A stretch of 64,000 nucleotides of DNA from Streptomyces scopuliridis RB72 (lineage in GTDB: Bacteria > Actinomycetota > Actinomycetes > Streptomycetales > Streptomycetaceae), in assembly GCF_000718095.1 (NCBI RefSeq), contig NZ_JOEI01000008.1, positions 248,001 through 312,000 on the forward strand, given 5' to 3'. Below are positions 1 to 64,000 of the stretch, piece by piece; positions within the stretch are counted from its first letter, which is position 1, and the number at the start of each line of letters is the position of its first letter. Both the position numbers and the translations under genes were made by a program. A model generated the notes under the pieces. It was not told the origin of the DNA, did not search any database, and saw nothing but the letters and a program-made list of their open reading frames with translations.

Positions 1-252
1 ACGGGACGTAAGGACGGCGCGGCCTACGCCGGGCACAGCACGACCGCCGAGGCGCTGATCGCCCTGAACGGCAATGGACCCGATGTGGTCGAGGCGCAGT
101 GCCTGTTGAAGCGCCACGGCTTCGACCCGGGCGAGATCGACGGGCTCTACGGCCCGAGCGCGAAGTCCGCCGTGCAGGAGTTCCAGAAGGCGCGGAAGCT
201 GGTCAGCGACGGCATCGTGGGGCCCGACACCTGGGCGGAGTTACGCCGGTGA
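1..252 (+). CDS. C-terminal part of a peptidoglycan-binding domain protein (partial)
   Basis: Frame +1 is open from the window edge to TGA at 250-252, giving the last 83 residues. The segment from about residue 32 has the PG_binding_1 pattern: leucine-rich first helix, G-F-D-P-G-E-I-D-G-L-Y-G-P loop, A-V-Q-E-F-Q helix, and a closing G-P-D-T-W. This three-helix domain binds peptidoglycan stem peptides, so the protein probably acts at the cell wall; whatever lies upstream is outside the window. The next gene starts at GTG 249, overlapping the stop by 4 bases, which points to co-transcription and translational coupling. The third-last codon is TTA (241-243), rare in Streptomyces and read by the bldA tRNA, so translation may be development-dependent. 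Confidence 0.8.
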   Translation, partial: TGRKDGAAYAGHSTTAEALIALNGNGPDVVEAQCLLKRHGFDPGEIDGLYGPSAKSAVQEFQKARKLVSDGIVGPDTWAELRR

Positions 253-1157
253 GCGGCGCGCTGGAGAACGCGGCGGAGAAGCGGGCGGCGGAGTGCGACC
301 GGCTCGCGGGCGAGTTGAGCGCGCTCCGGGCCCGTACGGGGCTGAGCCTGGTCGCGCTCGCCGGGCGTACGCCGTACAGCAAGTCGTCCTGGCAGCGCTA
401 TCTCAATGGTACGAAGCCCCTGCCGCGACAGGCGGTGGTGGCCCTGTGCGCGCTGGCGGGCGAGCCCCCGGGGCGGCTGCTCGCGCTCTGGGAGCTGGCG
501 GACGCCGCCTGGAGCGGCCGGGCGGCGGCGGACACCAGGGCCGCTGCCGTGACTGTACGAGGGCCCTCCCCGCCGTCGCCCGTACCTGTACCGGCGGGGC
601 AGGCGACGCCACCGACGCCAGGAGGGGCGCCGCGCGGCAGACGCCGTACCGCGGTGCTCGCCGCGACGGCGGGGGTGGCCGTCGTCACCGTGGCGACGGT
701 GCTCGGGGCATGGCTGTCGGGCGACGACGGAGCGCGGCGGGACGTCCCCCAGGACGCGGCGTGGAGCAACGCCGGCCCGCTGCGCCCCAGTTGCACCGGC
801 CCGGCGTGCGAAGGCGAGGACCCGGCTCCCATGGGGTGCGGTGGCGATGGCGCGATGACCACTCTCGGCTCGCTCACCGCGACGGGCGGCCAACGACTCC
901 AACTGCGGTACGGCGAAACGTGCCGCACCGTATGGGTGCGGGCGACCGGGCTGCGGGTGGGGGACCGGGTCGTGCTGACCGTACCCGGCCGGCGGGAGCA
1001 GCAGATCGCGGCGGTCGCCCGGCGGGACACCGGCCGCTATCTCGTGACGCCGATGGTGGCGGCCGCCGATCCGTCCGAGGCGCGGGCCTGTCTCCTGCCC
1101 GGAGGCGGCGGCGAACAGGAGTGTCTGGGCCGCGCGCCCCGGGCACCCGCGTCATGA
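249..1157 (+). CDS. Membrane-anchored helix-turn-helix protein with DUF2690 domain
   Basis: 302 residues from GTG 249, chosen because it overlaps the upstream stop as GTGA. Residues about 15-75 form an XRE-like helix-turn-helix with the signature Y-S-K-S-S-W-Q-R-Y-L-N-G. One hydrophobic segment lies at about 134-158. The remainder (about 180-295) is a DUF2690 domain with its typical CTGPACEGEDP, MGCGGDG and YGETCRTVW elements, whose cysteines probably pair outside the cell. The architecture, cytoplasmic DNA-binding-like domain, one membrane span and exported cysteine-rich domain, suggests a membrane-bound sensor or regulator, but I know of no established function. The next gene is a clear paralogue. 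A strong hairpin follows the stop. Confidence 0.8.
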   Translation: MSGALENAAEKRAAECDRLAGELSALRARTGLSLVALAGRTPYSKSSWQRYLNGTKPLPRQAVVALCALAGEPPGRLLALWELADAAWSGRAAADTRAAAVTVRGPSPPSPVPVPAGQATPPTPGGAPRGRRRTAVLAATAGVAVVTVATVLGAWLSGDDGARRDVPQDAAWSNAGPLRPSCTGPACEGEDPAPMGCGGDGAMTTLGSLTATGGQRLQLRYGETCRTVWVRATGLRVGDRVVLTVPGRREQQIAAVARRDTGRYLVTPMVAAADPSEARACLLPGGGGEQECLGRAPRAPAS

Positions 1158-1165
1158 ACACCGGT

Positions 1166-1207
1166 GACGGCGCCCGTCCTCTCCCCCGAGGGAGGACGGA
1201 CGCCGTC
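1166..1207 (+). terminator. Hairpin terminator after the first DUF2690 gene
   Basis: Two 16-base arms (1166-1181 and 1192-1207) pair with a single C-A mismatch around a 10-base loop, starting 9 bases after the stop. There is no long T-run, as is usual in Streptomyces. The rest of the 326-base gap to 1483 holds no gene that I can support and presumably carries the promoter of the next gene. Confidence 0.6.
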
Positions 1208-1483
1208 GGTCTGTAGTGATGAGATAAGCGTCATGGACCGGCCAAGATCATTCAAGCGCTGCCTGGTGCCTGTGGCACGGAAGTGACCATTCCGCCATGG
1301 TGTGATCAACGGGCAACGGATGCGAGACTGTGCGGGGTTCGGTACGGGGGCGCGCAACGGGGCGTGAAGACCGTTCCGAATGCTCCTGTGCGCTGCTGGG
1401 CTGCCGGGGAGGGCGGCCGGCGGCGGGGGAACACAGCGCGGGGCATATCCACCACGTGCGGGGGGACAAGGGGGAGGCACAGA

Positions 1484-2551
1484 ATGCCTCGTTGGAAGGC
1501 GCTGCCGGAGGGGCTCGATCCGGAGGTCAGCGAGTTCACGAACCAACTGCGCGGGCTCGTCGACCGCAGTGGTCTGAGCATCGCCGCCGTGTCCGACAGG
1601 ACCGGCTACAGCAAGACGTCGTGGGAGCGCTATCTGAACGGGCGGCTGCTCGCTCCCAAGGGCGCGATCGTCGCGCTGGCCGAGGTGACGGGCACGCATC
1701 AGGGGCATCTGACCACGATGTGGGAGCTGGCGGAGCGTGCCTGGAGCCGGTCCGAGATGCGCCATGACATGACGATGGAAGCGATACGGATCTCCCAGGC
1801 GCGGTCGGCGCTCGGGGAGTTCAGCCAGAACCCGGCCGGCGGGTCCGGCAAGCCGGTCCGGTCCGGCGGGCCGGGCGGCACAGGTGGGCCCGGCGGCCCG
1901 GGAGGCCGGCCGGCCGGTGCGACCACCGACTTCGGTGCCATGCGCGGGCCAGGGGCGCCCTCCGTACCGCAGCAGCGGGGTCCCGGCGGTCCGCCGCGGC
2001 CGGGGGGCCCGTCTCTCGCGGGGCCGCCGCCGGCGGGAGGACGGAAGCGCGGCCGGCGCAAGGTGACGATCTTCGTCGCGAGTGCCGTGGGCGCGGCGCT
2101 GGTGACAGCCGGCGCGGTGCTGCTGACCGGCATCGGCGGTGACAGCGGTGAGCAGACCGTCGCCGAGTCCCCGTCGCCCTCGCCGTCCAGCAGCGCCCCC
2201 GTACTGCCGGCCGGGGTGAAGTGCGGCGGCGACGCCTGCACCGGCAAGGACCCCGAAGAGATGGGCTGCGGCGGCGAGTTCGTCGAGACCGTCGCCAGCG
2301 CGACCGTCGGTACGGCCCTGATCGAGGTCCGCTACAGCAAGACCTGCTCGGCGGCCTGGGCCCGGATCACCAAGGCGGTCGTGGGTGACGAGGTACGGAT
2401 CACCGCGGGCGGCGAGACGAGCGGCCAGACCGGCGAGGTCGAGACCGCCACGAACGCCTACACCCCGATGGTCGCCTCACCGGACTCCGCGGGCGCCAAG
2501 GCATGCGCGACGCTCGCCTCGGGCGAGACGGGCTGCACCCCGGTACGGTGA
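1484..2551 (+). CDS. Membrane-anchored helix-turn-helix protein with DUF2690 domain (paralogue)
   Basis: 355 residues from ATG 1484, preceded by a GGGGAGG ribosome-binding site at 1471-1477; the frame is open further upstream, but that part looks non-coding. Residues about 16-72 are an XRE-like helix-turn-helix with Y-S-K-T-S-W-E-R-Y-L-N-G, almost identical to its neighbour. A Gly/Pro-rich linker (about 110-185) carries repeated GGPGG units. A membrane span lies at about 193-215, then a Ser/Pro stalk and a DUF2690 domain (about 246-354) with CGGDACTGKDP, MGCGGEF and Y-S-K-T-C-S-A-A-W. It is a tandem duplicate of the previous gene with a longer linker. Function unknown; a membrane-tethered regulator or wall sensor is an inference from architecture. 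Confidence 0.82.
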   Translation: MPRWKALPEGLDPEVSEFTNQLRGLVDRSGLSIAAVSDRTGYSKTSWERYLNGRLLAPKGAIVALAEVTGTHQGHLTTMWELAERAWSRSEMRHDMTMEAIRISQARSALGEFSQNPAGGSGKPVRSGGPGGTGGPGGPGGRPAGATTDFGAMRGPGAPSVPQQRGPGGPPRPGGPSLAGPPPAGGRKRGRRKVTIFVASAVGAALVTAGAVLLTGIGGDSGEQTVAESPSPSPSSSAPVLPAGVKCGGDACTGKDPEEMGCGGEFVETVASATVGTALIEVRYSKTCSAAWARITKAVVGDEVRITAGGETSGQTGEVETATNAYTPMVASPDSAGAKACATLASGETGCTPVR

Positions 2552-2579
2552 CCCGGGCCCGGCCCGGACCTACTCGTCC

Positions 2580-2636
2580 GGACGAGTGCGGAGCCGTTGG
2601 ACGAGTGCGGAGCCGCTGGACGAGTACGGAGCCGTC
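2580..2636. repeat. Three 19-bp tandem repeats upstream of mdh
   Basis: Units start at 2580, 2599 and 2618 and differ at only a few positions (core GGACGAGTGCGGAGCCG). They are preceded by a perfect 16-base palindrome, ACTCGTCCGGACGAGT, at 2572-2587, which overlaps the first unit. They lie between the DUF2690 gene and mdh and could be operator sites or simply slippage products. Confidence 0.7.
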
Positions 2637-2677
2637 GTGGCGGCCGTCGCCGCCACGCCGTCCCGCCCCTGTCGTGA

Positions 2678-3820
<1,143 letters not shown>

Positions 3821-3860
3821 TCCCGCTCACCACATTCCCGTACCTCTCCGTACATCCGAA

Positions 3861-3888
3861 CGCCCCCGGTTCTCGCCGGGGGCGTTTT
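3861..3888 (+). terminator. Rho-independent terminator of mdh
   Basis: A perfect 9-bp GC stem (3861-3869 with 3876-3884), a 6-base loop and TTTT at 3885-3888. It begins 40 bases after the mdh stop. Confidence 0.85.
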
Positions 3889-3980
3889 CGGTGTGCGGGG
3901 AGCCGCCGGGCTTTCGCAACTCCTCAGCGCACACAGGCGAGTTGTTGCGTACCTCCACTTGAATGTAGTACTTCTTATAC

Positions 3981-4229
3981 ATGAGCGAGCAGGTGCACAA
4001 TAGGCTGGCGGTCGTCAGGGCCGAACGGAAGGTGTCCCGGCAGCAGTTGGCCGAGGCCGTCGGGGCCCACTACCAGACCGTCGGCTATATCGAGCGGGGC
4101 CAGTACAACCCCAGCCTCGACCTGGCGCTGAGGATCGCGGAGTACTTCGCCCTCCCCGTGGAGGCGCTGTTCTCCCTCGAACCCTTCAGCCCGCTCACGG
4201 ACGAGGTCTACGGGAGGAAGCGGCGATGA
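3981..4229 (+). CDS. Small XRE-family transcriptional regulator
   Basis: 82 residues from ATG 3981. The protein is essentially one helix-turn-helix: V-S-R-Q-Q-L-A-E-A-V-G followed by Q-T-V-G-Y-I-E-R-G-Q-Y-N-P-S-L and an L-A-L-R-I-A-E-Y-F helix, then a short tail with the P-V-E-A-L-F-S-L motif of the YozG/YgzD-like small regulators. The downstream membrane protein starts inside its stop codon (ATGA at 4226-4229), so the pair is one operon. In this common arrangement the regulator usually controls itself and its membrane partner; that role is inferred. The upstream 150 bases are locally AT-richer and probably hold the promoter. Confidence 0.88.
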   Translation: MSEQVHNRLAVVRAERKVSRQQLAEAVGAHYQTVGYIERGQYNPSLDLALRIAEYFALPVEALFSLEPFSPLTDEVYGRKRR

Positions 4230-4732
4230 CCACAGGACTGACGAAGTACGACCGGCGGATGTACGCGGTGATGAACAGGCGCGACGGGCGGCCGCTCTAC
4301 GCGACGGCCGCGCGCAGGCGCGCCGTCGTCTGCGCGCATATCGCGCTGACCGCGATCGGCGCCGCCGCGCCGGTCACCACGGCGCTCACCGAGTCGATGT
4401 GGCCGCTCTTCGTCCTCTTCGGGGCGCTGCTGCCCTGGTGCCTCGCGACCGGCGTGATCAATGGCGCCACGCGCGGGCTGCTGGAGCTGCGCGGCCGTGC
4501 GCTGGACGAGCGCCAGCTCAGGGAACGCGACCGCGTCCTCGCGCGCGCCCACCGGGTGACCACGCTCCTGCTGCTGGCCGCCGTGCTCGGCGCCTTCGCG
4601 GCCGGCGGATTCGCCGACGTACGGATGGGTGTGCTGCTCACACCGGTGCTGTTCGGGGTGCTCGTCGTGCACGCGCTGATGCCCCTGTGGGTGGCCGGAC
4701 TGACCGTACGGGACGAGCCCGACGAGGAGTGA
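4226..4732 (+). CDS. Small integral membrane protein paired with the XRE regulator
   Basis: 168 residues from ATG 4226, overlapping the regulator by 4 bases. Four hydrophobic segments are visible: about 34-52, 56-80, 112-132 and 136-158. A charged loop rich in Arg and Glu (L-D-E-R-Q-L-R-E-R-D-R) separates the second and third spans. There is no enzyme motif. Proteins of this layout next to small XRE regulators are widespread in Gram-positive bacteria and mostly uncharacterised. I infer that it is the regulated partner of the upstream gene and cannot assign a function. Confidence 0.82.
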   Translation: MTTGLTKYDRRMYAVMNRRDGRPLYATAARRRAVVCAHIALTAIGAAAPVTTALTESMWPLFVLFGALLPWCLATGVINGATRGLLELRGRALDERQLRERDRVLARAHRVTTLLLLAAVLGAFAAGGFADVRMGVLLTPVLFGVLVVHALMPLWVAGLTVRDEPDEE

Positions 4733-4765
4733 CCGGCCGACCGGGAGACCGGTGGACACGCCCTT

Positions 4766-4799
4766 GCCGGGTGACCCGTGGCACTTTCGGTCACCCGGC
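4766..4799. terminator. Hairpin between the membrane protein and the betaine operon
   Basis: A perfect 11-bp stem, GCCGGGTGACC (4766-4776) with GGTCACCCGGC (4789-4799), around a 12-base loop. It lies 33 bases after the upstream stop and 90 bases before the aldehyde dehydrogenase start. Confidence 0.55.
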
Positions 4800-4888
4800 A
4801 CGCATGCTTTCCGCGCCGTGGGGCAGGCGCCCGGATCGCCAGTTCTTGCTGGTGGTGAACGCTCCGGGAAGGGAAGGCGATACGCGAC

Positions 4889-6391
4889 GTGTCGGCACAA
4901 CAGACGATTCATGTGGACGGAAAGTGGCGTGCAGCCGCCTCCGGCGCCACACGAGACATCCTCGACCCCGCCGACGCGACGGTCCTCGCCGTCGTGTCCG
5001 AGGGCGGCGCCGAGGATGCCGACGCCGCGATCGCCGCCGCGCGTATGGCCTTCGACGAGGGCCCGTGGCCCCGTACCCCGGTCGCCGAGCGGGCCGGGCT
5101 GCTGCGGACGACCGCCGATCTGCTGATCCGCAACCGCGAGAAGATAGCGCTGCTGGAGAGCAGGGACTCGGGCAAGACCCTGGAGGAGGGGCGCGTCGAC
5201 GTCGACTGCGTCGCCGACGCCTTCCGCTACTTCGCGGATCTCGTGATGAACGAGAGCGGCGGCCGGGTCGTCGACGCCGGCTCGGACACCGTCCACAGCG
5301 TGGTCGTCCATGAGCCCGTCGGCGTCTGCGCGCTGATCACCCCGTGGAACTACCCGCTGTTGCAAGCGAGTTGGAAGATCGCCCCGGCGCTCGCCGCGGG
5401 TAACACCTTTGTCGTCAAGCCGAGCGAGCTCACCCCGCTCTCCACGATCGACCTCATCGATCTGCTCGCCGAGGCGGGCCTGCCGCCCGGCGTCGCCAAT
5501 CTGGTGACCGGCGCGGGCGACCCGGTGGGCGCCCGGATGTCGGAGCACCCGGATGTGGACCTCGTCTCGTTCACCGGCGGGCTCAGCAGCGGTACGCAGG
5601 TCATGCGCGCCGCCGCGCCCGGCGTGAAGAAGGTCGCCCTCGAACTCGGCGGCAAGAACCCGAACGTCGTCTTCGCGGACGCCTGCGCCACCGACGAGGG
5701 GTTCGACACCGCCGTCGACCAGGCGCTGAACGCCGCGTTCATCCACAGCGGCCAGGTCTGCTCGGCCGGTGCGCGGCTGATCATCGAGGAGTCCGTACGG
5801 GAGCGCTTCGTCGGTGAGCTCGCCCGCCGCGCCGCGCGGATCCGCCTCGGCCGCGGTACGGAGCAGGACGTGGAGTGCGGACCGCTCGTCTCCGCGCGGC
5901 AGCTGGCGAAGACCGAGGAGTACGTCGCCTCCGCCCTGGCCGAGGGCGCCGTGCTGCGCTCCGGCGGCAAGCGGCCCGAGCCGTCGGACGTCCGGCCCGC
6001 CGAGGGCTACTTCTACGAGCCGACCGTGCTCGACCAGTGCCACCGCGGGATGCGGGTCGTACGGGAAGAGGTCTTCGGGCCCGTGCTGACGGTGGAGACC
6101 TTCCGTACGGAGGACGAGGCCGTGGCCCTCGCCAATGACACCGAGTACGGGCTGGCGGGCGGCGTCTGGAGCGCGGACCCGGGGCGCGCGCGGCGCGTGG
6201 CGGGACGGCTGCGGCACGGCACCGTCTGGATCAACGACTTCCACCCGTATCTGCCGCAGGCGGAGTGGGGCGGCTTCGGCAAGTCCGGCATCGGACGGGA
6301 GCTGGGGCCCGCGGGGCTCGCCGAATACCGCGAGGCCAAGCACATCTACCAGAACCTCGCACCGCGTCCGGTCCGCTGGTTCACGGGCTGA
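4889..6391 (+). CDS. betB: Betaine-aldehyde dehydrogenase (aldehyde dehydrogenase family)
   Basis: 500 residues from GTG 4889, preceded by GGAAGGGAAGG. It would oxidise glycine betaine aldehyde to glycine betaine with NAD(P)+. The general-base glutamate is E252 in the L-E-L-G-G-K-N motif and the nucleophile is C291 in S-G-Q-V-C-S-A; their 39-residue spacing is slightly longer than usual because of a small insertion. The coenzyme-binding T-P-W-N-Y-P stretch and the late E-E-V-F-G-P motif are intact. The betaine assignment rests on the next four genes: a choline-dehydrogenase-like oxidase and a complete betaine ABC importer on the same strand. A generic aldehyde dehydrogenase is the alternative. 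Confidence 0.9.
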   Translation: MSAQQTIHVDGKWRAAASGATRDILDPADATVLAVVSEGGAEDADAAIAAARMAFDEGPWPRTPVAERAGLLRTTADLLIRNREKIALLESRDSGKTLEEGRVDVDCVADAFRYFADLVMNESGGRVVDAGSDTVHSVVVHEPVGVCALITPWNYPLLQASWKIAPALAAGNTFVVKPSELTPLSTIDLIDLLAEAGLPPGVANLVTGAGDPVGARMSEHPDVDLVSFTGGLSSGTQVMRAAAPGVKKVALELGGKNPNVVFADACATDEGFDTAVDQALNAAFIHSGQVCSAGARLIIEESVRERFVGELARRAARIRLGRGTEQDVECGPLVSARQLAKTEEYVASALAEGAVLRSGGKRPEPSDVRPAEGYFYEPTVLDQCHRGMRVVREEVFGPVLTVETFRTEDEAVALANDTEYGLAGGVWSADPGRARRVAGRLRHGTVWINDFHPYLPQAEWGGFGKSGIGRELGPAGLAEYREAKHIYQNLAPRPVRWFTG

Positions 6392-6441
6392 CAGCCGTCC
6401 CGCACCGTCGCACCGCATTCGGCAGAGGAGCAGAGACCACC

Positions 6442-8046
6442 ATGGACGAGCCCAAGCCCAAGCCCGAGCCGGAGTACGCGTACGCCGCCGAGTACGACTA
6501 CGTCGTCGTCGGCGGCGGCACCGCCGGATCGGTGATCGCCTCCCGCCTCACCGAGGACCCGGACATCACCGTCGCCGTCATCGAGGGCGGCCCCTCCGAC
6601 GTCGACCGCCCGGACGTACTGACGCTGCGGCGCTGGATGGGGCTCCTGGGCGGTGAGCTGGACTACGACTACCCGACGACCGAGCAGCCGCGCGGCAACT
6701 CGCACATCCGGCACAGCAGGGCCCGGGTGCTCGGCGGCTGCTCCTCGCACAACACGCTGATCGCCTTCAAGCCGCTGCCGTCCGACTGGGACGAGTGGGC
6801 GGCGGCCGGGGCCGAGGGCTGGGACGCCGCCGCGATGGACCCGTACTTCGGCCGGCTGCGGAACAACATCGTGCCGGTGGACGAGCGGGACCGTAACTCC
6901 ATCGCCCGTGACTTCGTGGACGCGGCGCGCGACGCGCTGGGCGTCCCGCGCGTCGAGGGCTTCAACAAGAAGCCCTTCCACGAGGGCGCCGGCTTCTTCG
7001 ACCTCGCGTACCACCCGGAGAACAACCAGCGGTCCTCCGCGTCCGTCGCGTATCTCCATCCCTTCCTCGACCGGCCGAACCTCCAACTGCTGCTGGAGAC
7101 CTGGGCATTCCGGCTGGCGCTGGCGGGCACGCGCGCGACAGGCGTGCACGTACGGACGGCGGACGGCGAGGAGCGGCTGATCGAGGCCCGGCGCGAAGTC
7201 CTCGTCTGCGCGGGGGCCGTGGACACTCCGCGGCTGCTGCTGCACTCCGGCATCGGACCGCGCGCGGATCTGGAGAAGCTCGGCATACCCGTCGTCCACG
7301 ATCTGCCGGGCGTCGGCGAGAACCTGCTCGACCACCCCGAGTCGGTGATCGTCTGGGAGACGGACGGGCCGATCCCGGAGAACTCGGCGATGGACTCCGA
7401 CGCGGGGCTGTTCGTCCGGCGCGATCCGGCGGCCGAGGGCCCGGACCTGATGTTCCACTTCTACCAGATCCCGTTCACCGACAATCCGGAGCGGCTGGGG
7501 TACGAGCGCCCCGCGCACGGCGTGTCGATGACCCCGAACATCCCCAAGCCGCGCAGCCGCGGCCGGCTCTATCTCACGAGCGCGGACCCCGAGGTCAAAC
7601 CGGCCCTGGACTTCCGCTACTTCACCGACGAGGACGACTACGACGGCCGGACCCTCGTCGACGGCATCAGGATCGCGCGGCGGGTCGCCGCCGCCGAGCC
7701 GCTGGCTGGCTGGCTGAAGCGGGAGGTCTGCCCGGGGCCCGAGGTCACCTCCGACGAGGAGCTGAGCGAGTACGCCCGTAAGTGCGCGCACACGGTGTAC
7801 CACCCGGCGGGCACCTGCCGGATGGGCGCCGCGACCGATGAACAGGCCGTCGTGGCACCCGACTTGAGAATCCGGGGGCTTGAGGCAATCCGCATCGCCG
7901 ACGCGTCCGTCTTCCCGACGATGCCCGCGGTGAATCCCATGATCGGGGTGCTGATGGTCGGCGAGAAGTGCGCCCAGCTGCTGACCGAGGCCCGCGACGA
8001 GGCTCATGACGAGATCCGCCACGACCAGAAGGGCCCGAAGCGATGA
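6442..8046 (+). CDS. betA: GMC-family choline dehydrogenase/oxidase
   Basis: 534 residues from ATG 6442 (AGGAG upstream). It is an FAD-dependent glucose-methanol-choline oxidoreductase, expected to oxidise choline to betaine aldehyde for the upstream BetB. The FAD-binding [10 protein letters not shown] lies at about residues 20-30 and [10 protein letters not shown] is the first GMC signature. The active-site histidine is H454 in [10 protein letters not shown], followed by the second signature region V-N-P-M-I-G. The N-terminus has a short K-P/E-P repeat before the Rossmann fold. The ATP-binding gene starts in its stop codon. Substrate choice among GMC enzymes cannot be read from sequence; context supports choline. 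Confidence 0.88.
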
Positions 8047-9314
8047 GCGACGCGGAGACAGCGGCGGGGACAGCGGCGGGGACAGCGGCGGGGACAGGGG
8101 CGGAGACGGCAGCGGGGACAGCGGCGGAGACGGCACGCGGGAACGACCCGGCGGGCAAGGACCTCACCCCGCCCGGCACGGAGAGCGAGGTGTCGGAACG
8201 GCCGCCGGTCTTCGCCGTACGCGACCTCTGGAAGGTCTTCGGCCCCAAGGCCGACCGCGTCCCCGGCACCCCGGACCTCGCCGCGCTCACCGCCGCCGAG
8301 CTGCGCGAACGTACCGGCTGCACCGCCGCCGTACGCGACGTCTCCTTCGACGTCCGCAAGGGCGAGGTCTTCGTCGTCATGGGGCTGTCGGGCTCCGGCA
8401 AGTCCACGCTCGTGCGCTGTCTGACGCGGCTCATCGAGCCGACGGCCGGCGCGATCGCCATCGACGGCGAGGACGTCCTGTCGATGGACCGGGCCCGGCT
8501 GCGCGAACTGCGCCGCCACCGCGCAGCGATGGTCTTCCAGCACTTCGGTCTGCTGCCGCACCGCTCGGTCCTCGACAATGTCGCCTACGGCCTGGAGATC
8601 CAGGGCATGGGCCGGGCCCAGCGCCGCGAGAAGGCCGCCGAGGTCATCGGCAAGGTCGGCCTCGAAGGGCTGGAGGACCGCCGTCCCGGCCAGCTCTCCG
8701 GCGGTCAGCAGCAGCGCGTCGGGCTGGCCCGCGCGCTCGCCGTCGACCCCCAAGTGCTGCTCTTCGACGAGCCGTTCAGCGCCCTGGACCCGCTGATCCG
8801 CCGCGATATGCAGGAGGAGGTCATCCGGCTGCACCACGAGGAGCACCGCACGATGGTCTTCATCACGCACGATCTGTCCGAGGCGCTGCGCCTCGGCGAC
8901 CGGATCGCGCTGATGCGTGACGGCCGTGTCGTCCAGCTGGGTACGCCGGAGGAGATCGTGGGCCGGCCCGCCGACGCGTACGTACGGGACTTCGTCCGTG
9001 ACGTACCGCGCGAGCAGGTCATCACCGTCGGGGCCGCCATGCGGCGCCCGCTGGCGGGCGACGCCGACTCCGGGCCCGCGCTGGCGCCGACCGCGACCGT
9101 CTCCGAGGCGATCGAGGCCCTCGCGCGCTCCGGGGACGCGGCGGCGCGCGTGGTCGACGGGGGCAGGCTGCTCGGGGTCGTGGACCGCGAGCGCCTGCTG
9201 AACGTGGTGGCGGGTACGGCGGAGGCGACCGGCATGACAGGCGCGACGGGTCCCGGTGAGCCGCCCGGAGCCCCCGGAGCGAGGGCGGAGGCCGGAAGGG
9301 CGGCGCTCCGATGA
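8043..9314 (+). CDS. Glycine betaine/proline ABC transporter ATP-binding protein
   Basis: 423 residues from ATG 8043 (ATGA overlap with the oxidase). It is the ProV/OpuAA-type ATPase that powers betaine import at the inner face of the membrane. Walker [10 protein letters not shown] is at 114-122, the signature [11 protein letters not shown] and Walker B L-L-F-D-E-P follow, and a degenerate CBS-like regulatory region covers about 345-391. The characteristic family segment L-W-K-V-F-G sits before the ATPase core. The first 50 residues are Ala/Gly/Thr low complexity made by a 12-bp DNA repeat (about 8055-8135). A second in-frame start at GTG 8190, with GGAG 6 bases upstream, would remove it and give 374 residues. 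I cannot decide between them. Confidence 0.93.
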
Positions 9315-11314
9315 CCGCCGCGACCACCGCGCCCCACCCGCCCGTCGAGCGCGGGGGCCCGCCCGCCGCGCTCTCCTCGGCCCGCGGCCGCGCGCTCGGC
9401 AAGCTGCTGCCGCTCGTCCTGTTCGCCGCGGTCCTCGTACCCCTGGCCCTGATCCGCTGGCCGGGCACCGCCTGGCCCGACGCGCTGACCGTCGATCTGT
9501 CCGCACCGCTCGGCAGCGCCAGCGACTGGATCATCGACAACCGCGACAGCCACCCCCTCTTCCTCTACTTCTTCGGGCACATCAGCAACGCCGTCGTGCT
9601 CTCCGTGCGCGGCGTGTATCTGCTGCTGCTCGCGGCCGGCTGGGCCGGGGTCACCGCGGCGGCCGGGCTGATCGGCTGGCGCGTCGCGGGCGTACGGCTC
9701 GCGCTCACCGCCGCCGTGTCGTTCGCCGTCTGCGGGGTGCTCGGTATGTGGGTGCCCACCATGCAGACGCTCGCTCTCATGGTGGTCGCCGTCACCGCGT
9801 CCGTGGTGCTGGGAGCCCTGCTCGGCCTCGCCGCCGGGCTCTCGGACCGGCTCTACCGGGCGCTGCGGCCGGTGCTCGACACCATGCAGGTCCTGCCCGC
9901 CTTCGCGTATCTGCTGCCCGTGGTGCTGGTCTTCGGCATCGGCGTCCCTGCGGCGGTCCTCGCGACCGTCGTCTACGCGGCTCCGCCGATGGCCAGGCTG
10001 ACCGCGCTCGGGCTGCGCGAGGCCGACCGCGGTGTGATGGAGGCCGTCTCCTCGCTCGGCGCGACCGCCCGGCAGCGGCTGCTGACGGCACGGCTGCCGC
10101 TCGCCCGTAAGCAGCTGCTGCTCGGTCTCAACCAGACGATCATGATGGCGCTCTCGATGGCCGTGATCGCGTCCGTGATCGGCGCCGGGGGACTCGGCGA
10201 CCGGGTGTACCAGGCGCTGGCCTCGGTGGATGTGGGCGCGGCGCTGGCGGCGGGGCTGCCGATCGTCCTGCTGGCGGTGGTTCTGGACCGTACGACGGCG
10301 GCGGCGGGATCCGGTACGGGATCCGGTCCGGGGAAGCGCGGCCGGCTCGGCTGGGCCGTCGCAGCCGTGGCGACCGTCCTCGTGGCGATCGCGGGACGTC
10401 TCACGGACCGGCTCGACTGGCCCGAGACCTGGACCGTCAACATCGCCGAGCCCGTCAACCGGGCCGTCGACTGGATGACCGCCCATCTCTACTCCGGAGT
10501 CCCCGTCATCGGCGGCACCGCCGACTGGGCCGGTCGCTTCACCACCTGGGTGCTCGACCCGCTGCGCGGCGGCCTCCAGGCCCTGCCCTGGTGGGCGGTC
10601 CTGCTGCTCGTCGCCGCCCTCGCGCTGCTGATCGGCACCTGGCAGACCGCGCTGACCGCCGTACTCGCCATGGCCGCGATCGGTGTCCTCGGGGTGTGGA
10701 AGCCTTCGCTGGACACGCTCTCGCAGGTGCTGGCGGCCGTCGCCGTCACGCTCGTCATCGGTTTCGCCGCAGGCATCGCGGCAGCCCGCAGCTCACGGAT
10801 GGAAGCGCTGCTCAGGCCCGTACTGGACGTCTTCCAGACCCTGCCGCAGTTCGTCTATCTGATCCCGGTGGTCGCGCTCTTCGGCGTCGGGCGCGCCCCC
10901 GCGGTCGCCGCCGCTGTCGTGTACGCGCTGCCGGCGGTCGTCCGTATCACCACCCAGGGCCTGCGCCAGGTCGATCCGGCCGCCATAGAGGCGGCACGCT
11001 CGCTCGGCGCGACCGGCGGCCAGCAGCTGCGCCAGGTCCAACTGCCGCTCGCGGGGCCCGCGTTGCGTCTCGCGCTCAACCAGGGCGTCGTGCTGGTGCT
11101 CGCCGTCGTCATCATCGGCGGTCTGGTGGGCGGCGGGGCGCTCGGGTACGACGTCGTGTTCGGACTTGCCCAGGGCGACCTGGCGACCGGCCTCGTCGCG
11201 GGCGCGGCCATCGTCTGTCTCGGTCTGATGCTCGACCGGGTGACCCAGCCCACGCAACGCCGTACGGAACGCCGTACGGAACGCCGTACCGGCCGGACCA
11301 GGAAGGCGGCCTGA
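9311..11314 (+). CDS. Glycine betaine ABC transporter permease, two permease domains fused
   Basis: 667 residues from ATG 9311 (ATGA overlap), about twice the length of ProW/OpuAB. Two homologous halves are visible. The first (about residues 30-320) contains [18 protein letters not shown] and the [10 protein letters not shown] coupling loop. The second (about 350-650) repeats [18 protein letters not shown] and [12 protein letters not shown] single chain therefore supplies both transmembrane halves of the importer, matching the single ATPase and single binding protein on either side. The C-terminal tail is a short Arg-rich repeat (R-R-T-E-R), encoded by a 12-bp DNA repeat. Confidence 0.93.
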
Positions 11315-11315
11315 C

Positions 11316-12284
11316 ATGGCTCGTACGCACAGGATCCTGGCCGTCTTCGCCTCGGCCGGCGCCCTGCTCGCCGCCACCGGCTGCGGCGCGGCCGACATGA
11401 CCAAGCAGGCGTCCCCGTACGCCAACGCGCAGGGCGCGAAGACCGTCACCCTCTCCGTACAGTCCTGGGTCGGCGCGCAGGCGAATGTGGCCGTGGCGTC
11501 GTATCTGCTCGCACACGAACTGGGCTACCGCGTGGACACCGTCCAGGTCGACGAGGTCCCCGCCTGGGACGCGCTCAGCCAGGGCCGGGTCGACGCCATC
11601 CTGGAGGACTGGGGCCACCCGGACCAGGAAGCGCGGTACGTCGACGAGAAGAAGACGATCGCGCCGGGCGGCGGCCTCGGGGTCACGGGCCACATCGGCT
11701 GGTTCGTACCGACGTACTTCGCCGAGCAGCACCCGGACGTCACCGACTGGCGCAACCTCAACACGTACGCCTCCCAGCTCCGCACGGCGGAGAGCGGCGG
11801 CAAGGGGCAGCTGCTCGACGGCTCGCCGTCGTATGTCACCAACGACAAGGCGCTGGTGAACAACCTGGATCTGGACTACCAGGTCGTCTTCTCGGGCTCG
11901 GAGGCGGCGCAGATCACCCAGATCAAGCAGTTCGCCAAGGAGAAGAAGCCCTTCCTCACGTACTGGTACAAGCCGCAGTGGCTGTTCCAGAAGGTGCCGA
12001 TGACGGAGGTGAAGCTCCCCGCGTACAAGGAGGGCTGCGACGCCGACCCCGAAAAGGTCGCCTGCGCCTATCCGCACACCCCGCTCCAGAAGTTCCTCAA
12101 CGCGGACTTCGCGAAGAAGGGCGGGAGCGCGGCCCGGTTCCTGGAGAACTTCAGCTGGACGACGGAGCAGCAGAACGAGGTCGCCCTGATGATCGCGGAG
12201 CAGAAGCTCTCGCCGGAGGAGGCCGCGGCGAAGTGGGTCAAGGCGAATGAGCCGACCTGGAAGAAGTGGCTCACGGAGACGTAG
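11316..12284 (+). CDS. Glycine betaine ABC transporter substrate-binding lipoprotein
   Basis: 322 residues from ATG 11316, one base after the permease stop. A lipoprotein signal ends at L-A-A-T-G-C with C23 as the lipidated cysteine. The rest is an OpuAC/ProX-type (choline-glycine betaine-binding) domain: V-Q-S-W-V-G-A-Q near the start, V-P-A-W-D-A-L-S-Q-G-R-V-D-A, E-D-W-G-H-P, and tryptophans such as Y-W-Y-K-P-Q-W that could form the aromatic cage for the trimethylammonium group. It is the extracellular receptor of the importer and the last gene of the five-gene operon 4889-12284. About 120 bases without a gene follow. Confidence 0.94.
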   Translation: MARTHRILAVFASAGALLAATGCGAADMTKQASPYANAQGAKTVTLSVQSWVGAQANVAVASYLLAHELGYRVDTVQVDEVPAWDALSQGRVDAILEDWGHPDQEARYVDEKKTIAPGGGLGVTGHIGWFVPTYFAEQHPDVTDWRNLNTYASQLRTAESGGKGQLLDGSPSYVTNDKALVNNLDLDYQVVFSGSEAAQITQIKQFAKEKKPFLTYWYKPQWLFQKVPMTEVKLPAYKEGCDADPEKVACAYPHTPLQKFLNADFAKKGGSAARFLENFSWTTEQQNEVALMIAEQKLSPEEAAAKWVKANEPTWKKWLTET

Positions 12285-12404
12285 GGGTCGGCGGCCCGGC
12301 GTCGGCGAAGACGCGGGCGCCGGCCGCGTCCCACGGGCCCGGCAGGACCAGTGGGACGTCGACGGCGCGGCCGTGGTGCAGGGCGCGGAAAGCGATGGCC
12401 GCCA

Positions 12405-12947
12405 TCAGTGCTTGAACTGGCCGGGTGTGTAGTGACCCGGGGCCATCCGGGAGGTCACCCCGAACCGGTTCCAGGCGTTGATCACCGTGATCGCGGCGAT
12501 GAGACGGGCCAGCTCGGTCTCGTCGAAGTGGGCCGCGGCCTTCTCGTACACCTCGTCCGGCACGAAACCGTCGGTCAGTACGGTGACCGCCTCGGTCAGC
12601 TCGATCGCCGCGATCTCCTTCGGCGTATAGAAGTGCCGCGACTCCTCCCAGGCGCTGAGCTGGATGATCCGCTCCACCGACTCGCCGGCCGCCAGCGCGT
12701 CCTTCGTGTGCATGTCGAGGCAGAACGCGCAGTGATTGAGCTGGGAGGCGCGGATCTTGACCAGTTCCAGCAGGGTCGGATCGACGCCCTGCCGGGCCGC
12801 CGCGTCCAGCCGGACCATGGCCTTGTAGACCTCGGGGGCGAGTTTGGCCATGTCCAGGCGGGGGCTGTGCTCCGGTGCGTACCCCTTGGACGCGTTCGCC
12901 GAGTCTGTCGTCGTCGTGTCTGTCGTGGTCGTGCGTGTCGTCGTCAT
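12405..12947 (-). CDS. Carboxymuconolactone decarboxylase / AhpD-like family protein
   Basis: 180 residues from ATG at 12947. After a Thr-rich N-terminus of about 30 residues comes the AhpD-like domain: L-A-P-E-V-Y-K-A-M, L-E-L-V-K-I-R-A-S-Q-L-N-H, and the redox motif C73-A-F-C76-L-D-M-H with the proton-relay histidine. Members act as alkylhydroperoxidase-type thiol peroxidases or are uncharacterised. The Thr run may mean the true start is later, but the downstream candidates lack a better ribosome-binding site. It is divergent from the MocR regulator with only 47 bases between starts, a layout in which MocR proteins often control the divergent gene; that link is inferred. Confidence 0.88.
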   Translation of the reverse strand: MTTTRTTTTDTTTTDSANASKGYAPEHSPRLDMAKLAPEVYKAMVRLDAAARQGVDPTLLELVKIRASQLNHCAFCLDMHTKDALAAGESVERIIQLSAWEESRHFYTPKEIAAIELTEAVTVLTDGFVPDEVYEKAAAHFDETELARLIAAITVINAWNRFGVTSRMAPGHYTPGQFKH

Positions 12948-12994
12948 GAGTACGACGCTACGCGTCCAGTGGCACCCCGGTATGGTCCACTTCC

Positions 12995-14422
12995 ATGACG
13001 GATTCCTGGGCCAATATCCCGATCGCCGGCGTCGATCTGCATCTGGAGCTGCGCGGTTCCGGGCTGCGCTCCGGGCTCATGGACGCCCTGCGCGACGCCG
13101 TCCGTACCGGCCGTCTCGCGCCCGGCACCCGGCTGCCGTCCTCCCGTTCGCTCGCCGGCGATCTGGGCATCGCCCGTAACACCGTCGCCGACGCGTACGC
13201 CGAGCTGGTCGCCGAGGGCTGGCTCACCGCGCGGCAGGGCTCGGGGACCCGGGTGGCCCGGCGCGCCGCGCCCCGCAGACCCGCGCCCGCCGCGCCGAGA
13301 ACGCGGCCGGTCCGCCGCGGGCCCGCGTACAGCCTGATGCCGGGCACCCCCGACCTCGCCGCGTTCCCCCGGGCGCAGTGGCTCACGGCCGCCCGCCGCG
13401 CGCTGACGGCCGCGCCGCACGAGGCCTTCGGCTACGGGGACCCGCGCGGCCGGATCGAGCTGCGTACCGTCCTCGCCGACTACCTGGCGCGGGCGCGCGG
13501 CGTGTACGCCGACCCCGGGCGGATCGTCGTCTGCGCGGGCTTCGTCCACGGGCTGACGCTGCTCGGGAAGGTCCTGGCCGCGCGCCGGGTACGGGCGGTG
13601 GCCACCGAGTCGTACGGCCTCGACATGCACCGGGACCTGCTGACCGGCGCCGGGCTGCGGACCCCCGCGCTCGCACTGGACGCGCGCGGCACACGCACCG
13701 AGGACCTGGCCGGCCTGCCGGACCCGGCGGGCGCCCGTGGCGTCGGCGCGGTGCTGCTGACGCCCGCGCACCAGTTCCCGACAGGGGTGGCCCTCCATCC
13801 CGACCGGCGCGCGGCGGCCGTGGACTGGGCGCGCGGTACGGGCGGGCTGATCCTGGAGGACGACTACGACGGGGAGTTCCGGTACGACCGCCAGCCCGTC
13901 GGCGCCCTTCAAGGGCTCGATCCCGAACGGGTCGCGTACGTCGGCACGGCGAGCAAGTCCCTGGCCCCGGGGCTGCGCCTCGGCTGGCTGGTGCTGCCCG
14001 ACGAACTGGTCGGAGAGGTGCTGGCGGCGAAGGGGGAGGCGGAGTGGGCGTCGAGCGCGCTGGATCAGCTCACGCTCGCGGAGTTCATCGCCTCGGGCGC
14101 GTACGACCGTCATGTCCGCTCCATGCGGCTGCGCTACCGGCGCCGCCGCGACCAGCTCGTGGAGGCGCTGGCGGAGCGGGCGCCCGGCATCAGCGTCACC
14201 GGGATCGCGGCCGGCCTGCACGCCGTCCTCGAACTGCCGCCCGGCACCGAGCGATCCGTCATCGAGGCCGCGGCCTGGCAGGGGCTCGCGGTGGAAGGCC
14301 TGTCCCGCTTCGCCCACCCCTCGGCCCCGCCGGAGCGCGACGCCCTGGTGGTCGGCTACGCCACCCCGCCGGACAGCGCGTGGACGGGCGCGCTGGACGC
14401 GCTGTGCCGCGTACTGCCGTGA
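12995..14422 (+). CDS. MocR/PdxR-type transcriptional regulator (GntR HTH fused to aminotransferase fold)
   Basis: 475 residues from ATG 12995. Residues about 20-85 are a GntR winged helix (R-L-P-S-S-R-S-L-A, I-A-R-N-T-V-A-D-A-Y-A-E-L). The rest is a fold-type I aminotransferase domain, with K321 in T-A-S-K-S-L-A-P-G as the PLP-binding lysine and D-D-Y-D-G-E-F-R-Y for the cofactor ring. Such regulators sense PLP or an amine and control vitamin B6 or neighbouring metabolic genes. The last 63 bases, including the stop, are part of a perfect 73-bp direct repeat whose other copy is at 18610-18682, marking this 3' end as an insertion point. Confidence 0.92.
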   Translation: MTDSWANIPIAGVDLHLELRGSGLRSGLMDALRDAVRTGRLAPGTRLPSSRSLAGDLGIARNTVADAYAELVAEGWLTARQGSGTRVARRAAPRRPAPAAPRTRPVRRGPAYSLMPGTPDLAAFPRAQWLTAARRALTAAPHEAFGYGDPRGRIELRTVLADYLARARGVYADPGRIVVCAGFVHGLTLLGKVLAARRVRAVATESYGLDMHRDLLTGAGLRTPALALDARGTRTEDLAGLPDPAGARGVGAVLLTPAHQFPTGVALHPDRRAAAVDWARGTGGLILEDDYDGEFRYDRQPVGALQGLDPERVAYVGTASKSLAPGLRLGWLVLPDELVGEVLAAKGEAEWASSALDQLTLAEFIASGAYDRHVRSMRLRYRRRRDQLVEALAERAPGISVTGIAAGLHAVLELPPGTERSVIEAAAWQGLAVEGLSRFAHPSAPPERDALVVGYATPPDSAWTGALDALCRVLP

Positions 14423-14432
14423 GCCGTGCAGG
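14360..14432 (+). repeat. 73-bp direct repeat, copy 1 (3' end of MocR gene)
   Basis: Identical over all 73 bases to 18610-18682 (offset 4250). It covers the last codons and stop of the MocR gene plus 10 bases. Divergence begins at once on both sides (14359 C versus 18609 T; 14433 G versus 18683 T). This is what a site-specific or recombination insertion into a gene 3' end leaves. Confidence 0.93.
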
Positions 14433-14527
14433 GCCGTAACCGCCGTAACCGACCCTGTGTCTGTATGAGCACGCTGTGCCGCGTCATAGCCTGATGACAC
14501 CTTGTCAGGCTCGGAGAGTTGGTCACC

Positions 14528-15511
14528 GTGGCTCAGTACCTCGTCGGCTCGCGCGCAAGCAACCTTGCCAAAGCTCAAGTGCGGGATTATCTGCGCCCAC
14601 TGCGCGAGCGATTCCCGGAGACCACTTTCACGCATCGGGCGATCCTGGAAGGGGGCGACAAGGACAGAAAGTCGCTCCTGTCGAGCGTGTCCGCTGTCAG
14701 CGGCGGATCGGCTTTCAGTACCGAGCAGGAAGCGGCGTTGTGCCGCGGTGACGTGGACGTGATTGTCCATTCGATGAAAGACCTTCCGACAGCCAACCCT
14801 CGCGGGCTCATTCTGTTGCCCCCGCCGGGACGCGAGGACGTGGGAGATGCGCTGTGCGGCTCGACCCTCGCCGGGTTGCGAAAGGGCGCGAAGGTCGGAA
14901 CGGGCGCCCCACGCCGGATCGCGCAACTCCTCGCGGTGCGGCCCGATCTGGAAATCGTCCCGATCCGGGGCAACGTCCCGCCCCGCCTGAAGAAGATCGA
15001 AACCATGGGGCTTGACGCGGTCGTCCTCGCAGTGGCGGGGCTTCGCCGGCTCGGCCTGGACGACGCGATCGGGGAGGTGCTGCCGCTCGACCTCTTTCCG
15101 CCGAGCCCTGGTCAAGGGGCACTCGGGATCCAGGTCCGTACAGACGAGAATTCGGCCCCGCTGCGCGAGATCCTGTCCACGGTCGGCGACGCAGGTGTCG
15201 ACAGTCAGGTTAGGGCGGAGCGCGCTCTGCTCGCCGAACTGCACGGCGGGTGCAGCGTGCCCGTGGGCGCGTATGCCGAGACCCTGCCGGACGGGACTCT
15301 CAAGCTGTTCGGCCAGGTGACGTCGCTGGACGGTCAGCAGCGCGTTTCGGGTGCGCTCACCGGTCCGTCCGACGAGCCGGAAAAGCTCGGTGCGACCCTG
15401 GCCGCTGACCTCGTCGACCAGGGCGCGCATTCGATCCTCGACGCGGTACGGGCCACCCTCGCGGCTAGGTCCTGTCCGGTCGATCTTCGTGGGCCCGCGA
15501 CGCCGCAGTGA
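14528..15511 (+). CDS. Porphobilinogen deaminase (hydroxymethylbilane synthase) paralogue
   Basis: 327 residues from GTG 14528, placed 9 bases after GGAGAG; the TTG at 14519 is too close to that site. With this start the dipyrromethane-cofactor cysteine is C242 in G-G-C-S-V-P-V-G-A-Y and the catalytic aspartate is D85 in H-S-M-K-D-L-P, matching the family positions. G-S-R-A-S-N-L-A, G-A-P-R-R-I-A-Q-L-L, R-G-N-V-P-P-R-L-K-K and P-G-Q-G-A-L-G-I are also present. The enzyme family joins four porphobilinogens into hydroxymethylbilane. The sequence is divergent, lacks a fused HemD, and sits outside any haem operon, so it is probably an accessory copy. It converges with the HemB-like gene with a 47-base overlap. 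Confidence 0.85.
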   Translation: MAQYLVGSRASNLAKAQVRDYLRPLRERFPETTFTHRAILEGGDKDRKSLLSSVSAVSGGSAFSTEQEAALCRGDVDVIVHSMKDLPTANPRGLILLPPPGREDVGDALCGSTLAGLRKGAKVGTGAPRRIAQLLAVRPDLEIVPIRGNVPPRLKKIETMGLDAVVLAVAGLRRLGLDDAIGEVLPLDLFPPSPGQGALGIQVRTDENSAPLREILSTVGDAGVDSQVRAERALLAELHGGCSVPVGAYAETLPDGTLKLFGQVTSLDGQQRVSGALTGPSDEPEKLGATLAADLVDQGAHSILDAVRATLAARSCPVDLRGPATPQ

Positions 15512-16453
15512 CATGAGCCGCTGCCGCGGCGGGCCGCACCTCGCCGCGTTGTCGGAGTCGCCCAAGTACGTCCAGTACGAGGGCGATCCTCCGCCTTGCG
15601 ATGCACGGCACCAGACGCCGCGGGCTGATCCAACCGAGAACGGGAACAGCGGTGCTCGCGTCTGCGTCCGGAGCGTGGCGAGTACATCCGCCGTGAACTG
15701 CGCGGGCTCCAGAAGGATCATGTCGGCCCCGTCCGCCTCCATGCGTAAGGCGGTGTCGACGAACTGGTCGGCACGGCCTGGATTGATCTGGAATTCCCGG
15801 TTGGCCCCTGCTTTGGGAGTCGCCCCCATGGTGAGCCGGAATCCGTCGTACAGGCTCGACCAGAAGATGACGTGAGGCATGACGGACACCCCCTCGTGTC
15901 CCGTCTCGTCCAGTGCGCGCCGGGCGCCCCCGGTTGTGCCGAGCAGCATCGATGCGGGGCCCACGACGTCCGCGCCCGCTTCCGCGTGGACCACGGCTTG
16001 TGAGGCTGTTACTTGCACTGTCGCGGCCACGTCCGGCCGCCCGTGCTGGTCGGTGACGTAGCAGACTCCATCGGTGGTGTACGAGCAGAGGCACGTCTCC
16101 GTCATGACCGCGATCTGCGGTTCCGCTTCCTTGCACGCGTGGATGGCACGGGACATGAGCGCGTCGGGTTCGAGTGAGATTTCCCCCGTGGCGTCCCGCT
16201 CGGCGGACTCGGCGAAGAGCTTCACGGACCGGATGCCGAGGGCGGCGCACTCGCGCATCACGGCGGGAATCCCGGCGACCGTGACGGTGGGCATGGGACG
16301 GTCGGCGGGCCCCTCGGTGACGAGCAGCACCATGGACAGATCGGCGGGGGTGAGCGTCTGCGGCTCCAGCAGGCGCCGGACGGCCGGACGGCTCCGGAGA
16401 GGACTCGTTGCCCTGGTGGTCGTACGTGGGCTGGGCGTAGGGGTAACCGTCAT
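15465..16453 (-). pseudogene. HemB-like (porphobilinogen synthase homologue), catalytic lysines absent, C-terminus frameshifted
   Basis: From ATG at 16453 the frame aligns by eye with the HemB family: R-R-L-L-E-P-Q near the start, E-T-C-L-C-S-Y-T-T-D-G-V-C (the cysteines of zinc-type enzymes), V-V-G-P-A-S-M-L, R-E-F-Q-I-N-P and G-A-D-M-I-L-L-E-P-A. Both Schiff-base lysines are replaced: the first (family A-K-Y) aligns with I-F-W and the second (family V-K-P) with L-E-P. The homologous C-terminus (A-L-V-L-D-V-L-G-R-L-R-Q-R-G) continues in another frame from about 15611-15635 to the stop at 15465. The span is 989 bases; one added base would give 329 residues, the family length. The catalytic loss and the frameshift are separate observations. 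A sequencing error is possible. Confidence 0.62.
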
Positions 16454-16576
16454 GTCTCGTTCCTCATTTCGGCTGTGTTGTGCCTGTCCCGGTAGTCGGC
16501 GAGGGTTGCCATACCGCTCACGGTCAGGGCGGTATCCGCACCGGTCTGCCGGTACGGAGTCCGGGGGGTGCGGTGG

Positions 16577-16867
16577 TCATTCCGACTCGTCACGGATGAG
16601 CTGCGACCGGTGGTGCTTCGCCAGTGCCTTGAGCTGATTCCTCTCGTACTCGGTCGCCGGCCGGATCGATACGCGTCGTGATTCCCAGGTGAAGCCCGCG
16701 GGACGGATCAGCTTCACCACCGCCCCGTAGAAAGCGTCGATCACACCCGGCAGTTCAAGGTGGGAGTCATACACAGCCATACCGACCACGAGGTCATCAA
16801 GACTGGGGGACGCTGCCGGAAGCCGGCGGATCTGGTACCGCTGCGGGGCAGGCGGGGCATGCCTCAT
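16577..16867 (-). CDS. Hypothetical protein, island gene
   Basis: 96 residues from ATG at 16867, overlapping the upstream small gene by 4 bases (ATGA), so the two are translated together. It is a mixed alpha/beta small protein with P-S-L-D-D-L-V-V-G-M-A-V-Y-D-S-H, W-E-S-R-R-V-S-I-R-P-A-T and a basic C-terminal helix, Q-L-K-A-L-A-K-H-H-R-S. No family is recognised. It lies 123 bases upstream of the HemB-like gene on the same strand, possibly in one transcript, and opposite the island regulator. Similar small genes accompany TPR/HTH regulators in Streptomyces, but I cannot assign a role. Confidence 0.7.
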   Translation of the reverse strand: MRHAPPAPQRYQIRRLPAASPSLDDLVVGMAVYDSHLELPGVIDAFYGAVVKLIRPAGFTWESRRVSIRPATEYERNQLKALAKHHRSQLIRDESE

Positions 16868-17130
16868 GTGTGGTCATCCGCTCGGCGGTACGGGTGGTTC
16901 CGCAGTTCGCGGTCGCACTCCCACACGGCCGGCGATCCGCGCCCGAACCGGGCCTCCGCCCGCTGCTTGACCAGCGCGGCACACACTGGGCAACCGTCGT
17001 ATGGGGCAGGTTCGGGTTCGGCGCACGTCCAGGGCACATCGCCGGGCAGCAAGCGGTAGAAGCCACTCGACTCGACCCGCGCGACCAACTCCGTAACGCC
17101 GTTGCCCAATTGAAAAGCCTGGTCCGCCAT
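16864..17130 (-). CDS. Hypothetical protein with a CPVC motif, island gene
   Basis: 88 residues from ATG at 17130. A C-P-V-C pair occurs in Y-D-G-C-P-V-C-A-A-L-V-K-Q-R-A-E-A-R-F, followed by a helix and a W-E-C-D-R-E-L segment with another cysteine, so a metal-binding or redox fold is conceivable. The N-terminus reads F-Q-L-G-N-G-V-T-E-L-V-A-R-V-E-S-S-G-F-Y. It is the first gene of the minus-strand transcript and is divergent from the regulator at 17262 with 131 bases between starts. No family recognised. Confidence 0.7.
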   Translation of the reverse strand: MADQAFQLGNGVTELVARVESSGFYRLLPGDVPWTCAEPEPAPYDGCPVCAALVKQRAEARFGRGSPAVWECDRELRNHPYRRADDHT

Positions 17131-17261
17131 CGGTTGCCCTTCCTTTCTACGCCCCTTGCTGTGCTCGCACTAGGTAACCGCTCCATCACTCGCAGCGGTA
17201 CGGTGGGGAAGCGGCCAAGGATTAAGAGGGTTAAGCGGCGAGAACCCGGGAGTTGGGGCCA

Positions 17262-18593
17262 GTGACGACACGACGACCGAACGCAGGGTTGGAGCGGCTG
17301 TACCGTGAGAGCGGGTGGACACTGCGCCAACTCGCCCAAGCGGTCAACCGCATCGGGACCGAGCGGGGAACGCCGTTCACATACTCACCGCCGTCGGTCC
17401 ACCAGTGGCTACAGGGGCACATGCCACGCGAGACTGTCCGTCCCCTCATCCTCGAAGCGCTGTCCCGGCGACTTCACCGCCCGGTCACGTCCAGTGAGGC
17501 TGGCTTTCCCGCGTCACTCGATCAGTTGAAACAACCCGCCAGTACCGTGGAGGGGCTGTTTGATCTGGGGAGGCAAGATATGGACCCGTCCCGCCGAAGA
17601 GTCCTCGGCGTGGGACTCTTCTCTGTAGCACTCACCATTCCGGGCTGGCCCGACGTGGTGGGCCGGATGGAGGCCATAAAGACTGATCCGCAGCGCCGCA
17701 TCGGGCAATCCGAAGTTCAGGCGGTTTTGGCAATGACCGATCGCCTGTCGGACCTCGATGACGAATTTGGTGGACGCTACGCACGTCCGATGGCCGCTGC
17801 TTTCTTGGTCAACACAGTTGCTCCCTACTTGAAAGCAAGCGCGTCAAGCGAAACTCGCAAATCAATGATGTCTGCTGCCTCTTTTCTCTGCTACCTGACT
17901 GGATGGATGGCAGTGGATGAGGGGGCGCATGGTCGCGCGCAAGAGTATTACGTAAAGAGCTTGGAGCTGGCGGGTGCCAGTGGCGACCACATGACCTATT
18001 GCCACGTCCTACGGGGCATGTCAGTGCAAGCGGCAAATCTGGGCCACGGCACACCGGCGGTACGGCTCGCGAACGCTGCCGCAGAGGCATCACCTGAGTC
18101 CAGCCCCCGCATGCGCGCGTTTCTCGCCGGACAACAGGCGCACTCGTACGCGCTGGCAGGTGAGAAGACAAACGCGCTGAACAGTCTCCGCGAGGCAGAA
18201 CGCGCGGTGAATCAGGCGGAGAGCCAACTCGGGACGTTCGGCGGATTCAGCTCGGCGACGTTGGCCTATTCCACATCGGAAGTCAGGCATGCTTTGGGTG
18301 ACGTGAAGGGGAGCGTTGAATCCCTTCATGACCATTTTTGTCTGCGAGATTCCAGCGACAAGCAGAGGTCCAATTTGATTTTCAGTTCCCTGCTAGCCGA
18401 AAGGCAGCTTCAAATGGGCCACCTGGAGGCAGCTTGCTCAACGTGGGGCAAGGTGCTGGACGCTTATCCGGCGATCCATTCCGGGCGAATTGATGGACAG
18501 GTTGCCAAGATCCCGTCCTTGCTCGCGCCCTATCGGTCAAACTCAGTCGCTCGGCACCTTCTTGAGCGCTCGCGTGACGTATCCGTGAACTAG
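17262..18593 (+). CDS. HTH regulator with TPR-like C-terminal region, island gene
   Basis: 443 residues from GTG 17262, 9 bases after GGGAG. The first 75 residues form an XRE-like helix-turn-helix (G-W-T-L-R-Q-L-A-Q-A-V-N-R, S-P-P-S-V-H-Q-W-L-Q-G). After a linker the protein is all helical, with TPR-like spacing of Ala, Tyr and Leu (R-A-Q-E-Y-Y-V-K-S-L-E-L-A, A-L-A-G-E-K-T-N-A-L-N-S-L-R-E-A). This layout is typical of Streptomyces regulators whose TPR domain binds a peptide or small ligand. Third-position A/T is clearly higher than in the surrounding genes, consistent with acquisition. It is divergent from the two small genes and its stop lies 17 bases before the second 73-bp repeat. Confidence 0.82.
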   Translation: MTTRRPNAGLERLYRESGWTLRQLAQAVNRIGTERGTPFTYSPPSVHQWLQGHMPRETVRPLILEALSRRLHRPVTSSEAGFPASLDQLKQPASTVEGLFDLGRQDMDPSRRRVLGVGLFSVALTIPGWPDVVGRMEAIKTDPQRRIGQSEVQAVLAMTDRLSDLDDEFGGRYARPMAAAFLVNTVAPYLKASASSETRKSMMSAASFLCYLTGWMAVDEGAHGRAQEYYVKSLELAGASGDHMTYCHVLRGMSVQAANLGHGTPAVRLANAAAEASPESSPRMRAFLAGQQAHSYALAGEKTNALNSLREAERAVNQAESQLGTFGGFSSATLAYSTSEVRHALGDVKGSVESLHDHFCLRDSSDKQRSNLIFSSLLAERQLQMGHLEAACSTWGKVLDAYPAIHSGRIDGQVAKIPSLLAPYRSNSVARHLLERSRDVSVN

Positions 18594-18609
18594 CGGCCCA
18601 GGGGCCCCT

Positions 18610-18682
18610 GCCACCCCGCCGGACAGCGCGTGGACGGGCGCGCTGGACGCGCTGTGCCGCGTACTGCCGTGAGCCGTGCAGG
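18610..18682 (+). repeat. 73-bp direct repeat, copy 2
   Basis: Perfect copy of 14360-14432. Here it is only the orphaned 3' end of the MocR coding sequence with its stop and no gene before it, so it marks the far boundary of the island. About 160 bases without a gene follow, up to the VOC gene. Confidence 0.93.
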
Positions 18683-18845
18683 TGGGGAGTCGCGCCGTAC
18701 CGCCGTACCCGGTCCGTAGGGAGTAACGGGGCGCGACAGCCCCCGGGGCCCGGCCTACGCTGATCACCACGGCATCGCGTGTCGGTCACCGTCCGGGTGC
18801 GGCATGGAGGTGTCCGTGAGTTTGCCCTTACGGAGGCATTTCACA

Positions 18846-19235
18846 GTGCCAGTCCAGCTGAATCACACCATCGTCCATTCCAAGAACAAACGGGAATCCG
18901 CCGAGTTCCTCGCGCGGATCCTCGACCTTGAGGTCGGGGACGAGTGGGGCCCGTTCATCCCCGTGGAACTGAGCAACGGCGTCACCCTCGACTTCGCGAC
19001 CACTCCGGAAGAGCCGATCGCCATACAGCACTACGCCTTCCTGGTCACCGAGGCGGAGTTCGACGGGATCTTCCAGCGGATCCAGGACGCCGGGCTCACG
19101 TACTACGCCGATCCGCACCGCGAGCGCCCCGGCGAGATCAACCACAACGACGGCGGGCGCGGCGTGTACTTCATGGATCCCGCGGGTCACGCGCTGGAAG
19201 CGATCACCCGTCCCTACGGAGGGGGCGAGAGCTAG
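18846..19235 (+). CDS. VOC-family (glyoxalase/dioxygenase-like) protein
   Basis: 129 residues from GTG 18846, 9 bases after GGAGG at 18832-18836; the ATG at 18804 has no such site. One vicinal-oxygen-chelate domain is present: L-N-H-T-I-V-H-S-K near the start, a central H-Y-A-F-L-V, and Y-F-M-D-P-A-G-H-A-L-E-A-I-T at the end. The two histidines and the last glutamate could be metal ligands. Members range from glyoxalases to fosfomycin-type thiol transferases and dioxygenases; a single small domain does not tell which. It is the first chromosomal gene after the island. Confidence 0.88.
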   Translation: MPVQLNHTIVHSKNKRESAEFLARILDLEVGDEWGPFIPVELSNGVTLDFATTPEEPIAIQHYAFLVTEAEFDGIFQRIQDAGLTYYADPHRERPGEINHNDGGRGVYFMDPAGHALEAITRPYGGGES

Positions 19236-19323
19236 GGCCCCTCCCGGCACCGGTACTCCAGCCGTAGATCGTGATCTTCAACGAAGAGTCGGTGGCCGTA
19301 GGTCGAAGCATGGATCCCGGCCG

Positions 19324-19495
19324 TTGGCGGGAGGCGTTCGCGGTGGTCATGAGCCGGATCGCGGGCCGGTGCTGATCTGGCGTAAGCGCACCACCGGCGA
19401 ACTCGCCTGCTGCCGGTGCCACTCCACCGTGCCGGTCCCGCTGGGTCACCCTCGTCATGCTCGCCCACGCCTTCCTCGCCGTCGTCCGCGCCGAC
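19324..19495 (+). pseudogene. IS701-type transposase remnant
   Basis: Two pieces of a Streptomyces IS701-like DDE transposase are recognisable. About 19369-19443 encodes T-T-G-E-L-A-C-C-R-C-H-S-T-V-P-V-P-L. Directly after it, in another frame, 19439-19495 encodes R-W-V-T-L-V-M-L-A-H-A-F-L-A-V-V-R-A-D. In intact enzymes these blocks are separated by about 40 residues, so an internal deletion joined them. There is no start and no full-length frame. It marks an old insertion-sequence site next to the TnpB gene. Confidence 0.72.
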
Positions 19496-19647
19496 CGTCC
19501 ACGTTCGCGACCGACCTCACCGGGACCGCGCTCAGCGCCTCGATGACGGCTCAGACCGTGGCTCCCAACCCGGTTACGCTCGGCCTGGCCGCCGGCGCCG
19601 GTGCGGCCTACGCGGGCGCCCTCGGCCCGTACGACCGAAGGAGACCG

Positions 19648-19806
19648 ATGCATACCGCCACCGCCCCGATCACGCTGGAATTCTGGAAGGAGGGCCGCGC
19701 GTACGAGCGGCGCGCCGGCTATCGGGGCGCGTCACCGGAGTTCGGCGAGATCGTGCTGACCTGCCCGCTGCCCAGGCAGAGCACCGTTCCTATCCAGTGC
19801 GCGTAA
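19648..19806 (+). CDS. Possible small or truncated protein
   Basis: 52 codons from ATG 19648, four bases after AAGGAG. The frame continues upstream to about 19499 with good GC third-position bias, encoding a Gly/Ala-rich hydrophobic stretch (T-L-G-L-A-A-G-A-G-A-A-Y-A-G-A-L), so a longer gene may once have existed. The peptide has L-E-F-W-K-E-G-R-A-Y-E-R-R and ends in a Cys-Ala. Its last bases overlap the end of the TnpB frame, which suggests truncation by that insertion. No family recognised. Confidence 0.35.
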   Translation: MHTATAPITLEFWKEGRAYERRAGYRGASPEFGEIVLTCPLPRQSTVPIQCA

Positions 19807-21424
19807 GTGGGTCTTGGACCCGCTGGTGCGTTCTGGGCGCATCCTGAACGGTTGTGGATGCACTCGGTTGCCGCTTTCGCGTCCCGTTCGGCGGCGGCTC
19901 TCCATGGGGCCGGTCCGTGGCGGGTGGGCGGTTCCCGTCACACCCTCGGGCATCCGGTGGGGCCTGGACGGTCCGATGCCCGTAACGATCGCTCTGGTCG
20001 TTACGGGGCGGTGCCGTCCGTCGCCTGATCGGGTGTCCGAGGGCGCGTCGTCCGATCGCGATGCTCGCGGCATCGTGTCGGCTGGTCTTACGTCGTGGGG
20101 TGGTGAGGGGTTTCTGCCAGTGCTGGGCGCCCCAGCGGGAGGTGTAGGCGGGGTCGACGGCGACGATGGTGAGGCCGTGTTCGGCAGCCATCGACACGAG
20201 GCGGGCCCGGAGCCTGCTGGTGGGGAAGCGGGAGATCAGACGCCGGAACCGCTTTCTGCCGCCGTGCTTCTCCCGGGTCTTGTCCCGGTCGAAGTTGAGG
20301 TCCTCGACCGCGATGGCCCGCACTCCGCACCCGCGCGCCCAGTGCAGGAGACGGGTCAGCGCGTGCCGGATCTGCGCGTCGCGATGTGGTGCGGTCCCGG
20401 ACAGGTCGTAGCAGAAGCGGTGGGGTTCGCCCACTGGGTTGCCGTGGGGGTCGAGTTGCCAGGCGGCGAGGTGGTCGTCGTTCATGTCCACCCCGATACA
20501 GCCCGCAGTCAGTACCGCGTCCAGGGGCAGGGCGGGCGCGGGCTTGCGCTGCCAGGATGCCGTGACATACCAGCGGTCCCGGTCCGGATCGTGGTGGAGG
20601 GTGTAGGCGACGGCCCGGTTCCCGGCGATCCGATCGGCCCACTCCTCACCCCGGTACGGGAACACCACCGCCCCGGCCAGGGCGAACCGGCCGTACGGCG
20701 CGTTGGCCAAGTGGGCCAGTTGGGTGGGGAGTTTGACCGAGAGGTGTCCGTCGGGGGTGATGCGGATGGTCTCGTTGCCGTACCGCTTGCCCGTCTCGCC
20801 GTCGGCGGACAGGAACATCCGCGCCGCATCCCACCGCCCCCGCCACCCCCCTTCGCTGAGCCGGGCGTCGGTGAGGTGGTGGCGGGTGTTGGCAAGGCGC
20901 TTCCCGCCCCGTACGACCCGTACCCGCCCGGCCCGCCACTCCGCCACCGCCCTGTCCCGGCGCGCCACCAGCACCGTCAGGCGGCGGGACTTGGCATGCC
21001 ACTCCCGCCGGGACCGGTACCCGCCCGCAGCCCGCTTCGTACCCCTCTCACCCACCGGCAGCGACAACCGATGCCGCACCACCGCGATCCCCGCCTCCAG
21101 CCCCCGGATATACGCCGCCAGACCCCGACGCGCCAAAGCCCACTGATCATGCGTGGCCTTCGTGATGCTCCCTGCCCACCGCGACGACGACACACCCGTC
21201 AACACACGCTTACGCACCGCCCAGCACTCCGCGTCGTGAGCCAGACCGTCACGGCAGCGCACCGCCAGATCACCCGACGCCAACGACCCCAGCAATCCAC
21301 CGACTTCACGCAACACCCCCGCCTCGACAGCGGTAAGGCGCAGCCGGGTACGGACCGCGACACCAGCGGGACCGGGCACGACAAACGACGCGGCCACAGC
21401 CCGAAACCCCGCCACCATCCCCAC
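19790..21424 (-). CDS. TnpB-like transposon-associated nuclease (IS200/IS605 type), stand-alone
   Basis: 544 residues from ATG at 21424. The RuvC-like catalytic triad is complete: D313 in G-V-D-M-N-D-D, E374 in V-E-D-L-N-F, and D451 in S-R-H-D-A-A-S-I-A-I-G. The usual zinc ribbon between RuvC II and III is missing; no CxxC pairs occur there. TnpB proteins are RNA-guided nucleases that maintain IS200/IS605 elements; this zinc-ribbon-less branch is common in Streptomyces as TnpB-related proteins. No tnpA partner is present. The last 75 residues are low-complexity basic sequence, where the guide RNA of such elements is normally encoded. The insertion lies between a transposase scar and a truncated permease. 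Confidence 0.85.
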   Translation of the reverse strand: MGMVAGFRAVAASFVVPGPAGVAVRTRLRLTAVEAGVLREVGGLLGSLASGDLAVRCRDGLAHDAECWAVRKRVLTGVSSSRWAGSITKATHDQWALARRGLAAYIRGLEAGIAVVRHRLSLPVGERGTKRAAGGYRSRREWHAKSRRLTVLVARRDRAVAEWRAGRVRVVRGGKRLANTRHHLTDARLSEGGWRGRWDAARMFLSADGETGKRYGNETIRITPDGHLSVKLPTQLAHLANAPYGRFALAGAVVFPYRGEEWADRIAGNRAVAYTLHHDPDRDRWYVTASWQRKPAPALPLDAVLTAGCIGVDMNDDHLAAWQLDPHGNPVGEPHRFCYDLSGTAPHRDAQIRHALTRLLHWARGCGVRAIAVEDLNFDRDKTREKHGGRKRFRRLISRFPTSRLRARLVSMAAEHGLTIVAVDPAYTSRWGAQHWQKPLTTPRRKTSRHDAASIAIGRRALGHPIRRRTAPPRNDQSDRYGHRTVQAPPDARGCDGNRPPATDRPHGEPPPNGTRKRQPSASTTVQDAPRTHQRVQDPLTRTG

Positions 21425-21577
21425 CTCCGCCCAGCACTGTCATCGCAGACCCCATCGAACAGGACAACGAACCACCGCACAGAAAGTCACCCAACCAGCC
21501 CAACAAACCACACGCACATCCACCACCACAGAAACCACCGGACTCACCCCAACGCACCCACGCTCACTACAGTCCAC

Positions 21578-21781
21578 TTATCCGGAAGCAGTTCCCAACC
21601 CCAGCCCGTCCAGGGCGAGTCCGGCCGTATAGCGCCACTGCCGCAGCGCCCGCAGCAGCAGCGCCGGATCGACGCCCGAGCCCGTACCGGGTTCGGCGGC
21701 GCGGGCGGCGACGGCCTGAAATACGGAGGCGGTACCGAAACAGACCGCGGAGCCGAGTGCGCAGATCATCCCAAGAAGCAC
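21578..21781 (-). pseudogene. DMT/EamA-type permease, N-terminal fragment
   Basis: From ATG at 21781 the frame encodes M-L-L-G-M-I-C-A-L-G-S-A-V-C-F-G-T-A-S-V-F-Q-A-V, then G-S-G-V-D-P-A-L-L-L-R-A-L-R-Q-W-R-Y and A-G-L-A-L-D, the usual start of an actinobacterial DMT-family permease of about 280-320 residues. After 67 codons the homology stops and the frame ends near 21590, next to the upstream flank of the TnpB gene. The remaining membrane segments are not found on the other side of TnpB, so the insertion was accompanied by a deletion. Probably non-functional. Confidence 0.7.
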
Positions 21782-21909
21782 ATACGGACTCTAGTGGGGC
21801 AGTCCATCCCGCGACACCGAGAAACCGAGGAAAGACCGCGTACCCGCCTTTACGGCAGGCCGGTGGGGCCATTTATTGTGTTCACAACAACGGGGGAAGG
21901 GGCGGACTC

Positions 21910-22194
21910 ATGGCCGCTACGCGTCAACGGAGGCTGAGGTCGAGCACGGTCGTGCTCGGGAGCATGGGGGTCCTCGCCGTCACGATCACGTCCTGCGGCT
22001 CGGACCCGGACAAGCGGTGCGCCGACCGGACGACCCGGCAGACCCTGCCCAGCTCCGAGTGCAAGAAGGGCGGCAGCGGCTCGTACTACTACGGCGGATC
22101 GAGCAGCAAGGGCAAGGTCGACGGCGGCAGCTTCGACAAGTCGGCCGTCGACCGCGGCGGTTTCGGCTGCTCCGCCGGCTCCGGCGGCGGCTGA
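21910..22194 (+). CDS. Small lipoprotein-like protein, partner of the ATP-grasp gene
   Basis: 94 residues from ATG 21910, preceded by GGGGGAAGGGG. A hydrophobic signal (V-V-L-G-S-M-G-V-L-A-V-T-I-T-S-C) ends in a lipobox-like cysteine. The mature part is small, rich in Gly and Ser, and ends in G-G-F-G followed by a Gly tail. A short secreted lipoprotein ending this way just before a glutathionylspermidine-synthase-like gene resembles the YgiB-YgiC and YjfM-YjfC gene pairs of enterobacteria; the pairing, not strong sequence identity, is the basis. Function unknown. Confidence 0.75.
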   Translation: MAATRQRRLRSSTVVLGSMGVLAVTITSCGSDPDKRCADRTTRQTLPSSECKKGGSGSYYYGGSSSKGKVDGGSFDKSAVDRGGFGCSAGSGGG

Positions 22195-22226
22195 GCGGTC
22201 CGGGCCGGCCGACCGGTGATCCGCTG

Positions 22227-23408
22227 ATGAAACGTCACACCACGGACCCCCGCCCCGACTGGCAGCGCATCGTCGAGGAACAGGGCGTCATCTACCCGCT
22301 CACCCGCTACCCGGACGACTCGCTGCGGCCGTACTGGGACGAGAGCGCCTACTACTCCTTCACGCTGCCCGAGGTCGAGGCGCTGGAAGAGGTCGTCGAA
22401 GAGCTGCACGCGCTGTGTCTGGACGCCGCCGCGCATATCGTCGAACACGACCGGTTCGCCGACCTCGGCATCACCGACGCCCGGCTCGCCGCCCTGATAG
22501 CCGAGTCCTGGCGGCGCCGCGCCGAACTGCCGTCCATCTACGGGCGGTTCGATCTGCACTACGACGGCACGGGTCCGGCCAAGATGCTGGAGTACAACGC
22601 CGACACCCCCACCTCACTGGTCGAGGCCGCGAGCGCCCAGTGGTTCTGGATGGAGGACCGGTTCCCCGACGCCGACCAGTGGAACTCCCTGCACGAGCGC
22701 CTGGTCGCCGCCTGGAAACGGCAGTCCGGCCTCCTTCCGCCCGGCCCGGTGCACTTCGCGCACTCCGACGGCGACGAACTGGGCGAGGACCTGATGACGG
22801 TCGCGTATCTGCGCGAGACCGCCGAGCAGGCCGGCCTGGACACGGAGGCGCTCTCCGTCGAACAGATCGGCTGGGACCGGCTGTCGGGCCGCTTCGTGGA
22901 CGACCGGCTGCGCTTCATCCGCAGCTGCTTCAAGCTCTACCCCTGGGAGTGGCTGGCCACCGACCCCTTCGGCCCGCATGTCCAGGACACCCTGGACAAC
23001 GGCGGCGGTACGGGCACCACCTGCTGGATCGAACCCGCCTGGAAGATGCTCCTGTCCAACAAGGCGCTCCTGGCGATCCTCTGGGAACTCCACCCGGGCC
23101 ACCCGAACCTGCTGCCCTCCCACCTCGACGGCCCCCGCGAACTGGCCACCTCCCGGGGCTATGTGGCCAAGCCCCTCCTGGGGCGGGAAGGCGCCGGCGT
23201 CACCATCCACGAGCCGGGGGCGCCGCCAGTGCTACGCGACGAGCCCTGCTGCTACCAGGAGTTGGCGCCGCTGCCCGACTTCGACGGCAACCGCGTGGTG
23301 CTCGGCGCGTGGGTCGTCGAGGACGAGGCGGCGGGCCTCGGCATCCGGGAGTCCGCGGGCCTGATCACCGACGGGTACGCCCGCTTTCTGCCGCATGTGA
23401 TTTTCTAG
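22227..23408 (+). CDS. Glutathionylspermidine-synthase-like ATP-grasp protein
   Basis: 393 residues from ATG 22227. The sequence follows the YgiC/YjfC (GSP_synth) family: an N-terminal W-D-E-S-A-Y-Y-S-F, then L-H-Y-D-G-T-G-P-A-K-M-L-E-Y-N-A-D-T-P-T, E-P-A-W-K-M-L-L-S-N-K, the K-P-L-L-G-R-E-G-A-G-V glycine loop, and a late V-L-G-A-W-V-V. The fold is an ATP-grasp carboxylate-amine ligase. Despite the family name, bacterial stand-alone members are not shown to make glutathionylspermidine, which actinomycetes lack, so the substrate is open. It follows the small lipoprotein by 32 bases. Confidence 0.88.
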   Translation: MKRHTTDPRPDWQRIVEEQGVIYPLTRYPDDSLRPYWDESAYYSFTLPEVEALEEVVEELHALCLDAAAHIVEHDRFADLGITDARLAALIAESWRRRAELPSIYGRFDLHYDGTGPAKMLEYNADTPTSLVEAASAQWFWMEDRFPDADQWNSLHERLVAAWKRQSGLLPPGPVHFAHSDGDELGEDLMTVAYLRETAEQAGLDTEALSVEQIGWDRLSGRFVDDRLRFIRSCFKLYPWEWLATDPFGPHVQDTLDNGGGTGTTCWIEPAWKMLLSNKALLAILWELHPGHPNLLPSHLDGPRELATSRGYVAKPLLGREGAGVTIHEPGAPPVLRDEPCCYQELAPLPDFDGNRVVLGAWVVEDEAAGLGIRESAGLITDGYARFLPHVIF

Positions 23409-23426
23409 ATCCGCCGGCAGTTCCGC

Positions 23427-23454
23427 CGGCCCGGGCAGGCGCCCCCCCGGGCCG
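23427..23454. terminator. Bidirectional hairpin between converging genes
   Basis: A 9-bp perfect stem, CGGCCCGGG (23427-23435) with CCCGGGCCG (23446-23454), in the 70-base gap between the ATP-grasp gene and rocD, whose 3' ends converge here. It can serve both strands. Confidence 0.5.
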
Positions 23455-23478
23455 ACAGCCCCCCCAAAAAACGCCCGT

Positions 23479-24684
23479 CTACTCGGCCAGCACGGCCCTG
23501 AGCTGGTCCAGACCCCAGTCCAGGTCCTCCTTGCTGATCACCAGCGGCGGAGCGATCCGGATCGTGGAGCCGTGCGTGTCCTTCACCAGCACACCCCGGT
23601 CCATCAGCCGCTCCGAGATCTCCCGGCCCGTCCCGCGGGACGGCACGATGTCCACCCCCGCCCACAGGCCCCGGCCGCGTACGGTCTCGACGGCGCCGCC
23701 GCCCGTCAGCAGACCCAGCTCGTGGTGGAGATGGTCACCCAGCTCCGCGGCGCGCTGCTGGAACTCGCCCGTCCGCAGCATCGCGATGACCTCCAGCGCC
23801 ACCGCGCAGGCGAGCGGATTGCCGCCGAAGGTCGAGCCGTGCTCGCCGGGGTGGTACACACCCAGGACCTCGGCCGAGGACACCACCGCCGACACCGGCA
23901 CCACCCCGCCGCCCAGCGCCTTGCCGAGGACATACATGTCGGGCACCACGCCCTCGTGCTCACAGGCGAAGGTCTTCCCCGTCCGGCCCAGGCCCGACTG
24001 GATCTCGTCCGCGATGAAGAGCACGTTCCGCTGCCGGGTCAGCTCCCGCACCCCGGCGAGATAGCCCGCGGGCGGCACCAGGACCCCGGCCTCGCCCTGG
24101 ATCGGCTCCAGGAGCACGGCCACGGTGTTCTCGGTCATCGCCGCGTCCATCGCGGTGAGATCCCCGTACGGAACGATCTCGAAGCCGGGCGTGTACGGGC
24201 CGAAGTCCGCCCGCGCCTCCGCGTCCGTGGAGAAGCTGACGATCGTGGTCGTACGGCCGTGGAAGTTATTGGCCGCGACGACGATCTTCGCCATGCCGTC
24301 CGGCACGCCCTTGACCCGGTAGCCCCACTTCCTGGCGGTCTTCACGGCGGTCTCCACCGCCTCCGCGCCGGTGTTCATGGGCAGCACCATCTCCATGCCG
24401 CACAGCTCGGCCAGCTGTGTGCAGAAGTCGGCGAACCGGTCGTGGTAGAACGCCCGGGAGGTGAGCGTCACCCGCTCCAGCTGCGCCTTCGCGGCGTCGA
24501 TGAGCCTCCTGTTGCCATGGCCGAAATTGAGCGCCGAGTACCCGGCGAGCATGTCGAGGAAGCGCCGCCCCTCGACATCGGTCATCCACGCGCCGTCCGC
24601 CGAGGCGACCACGATGGGCAGCGGGTGGTAGTTGTGCGCACTGTGGGCCTCCGCCGAGGCGATGGCACTCTCCGTTGTCGACAC
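23479..24684 (-). CDS. rocD: Ornithine--oxo-acid aminotransferase
   Basis: 401 residues from GTG at 24684, behind a GGAG on the minus strand. It is a class III PLP aminotransferase that moves the delta-amino group of ornithine to 2-oxoglutarate, giving glutamate semialdehyde. Family features are N-Y-H-P-L-P-I-V, G-Y-S-A-L-N-F-G-H, N-T-G-A-E-A-V-E-T-A-V-K, D-E-I-Q-S-G-L-G-R-T-G and K255 in V-L-G-K-A-L-G-G-G as the PLP lysine. N-Y-H-P and the Tyr in the active-site entrance favour ornithine over acetylornithine. It converges with the ATP-grasp gene and is divergent from trpS. Confidence 0.92.
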   Translation of the reverse strand: MSTTESAIASAEAHSAHNYHPLPIVVASADGAWMTDVEGRRFLDMLAGYSALNFGHGNRRLIDAAKAQLERVTLTSRAFYHDRFADFCTQLAELCGMEMVLPMNTGAEAVETAVKTARKWGYRVKGVPDGMAKIVVAANNFHGRTTTIVSFSTDAEARADFGPYTPGFEIVPYGDLTAMDAAMTENTVAVLLEPIQGEAGVLVPPAGYLAGVRELTRQRNVLFIADEIQSGLGRTGKTFACEHEGVVPDMYVLGKALGGGVVPVSAVVSSAEVLGVYHPGEHGSTFGGNPLACAVALEVIAMLRTGEFQQRAAELGDHLHHELGLLTGGGAVETVRGRGLWAGVDIVPSRGTGREISERLMDRGVLVKDTHGSTIRIAPPLVISKEDLDWGLDQLRAVLAE

Positions 24685-24813
24685 GGGTTTCTCCGATCGG
24701 TCAGGACAAGCTGTGCGGGACAAGCTGTGCGGTACCGGCGGGCCGAAGCCCCACTTTCTATCGTCGCTCGCAGTGTGGACGAGGAAACCTTGCCCTCGGC
24801 ATGCCCTGCCTGA

Positions 24814-25962
<1,149 letters not shown>

Positions 25963-26233
25963 CGGACAAGCACTGACGGAGTACGGGCCACGCACCGACG
26001 GAGTACTGGCGCGGTACGGAGGAGTACCGGCGGCGCACCGGCGGAGAAGCGGGGCCGTGCGCCGGCGCGGAGCGAAGACACCGGAGGTCAGTGGGGTGCA
26101 CCGGCACGGAACACCACCGCGCCGGACGGCCCCGGCCGCCGCTGGCCGGCCGGGCGGTGCGACCGTCACACTGGCGAGCGGCGGCGAAGACACAGACCAT
26201 CGACACATGGACCACGGGACTGAGGAGATCGAT

Positions 26234-26821
26234 GTGGGGACCGTAACGCTCGGCGTTTCGATCGCGGTCCCGGAGCCGTACGGCACGCTGATCCAGGACC
26301 GGCGTGCGGGCTTCGGTGATCCCGCCGCGCACGGCATTCCCACGCATGTCACGCTGCTGCCGCCCACCGAGGTCGACGCGTCGGCGCTGCCCGCGATCGA
26401 GGCGCATCTCGCCGCCGTCGCGTCGGCCAGCAGGCCGTTCCCGATGCGGCTGTCCGGCACCGGTACGTTCCGCCCGCTCTCGCCGGTGGTCTTCATCCAG
26501 GTGGTCGAGGGCGCGTCGGCCTGCACCTGGCTGCAGAAGCGGGTCAGGGACTCGTCGGGGCCGCTCGTACGCGAGCTCCAGTTCCCGTACCACCCCCATG
26601 TGACGGTGGCGCACGGCATCGCCGAGGAGGCGATGGACCGGGCCTACGCGGAGCTGTCCGAGTACGGTGCGGCCTGGAGCTGCACCTCTTTCGCGCTGTA
26701 CGAGCAGGGCGCGGACGCCGTCTGGCGCAAGCTGCACGAGTACGCGTTCGGCGGTGGCGGGGAGATCTCGGGGGTGCCCCCACAGAGCACCCCCGCCGAC
26801 CGCCCGGCCTCCCTGCGCTGA
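26234..26821 (+). CDS. 2'-5' RNA ligase / 2H phosphoesterase family protein
   Basis: 195 residues from GTG 26234, 6 bases after GAGGAG; an ATG at 26207 is an alternative. The two HxT signatures of 2H phosphoesterases are seen: H-V-T-L-L-P-P-T in the first half and H-P-H-V-T-V-A-H-G in the second, in two similar lobes. Members cleave or join 2',5'-linked or cyclic phosphodiesters of RNA or nucleotides. The C-terminus ends in a Pro/Ser tail. It stands alone between trpS and a converging reductase gene. Confidence 0.85.
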   Translation: MGTVTLGVSIAVPEPYGTLIQDRRAGFGDPAAHGIPTHVTLLPPTEVDASALPAIEAHLAAVASASRPFPMRLSGTGTFRPLSPVVFIQVVEGASACTWLQKRVRDSSGPLVRELQFPYHPHVTVAHGIAEEAMDRAYAELSEYGAAWSCTSFALYEQGADAVWRKLHEYAFGGGGEISGVPPQSTPADRPASLR

Positions 26822-26850
26822 GCCCCCGCCCCCTGGTATCGCGCGCTGAC

Positions 26851-27606
26851 TCAGAGCGGCAGCCTGCGGAACAGCGGGCGCGGCAGATGGCGCACCGCCG
26901 CCATCACCACCCGTAGTGCCCCCGGCACCCACACGGTCTCCGAGCGCCGCCGCAGCCCCAGCTCGATGGCCGTCGCCACCGCCTCCGGTGTCGTGGCCAG
27001 CGGCGTTTCCGGCCGGCTCGCCGCCGTCCTCGGCCGCATGAAGCCGGGCCGTACGACCATGACCTGCACGCCCGTGCCGTACATGGCGTCCCCGAGCCCC
27101 TGCGCGAACGCGTCCAGGCCCGCCTTGCTCGACCCGTAGATGAAGTCCGCGCGGCGGGCCCGCTCACCGGCCGCCGACGACAGGACCACCAGCGAACCGT
27201 GCCCCTGCGTCTGCAGCGCGCCCGCGCACACCAGCCCCGCCGAGACCGCGCCGGTGTAATTGGTCTGTGCCACCCGTACCGCCGCGAGCGGTTCCGCCTC
27301 GTCACGCGCCTGGTCGCCGAGGACCCCGAAGGCGAGCAGCACCAGATCGATGTCGCCCTCCGCGAAGACCTTGCCGAGCACCTCCTCGTGCGAGCCCGGG
27401 TCCAGGGCGTCGAAGGCGACGGTACGGACGTCCGCGCCCAGCGTCCGCAGCCGGTCGGCGGCGGTGTCCAGAGCGGGGGAGGGGCGGCCCGCCAGCCAGA
27501 CCGTACGGGCGCGGCGGGCGATCAGCCGGCGCGCGGTGGCGAGCCCGATCTCCGACGTACCGCCGAGGATGAGCAGGGACTGCGGGAGACCGAAGGCGTC
27601 CTTCAT
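26851..27606 (-). CDS. DprE2-like short-chain reductase
   Basis: 251 residues from ATG at 27606. It is a short-chain dehydrogenase with an N-terminal L-I-L-G-G-T-S-E-I-G-L-A cofactor loop, V-V-L-S-S-A-A-G strand and Y-G-S-S-K-A catalytic Tyr-Lys. The G-G-T-S-E-I form of the loop and D-A-L-D-P segment match decaprenylphospho-beta-D-erythro-pentofuranosid-2-ulose 2-reductase, which with DprE1 makes decaprenyl-phospho-arabinose. No dprE1 is nearby and Streptomyces walls are not arabinan-rich, so the exact sugar lipid is uncertain. It is divergent from the YihY gene (147-base gap). Confidence 0.85.
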   Translation of the reverse strand: MKDAFGLPQSLLILGGTSEIGLATARRLIARRARTVWLAGRPSPALDTAADRLRTLGADVRTVAFDALDPGSHEEVLGKVFAEGDIDLVLLAFGVLGDQARDEAEPLAAVRVAQTNYTGAVSAGLVCAGALQTQGHGSLVVLSSAAGERARRADFIYGSSKAGLDAFAQGLGDAMYGTGVQVMVVRPGFMRPRTAASRPETPLATTPEAVATAIELGLRRRSETVWVPGALRVVMAAVRHLPRPLFRRLPL

Positions 27607-27753
27607 CGTGAATCGCTCCTCAGGGGGCAGCAGGCGAGCAGGTGAAGTGACCGTATCGCCCCATACGGCGTTCTTTGTGCCCTTTGTCGTGATGCTCGCG
27701 CCTGTTTTCCGATCAGGCGCTGGATCAGCTGGATCAGGGGGTACACGTCGTTC

Positions 27754-28740
27754 ATGGACTGGCTGAAGAAACTGCCCCTTGTCGGCCCGTTCGTGGCCAG
27801 GCTGATGCGGACGCACGCCTGGCGTTCGTACGAGACGCTCGACCGCGTTCACTGGACGCGGCTGGCCGCCGCCATCACCTTCATCAGCTTTATCGCGCTC
27901 TTCCCGCTGATCACCGTGGGCGCCGCGATCGGTGCCGCGCTGCTCAGCCAGGGCCAGCTCGACCGGTTGCAGGACGGCATCGCGCGGCAGGTCCCCGGCA
28001 TCTCCCAGCAGCTGGACATCAACGACCTGGTGGCCAACGCCGGCACGATCGGGGTGGTGGCCGGAGCGGTGCTGCTCTTCACCGGGATCGGCTGGGTCGG
28101 CTCCATGCGGGAGTGCCTGCGGGCCGTCTGGGAGCTGGACGATACGGAAGAAGGCAATCCGTTCCTGCTCAAGGGCAAGGACACGGTGGCGCTCGTCGGT
28201 CTGGGGGCGGTCGGGCTGGCCTCACTGGCGGCCTCCGGCTTCGGCTCGACCGCCGTCGGCTGGACCGCCCACCGGATCGGCATCCCCGAGAACGGCGCGG
28301 GCGGCGTACTGCTCCAGACCGCCGCCCTCGTCGTGGCGGTCCTCGCCGACTTCCTGCTGCTGCTGTACGTGCTGACGCTGCTGCCCCGCGTCCATCCGCC
28401 GCGCCGCCGGCTCATCGTCGCCGCACTCATCGGCGCCATCGGCTTCGAGCTGCTCAAGCTGCTGCTCGGCGGCTATATGAAGGGCGTGGCGGCGAAGAGC
28501 ATGTACGGCGCGTTCGGGGTGCCGGTGGCGCTGCTGCTGTGGATCAACTTCACGGCGAAGCTGCTGCTGTTCTGCTCCGCCTGGACGGCGACCCCCAGTA
28601 AGAGAGACCTGGCGGCCGAGGCGGCCGTGGCTGATACCGGGCCGGAGACCGAGGAGCGGCGCGGCAATGGCAACCGCGCCGGAGGGGCTACTCGCGCGGA
28701 CGGCGACGGACCAGGTCGGGCAGCGGCCAGCGCCGGTTGA
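27754..28740 (+). CDS. YihY/virulence factor BrkB family membrane protein
   Basis: 328 residues from ATG 27754. After an amphipathic start with W-R-S-Y-E-T-L there are about six membrane spans, from A-A-I-T-F-I-S-F-I-A-L-F-P-L near residue 35 to the V-P-V-A-L-L-L-W-I-N-F-T-A-K-L-L-L-F span near 265. The Y-G-A-F-G-V-P-V motif is a family hallmark. The family was once called RNase BN by mistake; its true role is unknown, with a transport or envelope function usually assumed. The 3' end overlaps the converging carboxypeptidase gene by 53 bases. Confidence 0.88.
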   Translation: MDWLKKLPLVGPFVARLMRTHAWRSYETLDRVHWTRLAAAITFISFIALFPLITVGAAIGAALLSQGQLDRLQDGIARQVPGISQQLDINDLVANAGTIGVVAGAVLLFTGIGWVGSMRECLRAVWELDDTEEGNPFLLKGKDTVALVGLGAVGLASLAASGFGSTAVGWTAHRIGIPENGAGGVLLQTAALVVAVLADFLLLLYVLTLLPRVHPPRRRLIVAALIGAIGFELLKLLLGGYMKGVAAKSMYGAFGVPVALLLWINFTAKLLLFCSAWTATPSKRDLAAEAAVADTGPETEERRGNGNRAGGATRADGDGPGRAAASAG

Positions 28741-29983
28741 CCAGGAACACCGCGCCTGCCAGGACGACCAGCACCCCGCCCGCGACGGCGAGAGCCGTCC
28801 CTGCACCGCCCGTGCCCTCGCCGTTGGTGGCCGCGAGCTTGGCGGGCCCGGTGGCCGTACCGGCCCCGGCCGAGTCCGCTCCAGCGGCCGTGGGGCTCGG
28901 CGAGACGTTCGTACGGGCGGACTTGGGCGGCACCAGCTCACCGACCGGAGTCACCTTCCCGGCCGCCGAGAAGCCCCAGTCCAGCAGTCGTGCCGTCTCC
29001 TGGTAGACCGCCTGGCCCTCCGTGGAGGACGGGTTCATGACGGTGACCAGCAGCACCCGGCCGTCGCGCTCGGCGACCCCGGTGAAGGTCGCGCCCGCGT
29101 GGGTGGTGTTGCCGTTCTTCACCCCGGCGATGCCCTTGTACGTGGTGACGCCGGGGGCGCCGGTCAGCAGCCGGTTGGTGTTCTGGATCTCGAACGAGTC
29201 GCGCTTCGGGTCCCCGTTCTTGTCCTTCTCGACCTTCTCGCCCTCCTTCGGCTTCTGCACGTCGCCGGGGAATTTGGCCGAAACCGTCGAGCAGTACTCC
29301 CGGAAGTCCTTCTTCTGGAGTCCGGAGCGGGCGATCAGGGTGAGGTCGTACGCGCTGGAGACCTGGTTCTTCTCGTCGTATCCGTCGGGCGTCACGACAT
29401 GCGTGTCCAGCGCCTGGAGCTCCTCGGCGTGCTTCTGCATGTCCTTGACGGTCTTGGGTACCCCGCCGTTCATCTCGGAGAGCACATGGACGGCGTCGTT
29501 GCCGGAGCGCAGGAAGACCCCCAGCCACAGATCGTGGACGGAGTAGGTGAGGTTCTCCTTGACGCCGACCAGGCTGCTGCCCGCGCCCACCCCCGCCAGA
29601 TCGGTGGGCGCCACCTTGTACACCTCGTCCTTGGACAGCTTGGGCAGCACCGTGTCCGCGAAGAGCATCTTGAGGGTGGACGCCGGCGGGAGCCGCCAGT
29701 GGGCGTTGTGCGAGGCCAGCACCGCGCCCGACTCGGCGTCCGCGACGATCCAGGACCGGCCGCTCAGTTTCTTGGGCAGGACCGGCGCGCCGGCGCCGAG
29801 GTTCACCTGCGTACCCACCCGGCCGAGCTTGGTCCCGCCGACCGTGGACATCGAGACGGGCGGCTTCGGCTGGTTGTTGTCGGGCCCGTCGATCTTGCCG
29901 TCGGCCGACGCGGGCACGGCGGTCATCACGGGAAGCAATGCGGCGGCGGCGACCGTCAAGGCGGTCTTTTTCAGAGCGGACAC
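28688..29983 (-). CDS. D-alanyl-D-alanine carboxypeptidase (S11 family), membrane anchored
   Basis: 431 residues from GTG at 29983; an ATG at 30010 in frame would add nine residues and neither has a clear ribosome-binding site. A signal peptide (T-A-L-T-V-A-A-A-A-L-L-P) ends near A-S-A-D. The penicillin-binding motifs are S102-T-L-K105, S-G-N in L-R-S-G-N-D-A, and K-N-G where most relatives have K-T-G. A Ser/Ala-rich stalk and a C-terminal span (L-V-V-L-A-G-A-V-F-L-V) before N-R-R-W anchor it outside the cell, where it would trim the terminal D-Ala of peptidoglycan stem peptides. Confidence 0.9.
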   Translation of the reverse strand: MSALKKTALTVAAAALLPVMTAVPASADGKIDGPDNNQPKPPVSMSTVGGTKLGRVGTQVNLGAGAPVLPKKLSGRSWIVADAESGAVLASHNAHWRLPPASTLKMLFADTVLPKLSKDEVYKVAPTDLAGVGAGSSLVGVKENLTYSVHDLWLGVFLRSGNDAVHVLSEMNGGVPKTVKDMQKHAEELQALDTHVVTPDGYDEKNQVSSAYDLTLIARSGLQKKDFREYCSTVSAKFPGDVQKPKEGEKVEKDKNGDPKRDSFEIQNTNRLLTGAPGVTTYKGIAGVKNGNTTHAGATFTGVAERDGRVLLVTVMNPSSTEGQAVYQETARLLDWGFSAAGKVTPVGELVPPKSARTNVSPSPTAAGADSAGAGTATGPAKLAATNGEGTGGAGTALAVAGGVLVVLAGAVFLVNRRWPLPDLVRRRPRE

Positions 29984-30200
29984 GATCGAAAACGTACAGG
30001 GCGTGGACATCGACGCCGACCCGGGTGGGCTGATCGGCCCCATCTTCCGCGTGTACGGATCCGGCACCCGCACCGATGCCCGTACCGCTATCCATATGGC
30101 TGACCGTGGCGCGATCGCTGACCGTAGCGCGCGCCGGTCCGGCCGGTTGCCCGCAGGACCCGGCTGCCGTCGCCCGGAAGGCGCCGGTGATACTGAAACC

Positions 30201-30458
30201 ATGAAGCTCAACCGCCCCGTGTCCTGGTTCCTGCTCGCGTTCGGGGTGTGGAGCTGGTTCATCTGGATCACTTTCGTCAAGAACCTGTGGCAGGACGGCA
30301 GCGGACTCGCGTTCGACGACGCCGGTGATCCGACGGGGTACTTCTGGGTGCACCTGACGCTCGCCATCGTGTCCTTTCTTCTGGGGACGGCCGTTGGCGT
30401 CATCGGGTTCCGTGGTGTGCGCGCGCTCCGGCGCGAACAGCGCGAACAACTGGGATAA
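30201..30458 (+). CDS. SCO4848-family small membrane protein
   Basis: 85 residues from ATG 30201. Two membrane spans frame a short W-Q-D-G-S-G loop: W-F-L-L-A-F-G-V-W-S-W-F-I-W-I-T-F-V-K-N near the start and F-W-V-H-L-T-L-A-I-V-S-F-L-L-G near residue 50, ending in a basic R-A-L-R-R-E-Q tail. It matches the conserved Streptomyces family named after SCO4848. No biochemical role is known. It lies 11 bases upstream of the metallophosphoesterase and is probably co-transcribed with it, divergent from the carboxypeptidase gene. Confidence 0.88.
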   Translation: MKLNRPVSWFLLAFGVWSWFIWITFVKNLWQDGSGLAFDDAGDPTGYFWVHLTLAIVSFLLGTAVGVIGFRGVRALRREQREQLG

Positions 30459-30469
30459 GGGGCCTGTTC

Positions 30470-31777
30470 GTGGTCGTCGTGATCGTTCTGGCGGCGCTCG
30501 CCGCCGTATCGCTGGTGGCAGCGGCGCACTGGTACCTCTGGCGTCGTCTGGTGCGCGACACGACCAGCCCCGGCGGCCTCGCCCGCAGGCTGGGCACCGT
30601 CGCCGCGGTCGTGCTGCCGTTACTGTCGGTCGGCGCCGTGGTCTCGGGGCGCTCGGGGATGCCGTTCTGGGCGCAGCAGGTGCTGGCCTGGCCCGGGTTT
30701 CTGTGGCTGGCGGTGCTGCTGTACCTGCTGCTGGCGCTGCTGGTGGGCGAGGTCATACGGCCGCTGCTGCGGCGGCTGTTGGAGCGCCGGGACGCGTCGG
30801 CCGAGGCTGAGGTCCCGGCCGAGGCAGTCGTTCGTACCCCAGTGGGTACGGGTCCTGGCACGGGTCCTGGCACGGGCCCTGGCACGGGCATATCCGACGG
30901 AAGTCCGGACCTGCCGGAACCGTCCGGCCCAGCCCCCGCGCCCACTCCCGCGCCCTCCCGCCGTCTGTTCGTCTCCCGGGTCGTCGGCGGCGCGGCCGCC
31001 ACCGCCGCGCTCGCGACGGTCGGATACGGCACGTACGGCGTCCTGCGCGGCCCCCGCGTCAAGCGCGTCACCGTCCCGCTCGCCAAGCTGCCGCGCGCCG
31101 CCCATGGCTTCCGTATCGCCGTTGTCAGCGATATCCACCTCGGACCGATCCTGGGCCGCGCCCACACCCAGCGCATCGTGGACACCATCAACTCCACGCA
31201 GCCCGATCTGATCGCCGTCGTCGGTGACCTGGTGGACGGCAGCGTCGAGAACCTGGGCCCGGCGGCGGAGCCCCTCGCCGGTCTCAAGGCCCGGCACGGC
31301 TCGTTCTTCGTGACCGGGAACCACGAGTACTTCTCGGGCGCCGACGCCTGGGTCGACCACGTCCGTGAACTGGGCCTCCGTCCGCTGGAGAACGAGCGCG
31401 TGGAGATCCCCGGCTTCGATCTCGCCGGGGTCAACGACGTCGCGGGCGAGAGCGAGGGCGCGGGCCCCGACTTCGCGAAGGCGCTCGACGACCGCGACCG
31501 GGCCAGGGCGTCCGTACTCCTCGCGCACCAGCCCGTCGTCATCGACGACGCCGTGCGCTACGGCGTCGACCTCCAGCTCTCCGGACACACCCACGGCGGC
31601 CAGCTGTGGCCGGGCAACCTCCTCGCGGGCCTGGCCAATCCGACCGTGGCCGGTCTGGAGCGGTACGGCGACACCCAGCTCTACGTATCGCGCGGCGCGG
31701 GCGCCTGGGGCCCGCCGGTCCGGGTCGGCGCGCCCTCCGACATCACCCTCGTGGAACTGGCCTCGCGCCAGGCATAG
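30470..31777 (+). CDS. Membrane-bound metallophosphoesterase
   Basis: 435 residues from GTG 30470 behind AAGGGG. Three or more membrane spans fill the first 100 residues; then comes a linker with G-T-G-P repeats encoded by a 12-bp DNA repeat (about 30848-30890). The C-terminal calcineurin-like phosphoesterase domain has S-D-I-H-L, V-G-D-L-V-D-G, G-N-H-E-Y, A-H-Q-P and G-H-T-H-G-G-Q, the full set of metal ligands of the YkuE-like group. The second domain begins at an R-R-L-F-V-S-R motif that resembles an internal twin-arginine signal, suggesting an external catalytic domain. Codon 51 is TTA (30620-30622). Confidence 0.9.
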   Translation: MVVVIVLAALAAVSLVAAAHWYLWRRLVRDTTSPGGLARRLGTVAAVVLPLLSVGAVVSGRSGMPFWAQQVLAWPGFLWLAVLLYLLLALLVGEVIRPLLRRLLERRDASAEAEVPAEAVVRTPVGTGPGTGPGTGPGTGISDGSPDLPEPSGPAPAPTPAPSRRLFVSRVVGGAAATAALATVGYGTYGVLRGPRVKRVTVPLAKLPRAAHGFRIAVVSDIHLGPILGRAHTQRIVDTINSTQPDLIAVVGDLVDGSVENLGPAAEPLAGLKARHGSFFVTGNHEYFSGADAWVDHVRELGLRPLENERVEIPGFDLAGVNDVAGESEGAGPDFAKALDDRDRARASVLLAHQPVVIDDAVRYGVDLQLSGHTHGGQLWPGNLLAGLANPTVAGLERYGDTQLYVSRGAGAWGPPVRVGAPSDITLVELASRQA

Positions 31778-31818
31778 GCCCTGTGGCTGGATGCGGAACG
31801 TGTCCGACCGGACAGGAC

Positions 31819-32466
31819 CTAGGCTTTGCGGGCGAGCAGTTGAATCTCCTGGAACTGCCGTCGGTCGGTGGGCTGAGGCTCGCGAACCATCCGGGCCACC
31901 TCGGCCAGCCCGGACCCGCGCAGCATCGCGGCGAGGTGATCGGGCGACCACCGATAGGCCGGCGCGACCGCGTGATCGAAGACCTGCGTCGGGTGAGACC
32001 GATCATCGCTGGCCGAAAAGCCGACCAGCAGGTGGCCGCCAGGTGCCAGCACCCGGTGGAACTCCGCCAGGATGACGGGGAGTTCCCGCGGCGGAGTGTG
32101 GATGACGGACCAACGTGAGAGTACGCCGCCCAGCACGCCGTCAGCGATGTTCAACGCGGCCATCGAGCCCACGTCGAACCGCAGGCCCGGATAGGCCTGT
32201 CGAGCCAACTCGATCATCGCGGGAGAGGCATCAACGCCAAACGCCGCCAGCCCCAACTCATCCAGATGAGCGGTGATATGGCCAGGTCCACACCCCAGGT
32301 CCGCCACCTGACCGTCCCCACTCGCACGGACGACCTCGGCGAAGGCACCCAAGATCGCGCGGTCCAGGGGACTGTCACGCAGCGAGTCGCGGAACAGCTG
32401 CGCATAGGTGAGGGCAGCGGCATCGTAGGCCTCGCGGGTAGTGCTGAGGGCATCGTGTTCGACCAT
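31819..32466 (-). CDS. Class I SAM-dependent methyltransferase
   Basis: 215 residues from ATG at 32466. The SAM-binding core is clear: V-A-D-L-G-C-G-P-G-H (motif I), F-G-V-D-A-S-P-A-M (acidic loop) and L-A-P-G-G-H-L-L-V-G-F (post III). It belongs to the Methyltransf_11/25 group, which methylates many small molecules; the substrate is not predictable. Codon use is slightly less GC-biased than its neighbours. It is divergent from the RHH regulator, and the 293 bases between them carry several long palindromes that could control it. Confidence 0.88.
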   Translation of the reverse strand: MVEHDALSTTREAYDAAALTYAQLFRDSLRDSPLDRAILGAFAEVVRASGDGQVADLGCGPGHITAHLDELGLAAFGVDASPAMIELARQAYPGLRFDVGSMAALNIADGVLGGVLSRWSVIHTPPRELPVILAEFHRVLAPGGHLLVGFSASDDRSHPTQVFDHAVAPAYRWSPDHLAAMLRGSGLAEVARMVREPQPTDRRQFQEIQLLARKA

Positions 32467-32558
32467 GCTCGCGACAGTAGTTCCTGGCGCTCGGGCGAGC
32501 CGAAGAATCACGGTCTCCCCTCCCGCCTTCCGCGCTCCAGCCGAGCCAGCAGAACACC

Positions 32559-32612
32559 TTGGCGCGCCTAGTGGCACCACGCGGTGCCACGTGGCGCCAC
32601 TAGGCGTGCCAA
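32559..32612. promoter_or_regulatory. Large nested palindrome in the methyltransferase upstream region
   Basis: Two 20-base arms (32559-32578 and 32593-32612) are complementary at 18 of 20 positions. Inside lies a perfect smaller palindrome, GTGGCACC-ACGC-GGTGCCAC (32571-32590), and GTGGCGCCAC at 32591-32600. It is probably an operator array for a dimeric regulator. The TAGTG and CCACTA half-sites also occur in the operator-like repeat at 32731-32760. Confidence 0.65.
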
Positions 32613-32628
32613 AGAGGACGAGACTCCA

Positions 32629-32661
32629 CGTGGCACCGCATTGATGCAACTCGGTGCCACG
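32629..32661. promoter_or_regulatory. Second GTGGCACC inverted repeat
   Basis: Perfect 10-bp arms CGTGGCACCG (32629-32638) and CGGTGCCACG (32652-32661) around 13 bases. It contains the same GTGGCACC/GGTGCCAC pair as the palindrome at 32571-32590, so the element is repeated within 90 bases. Confidence 0.6.
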
Positions 32662-32730
32662 CGCGTTTTCACAGGTCAGAGCTATCAGGTGGGCCCTGGT
32701 CCACACTCGCTCCCCATGGAGGCTTGCATG

Positions 32731-32760
32731 TAGCGCCATAGTGATGCCACTATGGCGCTA
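32731..32760 (+). promoter_or_regulatory. Operator-like 13-bp inverted repeat at the start of the RHH gene
   Basis: TAGCGCCATAGTG (32731-32743), ATGC, then the perfect reverse complement (32748-32760), ending on the A of the start codon. A TTGCAT (32724-32729) and a CACTAT (32748-32753) are spaced 18 bases like -35 and -10 boxes. Transcription would then start at or next to the ATG, giving a leaderless mRNA with the operator covering the promoter. Confidence 0.65.
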
Positions 32761-33290
32761 TGGACCTCACGCCGTATGTCGACAACCTTCGCCGCGAACT
32801 CGCGGTGGCCGCCGAAGCCGGCGGCGAAGAAGCCCGCGAGCTGGCCGAGCGGCTCACCGCTCCCCTGGAGTCGGCGACCCGCCTGACGATGCTCAATGTG
32901 CTCTCCGCCGCGATGGACGAGATCACCCGCGAACTCGCCCCGGGCTCGGTCGACGTACGGCTGCGCGGGCTCGACCCCGACTTCGTGGTGACGCGGCCGG
33001 CGGTCGACGAGGCGTACGAGGACAAGAGCGGGCCCGCCGAGCCGCTCAAGGCGCCGGCCCCCGCACCCGCCGACGGCGACGACGGCGGCACCGCCCGCGT
33101 CAACCTGCGACTGCCCGCCCACCTCAAGGCGCGCGCCGAGGATGCCGCGAGCCGCGAGGGCCTGTCGGTCAACGCATGGCTGGTACGAGCCGTGTCGGCC
33201 GCGGTCGACGGCGGCGCCCCGTCACGTACGACGGAGAAGACCCGCAGCACCCGCACCGTCGGACAGAGCTTCACAGGCTGGGTGCGCTAG
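32760..33290 (+). CDS. Ribbon-helix-helix regulator, HicB-like C-terminus
   Basis: 176 residues from ATG 32760, with no ribosome-binding site and apparently leaderless. An N-terminal helical region (residues 1-60, M-D-L-T-P-Y-V-D-N-L-R-R-E-L) precedes an Ala/Pro linker. Residues about 118-155 are a ribbon-helix-helix of the Arc/HicB type: R-V-N-L-R-L-P-A-H-L-K-A-R-A-E-D-A-A, then S-V-N-A-W-L-V-R-A-V. RHH dimers bind short palindromes, and a perfect 13-bp one sits on its own promoter, so autoregulation is likely. It heads the operon with the DUF4097 protein and the ABC exporter, which it may also control. No HicA toxin gene is present. Confidence 0.85.
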   Translation: MDLTPYVDNLRRELAVAAEAGGEEARELAERLTAPLESATRLTMLNVLSAAMDEITRELAPGSVDVRLRGLDPDFVVTRPAVDEAYEDKSGPAEPLKAPAPAPADGDDGGTARVNLRLPAHLKARAEDAASREGLSVNAWLVRAVSAAVDGGAPSRTTEKTRSTRTVGQSFTGWVR

Positions 33291-33381
33291 CCGCGCCCCG
33301 CCCACCTCACTTCACTTCACTTCACTCACACCACGTCCCACCAGCAGGGACGCCACGAAGACCCAAGAGGACGGGACAGCC

Positions 33382-34227
33382 ATGCCTACTTTCGACACCC
33401 CCGCGACGATCTCGGCCACCGCCCACGTGGAAGCCGGATCCATCCGGTTCATCGCCTCCGACCGACTCGACACGCTCGTCGAGGTACAGCCCCGCGACCC
33501 GAAGAAGGATCAGGACGTACGGGCGGCCGAGCAGACCGAAGTGCGGTACGCGAGCGGCCTGTTGACCGTCAGGACGCCCAAGCAGCGCTATCTCGTCGGA
33601 CGCACCGGCACCGTCGACGTGACGGTCGAACTGCCCACGGGCTCGCAGGTGGAGATGACCGGCGCCTGGGCCCAGGTGTACGGCGAGGGCCGGTTCGGCG
33701 AGGTCCGTGTGAAGACCTCGTCGGGCGACGTCCGCCTCGACACCACCGGACCGCTGCACCTGACCGCGTCCCACGGCAGCATCACCGTGGACCGCGTCGA
33801 GGGGCCCGCCGAGATCACCACCAGCTCCGGCAGCCTGCGCGTCGGCACCGTCAACGGCCCGGCCGTCCTGAAGAACTCGCACGGCACCACGACCATCTGC
33901 GACGCCCTGGGCGATCTCCGCGTGAGCGGCGCCAACGGCGACATCATCATCGAGCACGCCGAGGGCTCGGTCGCCGCCACCACCGCCCACGGCACCCTGC
34001 GCCTCGACGACGTCGCCCGTGGCACCGTCCAGTTGGAGACCTCCTACGGCGCCATCGAGGTCGGCATCCGCGAGGGCACGGCCGCCTGGCTCGACATCGG
34101 CTCGGGCTCCGGCCAGGTGCACAACGCGCTCACCGCGTCCGAGAGCCCGGCGGGGACCGAGGACACGGTCGAGGTCAGGGCCCGTACCCGCTACGGCAAC
34201 ATCGACATCCGCCGCGCCCGGGCCTGA
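33382..34227 (+). CDS. DUF4097-family beta-strand repeat protein
   Basis: 281 residues from ATG 33382. The sequence is a ladder of short beta strands with repeated patterns such as V-R-L-D-T-T-G-P-L, I-T-V-D-R-V-E-G-P-A-E-I, L-R-V-G-T-V-N-G-P and I-I-I-E-H-A-E-G-S, fitting a right-handed beta-helix. No signal peptide or membrane span is visible, so it is probably cytoplasmic, as other DUF4097 proteins without anchors are thought to be. It lies between the RHH regulator (91 bases) and the ABC ATPase (66 bases) on one strand. A TTCAC pentamer is repeated in its leader (about 33307-33326). Role unknown. Confidence 0.85.
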   Translation: MPTFDTPATISATAHVEAGSIRFIASDRLDTLVEVQPRDPKKDQDVRAAEQTEVRYASGLLTVRTPKQRYLVGRTGTVDVTVELPTGSQVEMTGAWAQVYGEGRFGEVRVKTSSGDVRLDTTGPLHLTASHGSITVDRVEGPAEITTSSGSLRVGTVNGPAVLKNSHGTTTICDALGDLRVSGANGDIIIEHAEGSVAATTAHGTLRLDDVARGTVQLETSYGAIEVGIREGTAAWLDIGSGSGQVHNALTASESPAGTEDTVEVRARTRYGNIDIRRARA

Positions 34228-34293
34228 CCCGCCCGATCTCCTGACAGCCAAGACCACTTCACCGCTCACCACGCCTTCGAATGGGAGGGCCCC

Positions 34294-35301
34294 ATGCCTT
34301 CTTCTGTCATGCCCATGCCCAGGCGGGACGACGGCCAGCAGCCGCCCGCCGCCGTCTCCGCCGCCGATCTGCGCAAGTCGTACGGCGACAAGACCGTCCT
34401 CGACGGCATCGATCTGCGGATCCCGTCCGGCACCGTGTTCGCGCTCCTCGGGCCGAACGGCGCCGGCAAGACCACCACCGTGCAGATCCTGTCCACGCTC
34501 ATCTCCGCCGACGGCGGGCAGGCCCAGGTCGCGGGCCACGACGTCGCCACAGCGCCGGACGGGGTGCGCGCCGCGATCGGCGTCACCGGTCAGTTTGCCG
34601 CACTCGACGACCTGCTCACCGCCGAGGAGAACCTGCTCCTCATGGCCGACCTGCTGCGGCTCGGCAAGCGCGAAGGCCGCAAGCGGGCCAAGGAGTTGCT
34701 GGAGCGGTTCGACATCGCGGACGTCGCGCACAAGCGCGCCGCGCTCTTCTCCGGTGGGATGCGGCGCCGGCTCGACCTCGCCATGACACTGGTCGGCGAC
34801 CCGCAGGTGATCTTCCTGGACGAGCCGACGACCGGGCTGGACCCGCGCAGCCGCCGCACCATGTGGGAGACCGTGCGTTCGCTGGTCGCCGGCGGCGTCA
34901 CCGTCTTCCTCACCACGCAATACCTTGAGGAGGCCGACCAGTTGGCGGACCGGATCGCGGTGCTCGACGGCGGGCGGATCGTCGCCGAGGGCACCGCCGA
35001 CGAGCTCAAGGCGCAGATCCCCGGCAGCCACGTACGCCTGCGGTTCACCGACCCCGACGAGTACGAGCGCGCGGCCGCCGCCTTCCCCGGCGCGGCCCGC
35101 GACGACGAGGAGCTCACCCTGCGCGTCGCCGGCGACGCCGGCCTCGACGCGCTGCGCGCCCTGTTCGACCGGCTCGACGCCGCCGGTATCCGCGCCGCCG
35201 ACTTCTCCGTGCACACCCCCGACCTCGACGACGTGTTCCTCGCCCTGACCGGCGACGGCAGCACCAACACCGCGCTCCACGTGAAGGAGACCCTGCGATG
35301 A
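34294..35301 (+). CDS. ABC transporter ATP-binding protein (DrrA type)
   Basis: 335 residues from ATG 34294, behind GGGAGGG. Walker A G-P-N-G-A-G-K-T-T is at about 54-62, the signature is L-F-S-G-G-M-R-R-R-L-D-L-A, and Walker B is V-I-F-L-D-E-P-T-T-G-L-D-P. The 110-residue C-terminal extension (D-V-F-L-A-L-T-G) is typical of the daunorubicin-resistance DrrA group. With the permease that overlaps it by 4 bases it forms an exporter; the cargo cannot be predicted. Resistance to a hydrophobic compound or lipid export are the usual roles of this group. Confidence 0.92.
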   Translation: MPSSVMPMPRRDDGQQPPAAVSAADLRKSYGDKTVLDGIDLRIPSGTVFALLGPNGAGKTTTVQILSTLISADGGQAQVAGHDVATAPDGVRAAIGVTGQFAALDDLLTAEENLLLMADLLRLGKREGRKRAKELLERFDIADVAHKRAALFSGGMRRRLDLAMTLVGDPQVIFLDEPTTGLDPRSRRTMWETVRSLVAGGVTVFLTTQYLEEADQLADRIAVLDGGRIVAEGTADELKAQIPGSHVRLRFTDPDEYERAAAAFPGAARDDEELTLRVAGDAGLDALRALFDRLDAAGIRAADFSVHTPDLDDVFLALTGDGSTNTALHVKETLR

Positions 35302-36080
35302 GCACCCTCACCCACGCCGTGCACGACTCGACGACGATGCTGCGGCGCAACCTGAAGCACGCGATCCGCTATCCGGCCGTGGGGCTCGGCAGCGCCATGA
35401 TGCCGATCCTGATGCTGCTGCTGTTCGTGTACGCCTTCGGTGACTCGATCGGCGCCGGGATGGGCGGCGGCCGGGACGCGTATCTGAACTATCTGACGCC
35501 CGGCATCATCATCATGGGGGTGGCCGCCGGCTCGATGTCGACCTCGATCGCGGTCTGCTCCGACATGACCGAGGGCATCATCAACCGCTTCCGCACCATG
35601 CCCATCACGCGCTCGTCGTTCATGACGGGGCATGTCATCGGCAGCGTCATCCAGACGATGATGTGCATGGTCCTGGTCGTGGGCGTCGCGCTCGCCGTCG
35701 GCTTCCGGTCCGGGGCGACCCCGCTGGAGTGGCTGGCCGCGGCCGGCCTCCTCGCGGCCATCGCCTTCGCGGTGACCTGGCTGTCCGTGGCGCTCGGCCT
35801 GATCTCCAAGACCGTCGAGTCGGCGAGCAACAAGCCGTTGCTCATCCAGTTCCTGCCGTTCCTCGGCTCGGCGTTCGTGCCGGCCGAGTCGATGTCGCCG
35901 GGCCTGCGCTGGTTCGCCGAGTACCAGCCGTTCACGCCGATGACCGAGACACTGCGCGGCCTGCTCTCCGGCTCGGAGATCGGCAACAACGGCTGGATCT
36001 CGCTCGCCTGGTGCGCCGGGATCGCCCTGATCGGCTACGTCTGGTCGCGGTCGCTCTTCAACAGCGGCACCACGCGCTGA
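35298..36080 (+). CDS. ABC-2 type permease (DrrB type)
   Basis: 260 residues from ATG 35298, overlapping the ATPase stop (ATGA). Six membrane spans are visible, starting with M-M-P-I-L-M-L-L-L-F-V-Y-A-F-G and ending with a span before Y-V-W-S-R-S-L-F. The conserved T-E-G-I-I-N-R-F-R-T-M-P coupling segment and the P-F-T-P-M-T-E-T-L-R-G-L-L motif are those of DrrB-like exporters. It is the last gene of the RHH operon and is followed by a strong hairpin. Confidence 0.92.
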   Translation: MSTLTHAVHDSTTMLRRNLKHAIRYPAVGLGSAMMPILMLLLFVYAFGDSIGAGMGGGRDAYLNYLTPGIIIMGVAAGSMSTSIAVCSDMTEGIINRFRTMPITRSSFMTGHVIGSVIQTMMCMVLVVGVALAVGFRSGATPLEWLAAAGLLAAIAFAVTWLSVALGLISKTVESASNKPLLIQFLPFLGSAFVPAESMSPGLRWFAEYQPFTPMTETLRGLLSGSEIGNNGWISLAWCAGIALIGYVWSRSLFNSGTTR

Positions 36081-36104
36081 GCACCGGAAGCACCGGAACA
36101 CACA

Positions 36105-36150
36105 AGGGCGGGGTGCTCACTCACCGGCAGGGGAGTGAGCACCCCGCCCT
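36105..36150 (+). terminator. Strong hairpin terminator of the ABC exporter operon
   Basis: A perfect 18-bp stem (36105-36122 with 36133-36150) around a 10-base loop, 24 bases after the permease stop; no T-run. The remaining bases to 36349 carry no gene and presumably hold the promoter of the next one. Confidence 0.85.
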
Positions 36151-36349
36151 CGCATGTCCGCACTCAGGCCCTGTTCTGTCCGGTCTTCGTGGTCCTAGTG
36201 GTCCTGGTCGACCGGCGCGAGGCCCTGTCCGGCGCGCTTAACACGACCGTTGCCTGCGTGACCCAGGTTTTCTCTTCCGCCGGCGAACCCCGTGTGGTTG
36301 GGTGAGCGCCATCACGGTCAGGGGTGGGCGTGATAGAGGGGCACAGCAC

Positions 36350-37903
36350 ATGCGGCCGATCCGTCTGCGGATACTCATCACATCTCTTGTGCTGGTGGTT
36401 GCGGGGGTGGGCGGCTGGCAGCTGCTTCCGTCCCGCGACGCCAACCAGAAGCCGATCACCGTCGGAACGACCGACGTGGTCACCTCGCTCGATCCGGCCG
36501 GCGCGTACGACGCCGGATCCTGGGCGCTGTTCAGCAATATCTACCAGTCACTACTGACGTTCAAACCCAGTTCGGTCACGCCGGTACCGGACGCCGCCCG
36601 TACCTGCGGCTTCACCGGGAGTGAACTCCGTACCTATCGCTGCGAGCTGCGGGACGATCTCCGTTTCTCCAACGGCAACGAGATCACGGCGGAGGACGTC
36701 AAGTACTCCTTCGACCGAGTGCTCGCCATCAAGGCGGACGTCGGTCCGCAGGCGCTCTTCACCACGCTCAAGTCGGTCGAGGCGGACGGTCTGACCGTCA
36801 CCTTCCATCTCGGCTCGCGTGACGCGACGTTCCCGCTGAAGGTCGCCACCGGAGCCGGTTCGATCGTCGACCGCACCCGCTACCCGGCGAACGGGCTGCG
36901 CACGGGCCCGGAGAGCGACGGATCGGGGCCGTACGTCCTCAAGTCGTACACCCCGGGCTCCGTGGCGCATCTGGAGCCCAATCCGCGGTATCGGGGCGCG
37001 ATCGGCGCGGTCGGCGGGCCCGTGGACATCACGTACTTCAAGAAGCCCGCCGACCTGGCCGCCGCCTGGAAGGCCCGTACGGTCGTTGTCACCCACCGCC
37101 AGCTGCCGCCCTCGCTGATCGCCGGGCTGGACGCGAGCAAGGACGACATCCGGATGAACGAGGCCGACAGCGCCGAGATCCGCAACCTCGTCTTCAATGT
37201 GCGCAAGGGGTCGGCGATGGCCGACAAGGCGGTACGGAAGGCGGTCGCCGCGATCGTCGACCGGTCCAAGATCGCCTTCAATGTCTATGCCTCGACGGTC
37301 GATCCGCTCTACTCGCCGATTCCGCAGGGCATCACCTCGCACACCACGCCGTTCTTCGACACCTACCCGGAGCCGGACGTGGAGCGGGCCAGGAAACTGC
37401 TGGCGGACGCGGGTGTGGAGACCCCGGTGACGTTCACGCTCGCGCACGCGGACGGCGGCTCGGCCGCGCCGGAGGCGGCGGAGCTGCGCAAGCAGCTGGA
37501 GGCCACCGGGCTGTTCAAGGTGAAGATCGTCGAGCGGGAGTGGACGGCCTTCCAGAAGGGCTACAGCGGTGGCCAGTACGACGCGTACACCATCGGCTGG
37601 CTCCCGGACTTCCCGGACCCGGACAACTTCATCCAGCCCCTGGTCGGCCGGGACGCCACGCTGCACACGGGGTACGTGAGCGACCGCGTCGACCGGCTGA
37701 TCGAGTCCACCCAGCAGTACAGCGAACGCGCCCGCGCCTCGGAGGACTTCAGGTCCATCCAGAAGGTGGTGGCCGAGGACGTGCCGTTGCTGCCGCTGTG
37801 GCAGAAGAAGGACTACGTACTGAGCAGCGGCGATGTCACGGGGGCGCAGTATCTGTCGGACGGGACCGGGATATGGCGGCTGTGGCAGCTGGGCTGGCTC
37901 TGA
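36350..37903 (+). CDS. Family 5 extracellular solute-binding protein (peptide/oligopeptide type)
   Basis: 517 residues from ATG 36350, 8 bases after GAGGGG. The N-terminus has one hydrophobic segment (I-L-I-T-S-L-V-L-V-V-A-G-V-G-G-W) but no lipobox cysteine, so the protein is either membrane-anchored or secreted. The SBP_bac_5 fold is marked by V-T-S-L-D-P-A-G-A-Y-D, L-R-F-S-N-G-N-E-I-T-A-E-D-V-K-Y-S-F, and the late W-L-P-D-F-P-D-P-D-N-F. No permease or ATPase gene lies beside it, so it either serves a transporter encoded elsewhere or acts as an orphan sensor. Three 20-bp repeats begin at its stop codon. Confidence 0.88.
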   Translation: MRPIRLRILITSLVLVVAGVGGWQLLPSRDANQKPITVGTTDVVTSLDPAGAYDAGSWALFSNIYQSLLTFKPSSVTPVPDAARTCGFTGSELRTYRCELRDDLRFSNGNEITAEDVKYSFDRVLAIKADVGPQALFTTLKSVEADGLTVTFHLGSRDATFPLKVATGAGSIVDRTRYPANGLRTGPESDGSGPYVLKSYTPGSVAHLEPNPRYRGAIGAVGGPVDITYFKKPADLAAAWKARTVVVTHRQLPPSLIAGLDASKDDIRMNEADSAEIRNLVFNVRKGSAMADKAVRKAVAAIVDRSKIAFNVYASTVDPLYSPIPQGITSHTTPFFDTYPEPDVERARKLLADAGVETPVTFTLAHADGGSAAPEAAELRKQLEATGLFKVKIVEREWTAFQKGYSGGQYDAYTIGWLPDFPDPDNFIQPLVGRDATLHTGYVSDRVDRLIESTQQYSERARASEDFRSIQKVVAEDVPLLPLWQKKDYVLSSGDVTGAQYLSDGTGIWRLWQLGWL

Positions 37904-37960
37904 CGGCGGGACGTCCGGGCTGACGGCGGGACATCCGGGTCGACGCGGGGACGTCCGGGC
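37901..37960. repeat. Three 20-bp tandem repeats at the 3' end of the binding-protein gene
   Basis: Units begin at 37901, 37921 and 37941 (GACGGCGGGACGTCCGGGCT with a few changes); a fourth is degenerate. The first unit includes the stop codon. A second short repeat containing GTCAGCTCGCGG follows in the gap to 38024. Confidence 0.7.
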
Positions 37961-38024
37961 CGACGGCGGGCGCGGCTCGGACGGAAGTCAGCTCGCGGAC
38001 GGAGGTCAGCTCGCGGGCAGAGGA

Positions 38025-38777
38025 TCAGCTCTCGGTGCTCGGCCTCCGGGAGGCGCGGGTCGCGGCCACCTCGGCCATCCCCGGCAGGAAGTCCTCGAAC
38101 AGCTCGTGCACTTCCCGTACGAGCGGCCGCAGCACCCGGAACCGCGAGAGCGCGATGCCGCTGCTGGTCAGCCGGGCGCCGCGCTCCGCGAGCCGGCGTG
38201 AGCGCTCGCTGCCCTCGGAGCGGTCGAAGACCCAGTACAGGACCAGCCCCATCTGGGCCAGCCACATCAACTCCGGGAGCAGTTCGGCCAGTTCGTTCGG
38301 GACCTTCGCCCTGGAGCCGGCCAGCACCTCGCGGTGGACGGCGACGGCCGCGTCGCGCGCGTGTTCCGATTCGGGGGAGAAGGGGCTCAGCGGGCTCTCG
38401 GGATCGGCGGCGTTCTTGAAGAACTGGGCGGCGAACTCGTGGTACGGGGCGGCGACATCGATCCAGACCGTCAGCACGCCGGCCATGCGCGCCTCCAGAT
38501 CGGTCTCCCGGTCGAGCACGGCCCGCGCCGCCAGCCGGTGTTCGGCGCCGATCCGGTCGTAGAAGCCCTGGACCAGGTGTTCCTTGGACGAGAAGTAGTA
38601 GTACGCGTTCCCGACCGAGACCCCGGCCTCCGTGGCGATGGCCCGCATGGTCGTCTTGTCGAAACCGCGCTCCTGGAAGAGCCGGAGCGCGGTTTCGAGG
38701 ATGAGCGTGCGGGTCTGCTCGCTCTTGGGGACCGGGGCCTTGACCGCCGTCTTCGCTGCCTTGGGCTTGTCCGTCAC
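38025..38777 (-). CDS. TetR-family transcriptional regulator
   Basis: 250 residues from GTG at 38777. After a Lys/Ala-rich lead the TetR helix-turn-helix is clear: T-R-T-L-I-L-E-T-A-L-R-L-F-Q-E-R-G-F, T-T-M-R-A-I-A-T-E-A-G-V-S-V-G-N-A-Y-Y-Y-F. The C-terminal helical domain is of ligand-binding type, with unknown effector. It is the last of three minus-strand genes spaced 11 and 6 bases apart, and two TTGAAC-N2-GTTCAA palindromes lie at the head of that operon, so it probably represses its own operon through them. Confidence 0.9.
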   Translation of the reverse strand: MTDKPKAAKTAVKAPVPKSEQTRTLILETALRLFQERGFDKTTMRAIATEAGVSVGNAYYYFSSKEHLVQGFYDRIGAEHRLAARAVLDRETDLEARMAGVLTVWIDVAAPYHEFAAQFFKNAADPESPLSPFSPESEHARDAAVAVHREVLAGSRAKVPNELAELLPELMWLAQMGLVLYWVFDRSEGSERSRRLAERGARLTSSGIALSRFRVLRPLVREVHELFEDFLPGMAEVAATRASRRPSTES

Positions 38778-38788
38778 ACCGACCGAGC

Positions 38789-39202
38789 CTAATGCGAAGC
38801 AGCGGGTACTTCGCACGCCCCTTCGCAGGGCGCGGCCGTCAGCTCGCGGTACTTCGACGCGGCGAGCACACTCACCCGGGCGAAGGGCGCGCCGGCCGGG
38901 GTGGACAGCCAATGGGCCTTGGGCCGGTGCTCGGCCAGCGCCCAGAGGCAGACGATCCAGGCGGCCGTCCCCCGGTAGATCTGGCCGCCGTCACCGATGA
39001 CCGTGATCTCCTTCAGCGTGGTGCCGTGATCGAGGTCCGGGAACCGCCGCCGCGCCTCCTGCGAGGCGGCGGGCACCGGATCGATCGGTACGAGCTGGGG
39101 CTGTCGCGTCAGCCAGTGCCGCAGATGGACACAGAGCGGGCAGTGCGCGTCGTACAGCAGGGTCAGCCGCCGGACGGGCAGCCGGTACGTGGGCCGGGCC
39201 AT
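38789..39202 (-). CDS. DCC (DUF393) family thiol-disulphide oxidoreductase-like protein
   Basis: 137 residues from ATG at 39202. The family signature Y-D-A-H-C-P-L-C opens the domain (L-T-L-L-Y-D-A-H-C-P-L-C), a thioredoxin-like CxxC, and later R-G-T-A-A-W and a C-terminal helix follow. The two additional cysteines near the end (A-A-P-C-E-G-A-C) could be a metal or redox pair and are not part of the core family. It is the middle gene between a membrane protein and the TetR regulator, suggesting a joint redox or membrane-linked role that cannot be named further. Confidence 0.85.
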   Translation of the reverse strand: MARPTYRLPVRRLTLLYDAHCPLCVHLRHWLTRQPQLVPIDPVPAASQEARRRFPDLDHGTTLKEITVIGDGGQIYRGTAAWIVCLWALAEHRPKAHWLSTPAGAPFARVSVLAASKYRELTAAPCEGACEVPAASH

Positions 39203-39208
39203 GGCGGC

Positions 39209-39655
39209 TCACGCCCCGCTGGCCGGCGTGACCAGCGGACCGGGACCGGGGCCCTTGTCCACGGGGCCCGTCCAGCCCTGCGGCGGCACCGGCGGCGTCT
39301 GCTCGCGCTCCATGATCCCGCGCCGCCGGATCTTGTTGAGTACGTACACGTTCCCGAGGTGCATCACGCCCAGCACGAGCAGGACGACCCCCACCTTCAC
39401 CGACAGCGCCTCGAAGAGCCCGCGGGCGTGCTCCACGGCGTCGGCGGACTTGAGATAGAGCGTGACGAAACCGAGGTTGACGAGGTAGAAGCCGACCACC
39501 AGCAGGTGGTTGACGGCGTCGGCGAGCTTCTCGTTGCCCCGGAGTACGTCGGCCAGAAAGACGCGCCCGTTCCGGCTCAGCGTCCGGGCCACCCACACGG
39601 TCAGCGCCAGGCTGATCACCAGGTAGACCACATACGTGACAACAGTGAGGTCCAT
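39209..39655 (-). CDS. Integral membrane protein heading the TetR operon
   Basis: 148 residues from ATG at 39655. Three spans: V-V-T-Y-V-V-Y-L-V-I-S-L-A-L-T-V near the start, L-L-V-V-G-F-Y-L-V-N-L-G-F-V-T-L-Y-L near residue 50, and V-G-V-V-L-L-V-L-G-V-M-H-L near 90, followed by a Pro/Gly-rich cytoplasmic tail. No enzyme signature. It is the first gene of the operon downstream of two TTGAAC palindromes, and so the likely main target of the TetR regulator. Confidence 0.85.
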   Translation of the reverse strand: MDLTVVTYVVYLVISLALTVWVARTLSRNGRVFLADVLRGNEKLADAVNHLLVVGFYLVNLGFVTLYLKSADAVEHARGLFEALSVKVGVVLLVLGVMHLGNVYVLNKIRRRGIMEREQTPPVPPQGWTGPVDKGPGPGPLVTPASGA

Positions 39656-39679
39656 CCTTCACCCTCCCTCTGTAGGCCT

Positions 39680-39737
39680 TTGAACGTGTTCAAAAGCTGG
39701 TGTGTTGGACTGTAGACCTGCTTTTGAACACGTTCAA
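39680..39737. promoter_or_regulatory. Paired TTGAAC-N2-GTTCAA operators
   Basis: TTGAACGTGTTCAA at 39680-39693 and TTGAACACGTTCAA at 39724-39737 are each palindromic. Together they form an 18-bp perfect inverted repeat (39680-39697 with 39720-39737), with 44 bases between centres, about four helical turns. They lie 25 bases upstream of the first operon gene and are very probably the TetR binding sites. Confidence 0.75.
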
Positions 39738-39905
39738 GTCGGGGTGGGTGCGGTGTGGGACACATGGGGAGGGGGCGGCCGGTAGCGAGGGCCGACGACC
39801 GTAACCGGCCTTGCTGGCAGACGTGTTCCGGTCAACGCCCGTGTGGGGCCGGTGCGTGTGATGGGGTGCGGGAGACGCATTCCATTCCTCGGAAGGACGC
39901 TCGTC

Positions 39906-40880
39906 ATGCGACATTCCTTCGCACGCCGGAGTTTGTTCGGAGCGGCCGCCGCCATCGGCGGCGCGGCGCTCCTGGCCCCGCTGGGCGGCACGGCAGCCGC
40001 CATGGAAACCACCGGGCGGCGCCGGCCCGCCGGCTTCCCCCTGCCCGACGGCTTCCGGCCGGAGGGGATCGCCATCGGGTCCGAGCCGTACGCCTACATC
40101 GGTTCGATCGCGCGCGGCGACGTGTACCGCGCGAGCCTCGCGACCGGCAGCGGCCGGGTCGTCGTTGAGGGGCTGGGTCCCGAGCATCCCGTCATCGGGC
40201 TCAAGACCGACGCCTGGGGCCGGCTGTTCCTGTGCGGCGGAGTGAGCGGCGAGATCCGGATCGCCGATCTCCGTACGGGCAGGATCACCCGTACCTTCAC
40301 CGTGGGCACGGACGCCACGATGGTCAACGATGTGATCCTGACGCCCGACGCCGCCTGGTTCACCGACTCGTTCGAGCCGCAGCTCTACAAACTCCCGCTC
40401 GGCCGGCGCGGTGAGCCGGGGGACCGGATCATCACCGTGCCGCTGTCAGGCGACTGGGTCCAGGGGACGGCCATCACCGCCAACGGCATCACCACGACAC
40501 CGGACGGCCGGGCGCTGCTCGTGGTCAACAGCTTCGCCAACGGCGGCGGCCTGATGCGGGTCGCCCCCCGCACGGGAGTGGCACGCGCCGTGGACCTCGG
40601 CCCAACCCGGCTACCGAACGGCGACGGCCTGCTCCTCCTCGGCCACACGCTCTACGCCGTGCAGCAGCGGCAGAACGCCATCGATGTGCTGCGGATCGAC
40701 GACGCGGGCACGAAGGGCACGGCGATCACCCGGATCACGGACCCCGCGAACTTCCGGGTCCCGACGACCGCGGCGGTCTACGGGGACCGAATCTATCTGC
40801 CCAACGCCCGCTTCGACGTGGCGGAACCGACGCCCGAGACGGACTACGACGTGGTGTCGGTGGAGCGCGTGCGGGCTTGA
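39906..40880 (+). CDS. Secreted beta-propeller-like protein with Tat signal
   Basis: 324 residues from ATG 39906 behind GGAAGGA. A twin-arginine signal (R-R-S-L-F-G, then A-A-A-A-I-G-G-A-A-L-L-A-P-L) ends near A-A-A-M. The mature part has repeated four-strand patterns such as P-E-G-I-A-I-G, I-G-L-K-T-D-A-W-G-R-L-F, N-D-V-I-L-T-P-D-A-A-W-F-T-D-S, and N-G-D-G-L-L-L-L-G-H-T-L-Y-A-V, like a six-bladed SMP-30/gluconolactonase-type propeller. N-D-V and N-G-I may hold a metal. A secreted lactonase or sugar-acid hydrolase is possible; the substrate is unknown. Confidence 0.82.
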   Translation: MRHSFARRSLFGAAAAIGGAALLAPLGGTAAAMETTGRRRPAGFPLPDGFRPEGIAIGSEPYAYIGSIARGDVYRASLATGSGRVVVEGLGPEHPVIGLKTDAWGRLFLCGGVSGEIRIADLRTGRITRTFTVGTDATMVNDVILTPDAAWFTDSFEPQLYKLPLGRRGEPGDRIITVPLSGDWVQGTAITANGITTTPDGRALLVVNSFANGGGLMRVAPRTGVARAVDLGPTRLPNGDGLLLLGHTLYAVQQRQNAIDVLRIDDAGTKGTAITRITDPANFRVPTTAAVYGDRIYLPNARFDVAEPTPETDYDVVSVERVRA

Positions 40881-40959
40881 GCGGTGCGCAATGGCTGCCG
40901 GGCGGGCTGAGGGGAGCCGGTCCGGCGGCCGTTGACCGCCTTGTCCGGTCCGGTCCCGG

Positions 40960-41166
40960 CTAGACGGTGGTGGCCTTGGCGAAGGCGACGAAGGCGGTCC
41001 AGGATGCGTTGGAGGTGATGAGGATGGGGCCGGTGGGGTTCTTGGAGTCCCGGACGGGGACGGTGTGGGCGATGCCGTCTGCCACCTCGATGCACTCGCC
41101 GCCGTTGCTGCCGCTATAGCTGGACTTACGCCACGCCTGTTCCGGTACGCGGATCGGCTCGGTCAT
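40960..41166 (-). CDS. DUF397 domain protein
   Basis: 68 residues from ATG at 41166, overlapping the upstream regulator by 4 bases. The DUF397 pattern is plain: W-R-K-S-S-Y-S-G-S-N-G-G-E-C-I-E-V-A, V-P-V-R-D-S-K-N-P-T-G-P-I-L, and W-T-A-F-V-A-F-A-K. In Streptomyces such proteins pair with DUF5753 helix-turn-helix regulators (the WhiJ/AbaA-like modules) and modulate development or antibiotic production, probably by binding the regulator. This is the standard two-gene arrangement. Confidence 0.92.
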   Translation of the reverse strand: MTEPIRVPEQAWRKSSYSGSNGGECIEVADGIAHTVPVRDSKNPTGPILITSNASWTAFVAFAKATTV

Positions 41167-41993
41167 GAATAGCATTCCTTCAAAATGGAGCCGATCTCAG
41201 AGGCCGACTCGTCTGGCGGCAGAGCTGTTGCCTTAAGCAGATCATAGGCATCGTAAGCCGCGGCCACATCGTCTGGATCGGCCAGAACGTAGCCCTTTGG
41301 GAAGCCGTCGACATGCACCACGTCTGAGCCTTCGCTGAAGGACAAGAGCCCGAACGGCGAACCCGATCCGGGATACGCCGCGATGGTCTTGGGGATGACC
41401 TGGATGACATGGCGCGGTGTCTCCGCCAGAGCCCGCAGCTGTTTGAGCTGTTCTCTCATGACGTGCTTCCCGCCGATAGGGCGCCGGAGAACGCCCTCGT
41501 CCAGAATGATCCACAGCCTGGTCGGCACCTCGCGTGCGAGGACGCGCTGTCGCTCCATCCGAGCAGTCACCAGGTCCTCAAGGTTGCTGGGACGTCCGGT
41601 TCGCAGCACAGCCCGTGCGTATTCCTCGGTTTGCACGAGCCCAGGCACCAATTGGGGGTGGAACATGGAGATCGCGGTAGCCGTCCACTCCAGTTCGACA
41701 TACCTACGGAACCACGGCGGGAAGGCCCACCGCAGGGCAAGCGGCCAGAGCCGCGCGAAGCGCCCGTTGGAGTGCGGGAACATTTGGTCACACGCTTCGG
41801 CGAAGTCCAGCGGTGGCACGCGCCTCCCGGCCTCGATTTTCGCCACGAGCGAGTAACTACAGCACGCCGCCTTGCCCAACTCCGCGCGTGAGATGTCCAG
41901 TCGCTCACGCTCCAGCCGTACCTCGGCCCCGAAGTGAGCGAGCGGCGACACGGCGGGGTCGGTTGATTCCGCGGTCTCGTTTTCGACAGTCAC
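41163..41993 (-). CDS. XRE-type regulator with DUF5753 domain
   Basis: 276 residues from ATG at 41993. A helix-turn-helix occupies residues about 18-75 (L-D-I-S-R-A-E-L-G-K-A-A, S-Y-S-L-V-A-K-I-E-A-G-R-R-V-P), followed by the DUF5753 domain with Y-V-E-L-E-W-T-A, V-P-G-L-V-Q-T-E-E-Y-A-R-A-V-L and Y-P-G-S-G-S-P-F-G-L-L-S-F. Together with the DUF397 gene it forms a WhiJ/Scr1-like regulatory module. Its third codon positions are less GC-biased than the core genes, in line with an accessory location. It is divergent from three tiny genes. Confidence 0.93.
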   Translation of the reverse strand: MTVENETAESTDPAVSPLAHFGAEVRLERERLDISRAELGKAACCSYSLVAKIEAGRRVPPLDFAEACDQMFPHSNGRFARLWPLALRWAFPPWFRRYVELEWTATAISMFHPQLVPGLVQTEEYARAVLRTGRPSNLEDLVTARMERQRVLAREVPTRLWIILDEGVLRRPIGGKHVMREQLKQLRALAETPRHVIQVIPKTIAAYPGSGSPFGLLSFSEGSDVVHVDGFPKGYVLADPDDVAAAYDAYDLLKATALPPDESASEIGSILKECYS

Positions 41994-42117
41994 TCAAACC
42001 CCCGAATGATCATTGGACACCTTCCAGAGTCCAAGTTGCCTACCTGTTGGGCGCGCTCGGCGGCGCCGAAGCTTGAACACACAAAGCAAGCGCGCGATAA
42101 CGGAAGGTACATCTCTC

Positions 42118-42291
42118 ATGACCGAACAAGCCACCGATACGAGGTCGGACGACCCGGACGAGTTGGCCGCGACGGTTGAGGCGGGGGGCTTCTGGCGGTT
42201 GGTGCCCGAGTGGGTGCCGCGGGACTTCGTCGAACCTACGCCCGCACTGTTGGAGCATGTGGAGCGCGGGCTCAGGCGGTTGGTCGCATGA
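42118..42291 (+). CDS. Small hypothetical protein (first of three)
   Basis: 57 residues from ATG 42118, with GGAAGG 14 bases upstream. An acidic start (D-D-P-D-E-L-A-A-T-V-E-A-G-G-F-W-R-L-V-P-E-W-V-P) and a final helix L-L-E-H-V-E-R-G-L-R-R-L are visible. E-A-G-G-F-W-R-L-V-P resembles E-S-S-G-F-Y-R-L-L-P in the 88-residue island protein at 16864-17130, so the two belong to a common group of small Streptomyces proteins that accompany regulators. No function known. Confidence 0.6.
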   Translation: MTEQATDTRSDDPDELAATVEAGGFWRLVPEWVPRDFVEPTPALLEHVERGLRRLVA

Positions 42292-42509
42292 CGGGGAGTG
42301 AGGCGCGCCAACGCCTGTCTTTGTTGATCGCCACGCTCGGGACGGACGGCGCCCTCTTGGTACGGAAGGGCGTCCCCGGTGCGGAAGGCGCGGACCTGGC
42401 CCCGGCGTCGGCGCTCAAGTGGCCGCCGTGCGAGTGCGGCAATCCGAAGTGCCCGGACTACGAGCCGCCCCCGGCGGCGCCGCCCGTCGGCGGGGGTGGT
42501 GGGCTGTGA
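42288..42509 (+). CDS. Small hypothetical protein with Cys cluster (second of three)
   Basis: 73 residues from ATG 42288, overlapping the previous gene by 4 bases (ATGA). A helical start, S-L-L-I-A-T-L-G-T-D-G-A-L-L-V-R-K-G, is followed by W-P-P-C-E-C-G-N-P-K-C-P-D-Y, a compact three-cysteine motif that could bind zinc, and a Pro/Gly tail. No family recognised. Confidence 0.55.
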   Translation: MTGSEARQRLSLLIATLGTDGALLVRKGVPGAEGADLAPASALKWPPCECGNPKCPDYEPPPAAPPVGGGGGL

Positions 42510-42688
42510 GACGAGGCCGGCGCCGTAGGGTCGGCGTCATCGCGCGGCTCGTGGAGCGACGGAGGCAACGCCTCGCGTATCGACGGCTCCATCGTGCGCT
42601 GCTCAGCGCGTTCCAGGAACCGGATGAGGCCGTCTTGTTCGAGAGGATCTTCGGCCACGCCCCGCCGGAGGAGAAGCGCACGAGGTGA
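42506..42688 (+). CDS. Small basic hypothetical protein (third of three)
   Basis: 60 residues from GTG 42506, overlapping the previous stop. The start is strongly basic (R-R-G-R-R-R-R-V, L-V-E-R-R-R-Q-R-L-A-Y-R-R-L-H-R), followed by an amphipathic L-L-S-A-F-Q-E-P-D-E-A-V-L-F-E-R-I-F. A nucleic-acid-binding role would fit the charge but is unproven. It ends just before the left arm of the 174-bp inverted repeat. Confidence 0.45.
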   Translation: MRRGRRRRVGVIARLVERRRQRLAYRRLHRALLSAFQEPDEAVLFERIFGHAPPEEKRTR

Positions 42689-42710
42689 GCGCGGGTGCGG
42701 GTTCGTGCCG

Positions 42711-42884
42711 AGGGGTAGTCGGGGTGACCCGGTGCGTCCGATGGCGGGTGGGGGCCGCCCCTCAGGTTTCAGTTTCGCGGCTCCGGGTCGGGTGTCAAGG
42801 GCGCTCCTTCGTCGCGTCGGCTGCGCCGATTCCGCTTCGCTCCACCCTTGACACCCAACCCTCCACCGCAAGTGCAGCTTTGTG
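42711..42884 (+). repeat. 174-bp inverted repeat, left arm
   Basis: Complementary, without gaps, to 43209-43382. I count about 14 mismatches by eye, most of them in one patch near 42733-42740. The reading frames it contains are frame-shadow products of the repeat and are not supported as genes. Confidence 0.9.
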
Positions 42885-43208
42885 ACGGGCGAGGCGGCAA
42901 GTGGGTCGGTGAAAGGCCGTGATGTGTCCTGGGTCCCGGTTACCTGGCCGCACGACACATGACCGACCGGAGGAGCCCAGGAATAGGCCATCAAATCGGG
43001 ACATACAGGGCGAGTTGCAGGTATGCCCGCCAGCGGGCCGCCACCAGCGGGGCATGAGTCTCAACCACCCACCCACACAAGCCCGCTGAGCCGGTGCCGG
43101 GCCGCCCCATTCCACTGATGCGCCCCCCACCACCGGCCAGAAGGCCGGGAACGGACCCCAGGAACAAGGGTGCTTCCCCGGGGACCCCTCCCCCCGGGGC
43201 CGCCCCTC
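42885..43208. other. 324-bp centre of the inverted-repeat element
   Basis: No gene is supported here. The sequence is GC-rich with several short CCCGG and GGCCGG motifs and has no transposase-like frame. With the two arms it makes a 672-base palindromic element between the small genes and a membrane-protein gene. It could be a miniature transposon (MITE) or other non-autonomous repeat. Confidence 0.6.
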
Positions 43209-43382
43209 CACAAAGCTGCACTTGCGGTGGAGGGGCGGGTGTCAAGGGTGAAGCGAAGCGGAATCGGCGGAGCCGACGCGACGAAGGAGCGCCCTTGACG
43301 CCCGACCCGGAGCCGCGAAACTGAAACCTGAGGGGCGGCCCCCACCCGCCATGACGGATTCCGGGTCACCCCGATTACCCCT
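43209..43382 (-). repeat. 174-bp inverted repeat, right arm
   Basis: Reverse complement of 42711-42884 at about 92 percent by eye, with equal length and no indels. The arm ends 14 bases before the stop of the converging membrane-protein gene at 43396. Confidence 0.9.
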
Positions 43383-43395
43383 CGCCCCCCGGGCC

Positions 43396-43989
43396 TCACA
43401 TCGCGCTGAGCGAGCGCGCGTAGCTGATCTGGCCCATGACCATCTGGAACGTGCCCGCGTGGTTGGCCGGGATCATGGTCGAGTGGTGCTTGCCGCCGCT
43501 GGTGACCGTGACCTGGATGAAGCCCGTCGTCGTCTTCTCCTTCATCAGAAGGAAGAGCAGCCCGAGCAGACAGAAGATGAAGAAGACGATGGCCAGGATG
43601 ATGGCGTGCGTCGGGATCTTCTCCTCCGTGCGCGACATGTCCGTCGCGTTCCAGACCGCGCCCCTCAGAGGCAGCGTGCCCGACGGGGTGATGATCGAGT
43701 CGCCCACGACCGTGATGTCACCGATCGAGACCAGCGGCGTTCCGGCGGCGCCCGCCGGTACCGGGTACGCGGCGCCGGACTGCGGATAGCCGTAGCCCGG
43801 GGCGGGGGCGGCGCCGGGGTAGCCGTAGCCGGCCGTGGCGCCCGGTGCTCCGTCGGCGAGCGTCGGGTTGGGGAAGTCGTACTCCGGGACCCCCGGCGAA
43901 CCGGCCGCGCCCGGCGTACCGGCCGGCGGGGTGCCCGGCGTCGGCCCCCATTTGTACTCGCCGTCCGCGTACGGATTGGGCTCAGTCAT
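43396..43989 (-). CDS. Membrane protein with Pro/Gly/Tyr-rich N-terminus
   Basis: 197 residues from ATG at 43989, with GGAGATGAAG upstream on the minus strand. The first 85 residues are low complexity rich in P, G, Y and A (T-P-G-T-P-P-A-G-T-P). Then comes a beta-like T-P-L-V-S-I-G-D-I-T-V-V-G-D-S-I-I-T-P-S-G segment, one strong span (I-I-L-A-I-V-F-F-I-F-C-L-L-G-L-L-F-L-L-M-K), and a C-terminal part ending S-Y-A-R-S-L-S-A-M. This is a common but unnamed Streptomyces membrane protein type. It is on the same strand as and downstream of the sdh operon, separated by a terminator hairpin. Confidence 0.82.
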   Translation of the reverse strand: MTEPNPYADGEYKWGPTPGTPPAGTPGAAGSPGVPEYDFPNPTLADGAPGATAGYGYPGAAPAPGYGYPQSGAAYPVPAGAAGTPLVSIGDITVVGDSIITPSGTLPLRGAVWNATDMSRTEEKIPTHAIILAIVFFIFCLLGLLFLLMKEKTTTGFIQVTVTSGGKHHSTMIPANHAGTFQMVMGQISYARSLSAM

Positions 43990-44054
43990 CTCTTCATCTC
44001 CCCGTTCCCCTGGGCCTGTCGGGCCTGTCGACAGGATCGATCCTGACACAAGAA

Positions 44055-44093
44055 GGGCTCGTTTCTGTATGTCGTACCCACAGAAACGAGCCC
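44055..44093 (-). terminator. Terminator of the sdhCDAB operon
   Basis: A perfect 13-bp stem GGGCTCGTTTCTG/CAGAAACGAGCCC (44055-44067 with 44081-44093) around 13 bases, lying 83 bases beyond the sdhB stop on the minus strand. Confidence 0.75.
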
Positions 44094-44102
44094 CTCCGAG
44101 CG

Positions 44103-44180
44103 CAGCGCTCAGACTCCAGCGCTCAGTCAGCGCTCAGACCCCAGCGCTCAGACCCCAGCGCTCAGACCCCAGCGCTCAGA
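44103..44180. repeat. Tandem CAGCGCTCAGACCC repeats at the sdhB stop
   Basis: Six units of 14 bases, two of them shortened to 11, lie between the sdhB stop codon (44176-44178, included in the last unit) and the terminator. Three units are identical. On the minus strand this is the start of the sdhB 3' untranslated region. Confidence 0.8.
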
Positions 44181-44964
44181 AGCGGCGCGTGATCAGCGCC
44201 CGCTTGACTTCCTGGATCGCCTTCGTGACCTCGATACCGCGCGGGCAGGCGTCCGTGCAGTTGAACGTCGTGCGGCAACGCCACACGCCGTCCTTGTCGT
44301 TGAGGATCTCAAGCCGCTGCTCCCCGGCCTCGTCACGCGAGTCGAAGATGAAGCGGTGCGCGTTCACGATCGCGGCGGGGCCGAAGTACTGCCCGTCGTT
44401 CCAGAAGACCGGGCACGACGACGTGCACGCCGCGCACAGGATGCACTTGGTGGTGTCGTCGAAGCGCTCGCGGTCCTCGGCGGACTGGAGCCGCTCGCGC
44501 GTCGGCTCGTTGCCGGTGGTGACGAGGAAGGGCATCACATCGCGGTACGCCTGGAAGAACGGGTCCATGTCCACGATCAGGTCCTTGAGGACCGTGAGTC
44601 CCTTTATGGCCTCGATCGTGACCGGCTTGCTGACGGCCCCGCTCTTGTCGAACGACACGATGTCCTTGATCAGCGTCTTGCACGCCAGCCGGTTACGGCC
44701 GTTGATCCGCATCGCGTCGGAGCCGCAGATGCCGTGCGCGCAGGAGCGCCGGAAGGTGAGCGTGCCGTCGACGTCCCACTTGATCTTGTGGAGGGCGTCG
44801 AGTACGCGCTCCTTCGGATCGATGTCGATCCGGAAGTCCTCCCACGAGGCGTCGGCGGAGACCTCGGGGTTGAAGCGGCGGATCCGGAACGTGACCGCGA
44901 TGAGGTGCGAGGAGGCGGAGTCCGCCTCCAGTGCCTCCAGCTTGTCCATGGTCGGGGTAGCCAT
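44176..44964 (-). CDS. sdhB: Succinate dehydrogenase iron-sulphur subunit
   Basis: 262 residues from ATG at 44964, sharing one base with the sdhA stop (TGATG). It carries electrons from the flavin to the membrane quinone site. All cluster ligands are present: [2Fe-2S] C-A-H-G-I-C-G-S-D with the later C-K, [4Fe-4S] C-I-L-C-A-A-C-T-S-S-C-P, and [3Fe-4S] C-R-T-T-F-N-C-T-D-A-C-P-R-G-I. Length and gene order are normal for the actinobacterial enzyme. The tandem repeats begin at the stop codon. Confidence 0.97.
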   Translation of the reverse strand: MATPTMDKLEALEADSASSHLIAVTFRIRRFNPEVSADASWEDFRIDIDPKERVLDALHKIKWDVDGTLTFRRSCAHGICGSDAMRINGRNRLACKTLIKDIVSFDKSGAVSKPVTIEAIKGLTVLKDLIVDMDPFFQAYRDVMPFLVTTGNEPTRERLQSAEDRERFDDTTKCILCAACTSSCPVFWNDGQYFGPAAIVNAHRFIFDSRDEAGEQRLEILNDKDGVWRCRTTFNCTDACPRGIEVTKAIQEVKRALITRRF

Positions 44965-46718
44965 CAGTACTTACGCTCCATCGGCTGGTAGCGGGTCTGG
45001 ACGACCGGCTTGTAGTCGAGCCTGATCGACTCGGTGCCGTCGTCGCCCACCTCGCGGTACGCCATGGTGTGGCGCATGAAGTTGACGTCGTCGCGGTTCG
45101 GGTAGTCCTCGCGGTAGTGGCCGCCGCGCGATTCCTTGCGCGCCAGGGCCGAGGTCGCCATCACCTCGGCGAGGTCGAGCAGGTTGCCCAGCTCGATGGC
45201 CTCCAGCAGGTCCGTGTTGAACCGCTTGCCCTTGTCCTGGACGGACACGTTCAGGTAGCGCTCGCGCAGCTCGGCGATCTTCGCGACCGCCGTCTTGATC
45301 GTCTGCTCGGTGCGGAACACCATCACATTGGCGTCCATGCACTCCTGGAGCTCCAGGCGCAGCGTGGCGACACGCTCCTTGCCCGTGGAGTTCCGCAGCC
45401 GCTCGACCTGGGCCTCGACCAGCGACGCCGGGTCCTCGGGAAGCTCGACGTAGTCGTGCTTCGCCGCGTACTCGGCGGCGGCGATGCCGGAACGGCGTCC
45501 GAAGACGTTGATGTCCAGCAGCGAGTTGGTGCCCAGCCGGTTGGCGCCGTGCACCGAGACGCACGCGACCTCGCCGGCCGCGTACAGACCGGGAACGACC
45601 GTCGTGTTGTCCGCGAGGACCTCACCCTGGACGTTGGTGGGGATGCCGCCCATGGCGTAGTGCGCGGTCGGCTGGATCGGGATCGGGTCCGTGTACGGCT
45701 CGATGCCCAGGTACGTACGGGCGAACTCGGTGATGTCGGGCAACTTGGCGTCCAGCTGCTCCGGCGGCAGGTGCGTCAGGTCCAGATAGACGTGGTCGCC
45801 CTCGGGACCGCAGCCGCGGCCCTCGCGGATCTCCGTGTAGATGGAGCGCGAGACGACATCGCGCGAGGCGAGGTCCTTCATGACGGGCGCGTACTTCTCC
45901 ATGAAGCGCTCGCCGTCCTTGTTGCGCAGGATGCCGCCCTCACCGCGGGCGCCCTCCGTGAGCAGGATGCCCATGCGCCAGATGCCCGTCGGGTGGAACT
46001 GGAAGAACTCCATGTCCTCCAGCGGCAGTCCGCGCCGGTAGCAGGCGGCCTGGCCGTCACCGGTGAGGGTGTGCGCGTTGGAGGTCACCTTGAAGAACTT
46101 GCCGGTGCCGCCGGACGCGTAGATGACCGCCTTCGCCTGGAAGACATGGATCTCGCCGGTGGCCAGCTCGTACGCCACGACTCCGGCGGACACCTTGACG
46201 CCGTCGACCTCGGTCAGCAGCTGGTCCAGGACGTAGAACTCGTTGAAGAACTCCACGCCCTCCTTGACGCAGTTCTGGTACAGCGTCTGGAGGATCATGT
46301 GGCCCGTACGGTCCGCGGCGTAGCAGGACCGGCGGACCGGCGCCTCGCCGTGGTTACGGGAGTGACCGCCGAAGCGGCGCTGGTCGATGGCGCCGTCCGG
46401 CGTCCGGTTGAACGGCAGGCCCATCTTCTCCAGGTCGAGGACGGCGTCGATGGCCTCCTTCGCCAGGATCTCGGCGGCGTCCTGGTCGACCAGGTAGTCG
46501 CCGCCCTTGATCGTGTCGAAGGTGTGCCACTCCCAGTTGTCCTCCTCCACGTTGGCGAGCGCGGCGGCCATGCCGCCCTGCGCGGCGCCCGTGTGGGACC
46601 GGGTCGGGTACAGCTTCGTCAGCACGGCGGTACGGCTGCGCTTGGTCGACTCGATGGCCGCGCGCATACCGGCGCCACCGGCGCCGACGATGACGGTGTC
46701 GTACTTATGGATCTTCAT
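44964..46718 (-). CDS. sdhA: Succinate dehydrogenase flavoprotein subunit
   Basis: 584 residues from ATG at 46718. It oxidises succinate to fumarate on covalently bound FAD. The N-terminal D-T-V-I-V-G-A-G-G-A-G-M-R-A-A is the FAD loop, R-S-H-T-G-A-A-Q-G-G contains the flavin-linked histidine, and H-P-T-G-I-W and R-R-F-G-G-H-S carry substrate-binding residues. Length matches the family. It lies between sdhD (19 bases upstream) and sdhB, forming the TCA and respiratory-chain complex II operon. Confidence 0.98.
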   Translation of the reverse strand: MKIHKYDTVIVGAGGAGMRAAIESTKRSRTAVLTKLYPTRSHTGAAQGGMAAALANVEEDNWEWHTFDTIKGGDYLVDQDAAEILAKEAIDAVLDLEKMGLPFNRTPDGAIDQRRFGGHSRNHGEAPVRRSCYAADRTGHMILQTLYQNCVKEGVEFFNEFYVLDQLLTEVDGVKVSAGVVAYELATGEIHVFQAKAVIYASGGTGKFFKVTSNAHTLTGDGQAACYRRGLPLEDMEFFQFHPTGIWRMGILLTEGARGEGGILRNKDGERFMEKYAPVMKDLASRDVVSRSIYTEIREGRGCGPEGDHVYLDLTHLPPEQLDAKLPDITEFARTYLGIEPYTDPIPIQPTAHYAMGGIPTNVQGEVLADNTTVVPGLYAAGEVACVSVHGANRLGTNSLLDINVFGRRSGIAAAEYAAKHDYVELPEDPASLVEAQVERLRNSTGKERVATLRLELQECMDANVMVFRTEQTIKTAVAKIAELRERYLNVSVQDKGKRFNTDLLEAIELGNLLDLAEVMATSALARKESRGGHYREDYPNRDDVNFMRHTMAYREVGDDGTESIRLDYKPVVQTRYQPMERKY

Positions 46719-46737
46719 TGTCTCGTCAGCCCCGGCT

Positions 46738-47229
46738 TTAGCGGATGTTCGGGTCGAAGGTGAAGATCACCAGCGAGCCCAGAAGGATGGTGAACACCGT
46801 GGCGGTGTACAGCAGGCCCTTGAGCCACAGGCGCGTGTTGGCGCGCTCCGCGTAGTCGTTGATGATCGTACGGAGGCCATTCGCCCCGTGAAGCATCGCC
46901 AGCCACAGCATCAGCAGGTCCCAGACCTGCCAGAACGGGGAGGCCCAGCGGCCGGCCACGAAGGCGAAGCCGATCTTGGACACGCCGCCGTCCAGCACCA
47001 GCTGGATCAGCAGGTGACCGATGACCAGCACGACCAGCACGACGCCGGACAGCCGCATGAAGAGCCACGCGGCCATCTCGAAGTTGCCGCGGGTCGCCTT
47101 CGGGGTCTTGTTGGTCCGCTGGCGCGGCGCCTCGATGACGGGCGCCGGGTGATCGACGTCGTACAGGCTCTCGCCCTCGACGACACCGATCGCGGAAGAG
47201 GTCTCAGTGACTGCGTTGTTGGAAGACAT
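46738..47229 (-). CDS. sdhD: Succinate dehydrogenase hydrophobic membrane anchor
   Basis: 163 residues from ATG at 47229. After a 50-residue polar start come three membrane spans: W-L-F-M-R-L-S-G-V-V-L-V-V-L-V-I-G-H near residue 54, V-W-D-L-L-M-L-W-L-A-M-L-H near 100, and L-Y-T-A-T-V-F-T-I-L-L-G-S-L-V near 135. H-G-A-N-G-L-R-T-I-I-N-D-Y is the conserved haem/quinone region. It anchors the SdhAB module with SdhC. The long hydrophilic N-terminus is common in Streptomyces. Confidence 0.93.
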   Translation of the reverse strand: MSSNNAVTETSSAIGVVEGESLYDVDHPAPVIEAPRQRTNKTPKATRGNFEMAAWLFMRLSGVVLVVLVIGHLLIQLVLDGGVSKIGFAFVAGRWASPFWQVWDLLMLWLAMLHGANGLRTIINDYAERANTRLWLKGLLYTATVFTILLGSLVIFTFDPNIR

Positions 47230-47239
47230 CGGCGGACTC

Positions 47240-47620
47240 TCAGCTCCCGAAGACTTCGCGCACGGCGTGGCCGAGCACGGGGTAGAGGGCGCCGACCATC
47301 AGGATGAACCAGATGCCCACGGCGGACCACAGCATCTGCTTCTGGTAGCGCGGGCCCTTGGACCAGAAGTCCACGGCGATGACGCGCAGGCCGTTGAGCG
47401 CGTGGAAGAGAATGGCGGCCACAAGGCCGTACTCGAGCAGCGCTACCACCGGCGTCTTATAGATCGCGACGGTGTCGTCGTATGCCTCGGGTGAGACACG
47501 GACGAGAGCGGTGTCCAGCACGTGAACGAACAGGAAGAAGAAGATGAGCACGCCGGTGACTCGATGAGCCACCCACGACCACATTCCTTCCCGGCCGCGG
47601 TACAGCGTTCCAGCCGGCAC
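47240..47620 (-). CDS. sdhC: Succinate dehydrogenase cytochrome b556 subunit
   Basis: 126 residues from GTG at 47620, preceded by GGAGG at 9 bases on the minus strand. S-W-V-A-H-R-V-T-G-V-L-I-F-F-F-L-F-V-H is the family signature with the quinone-side Ser/His/Arg, and H-A-L-N-G-L-R-V-I-A-V-D-F-W holds the probable haem ligand. Three spans. It is the first gene of the sdhCDAB operon; the promoter must lie in the 196 bases up to 47816, where no other feature is seen. Confidence 0.95.
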   Translation of the reverse strand: MPAGTLYRGREGMWSWVAHRVTGVLIFFFLFVHVLDTALVRVSPEAYDDTVAIYKTPVVALLEYGLVAAILFHALNGLRVIAVDFWSKGPRYQKQMLWSAVGIWFILMVGALYPVLGHAVREVFGS

Positions 47621-47816
47621 GGAAAAACCCTCCGGGAGCGGGGATCGGGGCCGGCCGCCATCTTCTACTCAATCAAGCACAGTGGTGTCGGTCGCGCCCG
47701 GCCGGGTACGGTCCACCGGCCCCGGCCATCGTAGCGACGACTTGTCGGTTCGTTCGCCCGGGGGCCCATAGGTGTGATCAAACAGGCAATCAAACAGCCA
47801 CGGACGGGCTATCGGA

Positions 47817-48635
47817 TCAGCCTGAATGCCCGCTTGCGCTTGCGGTTCCCGCCGCGGTCCCGGCGGCTCCGGCTATGCAGTCGGCCGCGACCGCGGTGGA
47901 GCGGGCCGCTCCCGCGGTAGGGCCGGCCGCTCCCGCGGCGAGGCCGGAAGCGAGCAGGCGGGCCAGCCGGCCCCGGGCGAGTCGGCGCAGCTCGTCGGCG
48001 GAGACGGACCGCTCGTGGTCCGGGTCGTGGGAGAGCCGGGCGCGGATACCGGCCAGCACGTGGTCGAGATACTCCTCCGGGCGGTGACCGTCGAGGCTGA
48101 TCACGAAGGCGTGGCCGAAGCTGCTCTCGTACGCGGCGTGCGCGGCGCGCAGCGCGGTCCTGGCCGCGGCGGGCGCGCTGTGGGGCGGCCCCGAGGACGA
48201 TTCGGCGGCGAGCGCCTCGGCGAGGTCGGCGTGGGAGAGGTCGTAGCTCGCCTCATCGGAGCCCGCGAGCAGCGAGTCGACATCGTGGTACGGGCGGTGC
48301 GCGGCCATCCGCTGCGCCCAGCGGCGGCTGCCGCAGCAGGCGAGCAGCGCGGCCTCGGCGACACCCGGCGGGAGGGCGTTGAAACGGCGGAGGCCGTCCG
48401 TGTGGACATCGGCGGGGCCGGTCGGGCGGCGGGTATGGGACGCGCGGGACAGCGTGGGCTCCTCGAACGCGGCGGGACAGCTGCGGTGTGACAGAAGTGG
48501 TGCGCCATGCGCAGTGCGTGAGGGACGCGATGGGCGGACGGGACGACGGGCGACGGCGGGCGTACGGGACGGCGGGCGTACGGGACGGCGACGGGCGTAT
48601 GAGCAGACGTGATCAGGCGCGATGTGGTTGAGCAC
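47817..48635 (-). CDS. uraD: OHCU decarboxylase (uricase pathway)
   Basis: The OHCU_decarbox core is clear between about residues 80 and 235: L-R-R-F-N-A-L-P-P-G-V-A-E-A-A-L-L-A-C-C-G-S-R-R-W-A, A-A-H-R-P-Y, A-A-Y-E-S-S-F-G-H-A-F-V-I, and R-P-E-E-Y-L-D-H-V-L. It converts 2-oxo-4-hydroxy-4-carboxy-5-ureidoimidazoline to S-allantoin. The only in-frame ATG is at 48635, which would add an 80-residue Pro/Arg/Ser stretch not seen in the family; no GTG or ATG lies closer, so the true start is uncertain. The C-terminal 40 residues are Ala/Gly repeats. No uricase or hydroxyisourate hydrolase gene is adjacent. Confidence 0.78.
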   Translation of the reverse strand: MLNHIAPDHVCSYARRRPVRPPSRTPAVARRPVRPSRPSRTAHGAPLLSHRSCPAAFEEPTLSRASHTRRPTGPADVHTDGLRRFNALPPGVAEAALLACCGSRRWAQRMAAHRPYHDVDSLLAGSDEASYDLSHADLAEALAAESSSGPPHSAPAAARTALRAAHAAYESSFGHAFVISLDGHRPEEYLDHVLAGIRARLSHDPDHERSVSADELRRLARGRLARLLASGLAAGAAGPTAGAARSTAVAADCIAGAAGTAAGTASASGHSG

Positions 48636-48807
48636 GGAGTGGCGATTGCGTCGTAAACGTTATCGACGCCCCGCGGAGGACGTCCGACGGATGCGCGATT
48701 TTCACCCGGATGGGAGAGTTTCGACGCGCGAGATGGACGCCGCCGTGCGACCTTCGCCGTAATCGTGTCGCACGTTCGCTGGACAGCCGCATACAGGAGG
48801 TTTACGA

Positions 48808-50442
48808 GTGATGTCGCCATCAAAGGGTGCCCGGGCCGCCGGAGCGGCCGTCGCGCTGGCCGCCGCCGTCTCGGTGTCGGCATGTGGTTCCTCGGGCATG
48901 GGTTCAGGTTCACCGGGTGACGCGCGGTCGCAGGACGCGTCCACCTCCGGCCAGGCGGATCGTTCCGCCGCGAGCCCCACCACCTCGCCGTCACCCACCC
49001 GGTCGTATCCGCTCTCGACCGCGCCGCGCGGCATACCCTCCGTACGGAAGCACGAGGCGGCGCGCGGTCCCGGCTGGCGACCCGCCTCGAACAGCGGGGT
49101 CGTCATAGCCAAGGGCAGTGAGGGCCTCGCCGACGAGGGCAAGCTGCTCGCCAAGGAGCTGAAGATCGGCTACCGGGGCGCGGTCGCGGCCGGGCCCGGC
49201 GATGTCGAGCTGGCGCTGAAGAGCGGCAGCGGCTCCGCGGAGTCGTACACGCTCACCACGAGCGGCGGCCGGGTGCGGATCACCGGACCCGACCAGGCCG
49301 GGGTCTTCTACGGCACCCGCACGCTCAAGCAGTCCATACGCGCCGACGGCGTGATGCCGGAGGGTGTCGTACAGGACAGCCCCGCCCGCCCGCAGCGCGG
49401 GCTGAACCTCGACATCGCCCGCAAGTACTACTCGCCGGGCTGGATCGAGGCCCGGATGCGCGAGATGGCCGACCTCAAGCTCAACATGCTGGGTCTGCAC
49501 TTCTCCGACGACCAGGGCTTCCGCATCGAGTCCACCACCCATCCGGAGATCGTCTCCGCGCAGCATCTCTCCAAGGCCGACGTCAAGAAGATCCTTGAGC
49601 TCGGCGACCAGCTGCACATCACCGTCGTCCCGGAGATCGACTCACCGGGACACCTGGGAGCGGTGCTGCGCGCTCATCCCTCGCTCCAGCTGCGCAACGT
49701 GAACGGGGTGGCCACGAAGGGCGCGATCGACATCTCGCAGCCCGCGGCGGCGAAGCTCGTGGACGAGCTGGACCGTGAGTTCGCCCAGCTGTTCCACGGG
49801 CCGTACTGGAACCTCGGCGCCGACGAGTACCAGGCGCTGGTGGTGGCCAACCCCGAGGCGTCGTTCCCCAAGCTGGCGAAGCTCGCCGTCCAGAAGTACG
49901 GGCCGAACGCCAAGGTCCAGGATCTGACGACCGCCTGGACGAACGACCGGGCTGCCGCGCTCGCTCCGTACAAGAAGAAGTTCAAGGTCTGGAACGACGG
50001 CCTCTTCCGGGGCGGTGTCGTGAAGGCCGATCCGGCCCTGGAGGTCCAGTACTGGACGGGCAGGGAGATCGGGGCCCGGCCTCCCGTGGAGTATCTGAAC
50101 GAGGGGCGCAAGGTCGTGAACTTCAACGACGAGTACCTGTACTACGTGCTCGGCCAGCCGAACAACTTCATCTACCCGACCGGGAAGCGGATCTACGAGG
50201 AGTGGACCCCGCTGGTCCTGCGCGGGACGACGCCGGTGCCCGAGCGCTACTCGAAGCAGATCCAGGGCGGTCTGTTCGCGGTCTGGGGCGACTTCCCGAA
50301 CGCGCAGACCCAGGACCAGGTGGCGAACGGGATCAGGCTGCCGCTGGCGGCGACGGCCCAGAAGCTGTGGAACCCGGCCAAACCGACCCTGAGCTGGAGC
50401 GAGTTCCAGTCCCTGGCGGTGAAGGTGACCAGCGCCGGGTGA
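48808..50442 (+). CDS. Beta-N-acetylhexosaminidase lipoprotein (glycoside hydrolase family 20)
   Basis: 544 residues from GTG 48808 (AGGAGG 7 bases upstream); the adjacent ATG 48811 is equally usable. A lipoprotein signal ends at V-S-A-C with C26. A GH20b-like region (about 110-190) precedes the TIM barrel: R-G-L-N-L-D-I-A-R-K-Y-Y-S, M-L-G-L-H-F-S-D-D-Q-G-F-R-I-E-S, and the catalytic pair D339-E340 in L-G-A-D-E-Y, where many relatives have H-x-G-G-D-E. It would release terminal GlcNAc from chitin or peptidoglycan fragments outside the cell. A hairpin follows. Confidence 0.9.
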   Translation: MMSPSKGARAAGAAVALAAAVSVSACGSSGMGSGSPGDARSQDASTSGQADRSAASPTTSPSPTRSYPLSTAPRGIPSVRKHEAARGPGWRPASNSGVVIAKGSEGLADEGKLLAKELKIGYRGAVAAGPGDVELALKSGSGSAESYTLTTSGGRVRITGPDQAGVFYGTRTLKQSIRADGVMPEGVVQDSPARPQRGLNLDIARKYYSPGWIEARMREMADLKLNMLGLHFSDDQGFRIESTTHPEIVSAQHLSKADVKKILELGDQLHITVVPEIDSPGHLGAVLRAHPSLQLRNVNGVATKGAIDISQPAAAKLVDELDREFAQLFHGPYWNLGADEYQALVVANPEASFPKLAKLAVQKYGPNAKVQDLTTAWTNDRAAALAPYKKKFKVWNDGLFRGGVVKADPALEVQYWTGREIGARPPVEYLNEGRKVVNFNDEYLYYVLGQPNNFIYPTGKRIYEEWTPLVLRGTTPVPERYSKQIQGGLFAVWGDFPNAQTQDQVANGIRLPLAATAQKLWNPAKPTLSWSEFQSLAVKVTSAG

Positions 50443-50461
50443 CCGGCTGAGATGTGGGGCG

Positions 50462-50498
50462 GGTGCGGCAGGCGCGAGAGTACGGCGCCTGCCGCACC
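50462..50498 (+). terminator. Terminator of the hexosaminidase gene
   Basis: A perfect 14-bp stem, GGTGCGGCAGGCGC (50462-50475) with GCGCCTGCCGCACC (50485-50498), around a 9-base loop, 19 bases after the stop. Confidence 0.85.
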
Positions 50499-50615
50499 GC
50501 TCGTTGTGGATGAAAGGTGGCGGCCTTGTGGTGGATTCGTGTCGCCCGAGGCCGGGGGCTTACGGGCCGAGTGAGGCTGTAGCCCACATATGCGTGGGTA
50601 CGGGGGGAGCGGGTT

Positions 50616-51146
50616 ATGGGTTTCTGGGGCTATTTCGTCGTGGGCAGGAGCGAGCGTCCGCTCGCGGAGCAGCCGGCGCTGGCGGCCGTACGGCACGATC
50701 TGACGCTCCATCAGCAGCGGCCGGACGGCTGGCAGGTGTGGCGGCACCCGAGCGAGCCCGATATCGGTGACATGGGCGCGCTGGCCAGGGCCATGGGGTC
50801 GCCGGTGCTCTTCGGCTTCGTCATGGGCAGCGAATGCGTGGTGGTGGAGGCGGCGGCTCCCGAGAGCGGGTCCTGGTACGCCTGTCTGGCGCGGGAGCCG
50901 ATGGCCCGCCATCTCGCCGCGAACGACATGGTGCTCGAAGAGCTCTTCCTGTCGGCGGAGGACGCGACGCGACGGGCCGTCGCCTGGGCCACCGAGGCGG
51001 GCAGCGCGGTGAGCGCCGCCGTGGAGCCCGGGACGCTCCTCGAAGTACTGCGTCTGCGACGGCCGGAATCGTTCGCCGAGGAGTTATTCTTCCGCCTTCT
51101 CGATGGGCTCGGAATCCCGGGCGAAGCGGAAAAGCCCGGCATATAG
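50616..51146 (+). CDS. Hypothetical protein
   Basis: 176 residues from ATG 50616, with GGGGGGAGCGG upstream. It looks like a soluble alpha/beta protein: M-G-F-W-G-Y-F-V-V-G-R-S-E-R, L-F-G-F-V-M-G-S-E-C-V-V-V-E-A, W-Y-A-C-L-A-R-E, and a C-terminal helix F-A-E-E-L-F-F-R-L-L-D-G-L-G. No signal peptide or membrane span. The leucine at residue 157 is a TTA codon (51084-51086), so bldA control of translation is possible. No family recognised; proteins like it seem Streptomyces-specific. Confidence 0.78.
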   Translation: MGFWGYFVVGRSERPLAEQPALAAVRHDLTLHQQRPDGWQVWRHPSEPDIGDMGALARAMGSPVLFGFVMGSECVVVEAAAPESGSWYACLAREPMARHLAANDMVLEELFLSAEDATRRAVAWATEAGSAVSAAVEPGTLLEVLRLRRPESFAEELFFRLLDGLGIPGEAEKPGI

Positions 51147-51259
51147 CCCCGTTGAGCGAGCCGGGGGCGAGCTCCGGACGATCTACGAGTGACGTATTCC
51201 AGCCGTTCGGCGCAGTAGGGGGCAAGGGGGCAGTACTGCGTCCGTGACGGGAGACGTGA

Positions 51260-51868
51260 ATGAGCCTGGTGAAGCTGATCGAAGAAGCGGATGAGCGTGG
51301 CCTCGCCGCGAGCGGGCTCGCCTGCCTCGACCGGTGCCTGCCGCTGCTCGCCGAGGAGACCGAGATCCTGCGACCGCTGTGGGCGGGCGTCGTGGGCGGC
51401 GAAGAGGACTGGCCGGCGCGGCTGTCGGCGTCCCGGGAGGCCCTGGACGCCGTTGGCGGCCCCGCCCCCGACGTCACCACCGCGCTCGTACGGACCATGC
51501 TCGGCGCCGCGCCCTCGGAATGGGCGGCCGGCCCGCTGCGGACCTGGGCGGACACCTGCTCCGTCGTCGCGCTGGAGATCCACCAGCAGCTCGACGCGGT
51601 GGGCGAGGACGGACCCGCCGCCGCGGCGGAACGGCTCGCGCGCTGCCGCGAGGACACCGGCGCGGTGACGGACGCGGCGGACGGCGCGGAGAGTACGGAC
51701 GGGATCGGCCCGCTGGCCGCCGGTGAACTGCGGCGCCAGATCGCGATCCTGGAGATCCTCGCCGAGACGCCGGGGGCCGCCGGGGTGCGCCGGGCCCTGG
51801 ATCTGTCGACCGAGGGGCAGCGGGTGCTGCGCGCGGTGGTCTCGCGCCGCGCGCGGGCGGGGAGCTGA
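51260..51868 (+). CDS. Hypothetical helical protein
   Basis: 202 residues from ATG 51260, 113 bases after the previous gene. The sequence is acidic and almost entirely helical (L-V-K-L-I-E-E-A-D-E-R-G-L, V-V-A-L-E-I-H-Q-Q-L-D-A-V, L-R-R-Q-I-A-I-L-E-I-L-A-E-T-P). No membrane span, signal or enzyme motif. It may be co-transcribed with the upstream gene. Function unknown. Confidence 0.75.
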   Translation: MSLVKLIEEADERGLAASGLACLDRCLPLLAEETEILRPLWAGVVGGEEDWPARLSASREALDAVGGPAPDVTTALVRTMLGAAPSEWAAGPLRTWADTCSVVALEIHQQLDAVGEDGPAAAAERLARCREDTGAVTDAADGAESTDGIGPLAAGELRRQIAILEILAETPGAAGVRRALDLSTEGQRVLRAVVSRRARAGS

Positions 51869-51937
51869 GCGGACGGGCGGGGTGACCGGATCTGTTCGCC
51901 CGCATGTGCGTGGATTTCGCACGAGGCAAGGGGAGGA

Positions 51938-51977
51938 CGACCGGGGCCGCCACCCCCCACAGGAGAGGCCCCGGTCG
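51938..51977 (+). terminator. Hairpin after the helical hypothetical gene
   Basis: A perfect 11-bp stem, CGACCGGGGCC (51938-51948) with GGCCCCGGTCG (51967-51977), around an 18-base loop. The following 190 bases up to the sigma factor hold no gene and are locally AT-richer, so a promoter there is likely. Confidence 0.55.
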
Positions 51978-52166
51978 CCGTCCGTCGGAGCCGCGTTACG
52001 GCCCCGTACTCATATCAGCGCCACCGATGCGTTTTCTGTCACACCGCAGAATGTCAGCTTGTTGTCGCAGGTAGTACAAGACATGGACGCGGGCCCGGGA
52101 AGGCCGTAGCGTGCAGAGTCGCGTGGGGCGGCGTGGCAGTGACCAGCCGCGATTTCAGGACAGGTT

Positions 52167-52946
52167 GTGGGAGTGCTGGGGGACGACGCGGAGCTGACCG
52201 CCGCGGTGCTCGCGGCACAGGACGGGGACGAGGACGCGTTCCGTACTGTGTACCGCGCGGTGCACCCGCGGCTGTTGGGCTATCTACGGACTCTCGTCGG
52301 TGAGCCGGACGCCGAGGACGTGGCCTCCGAGGCCTGGTTGCAGATCGCCCGCGATCTCGACCGCTTCACCGGAGACGCCGACCGCTTCCGCGGCTGGGCC
52401 GCCCGTATCGCCCGTAACCGCGCCCTCGACCACATACGGATGCGCGGCAGACGCCCCGCGATCGGCGCCGACGAGACCGAGCTGACCGGGAAAGCGGCCG
52501 ATTCGGACACGGCGGACGAGGCGATGGAGGCGCTCTCCACCGGCCGGACGATGGCGCTGATCGCGCAGTTGCCGCAGGACCAGGCCGAGGCCGTCGTCCT
52601 GCGGGTGGTGGTCGGACTCGACGCGAAGAGCGCGGCCAAGACGCTGGGCAAACGGCCCGGCGCGGTACGGACGGCCGCGCACCGCGGACTCAAACGCCTC
52701 GCCGAACTGCTCGACGCCGACGACGACAGCCCCGAGCACGCCGGCAGCCCCGAGAACCCCGTCAGCCCCAAGAACCCCAAAGCCTCCCCCGAAGCGTCCA
52801 CTGACACGTCTCCCGGCGCGTCTCGCGGCGCACCAGGTCGCGATGGCGGACTCGGCGGCGTACCCCCTCAGCGCACCGTGCGGCCCGGAGCCGCGGCCTC
52901 CGCGGGTGTGACGGATTCGCGCCTGCGGACGCAGAAGGACATGTGA
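52167..52946 (+). CDS. ECF-type RNA polymerase sigma factor with extended tail
   Basis: 259 residues from GTG 52167. Region 2 (about 12-80: F-R-T-V-Y-R-A-V-H-P-R-L-L-G-Y, D-A-E-D-V-A-S-E-A-W, F-R-G-W-A-A-R-I-A-R-N) and region 4 (about 125-175: L-P-Q-D-Q-A-E-A-V-V-L-R-V-V, S-A-A-K-T-L-G-K-R-P-G-A-V-R-T-A-A-H-R-G-L) identify a sigma-70 extracytoplasmic-function factor. A Pro/Ser/Ala-rich tail of about 75 residues is not part of the family core. The next gene starts inside its stop and encodes a membrane protein, the usual place for an anti-sigma partner. Confidence 0.9.
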   Translation: MGVLGDDAELTAAVLAAQDGDEDAFRTVYRAVHPRLLGYLRTLVGEPDAEDVASEAWLQIARDLDRFTGDADRFRGWAARIARNRALDHIRMRGRRPAIGADETELTGKAADSDTADEAMEALSTGRTMALIAQLPQDQAEAVVLRVVVGLDAKSAAKTLGKRPGAVRTAAHRGLKRLAELLDADDDSPEHAGSPENPVSPKNPKASPEASTDTSPGASRGAPGRDGGLGGVPPQRTVRPGAAASAGVTDSRLRTQKDM

Positions 52947-54211
52947 TGGCCGACGAGCGTGACCCGTGGCTCGACAGGGACGCGGCGGAGAGATTGCTGC
53001 GCGGTGAGCCCGTCGAGACGGCGGACGAACACGTCCGGGCCCGGTCGGAACAGCTCTCCGAGGCCCTGCGGGACATGAGCGCCGTCACATACGCGAACGA
53101 AACATACGCGACCGAAGAGGAACTTCCCGGCGAAGCCGCCGCCTTGGCCGCCTTCCGCAAGGCCGTGGCCGAGGGCGGTGGCGCGCGCGAGGTGGTCCGC
53201 GATCGCGGCGCCGTGGGCGCGGGCGCCGGGGATCTGCTCGGTACGGTACGAATCGCGCTGGCGCCCCGCGCCGCACGCGCGCCGCGGTTCGCCCGCCCCA
53301 TGCGCAGGGGACTCGCCGCGGCGGTGGCCGGCTGCGCGCTCGGCGGTATCGCGGTCGCGGCGGGCGCCGGCGTACTGCCCCCGATCTTCGGCGACGCACA
53401 CAACCCGGCCCCCGCCAACTCCGTCTCGGCGGTGGCCTCTCCGAGGCCGCTCGTCTCCGGATCGCCCGACGGGAGCCGGGACCCGGCCGACCCCTCGGAC
53501 ACCCCGAGCGGGACCGGTACGGGACAGCCCTCGCCGCCCCCGTCGCCCTCGCACACCCCGGGGGACGGCCATACGCACAAGGGCGACGGGCGAGGCGAGG
53601 AAGACGGCGAAGGCGGCGCGCACGGGACGGACAAGGACCACTGGCCCGGTACCGGCCCGGACGCACAGTCCGGTGAGTGGTTCAGCAAGACCCTCAACGC
53701 CTGCCGTGCCTACCGCGACGGCGTGCTCGACCCGAAGCGCAAGGAAGCCCTGGAGTCCGCGACCGACGGGCCGGAGGGGGCCAGGCGGTTCTGCGACCGG
53801 CTGCTCGACGGCGACATCAAGAACAGCAAGAACGACAAGGGCGGGCAGGACGGCGACGGAGGCAAGGGCGAGGGCGACGGAGGCGACGACGGCGAGGGCG
53901 ACGGCGGGGAAGGGGGCGGCGGGGAAGGGGGCGGCGGCGGGTTCGTGGGATCACCGGGCGTGCCCACGCAGCAAGCGCCCCCGCCGCCCCCGAACTGGAC
54001 GCCCGCGCCTTACGAGCCCCCGTCCCCATCCCCGGTCCCGACGCCGAGCGGGACGCCGGTCCCGACGCCGAGCGGGACGGCCGGTCCTTCGCCGTCCCCG
54101 TCCGCGAGCGCGACCGGCCCGGTCCAGGAGCCGGTCCAGGAGACGGACCAGGGGCAGGATCCGGCCATGATCGCGACCCGTTCGGGCTCGGACACGGGAT
54201 CTGCTGAATAG
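52946..54211 (+). CDS. Membrane protein coupled to the sigma factor (putative anti-sigma)
   Basis: 421 residues from ATG 52946, sharing a base with the sigma stop (TGATG). The cytoplasmic part (1-110) starts W-L-D-R-D-A-A-E-R-L-L-R-G and lacks the H-x3-C-x2-C zinc anti-sigma motif. One span (G-L-A-A-A-V-A-G-C-A-L-G-G-I-A-V-A-A-G) lies near residue 125. The outer part is low complexity: Pro/Ser/Thr, then about 50 residues of G/D/E repeats, then Pro-rich repeats made of P-T-P-S-G units. Position and topology suggest an anti-sigma or signal-transducing partner, but this is inference. Confidence 0.8.
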   Translation: MADERDPWLDRDAAERLLRGEPVETADEHVRARSEQLSEALRDMSAVTYANETYATEEELPGEAAALAAFRKAVAEGGGAREVVRDRGAVGAGAGDLLGTVRIALAPRAARAPRFARPMRRGLAAAVAGCALGGIAVAAGAGVLPPIFGDAHNPAPANSVSAVASPRPLVSGSPDGSRDPADPSDTPSGTGTGQPSPPPSPSHTPGDGHTHKGDGRGEEDGEGGAHGTDKDHWPGTGPDAQSGEWFSKTLNACRAYRDGVLDPKRKEALESATDGPEGARRFCDRLLDGDIKNSKNDKGGQDGDGGKGEGDGGDDGEGDGGEGGGGEGGGGGFVGSPGVPTQQAPPPPPNWTPAPYEPPSPSPVPTPSGTPVPTPSGTAGPSPSPSASATGPVQEPVQETDQGQDPAMIATRSGSDTGSAE

Positions 54212-54361
54212 CTCCCCACACCCTCCTGAACTGGAGCTTTACGGTTCCGGGAGATCGGGTGTGACGTTTTTGCGGGCCGCGACGCAGTACAGAGTGAGCC
54301 GACTGGTCATCGGCCGCGCATAGAGCCGGGGTTCCCCCCGTACCTTCGGCTCAGCGCACTC

Positions 54362-54400
54362 GGCGCGGGCGGGACACGTTCCCCCGGTCCCGCCCGCGCC
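54362..54400. terminator. Bidirectional terminator between converging genes
   Basis: A perfect 14-bp stem, GGCGCGGGCGGGAC (54362-54375) with GTCCCGCCCGCGCC (54387-54400), around an 11-base loop, between the sigma-linked membrane gene (+) and the L,D-transpeptidase gene (-). Confidence 0.75.
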
Positions 54401-54421
54401 ACCTCTCTGACGGTTGAGGTC

Positions 54422-55345
54422 CTACCAGTAGATGACTACTTTGTCTCCTGTGCGGACCTGGGCGAAGAGCGAGGCGATCTTCTTCTCGTCCCGGACATTG
54501 ACGCAGCCGTGCGAGGCGCCCTCGTAACCGCGGGCCGCGAAGTCGGCGGAGAAGTGGACCGCTTGGCCGCCGCTGAAGAACATCGCGTACGGCATCGGGG
54601 TGTCGTACAGCGTCGAGACATGGTCCCGTGACTTCCAGCCCACCAGGAACGTGCCCTCACGGGTCGGGGTGTACTGCGACCCGAAGCGCACGTCCATCGC
54701 CGACGTGACCTTGCCGTCGATCATCCAGGTGAGGGTGCGGCTGCTCTTGCTGATGCACATCACCCGCCCCTCCATGCACTGCGGATCGGGCTTGGCGACC
54801 GGCCGGGTGGTGGGCGGGCGCAGTTCGTCCCGGGTCGGCTTCCTCGTCACGCCGACCAGCCGCTGCCAGGTGACGGTGTCCGTCGCGCCGGTAGCGGGCA
54901 GCCCGCGGTCCGCCTGGAAGGAGGAGACGGCGGTGACCGTGATGGAGCCGTAGTAGCCGGTGGGGTTGAGGCTGAAGTGGCCGGTCTGCTGGAGCCTCGC
55001 CTGGAGTTCCCGTACCCGGTCGCTCTCCGAGCCGTTCGCCATCAGCGTCTTGGGCCGGGACGCGGTCCGGCTCGGCGTCGGCGCCGGGGCCGGCGTAGAG
55101 GTCCGCGGCGGTGTGGGAGTGGGCGTCGGGGCCGTCGTGGTGTCGGCGGCTGGCTTCGCCGGCGGTTTCGACGACGGCGACGGTGACGGCTCGGGTGCGG
55201 GGGTGGTGGCCGCCGTCAGGGGAACGCTGCCCGGCTTGGCGTCGGCCGCCCGTCCACCGGGGAGCGGTTGCACCGTACAGCCGACGCCCGCGGCCAGCAC
55301 GGCGGCTGTGGCGAGCCCTCTGCGTAGGGCGGATGTCCTGAGCAT
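54422..55345 (-). CDS. L,D-transpeptidase lipoprotein with peptidoglycan-binding domain
   Basis: 307 residues from ATG at 55345, behind GGGGGA on the minus strand. A lipoprotein-like signal ends at A-A-G-V-G-C. A Pro/Thr/Ser stalk (about 40-95) leads to a PG_binding_1 domain (about 98-165: V-R-E-L-Q-A-R-L-Q-Q-T-G-H-F, G-S-I-T-V-T-A-V-S-S-F-Q). The YkuD catalytic domain ends in H-F-S-A-D-F-A and S-H-G-C-V-N-V with C281 as nucleophile. It forms 3-3 or anchoring cross-links in the wall outside the membrane. The 419-base region upstream of it holds no recognised gene. Confidence 0.92.
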   Translation of the reverse strand: MLRTSALRRGLATAAVLAAGVGCTVQPLPGGRAADAKPGSVPLTAATTPAPEPSPSPSSKPPAKPAADTTTAPTPTPTPPRTSTPAPAPTPSRTASRPKTLMANGSESDRVRELQARLQQTGHFSLNPTGYYGSITVTAVSSFQADRGLPATGATDTVTWQRLVGVTRKPTRDELRPPTTRPVAKPDPQCMEGRVMCISKSSRTLTWMIDGKVTSAMDVRFGSQYTPTREGTFLVGWKSRDHVSTLYDTPMPYAMFFSGGQAVHFSADFAARGYEGASHGCVNVRDEKKIASLFAQVRTGDKVVIYW

Positions 55346-55682
55346 CTTCGGCGTCCCCCGGTTTCTCCCGTGATCCATGGCATGCGTTCCTCAGTGTTCC
55401 CTCAGACAGTCCTCCGCCGGGCATGGTTGCCCAAGCGGGCGAGGAATCCTGCCCCGGAGTCACCTTCCCTTGCCGGGAGATGAATTCCAGTGGGCGATTC
55501 CCCGAAGTGAAAGTACTTCCGGCCATGCTGCCCGTTCGGACTGACATGATCCCGCGCATGGCTGCCCGGCGATGTCCGTGTCTCCCGTTGTCCGCGCTTC
55601 TTCTCCCCGCTATCTCCCGCGCTGGGGTGGACCGGAAACCGCGCGCCGGTCGTCATGAAAGATCAATTCCAAAGATCGGCCG

Positions 55683-55700
55683 AAGTGCGCCGGCGCACTT
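55683..55700. promoter_or_regulatory. 18-bp perfect palindrome upstream of the methyltransferase
   Basis: AAGTGCGCCGGCGCACTT, 65 bases before the methyltransferase start, in the 419-base gene-free stretch between two divergent genes. It is followed by three GATTC-containing segments. A regulator site is possible; nothing else in this gap (55346-55764) could be assigned. Confidence 0.45.
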
Positions 55701-55764
55701 GCGTCAATTCCAGATTCTTCTTGATTCCTCGTGATCGCTCTCGATTCCTCCTGAAGGTTCTCTC

Positions 55765-56724
55765 ATGACGACCGCATACGAAGACAAGCCGCGCCCCCGT
55801 GAACTCAACGATGTCCGGGGCTGGTTTCCCCCGCTTGACCAGGTGCTCTTCGAGAAGCTGCTCACCCGTCAGGAGGAGCGGGGCGAGCGCGGGGATCTGC
55901 TGGAACTCGGCGTCTTCATGGGCAAGAGCGCGATCTTCCTCGGCCACCATCTCCGGGACGGCGAGAAGTTCACCGTCTGCGACCTGTTCGAGTCCGAGGC
56001 CCCGGACCAGGCCAATGGCGCCGAGACTGCGAAGTCGTACGCGACGCTGACCCGGGAGGCGTTCGAGCGGAACTATCTCTCGTTCCACGACGAGCTGCCC
56101 CGTGTCCTCCAGGCCCCCAGCTCCGTGGTCGCCGATGAAGTGGAGGCGAAGTCGAGCCGGTTCGTCCATATCGACGCCTCGCATCTCTACGAGCATGTGT
56201 ACGGGGACATCGGCGCGGCCCGCGACATCCTGCTGCCCGGCGGCATCGTCGTCCTCGACGACTTCCGCTCCGAGCACACCCCCGGCGTCTCCATCGCCGC
56301 CTGGGAGGCGGTGCTCAACCGCGGTCTGCGCCCGATCTGTCTGAGCACCCAGAAGCTGTACGCCACCTGGGACGACCCCGAGCCGATCCAGGACGAACTG
56401 ATCGCCATGGCCCAGGAGCGCGAGGACTGCGACCTGAGCATCCAGCAGGCGGCGGGACACCGGATCGTGCGGCTGCGGTCGCGCGGGATGAAGGCGCCCG
56501 ACTTCCCCTTCTCCAAGTACTACGAGGAGCCGAAGCCGGAGGAGCCGGAGGAGCCGGTCGCGCCGGTCGCCCCGCCCGTCGCGTCGGCGCCAACACCCGC
56601 CGCGCCCCGGCGCAGGTCGACCCGGTCCAAGGTGCGGCGCGTCGCCATCGATGTGCTGCCGCCCGTGATCACCCGCGCGGTGCAGCGCAGCCGGGCCCGG
56701 CGCAGGGCGCGGCTCCAGGGCTGA
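55765..56724 (+). CDS. Class I SAM-dependent methyltransferase (Methyltransf_24-like)
   Basis: 319 residues from ATG 55765 with GAAGG upstream. [12 protein letters not shown] is the SAM loop, V-C-D-L-F-E-S-E-A the acidic strand, [10 protein letters not shown] and I-V-V-L-D-D-F the metal/substrate segment; D-A-S-H and D-D-F resemble TylF/macrocin O-methyltransferases and rhamnosyl O-methyltransferases, which use Mg2+. A Pro/Ala/Glu linker and an Arg-rich C-terminal helix (R-S-R-A-R-R-R-A-R) are extra and may bind membrane or nucleic acid. No glycosyltransferase genes surround it, so the substrate is open. Confidence 0.82.
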
Positions 56725-56849
56725 GGGCCAGTACGACGCCGGGGGCCGGGCTCCCGCGTGTGCCCCGTTCCCGCCGTACGCCCGCCGCTACAGTCCGTCA
56801 TGACCGGCCGGTCATGACTGTCCGTCAGCGGAGGCAGGGAGCAGAGCAG

Positions 56850-58436
56850 ATGGCACGCGAACGGCTGACCGAGAGCGGTCTGCCCATCGAACCGGTCTAC
56901 GGCCCCGGCGCGCTGGAGGGATGGGACCCCGCGGAGAAGCTCGGCGAGCCCGGCTCGTACCCCTTCACCCGCGGGGTCTACCCGTCGATGTACACGGGCC
57001 GGCCATGGACGATGCGCCAGTACGCGGGTTTCGGCACCGCCGCCGAGTCCAACGCCCGCTACCGGCAGCTGATCGCCCACGGCACGACGGGCCTGTCCGT
57101 CGCCTTCGACCTGCCGACCCAGATGGGGTACGACAGCGACGCGCCGCTCGCGAGCGGCGAGGTCGGCAAGGTCGGGGTGGCGATCGACTCGGTCGATGAC
57201 ATGCGTGTGCTGTTCGACGGGATCCCGCTCGACCGGGTCTCCACGTCGATGACGATCAACGCGCCGGCGGCGCTGCTGCTCCTGCTCTACCAGCTGGTCG
57301 CGGAGGAACAGGGCGCGCCGGGCGCCGCGCTGACCGGCACCGTCCAGAACGACGTACTCAAGGAGTACATCGCCCGCGGCACGTACATCTTCCCGCCGAA
57401 GCCGTCACTGCGGCTGACGGCGGACATCTTCCAGTACTGCCGTGCGGAGATGCCCAAGTGGAACACCATCTCGATCTCCGGCTACCACATGGCGGAGGCC
57501 GGGGCCACGCCCGCGCAGGAGATCGCGTTCACGCTGGCCGACGGGATCGCGTACGTACGGACGGCCGTCGCCGCCGGCATGGACGTCGACGACTTCGCGC
57601 CCCGGCTCTCCTTCTTCTTCGTCTCCCGTACGACGCTGCTCGAAGAGGTCGCCAAGTTCCGTGCCGCGCGCCGTATCTGGGCCCGCGTCATGCGCGACGA
57701 GTTCGGCGCCCGTAACCCCAAGTCCCTGATGCTGCGCTTCCACACCCAGACCGCCGGAGTACAGCTGACCGCGCAGCAGCCCGAGGTCAATCTCGTACGG
57801 GTGACGGTCCAGGGGCTGGCGGCGGTGCTCGGCGGTACGCAGTCGCTGCACACCAACTCCTTCGACGAGGCCATCGCCCTGCCGACGGACAGATCGGCCC
57901 GGCTCGCGCTGCGCACGCAGCAGGTGCTGGCGTACGAGACGGACGTCACCGCCACCGTCGACCCCTTCGCCGGCTCGTACGCCGTCGAGCGCATGACGGA
58001 CGACGTGGAGGACGCGGCGGTCGCGCTGATGACGCGGGTCGAGGAGATGGGCGGCGCGGTCGACGCCATCGAGCGCGGCTTCCAGAAGAGCGAGATCGAG
58101 CGCAGCGCGTACGCCGTCGCCCAGGAGACGGAGAGCGGGGAACGGGTGGTTGTCGGCGTCAACCGCTTCACCACGGACGAGGAGGAACCGTACGAGCCGC
58201 TGCGCGTCGACCCGGCGATCGAGGCCCGGCAGGCGGCCCGGCTGGCGCGGCTGCGGTCGGAGCGGGACGGGGCCGCGGTGGAGGACGGGCTGGCGGAACT
58301 GCGGGAGACGGCGGAGGGGACGGCGAATGTGCTCCCTCCGATGAAGACGGCGCTGGCGGCGCGGGCGACGGTGGGGGAGGTGTGCGACGCGCTGCGGGGG
58401 GTGTGGGGGACGTACGTACCGGCGGACGCGCGCTGA
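56850..58436 (+). CDS. Acyl-CoA mutase large subunit (methylmalonyl/isobutyryl-CoA mutase family)
   Basis: 528 residues from ATG 56850 behind GGGAG. It is the TIM-barrel substrate domain of B12-dependent mutases: [45 protein letters not shown], and [11 protein letters not shown]. The C-terminal cobalamin-binding domain (D-x-H-x-x-G) is absent, so a separate small subunit encoded elsewhere must supply B12, as in isobutyryl-CoA mutase. Which acyl-CoA it uses cannot be settled by eye. Confidence 0.92.
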
Positions 58437-58495
58437 CATTTCACTGTTCCTGAACACACATGCGGCTCTTGGTGTGTATGTGCGACACTCCGGCC

Positions 58496-59152
58496 ATGCT
58501 GGGTGTGACTGATCTGCCGACCTATCTGGTGGGCCTCGTACTGATCGTTCTGCTGCCGGGGCCGAACTCGCTCTATGTGCTCTCGGTCGCGGCCCGGCGC
58601 GGGATACGCGCGGGCTATTCCGCGGCGGCGGGCGTCTGGTGCGGCGACACCGTACTGATGGTGCTCTCCGCCGCCGGTGTCGCGTCGCTGCTCCAGGCCA
58701 ATGAGCTGGCGTTCGGCATCGTGAAATTCGCCGGCGCCGGATATCTGACGTGGCTCGCGATCGGGATGATGCGCGCGGCCTGGTCGCTGTGGCGCACCCG
58801 GCACGAGCGCGCGGAGGAGTCGTCCGCGTCGTCCCCCGTGCCGACGGCGGCCGAGCGGCCGTATCGCAGGGCTTTGGTGATCAGCCTGTTCAACCCGAAG
58901 GCGATCCTGTTCTTCATCTCCTTCTTCGTGCAGTTCGTCGACCCGGGCTACGCGCACCCCGCGCTGTCGTTCGTCCTGCTGGGACTGCTCGCCAACGTGG
59001 CCAGCGCCCTCTACCTGTCGGCCCTGATCTTCGGTGGCACCCGCCTCGCCGCCACCTTCCGCCGCCGCAAGCGCCTGTCGGCGGGGATGACGACGGCGGC
59101 GGGCGCGCTGTTCCTGGGCTTCGCGGTGAAGCTGTCACTGAGCAGCGCCTGA
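58496..59152 (+). CDS. LysE/RhtB-family amino acid exporter, LeuE-like
   Basis: 218 residues from ATG 58496; an in-frame ATG at 58460 also lacks a ribosome-binding site, so the mRNA may be leaderless. Six spans with the family signature L-P-G-P-N-S-L-Y-V-L near residue 20, G-V-W-C-G-D-T-V-L, and L-F-N-P-K-A-I-L-F-F-I-S-F-F near 135. F-V-D-P-G-Y and the order of segments match the leucine exporter LeuE more than RhtB. It would export a small neutral amino acid. It stands alone. Confidence 0.88.
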   Translation: MLGVTDLPTYLVGLVLIVLLPGPNSLYVLSVAARRGIRAGYSAAAGVWCGDTVLMVLSAAGVASLLQANELAFGIVKFAGAGYLTWLAIGMMRAAWSLWRTRHERAEESSASSPVPTAAERPYRRALVISLFNPKAILFFISFFVQFVDPGYAHPALSFVLLGLLANVASALYLSALIFGGTRLAATFRRRKRLSAGMTTAAGALFLGFAVKLSLSSA

Positions 59153-59161
59153 GGGCGGCGG

Positions 59162-59515
59162 TCAGTTCGGGGCCGGGGAAGCCGTTTCGTCGGCCTTGAT
59201 GTCGAAGTTGATCTCGTCTCCCTCGACAGAGGACACCTTGACCGTTACGCCCAAGGTGCTGCCGTCGTCCGCTGTGAGCGTGCACCGGGTGGTGGTGCCG
59301 ACCTTGCCGGCGAGGGCCTCGGGGCAGGTGATGTCCGGCTTCGGCTGCCCCGTTGTCGCGGCGAGCTTTTCGGCGACCGTGGTCGCCAGCTTGTCCGCGG
59401 ACAGTTTCGGCGTGGACGTTCCGACGTCGACCGAGGCCGAGCAGCCGGCGAGCAGCACACCGGCGGCTATGGCCGAAAGGATCGACGGTGCGGCGGACAA
59501 CCGGGTTGTGGTCAT
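59162..59515 (-). CDS. DUF4333-type small lipoprotein
   Basis: 117 residues from ATG at 59515. A lipoprotein signal ends in L-L-A-G-C-S, followed by the DUF4333 pattern: L-S-A-D-K-L-A-T-T-V-A-E-K-L, I-T-C-P-E-A-L-A-G-K-V-G, and T-R-C-T-L-T-A-D-D-G-S-T-L-G-V-T-V. The two cysteines probably form a disulphide outside the cell. Function unknown. It converges with the LysE-type gene with a 9-base gap. Confidence 0.88.
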   Translation of the reverse strand: MTTTRLSAAPSILSAIAAGVLLAGCSASVDVGTSTPKLSADKLATTVAEKLAATTGQPKPDITCPEALAGKVGTTTRCTLTADDGSTLGVTVKVSSVEGDEINFDIKADETASPAPN

Positions 59516-59785
59516 GGTGGACTCCGGTCCGGGGGATCTTGGCGGGAACAGGCAGGAAGCGGCAGGAAGCATACGTGGCAGGGGATGGCGTCCGCTCTCG
59601 CGGTGCTGTGTGTCCCCTGTCGCCCCATCAAACGTCCTCGTTTGTGCATGATTTGTGTATGAGCCTATTTAGGCCGCAGCTGGGGCGCCTGGGTTGGGGA
59701 GCGGCAGGTAGGGTGCACGACGAGCTTCCGTGACGCGCATGTTTGGCGTGAAACGGATGAGGCGTGAATGCAACGGGGGTTGCGC

Positions 59786-60190
59786 ATGGGATCCGGAGAC
59801 GGTGGCGAGCAGAAACTCGCCAGCTCGGCGAGCGACAAGCAGCGCGCGGCGAAGTACATGGAAGAAGACCTGATGCCGGACACCCAGGCCGCCGCCCGCA
59901 TGGGGGAAGGCGGCGGATCGGTGCGGCCGCTCTTCCTGGCCCCGGCGGCCCCCGCGAGTCCCCTGATGAAGCAGGACACCGGGCTGAAAGGGCTCTCCGC
60001 CTGGGCCTTGGACCAGGGTGCCTCCGACGCGCTGATCGCCTGGCGAGGGCAGGCGAACCGGCTGATGGGGCGGTTGCAGCAGGAGTTGAACGGGCTGAAC
60101 GGCGCGAAGAACACCTTCCAGAACCAGGACACGGCCATAGGCACGCAGGCGGACGCGGTACGGCTCCCCAGCAGCTTCGACGGTATGTGA
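59786..60190 (+). CDS. Small helical protein of a type VII secretion-like module
   Basis: 134 residues from ATG 59786, 6 bases after GGGGG (an ATG at 59768 is possible). The protein is helical, without a signal peptide: K-Q-R-A-A-K-Y-M-E-E-D-L-M-P near residue 17, a Pro/Ala loop, then G-L-S-A-W-A-L-D-Q-G and L-M-G-R-L-Q-Q-E-L-N-G-L-N-G-A-K. The size and the two-helix character recall ESX/WXG100-like partner proteins, and the next gene, 11 bases on, has a W-Q-G motif. Family membership is inferred, not certain. Confidence 0.7.
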   Translation: MGSGDGGEQKLASSASDKQRAAKYMEEDLMPDTQAAARMGEGGGSVRPLFLAPAAPASPLMKQDTGLKGLSAWALDQGASDALIAWRGQANRLMGRLQQELNGLNGAKNTFQNQDTAIGTQADAVRLPSSFDGM

Positions 60191-60201
60191 GGGGAGCGGC
60201 C

Positions 60202-61533
60202 ATGACGCTGAACTATCACGACGTGATGACGGCCGACCTGTCCCCGCTCACGGATGTGTCCGAGGCGTGGAAGAAGATGGGCGAGCGCTTCGGTGAGCTG
60301 AAGACCGACTACGAGACGAACGTGCAGAGCGTGCTCGGCAACGGGAACTGGCAGGGGCTCGCCTACGGCGCTCAGCAGCAGTACGCCTCGGCCACGGCCT
60401 TCGAGTACGGGGCGGCCAAGGCGGAGGCGCTGGCCATCGCCAGTCTTCTCACGGATGCGCACACCGAGCTGACCCGTCTGCAGAAGGCGGCCAAGGACCT
60501 GGTCCAGGAAGCCGAGAAGAAGGACTACAAGGTCGACGGCTCCGGCAAGGCGACCTTCGTCGGGTACGACAACCTCTCCGAACAGGAGAAGTACGCCCTC
60601 CATCACGACCCCGACTACCCCCGACTGCTGTCCGACGCCCGTGAGAAGGCGCAGCAGTGGACCGACGAGATAGCCAAGGCGGTCAAGGCCGTCGACGACG
60701 CCGACCAGAGCGTGAAGCGGGCGCTGTCCCGCGCGACGAGCGACGTTTCGACGGACGGTATCGGGATCGGCGGGTTCAACGCGAAGGCCGAGGGCGACCT
60801 GGCGAAGGCGGGAAAGCCGGATCCCAAGGTCGAGACGAAGGGCGGGTGGGTCTCCGAGGGCGAGTCCGAAGCCTCCGGTCCCGGCACCGGCACATCGGCC
60901 ACCGGCCCCGACGCCTCGTCCGGCAAGCTGGCCGAGGCCGAGGCGCATGCCGACCTCGGCCGCGCGAGCGCGGAGGGCTCGCTCACCAACGGCCCGATGA
61001 AGCTCGCCGGTGAGGCCGAAGCCTATGTGGGCGCCAAGGCCTCCGCCGCCGGCGGCATCACCAACGAGGGCATCAGGGGCGAGGCCGGCGCCTTCGCCGG
61101 GGCGGAAGCCTCGGCCAAAGGCACCGCCGACGCCGGCCCCGTCGGGGTGTACGGTCGGACGGAGGCCAAGGCGGGCGCCGAGGCCGGCGTCAGCGCCGGG
61201 GCCGGCCTCGAAGGCTTGCAGGCGGGCGCGGAAGCGTTCGCCGGCGCGAAGGCCGGCGCCGCGGGCGGCGCGGACATCGGCGGCATCGGGGCAGGCGGGA
61301 CGGTCGAGGGCTGGGCCGGCGTCGGAGCCGAGGCCGAGGCGACTCTCGGCAAGGGCGAGGACGGCAAGTGGCACATCGGCGCGAAGGCGGGCGTCGCCCT
61401 CGGGCTCGGTGGCGAGGTGGGCTTCGAAGTCACCGTCGATCCGGGGAAGATCGTCGACACGGCGAGCGATGCGGCCAGCGCCGTGGGTGATGGGGCCCGG
61501 GCGTTCGGCAATGCGATCGGCAGCCTGTTCTGA
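60202..61533 (+). CDS. Putative type VII-secreted effector-like protein
   Basis: 443 residues from ATG 60202 with GGGGAG upstream. The first 150 residues are helical, with W-K-K-M-G-E-R-F-G-E-L-K and a W-Q-G turn (G-N-W-Q-G-L-A-Y-G), like the N-terminal signal domain of T7SS-secreted proteins. The region 210-400 is an Ala/Gly-rich repeat with A-G-A-E-A and A-K-A-G-A units and may form a glycine-zipper hydrophobic domain. It ends F-G-N-A-I-G-S-L-F. No catalytic toxin motif or immunity gene was found. It is co-directional with a small helical partner upstream and an LpqN-like gene downstream. Confidence 0.75.
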   Translation: MTLNYHDVMTADLSPLTDVSEAWKKMGERFGELKTDYETNVQSVLGNGNWQGLAYGAQQQYASATAFEYGAAKAEALAIASLLTDAHTELTRLQKAAKDLVQEAEKKDYKVDGSGKATFVGYDNLSEQEKYALHHDPDYPRLLSDAREKAQQWTDEIAKAVKAVDDADQSVKRALSRATSDVSTDGIGIGGFNAKAEGDLAKAGKPDPKVETKGGWVSEGESEASGPGTGTSATGPDASSGKLAEAEAHADLGRASAEGSLTNGPMKLAGEAEAYVGAKASAAGGITNEGIRGEAGAFAGAEASAKGTADAGPVGVYGRTEAKAGAEAGVSAGAGLEGLQAGAEAFAGAKAGAAGGADIGGIGAGGTVEGWAGVGAEAEATLGKGEDGKWHIGAKAGVALGLGGEVGFEVTVDPGKIVDTASDAASAVGDGARAFGNAIGSLF

Positions 61534-61578
61534 TGCATACTCCCCGCAGATCCACTGCCGTAGTAAGGAGGGCCCGAG

Positions 61579-62076
61579 ATGCCCACGACCCTGCCCGTAC
61601 CGATCGAGTTCGAACTGCCGGAAGGCTGGCGCGCGGCACCGCCGGATGAAGTCGGCGCACCGGGCGCGGCGTTCGTCGCGCTGCATCCGCGACCGGATGC
61701 CGGATTCACCGCGAACATCACGATCGACGGTGAGTACCGCCCGGACGCGGCGACGCTGCCCGAGATCGCCCAGGAATCCGTGGAGCGCTTGAGCCAGGCC
61801 ACCACGTCGGTCGTGGTCGCCGGACGCCGCGAGGTCGGCTCCGCGGACGCACCCGGTTTCACGCAGACGCTGGCCGTCTCGGCCGTCGTCGGCGGCGTAC
61901 CCCAGGACCTCGTCCAGTCCCAGGTCTATCTGTCCATGCTGGACGTCGCCGATCCGCGCAAGCGGGCGGTGATCCGTCTGGTCCTGACGGCCACCGCGTC
62001 CCAACACCCCTCTGTCGTGGAAGACTTCCAGGACTTCGTGCGCACGGTCCGCCCGGACACCGGCGCGGCCTCATAG
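61579..62076 (+). CDS. LpqN/DUF1795-like protein without signal peptide
   Basis: 165 residues from ATG 61579, behind AAGGAGGG. A single alpha/beta domain: F-E-L-P-E-G-W-R-A-A near the start, F-V-A-L-H-P-R-P-D-A-G-F-T-A-N-I-T-I-D, a helix E-I-A-Q-E-S-V-E-R-L-S-Q, and the end V-E-D-F-Q-D-F-V-R-T-V-R-P. This resembles the PsbP/LpqN fold of actinobacterial lipoproteins, but no export signal is present, so it probably works in the cytoplasm with the preceding secreted protein. Role inferred from neighbours only. Confidence 0.75.
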   Translation: MPTTLPVPIEFELPEGWRAAPPDEVGAPGAAFVALHPRPDAGFTANITIDGEYRPDAATLPEIAQESVERLSQATTSVVVAGRREVGSADAPGFTQTLAVSAVVGGVPQDLVQSQVYLSMLDVADPRKRAVIRLVLTATASQHPSVVEDFQDFVRTVRPDTGAAS

Positions 62077-62151
62077 CGCGTCGCGCGGAAGCGGCAGACC
62101 TCGCACCGGCAGACCTTGCTCCGGCAAACCGACTCCTCATAGGTTGATCTC

Positions 62152-62664
62152 ATGGGACTCTTCGACAAGCTGACCGGAACCAAGCGCCCCGCCGACGGTG
62201 TCGCCCCGCGATCCGCCGCCGAGGTCCACGGGGCTCTGCTCGGCCTCAACCGCGCTGACGTCCCGTACGTCATCCGGGACGGCCGCGAGGAAGGCGCCGA
62301 CCTGGTGGCCGAGTGGCGCATCCTGGACCCTGCCTGGCAGACCTTCTTCGTCCGTACGCAGGTGAGCCGGGTGTTCCAGGTTCGTATGCGCCTGGTCCCG
62401 GAGAAGAACGAAGTCCGGTCCCTCGACCAGCAGTACGAGGTCACGTGGAACGGCGACACCCCCAGGCTGGCCATCGCGGCCGAGGCCCAACGTGGCCAGG
62501 TGCAGACGGTCTCGAAGCGTTGGACCCTCGGCGGGGGCGAAGACGGCGGCGCCGGAGCGACCGAGACGTTCAGCTTCGACAGCTCTGACCTGAAGAACCC
62601 CTTGCAGGACACCGTCCTGGGCGCAGGGTGGACCTGGCGCGGAGTCATCACCGGCAAGCTCTGA
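62152..62664 (+). CDS. Hypothetical protein of the secretion-like module
   Basis: 170 residues from ATG 62152. M-G-L-F-D-K-L-T-G-T-K-R-P starts it; beta-rich segments follow (E-W-R-I-L-D-P-A-W-Q-T-F-F-V, F-Q-V-R-M-R-L-V-P, Y-E-V-T-W-N-G-D-T-P-R-L), and the C-terminus has L-G-A-G-W-T-W-R-G-V-I. No signal or span. It is the fourth gene on the same strand after the putative secreted protein and could be a chaperone-like accessory. No family recognised. Confidence 0.75.
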   Translation: MGLFDKLTGTKRPADGVAPRSAAEVHGALLGLNRADVPYVIRDGREEGADLVAEWRILDPAWQTFFVRTQVSRVFQVRMRLVPEKNEVRSLDQQYEVTWNGDTPRLAIAAEAQRGQVQTVSKRWTLGGGEDGGAGATETFSFDSSDLKNPLQDTVLGAGWTWRGVITGKL

Positions 62665-62676
62665 GGTTGGCGGGGG

Positions 62677-63234
62677 ATGACATCGTTCTGGACGGGCGAG
62701 CGGGTACGCCTGCGCGGGATCGAGCCCGACGACTGGACCGCGTTCATGCGCTTCGCCGCGGACGAGGAGCGGTTGGGGGATCTGCTGCGCCCGCCCCGTT
62801 CCGCCGAGAACTACCGGACCTGGACGAAGGAGCAGGCCGCGGCCAAGTCCGACGGCGACCGCTTCCAGTTGGTGATCGAAGCCGTCGACACCGGGGAGAT
62901 AGTCGGCGCTGTCGGCTCGTACCACGCCGACGCACGCGCGGGCTGGTTCGAGTACGGCGTCACGATCGGCGCTGATCACCGGCGCAAAGGCTATGCGGCG
63001 GAGGCCGCGGTACTGCTGCTGCGCTATATGTTCGCCGAGCGGCGCTTTCACAAGTGCGGAGCGCGGGTCTTCGCGCACAACGAGGCGTCGCTGGCACTTC
63101 AGCGCCGGCTCGGTTTCGTCGAGGAGGGCCGCCTTCGCGATCAGGTGTTCATCGCCGGCCGGCACCACGATGTCGTCATGATGGGCATGCTCGCCGACGA
63201 GTTCGCCCGGCTCCACTCGATGAGCGAACGGTGA
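62677..63234 (+). CDS. GNAT-family N-acetyltransferase
   Basis: 185 residues from ATG 62677, 12 bases after the previous stop. It has the RimJ/RimL-type GNAT pattern: V-R-L-R-G-I-E-P-D-D-W near the start, the acetyl-CoA loop D-H-R-R-K-G-Y-A-A-E-A (Q/R-x-x-G-x-A), and H-K-C-G-A-R-V-F-A-H-N-E-A-S-L-A-L-Q-R-R-L-G-F with E-E-G-R-L-R. It acetylates an amine of a protein or small molecule. It may be read through with the preceding genes. Confidence 0.9.
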   Translation: MTSFWTGERVRLRGIEPDDWTAFMRFAADEERLGDLLRPPRSAENYRTWTKEQAAAKSDGDRFQLVIEAVDTGEIVGAVGSYHADARAGWFEYGVTIGADHRRKGYAAEAAVLLLRYMFAERRFHKCGARVFAHNEASLALQRRLGFVEEGRLRDQVFIAGRHHDVVMMGMLADEFARLHSMSER

Positions 63235-63239
63235 GCTTC

Positions 63240-63455
63240 TCCTCCAGGTCACGGTGATTTCCTGCCGACGGTGCTCCGGTCGCGGGCGGCGGCCAGGCCG
63301 GTACGACAGGCGGTGACGGTGGCGGAGTCCGCCCGCGAGGGAGTGGACGTGGGCCGCGTCGCCCGCGAGGAAGATCCGGCCGTCCTGGAAGCGGTCGGCG
63401 AGGGCCGCGCGCGGGCGGAAGTCGGAGGACCACAGCTCCGGCATCGGCATCGGGT
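63240..63455 (-). pseudogene. FAD-dependent monooxygenase fragment
   Basis: On the minus strand a frame encodes P-E-L-W-S-S-D-F-R-P-R-A-A-L-A-D-R-F, then G-R-I-F-L-A-G-D-A-A-H-V-H-S, the C-terminal FAD motif of PheA/TfdB-type aromatic hydroxylases. Both the N-terminal half and the sequence after A-G-G are missing (full-length enzymes have 400-550 residues). It lies between the GNAT gene and a divergent TetR gene, which may have been its regulator. Non-functional remnant. Confidence 0.65.
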
Positions 63456-63459
63456 TCCT

Positions 63460-63470
63460 TAACGCTGTTA
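63460..63470. promoter_or_regulatory. TAAC-N3-GTTA operator-like repeat before the TetR gene
   Basis: TAACGCTGTTA lies 10 bases before the GTG start, in an AT-rich stretch between the TetR gene and the monooxygenase scar, where a TetR operator is expected. Confidence 0.5.
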
Positions 63471-63480
63471 GATTGTCAAG

Positions 63481-64000
63481 GTGGCTACGACACGACTGGA
63501 CCGCACGCTGGTCGCCCGCACCGCACTGCGGCTGCTGAACGAGGTGGGCCTCGAAGGGCTGACCCTCCGCGCCATCGCCGCGGAACTCGGCGTCAAGGCG
63601 CCCGCCCTCTACTGGCACTTCAAGGACAAGCGGGCGCTGCTCGACGAGATGGCGACCGAGATGTTCCGGCGGATGGCGGCCGACCTGCCCGCGGTCTCCG
63701 CCCCCGACTGGCGGGACGGGCTCACCGCGGCGATGCGCGGGCTGCGCGGCCATCTGCTGGGGTACCGCGACGGCGCCAAGGTCTACAGCGGTACGCACTT
63801 CACGGACATCGGCTACGCGGCCACCATGGACGCCCATCTGCGCGGACTCACGGAGTCCGGATTCACCCCGCGGACGGCGGCGCGCGCCTGGTTCACCGCG
63901 TACAGCTACACGATTGGTTACGTCATCGAGGAACAGTCGGGGACGGAGGGGATCGACCTCGCCGCCCGCGCCGAACGGCTGGCGGCGTACCCGCTGGCCG
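63481..64000 (+). CDS. TetR-family regulator (partial, runs off the window)
   Basis: Open from GTG 63481 to the window edge, 173 codons. The helix-turn-helix is complete: L-V-A-R-T-A-L-R-L-L-N-E-V-G-L-E-G-L, L-R-A-I-A-A-E-L-G-V, then A-L-Y-W-H-F-K-D-K. The following region (M-F-R-R-M-A-A-D-L, L-R-G-H-L-L-G-Y-R-D-G-A-K) matches the tetracycline-repressor-type C-terminal domain. It is divergent from the flavin monooxygenase fragment, the classical TetR/TetX-like layout, and an operator-like palindrome precedes it. About 20-40 residues are probably missing. Confidence 0.88.
   Translation, partial: MATTRLDRTLVARTALRLLNEVGLEGLTLRAIAAELGVKAPALYWHFKDKRALLDEMATEMFRRMAADLPAVSAPDWRDGLTAAMRGLRGHLLGYRDGAKVYSGTHFTDIGYAATMDAHLRGLTESGFTPRTAARAWFTAYSYTIGYVIEEQSGTEGIDLAARAERLAAYPLA

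Follow-up and report, generated by a model that had tools for sequence, protein, structure and literature searches.

Results

The window analysed here, a stretch of 64,000 nucleotides from Streptomyces scopuliridis RB72, contains a MocR/PdxR-type regulator gene on the plus strand (12995..14422; NCBIfam NF052282, 376.4 bits, cut-off 320) whose 3' end is present twice. This is a host gene, with DNA matches in 388 of 392 genomes of the genus (E <= 0.001). Immediately behind it, comparison with other genomes places the start of a sequence common to blocks elsewhere (14449..14518, plus strand, beginning CCGACCC), which forms the upstream region of a hemC-like gene (14519..15511, plus strand; TIGR00212, 247.8 bits, cut-off 164; Pfam Porphobil_deam, E 4.7e-55). 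Facing the hemC-like gene is a hemB-like gene of the ALAD fold (15633..16453, minus strand; Pfam ALAD, E 2e-48) that has lost approximately 50 C-terminal codons, as judged by alignment with longer relatives; a S. scopuliridis HemB-like protein shows 97 percent identity. Two small open reading frames on the minus strand, of 96 amino acids (16577..16867) and 88 amino acids (16864..17130), belong to no family and had no Pfam or NCBIfam match in profile searches; the cluster that contains the 96-residue frame counts 5 member sequences. The block is completed by a plus-strand gene for an NsdA-family TPR-like regulator (17253..18593; NF053720, 417.6 bits, cut-off 75; NsdA_fam_reg, E 8.7e-125). Beyond the block lies a VOC/glyoxalase-fold gene (18804..19235, plus strand; Pfam Glyoxalase), which is the right neighbour of MocR at empty sites. 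A preliminary description of this DNA had listed the cargo as two tetrapyrrole-enzyme homologues, two small genes and a regulator, partly with lower-GC codon use and with no integrase, and the profile matches bear this out: GC3 is 0.67-0.84 in the genes inside the block, compared to 0.93 in MocR, and none of the five open reading frames matched an integrase or transposase. Searches with PADLOC models returned 0 matches at E <= 0.01 for the S. lushanensis HemB-like and HemC-like proteins and for the window's two small open reading frames and regulator.

The window copy of the block is decaying, through insertion of a miniature element and a deletion in hemB. Homology of the hemC-like gene to its relatives stops at approximately 15464-15468, indicating that the gene's own stop has been displaced by a MITE-like repeat (15465..15632, no strand assigned), which was recognized from repeat pieces in the genome and whose right terminal inverted repeat is missing; the stretch 15440-15700 has 59 matching pieces in the genome, inverted end matches counted. 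Beside this repeat, hemB has lost some 150 bp at its 3' end. It had been proposed that the perfect repeat reflects a recent event or continuing selection; recency holds for the identity of the repeat copies and not for the block, and the hem genes are decaying and not under evident selection.

A repeat search of the window confirmed the perfect direct repeat of 73 bp, which comprises the last 63 bases of the MocR/PdxR gene plus 10 more and whose identical copies lie 4250 bp apart. In both the repeat search and a genome search, the left copy (14360..14432, plus strand) is the intact gene end and the right copy (18610..18682, plus strand) is an orphan gene end. In the genome-wide search for the repeat that had been proposed, with 40 of 191 candidates scored, the 8.24-Mb draft genome yielded these two full copies of the 73-mer and two partial matches (44 and 32 bases). 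Similarity had also been said to halt abruptly on both sides, and this requires correction at the right edge where the right copy has 11 extra bases and similarity then resumes, 14433-14447 aligning to 18694-18707 with a single gap (a score reached by 1 of 5000 random controls). The 15 bases at 14433..14447 (plus strand) are thus a degenerate continuation of the duplicated host sequence, whose counterpart at 18683..18707 (plus strand) includes the 11 bases found in the right copy only, and this continued match extends the duplicated host stretch to approximately 88 bp on the left and 98 bp on the right. The same 14433-14447 segment also resembles the sequence downstream of MocR in Streptomyces sp. 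L-9-10 (2 of 5000 random controls). Between the regulator stop codon and the right repeat copy is a 16-bp spacer (18594..18609, plus strand) that is weakly similar to the sequence past the regulator in L-9-10 as far as the right joint, where both have GCCA (35 of 2000 controls).

The two window copies of the 73-mer have 0 differences, while the L-9-10 sequence differs from them at 6 of 73 positions. Were the duplication older than the split from L-9-10, approximately 6 differences between the copies would be expected, and the chance of finding none is 0.0025. Unusual conservation of the MocR end was ruled out as the cause of this identity, since conservation of the end is 0.83 against a gene mean of 0.77 across 32 orthologs and its third-position conservation ranks 92 of 356 windows. 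On the favoured explanation, the 73-bp part of the repeat would have formed, or been homogenised, later than the split from L-9-10. The 73-mer has no special DNA structure (z-score -0.08), and a promoter and terminator scan found nothing beyond chance level. A tRNA or tmRNA was rejected as the target, as none lies within the window.

Empty sites, at which MocR and the VOC gene are adjacent and the gene end is single, were found in three relatives, MnatMP-M17 (G028), S. lushanensis and NRRL F-5135. These junctions, together with a similar-looking site at PhoD, uphold the earlier proposal of an insertion at a gene 3' end that kept the gene whole. In S. lushanensis the block lies behind PhoD, as it does in decayed form in MnatMP-M17. 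No block follows PhoD in the window strain, L-9-10 or F-5135, where the PhoD site is empty, and the F-5135-type site is empty in M17. The preliminary description had named a relative without the repeat and with the same gene order as evidence against insertion, and L-9-10 comes close to this, with the block behind the same MocR gene and no second repeat; it also has no VOC gene. Comparing L-9-10 with the window, with the OAT gene left out, dS is 0.53-0.86 for the two small genes (s96 and s88) and NsdA and 0.11-0.15 for their neighbours, which strains vertical inheritance of the whole block. Within flanks of approximately 1.5 kb, 28 further MocR loci contained no second MocR end, block or VOC gene, and nothing informative emerged from the flanks of NsdA homologues in other places. 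Close to related hemB-like or hemC-like genes there is an integrase gene in one genome (G069), a relaxase gene in another (G009, partial hemB only) and both in S. iranensis; such hem-like genes are also carried by the prophage-episome phiM2.

Past the PhoD-site block lies a piece that resembles the 3' end of PhoD, with DNA scores of 48 in M17 (0 of 4000 controls) and 32 in S. lushanensis (6 of 4000 controls), values that the controls flatter somewhat because the piece was first noticed in a scan of 20 loci. Cross-comparisons were reached by 0 and 6 of 2000 controls, and the score at the empty PhoD site of the window genome was only 16. The M17 and S. lushanensis blocks represent one common site and are not independent, and tblastn with the C-terminal 120 residues of PhoD as query gave no credible match at the far boundaries (best E 0.62). 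Sequence similarity supports, without making certain, the reading of this piece as a decayed copy of the PhoD 3' end. From the regulator stop codon to the start of the gene-end copy is 16 nt in the window and approximately 22-35 nt in S. lushanensis. In Actinacidiphila acididurans, a direct repeat matching at 37 of 38 bp flanks the block, lying about 10 nt past the stop of an MFS-like gene (a label given by eye) and about 51 nt past the regulator. Relatives do not conserve the sequence that follows the MFS-like gene; this is a weaker, third case of a block-flanking repeat, and its host origin is putative. No convincing flanking repeat was seen at 18 of the 20 other loci, one of which, in S. 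lushanensis, is the source of the weak PhoD match described above. The scan left aside L068, where hemB is only partial, and L122, which comes from the genome of L065; one side of L112 offered just 682 bases, and three of the loci match hemC only (L162, L163 and L164). A gene-end copy was absent from NRRL F-5135 and from two Actinacidiphila-related genomes in which the hemC-like gene lies behind another gene. At two sites, which differ in sequence, the block thus seems to go together with duplication of a gene end.

Porphobilinogen synthase (HemB/ALAD) has two active-site lysines that form Schiff bases, as well as zinc cysteines, and hydroxymethylbilane synthase has a catalytic Asp and a cofactor Cys. 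The HemB-like protein resembles porphobilinogen synthase in matching Pfam ALAD over most of its length, in having PBGS chains as its best PDB matches and in keeping the zinc cysteines (118, 117 and 116 of 119 relatives), yet it lacks both Schiff-base lysines: in none of the 119 relatives does a lysine fall in either column or up to 2 columns away, and 117 have Glu at the second position. The phiM2 HemB-like protein is likewise lysine-less, by eye. The HemC-like protein resembles porphobilinogen deaminase (HemC, HMBS), scoring above the TIGR00212 cut-off and keeping the catalytic Asp and cofactor Cys motifs, HS(M/L)KDLP and GGCSVPVG, in an alignment of eight sequences, from which the rows of S. 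lacrimifluminis and of two canonical proteins, being out of frame, were not used. Its gene differs from the housekeeping type in adjoining the lysine-less hemB-like gene. No HemB-like protein was found in viral contigs, and nine phage records that match it at 28-35 percent are taken to be probable ordinary hemB.

Discussion

The locus presents a direct repeat of a gene end, empty sites in relatives, a block that occurs at other places and no integrase inside that block. To explain this combination we favour, at slightly below an even chance, capture of a travelling accessory block behind MocR in which the gene end was duplicated, such that the repeat would be a target duplication and not an att core. 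The block would have joined immediately behind the MocR gene, and duplication of the MocR end would leave MocR whole on the left and an orphan 3' end on the right. The joining itself would most likely be integrase-free illegitimate recombination, either by capture at a staggered break that is filled in on both sides or by a process that relies on homology at one end and on a few microhomologous bases at the other. The position of blocks behind gene ends may be set by selection, because only such insertions spare the neighbouring gene. Afterwards, the window copy would have acquired the MITE and the hemB deletion, and the 73-bp part would have been formed or homogenised after the split from L-9-10. 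That different sequences seem to be duplicated at two sites argues for target duplication and against an att core.

Another possible, if rather unlikely, explanation is that the repeat arose from a later exchange between an occupied chromosome of the L-9-10 type (MocR, block, other genes) and an empty one (MocR-VOC), by a homologous crossover on one side and microhomology joining on the other. The two copies would then be identical because they came from the same parent, in keeping with the lack of differences between them despite the divergence of L-9-10, and the left flank past the repeat resembles L-9-10, as does weakly, up to the GCCA at the joint, the sequence past the regulator. Such homology-facilitated illegitimate recombination with anchors of 3-10 bp is described in PMC6382021 and PMC8504540. 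Its products in Acinetobacter, pneumococcus and Pseudomonas stutzeri have foreign DNA joined through a short common sequence at one end, as may be the case here, and flank duplication may be a possible outcome; the window block differs in coming from a natural isolate and in having similar blocks at several sites. Gene conversion between two copies in one chromosome would give the same picture, however, the similarity at the joint is weak, and the PhoD gene-end piece at a second site is left unexplained. Much less probable still, local duplication or an assembly artefact unlinked to block movement would suit a draft genome of 117 contigs, but the empty junction occurs in three relatives, where the gene end is single; contamination is 0.03, and the flanks on both sides match genuine sequence in relatives.

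The window block also resembles a decayed IME or ICE, in that it lies at the 3' end of a gene that stays intact, has direct repeats at both ends and encodes no integrase, and relatives have a single-copy empty site. Decayed elements of which just attL and attR remain are called CIMEs, according to PMC5704250. A cis-mobilizable remnant of this kind, with the gene 3' end as att site and the integrase supplied from elsewhere, would fit the integrase and relaxase genes near related hem-like genes and their presence on phiM2, but we consider it improbable. MocR, PhoD and Actinacidiphila have repeats that differ in sequence and share no common core, other occupied sites lack a repeat, and the right copy is absent in L-9-10. 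Moreover, the candidates scored in the genome contained no further full 73-mer, no integrase element was found at the MocR gene in the loci read, and the 28 further MocR loci had no second MocR end, block or VOC gene. Nor was there a clear attP-like MocR end in phages, where matches amount to 35 bases in four Caulobacter phages, or in viral contigs (0 matches). Part of the MocR-end query matched 25 plasmid records, which we read as probable MocR-type genes; the one annotated match listed is a PLP-dependent aminotransferase gene, the annotation that MocR itself would receive. A DDE or other transposon was rejected, as the block ends have no inverted-repeat pair of at least 14 bp and the duplication spans 73-98 bp and has another sequence at PhoD.

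Under capture with target duplication, the block hints at unusual integrase-free gene movement. If this is true, part of Streptomyces accessory gene flow escapes searches for integrases and transposases, and flanking gene-end copies are a signature to search for. A broader and tentative reading, which we hold to be doubtful, is that the block is an actinobacterial mobile unit free of an integrase, which settles behind the 3' ends of genes and leaves long target duplications that vary in length and sequence. This self-standing unit would combine the HemC-like protein with a new ALAD-fold subfamily in which both Schiff-base lysines are lost and the zinc site is kept, often beside HTH/TPR regulators and also on a prophage-episome, and might perform pyrrole-related or signalling chemistry. 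The lysine-less HemB-like family and its HemC-like partner pose a directly testable question on a well-studied enzyme fold. As for the duplications that this broader reading would group together, they would be perfect at MocR, decayed at PhoD and perhaps represented by the 37/38-bp repeat in Actinacidiphila.

Repeat structure and gene content of the block

The preliminary description placed a perfect 73-bp direct repeat around the block, and a repeat search recovered it, with identical copies at 14360-14432, at the end of the MocR/PdxR-type host gene MocR (12995-14422, +), and at 18610-18682, before the glyoxalase-fold gene VOC (18804-19235, +). The same search found no terminal inverted repeats of at least 14 bp at the block. 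No third full copy of the 73-mer was found in the 8.24-Mb genome (40 of 191 candidates scored), and partial matches of 44 and 32 bases scored far lower than the full copies. Similarity had also been said to stop abruptly on both sides; this holds at the left edge but not at the right, where the match resumes after 11 bases that are present in the right copy only. Here 14433-14447 aligns with 18694-18707 across a single gap, a match equalled by 1 of 5000 random stretches. Because 14433-14448 resembles the sequence downstream of MocR in Streptomyces sp. L-9-10 (a score reached by 2/5000 random controls), it is probably host sequence, and the continuation would therefore extend the duplicated host stretch to ~88 bp in the left copy and ~98 bp in the right.

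Profile searches agreed with the gene content first proposed, giving a hemC-like gene, a hemB-like gene, two small ORFs that match no family and a regulator of the NsdA family, and with the lack of an integrase, since none of the five ORFs matched an integrase or transposase. The lower-GC codon use reported for parts of the block is likewise evident (GC3 of 0.67-0.84, vs 0.93 in MocR).

Empty and occupied sites in relatives

A search of related genomes for an empty MocR-VOC junction, as had been suggested, found VOC directly downstream of a single MocR gene end, with the block absent, in Streptomyces sp. MnatMP-M17 (M17), S. lushanensis and NRRL F-5135. Twenty-eight further MocR loci (~1.5 kb flanks) contained no VOC, block or second MocR end, and 28 further VOC loci with similar flanks contained no MocR; the MocR-VOC adjacency is therefore known solely from this small group. 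The same three relatives carry block genes elsewhere. In S. lushanensis the block is complete and is flanked by a gene for a PhoD-like phosphatase and one for an FAD/NAD protein (the PhoD site), and in M17 a decayed block occupies the same place. In F-5135 the search found the hemC/hemB pair only, adjoining a LacI-type gene (labelled by eye) a few kb from PhoD, at a site that is empty in M17. The PhoD-FAD junction is empty in the window genome, L-9-10 and F-5135; in the first two, the 19-kb stretch surrounding the PhoD site yielded no hemC/hemB DNA. In L-9-10 the block follows the same MocR gene as in the window and comprises hemC, a hemB shortened at its N terminus, the two small genes and the regulator. 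MocR and hemC are ~95 bases further apart there than in the window, and neither VOC nor a second repeat was found at this block. Across the genus, hemC/hemB-like DNA occurred in 13 of 392 sampled genomes (E <= 1e-40), some with hemC only.

The PhoD-site block has, on its far side, a stretch that resembles a degraded part of the 3' end of PhoD itself. The M17 match was first noticed in a flanking-repeat scan of 20 loci (E 5.5e-6). When the final 200 nt of PhoD were aligned locally with a 150-nt stretch from the block's far boundary, M17 scored 48, against a maximum of 36 among 4000 random stretches, and S. lushanensis scored 32, a value reached by 6/4000; cross-comparisons between the two gave 0 and 6 of 2000 controls, and 16 was the score at the window genome's own PhoD site, which is empty. 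The copy begins ~22-35 nt after the regulator stop in S. lushanensis, vs 16 nt in the window. As M17 and S. lushanensis share one site, this gene-end copy counts as one case, not two. M17 also carries a ~620-bp insert (L065:7586-8253) with ~23 bp at its bounds matching one S. lushanensis stretch on both sides, possibly another insertion with a direct repeat.

Age and origin of the repeat

Between the window and L-9-10, background dS is 0.11-0.15 (five genes), hemC and hemB reach 0.25-0.27 (~1.8x MocR), and the two small genes and regulator (16577-18593) reach 0.53-0.86. The hemC/hemB to MocR ratio is roughly 1.6-2 for the window vs S. lushanensis and vs F-5135 as well; given such similar ratios, hemC/hemB divergence seems to have kept pace with the genomes although the sites differ. 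The left repeat copy differs from L-9-10 at 6/73 positions, and a duplication predating the split would be expected to show ~6 differences between the window copies (probability of none, 0.0025). Their identity suggests that the 73-bp part was probably made or homogenised after the split.

Since the duplicated sequence varies by site, the repeat is best read as copied target sequence rather than an att core carried by the element. We favour a model in which the block was captured behind a gene end without an integrase, giving a long target duplication; the ends would have been joined either through break capture or through one-sided homology plus microhomology. The nearest known routes include homology-facilitated illegitimate recombination, as outlined in PMC6382021 and PMC8504540, and CIMEs, as outlined in PMC5704250. 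A repeat arising later, as a hybrid between occupied and empty chromosomes, would account for the window alone nearly as well, but leaves the PhoD site unexplained. Our confidence in integrase-free capture is slightly lowered because the PhoD copy was not seen at the protein level: tblastn of the last 120 PhoD residues against the far boundaries gave no credible match (best E 0.62).

Against recurrent gene-end duplication, 18 loci of the 20-locus scan, S. lushanensis among them, lacked a convincing flanking repeat, and no gene-end copy was seen at the boundaries in F-5135 or in G455 and G433, two relatives of Actinacidiphila acididurans. A. acididurans itself has a 38-bp direct repeat (37 matching) located ~10 nt 3' of the stop of an MFS-like gene (labelled by eye) and ~51 nt past the regulator gene. 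In 9 of 13 relatives' loci, the MFS-like gene is followed within ~600 bp by a gene that sits 7 kb away in A. acididurans, so an insertion is present here too; no trace of a host origin for the 38-bp sequence was found in these loci. In G455 and G433, a hemC-like gene lies behind another gene and has no hemB-like partner.

Decay in the window

The window hemB-like gene (15633-16453) is broken. Its last ~150 bp (50 residues), kept in L-9-10 and S. lushanensis, are gone beside a MITE-like repeat (15465-15632) that lacks its right inverted repeat; the two losses go together. The searched stretch around this repeat matched 59 pieces of the genome, inverted end matches included. Beyond VOC, in the interval 19236-19780, 19490-19780 matches parts of two genes that are intact in L-9-10, there downstream of the regulator, and the preceding stretch has the look of a transposase fragment (judged by eye); 19790-21424 (-) encodes a TnpB-family protein that barely passes TIGR01766 (33.2 bits, cut-off 32) and falls under the NF040570 cut-off.

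The HemB-like and HemC-like proteins

The HemB-like proteins form a subfamily inside the ALAD family. Neither Schiff-base position, as placed by PDB alignment, has a lysine at it or next to it in any of 119 relatives (P0122-P0240), which match the S. lushanensis protein at E <= 1e-80 and come from 7998 scored candidates. Glu occupies the second position in 117, and 118, 117 and 116 of the relatives retain the respective zinc cysteines. We take the two ALAD lysines to form the Schiff bases and the cysteines to bind zinc. The HemC-like partner retains HSMKDLP or HSLKDLP and GGCSVPVG, presumably the catalytic Asp and cofactor Cys motifs. Full-text searches of openly licensed papers listed no relevant description of HemB-like or HemC-like paralogues in Streptomyces.

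A HemB-like relative is encoded in 14 of 31 pattern-matching stretches from named species genomes, and the gene is often convergent with the HemC-like gene. In single Streptomyces loci, neighbours include HTH-DUF5753, DUF397, DUF6879 and HATPase_c_2 proteins. The Streptomonospora litoralis element phiM2, which has been described as a prophage that exists as an episome too (PMC8448680), carries hemC adjoining a HemB-like gene (L198:6264-7259) with both lysine substitutions, as judged by eye (NZ_CP036456.1 15589-17531); the neighbours of this pair include an HTH regulator gene and small ORFs.
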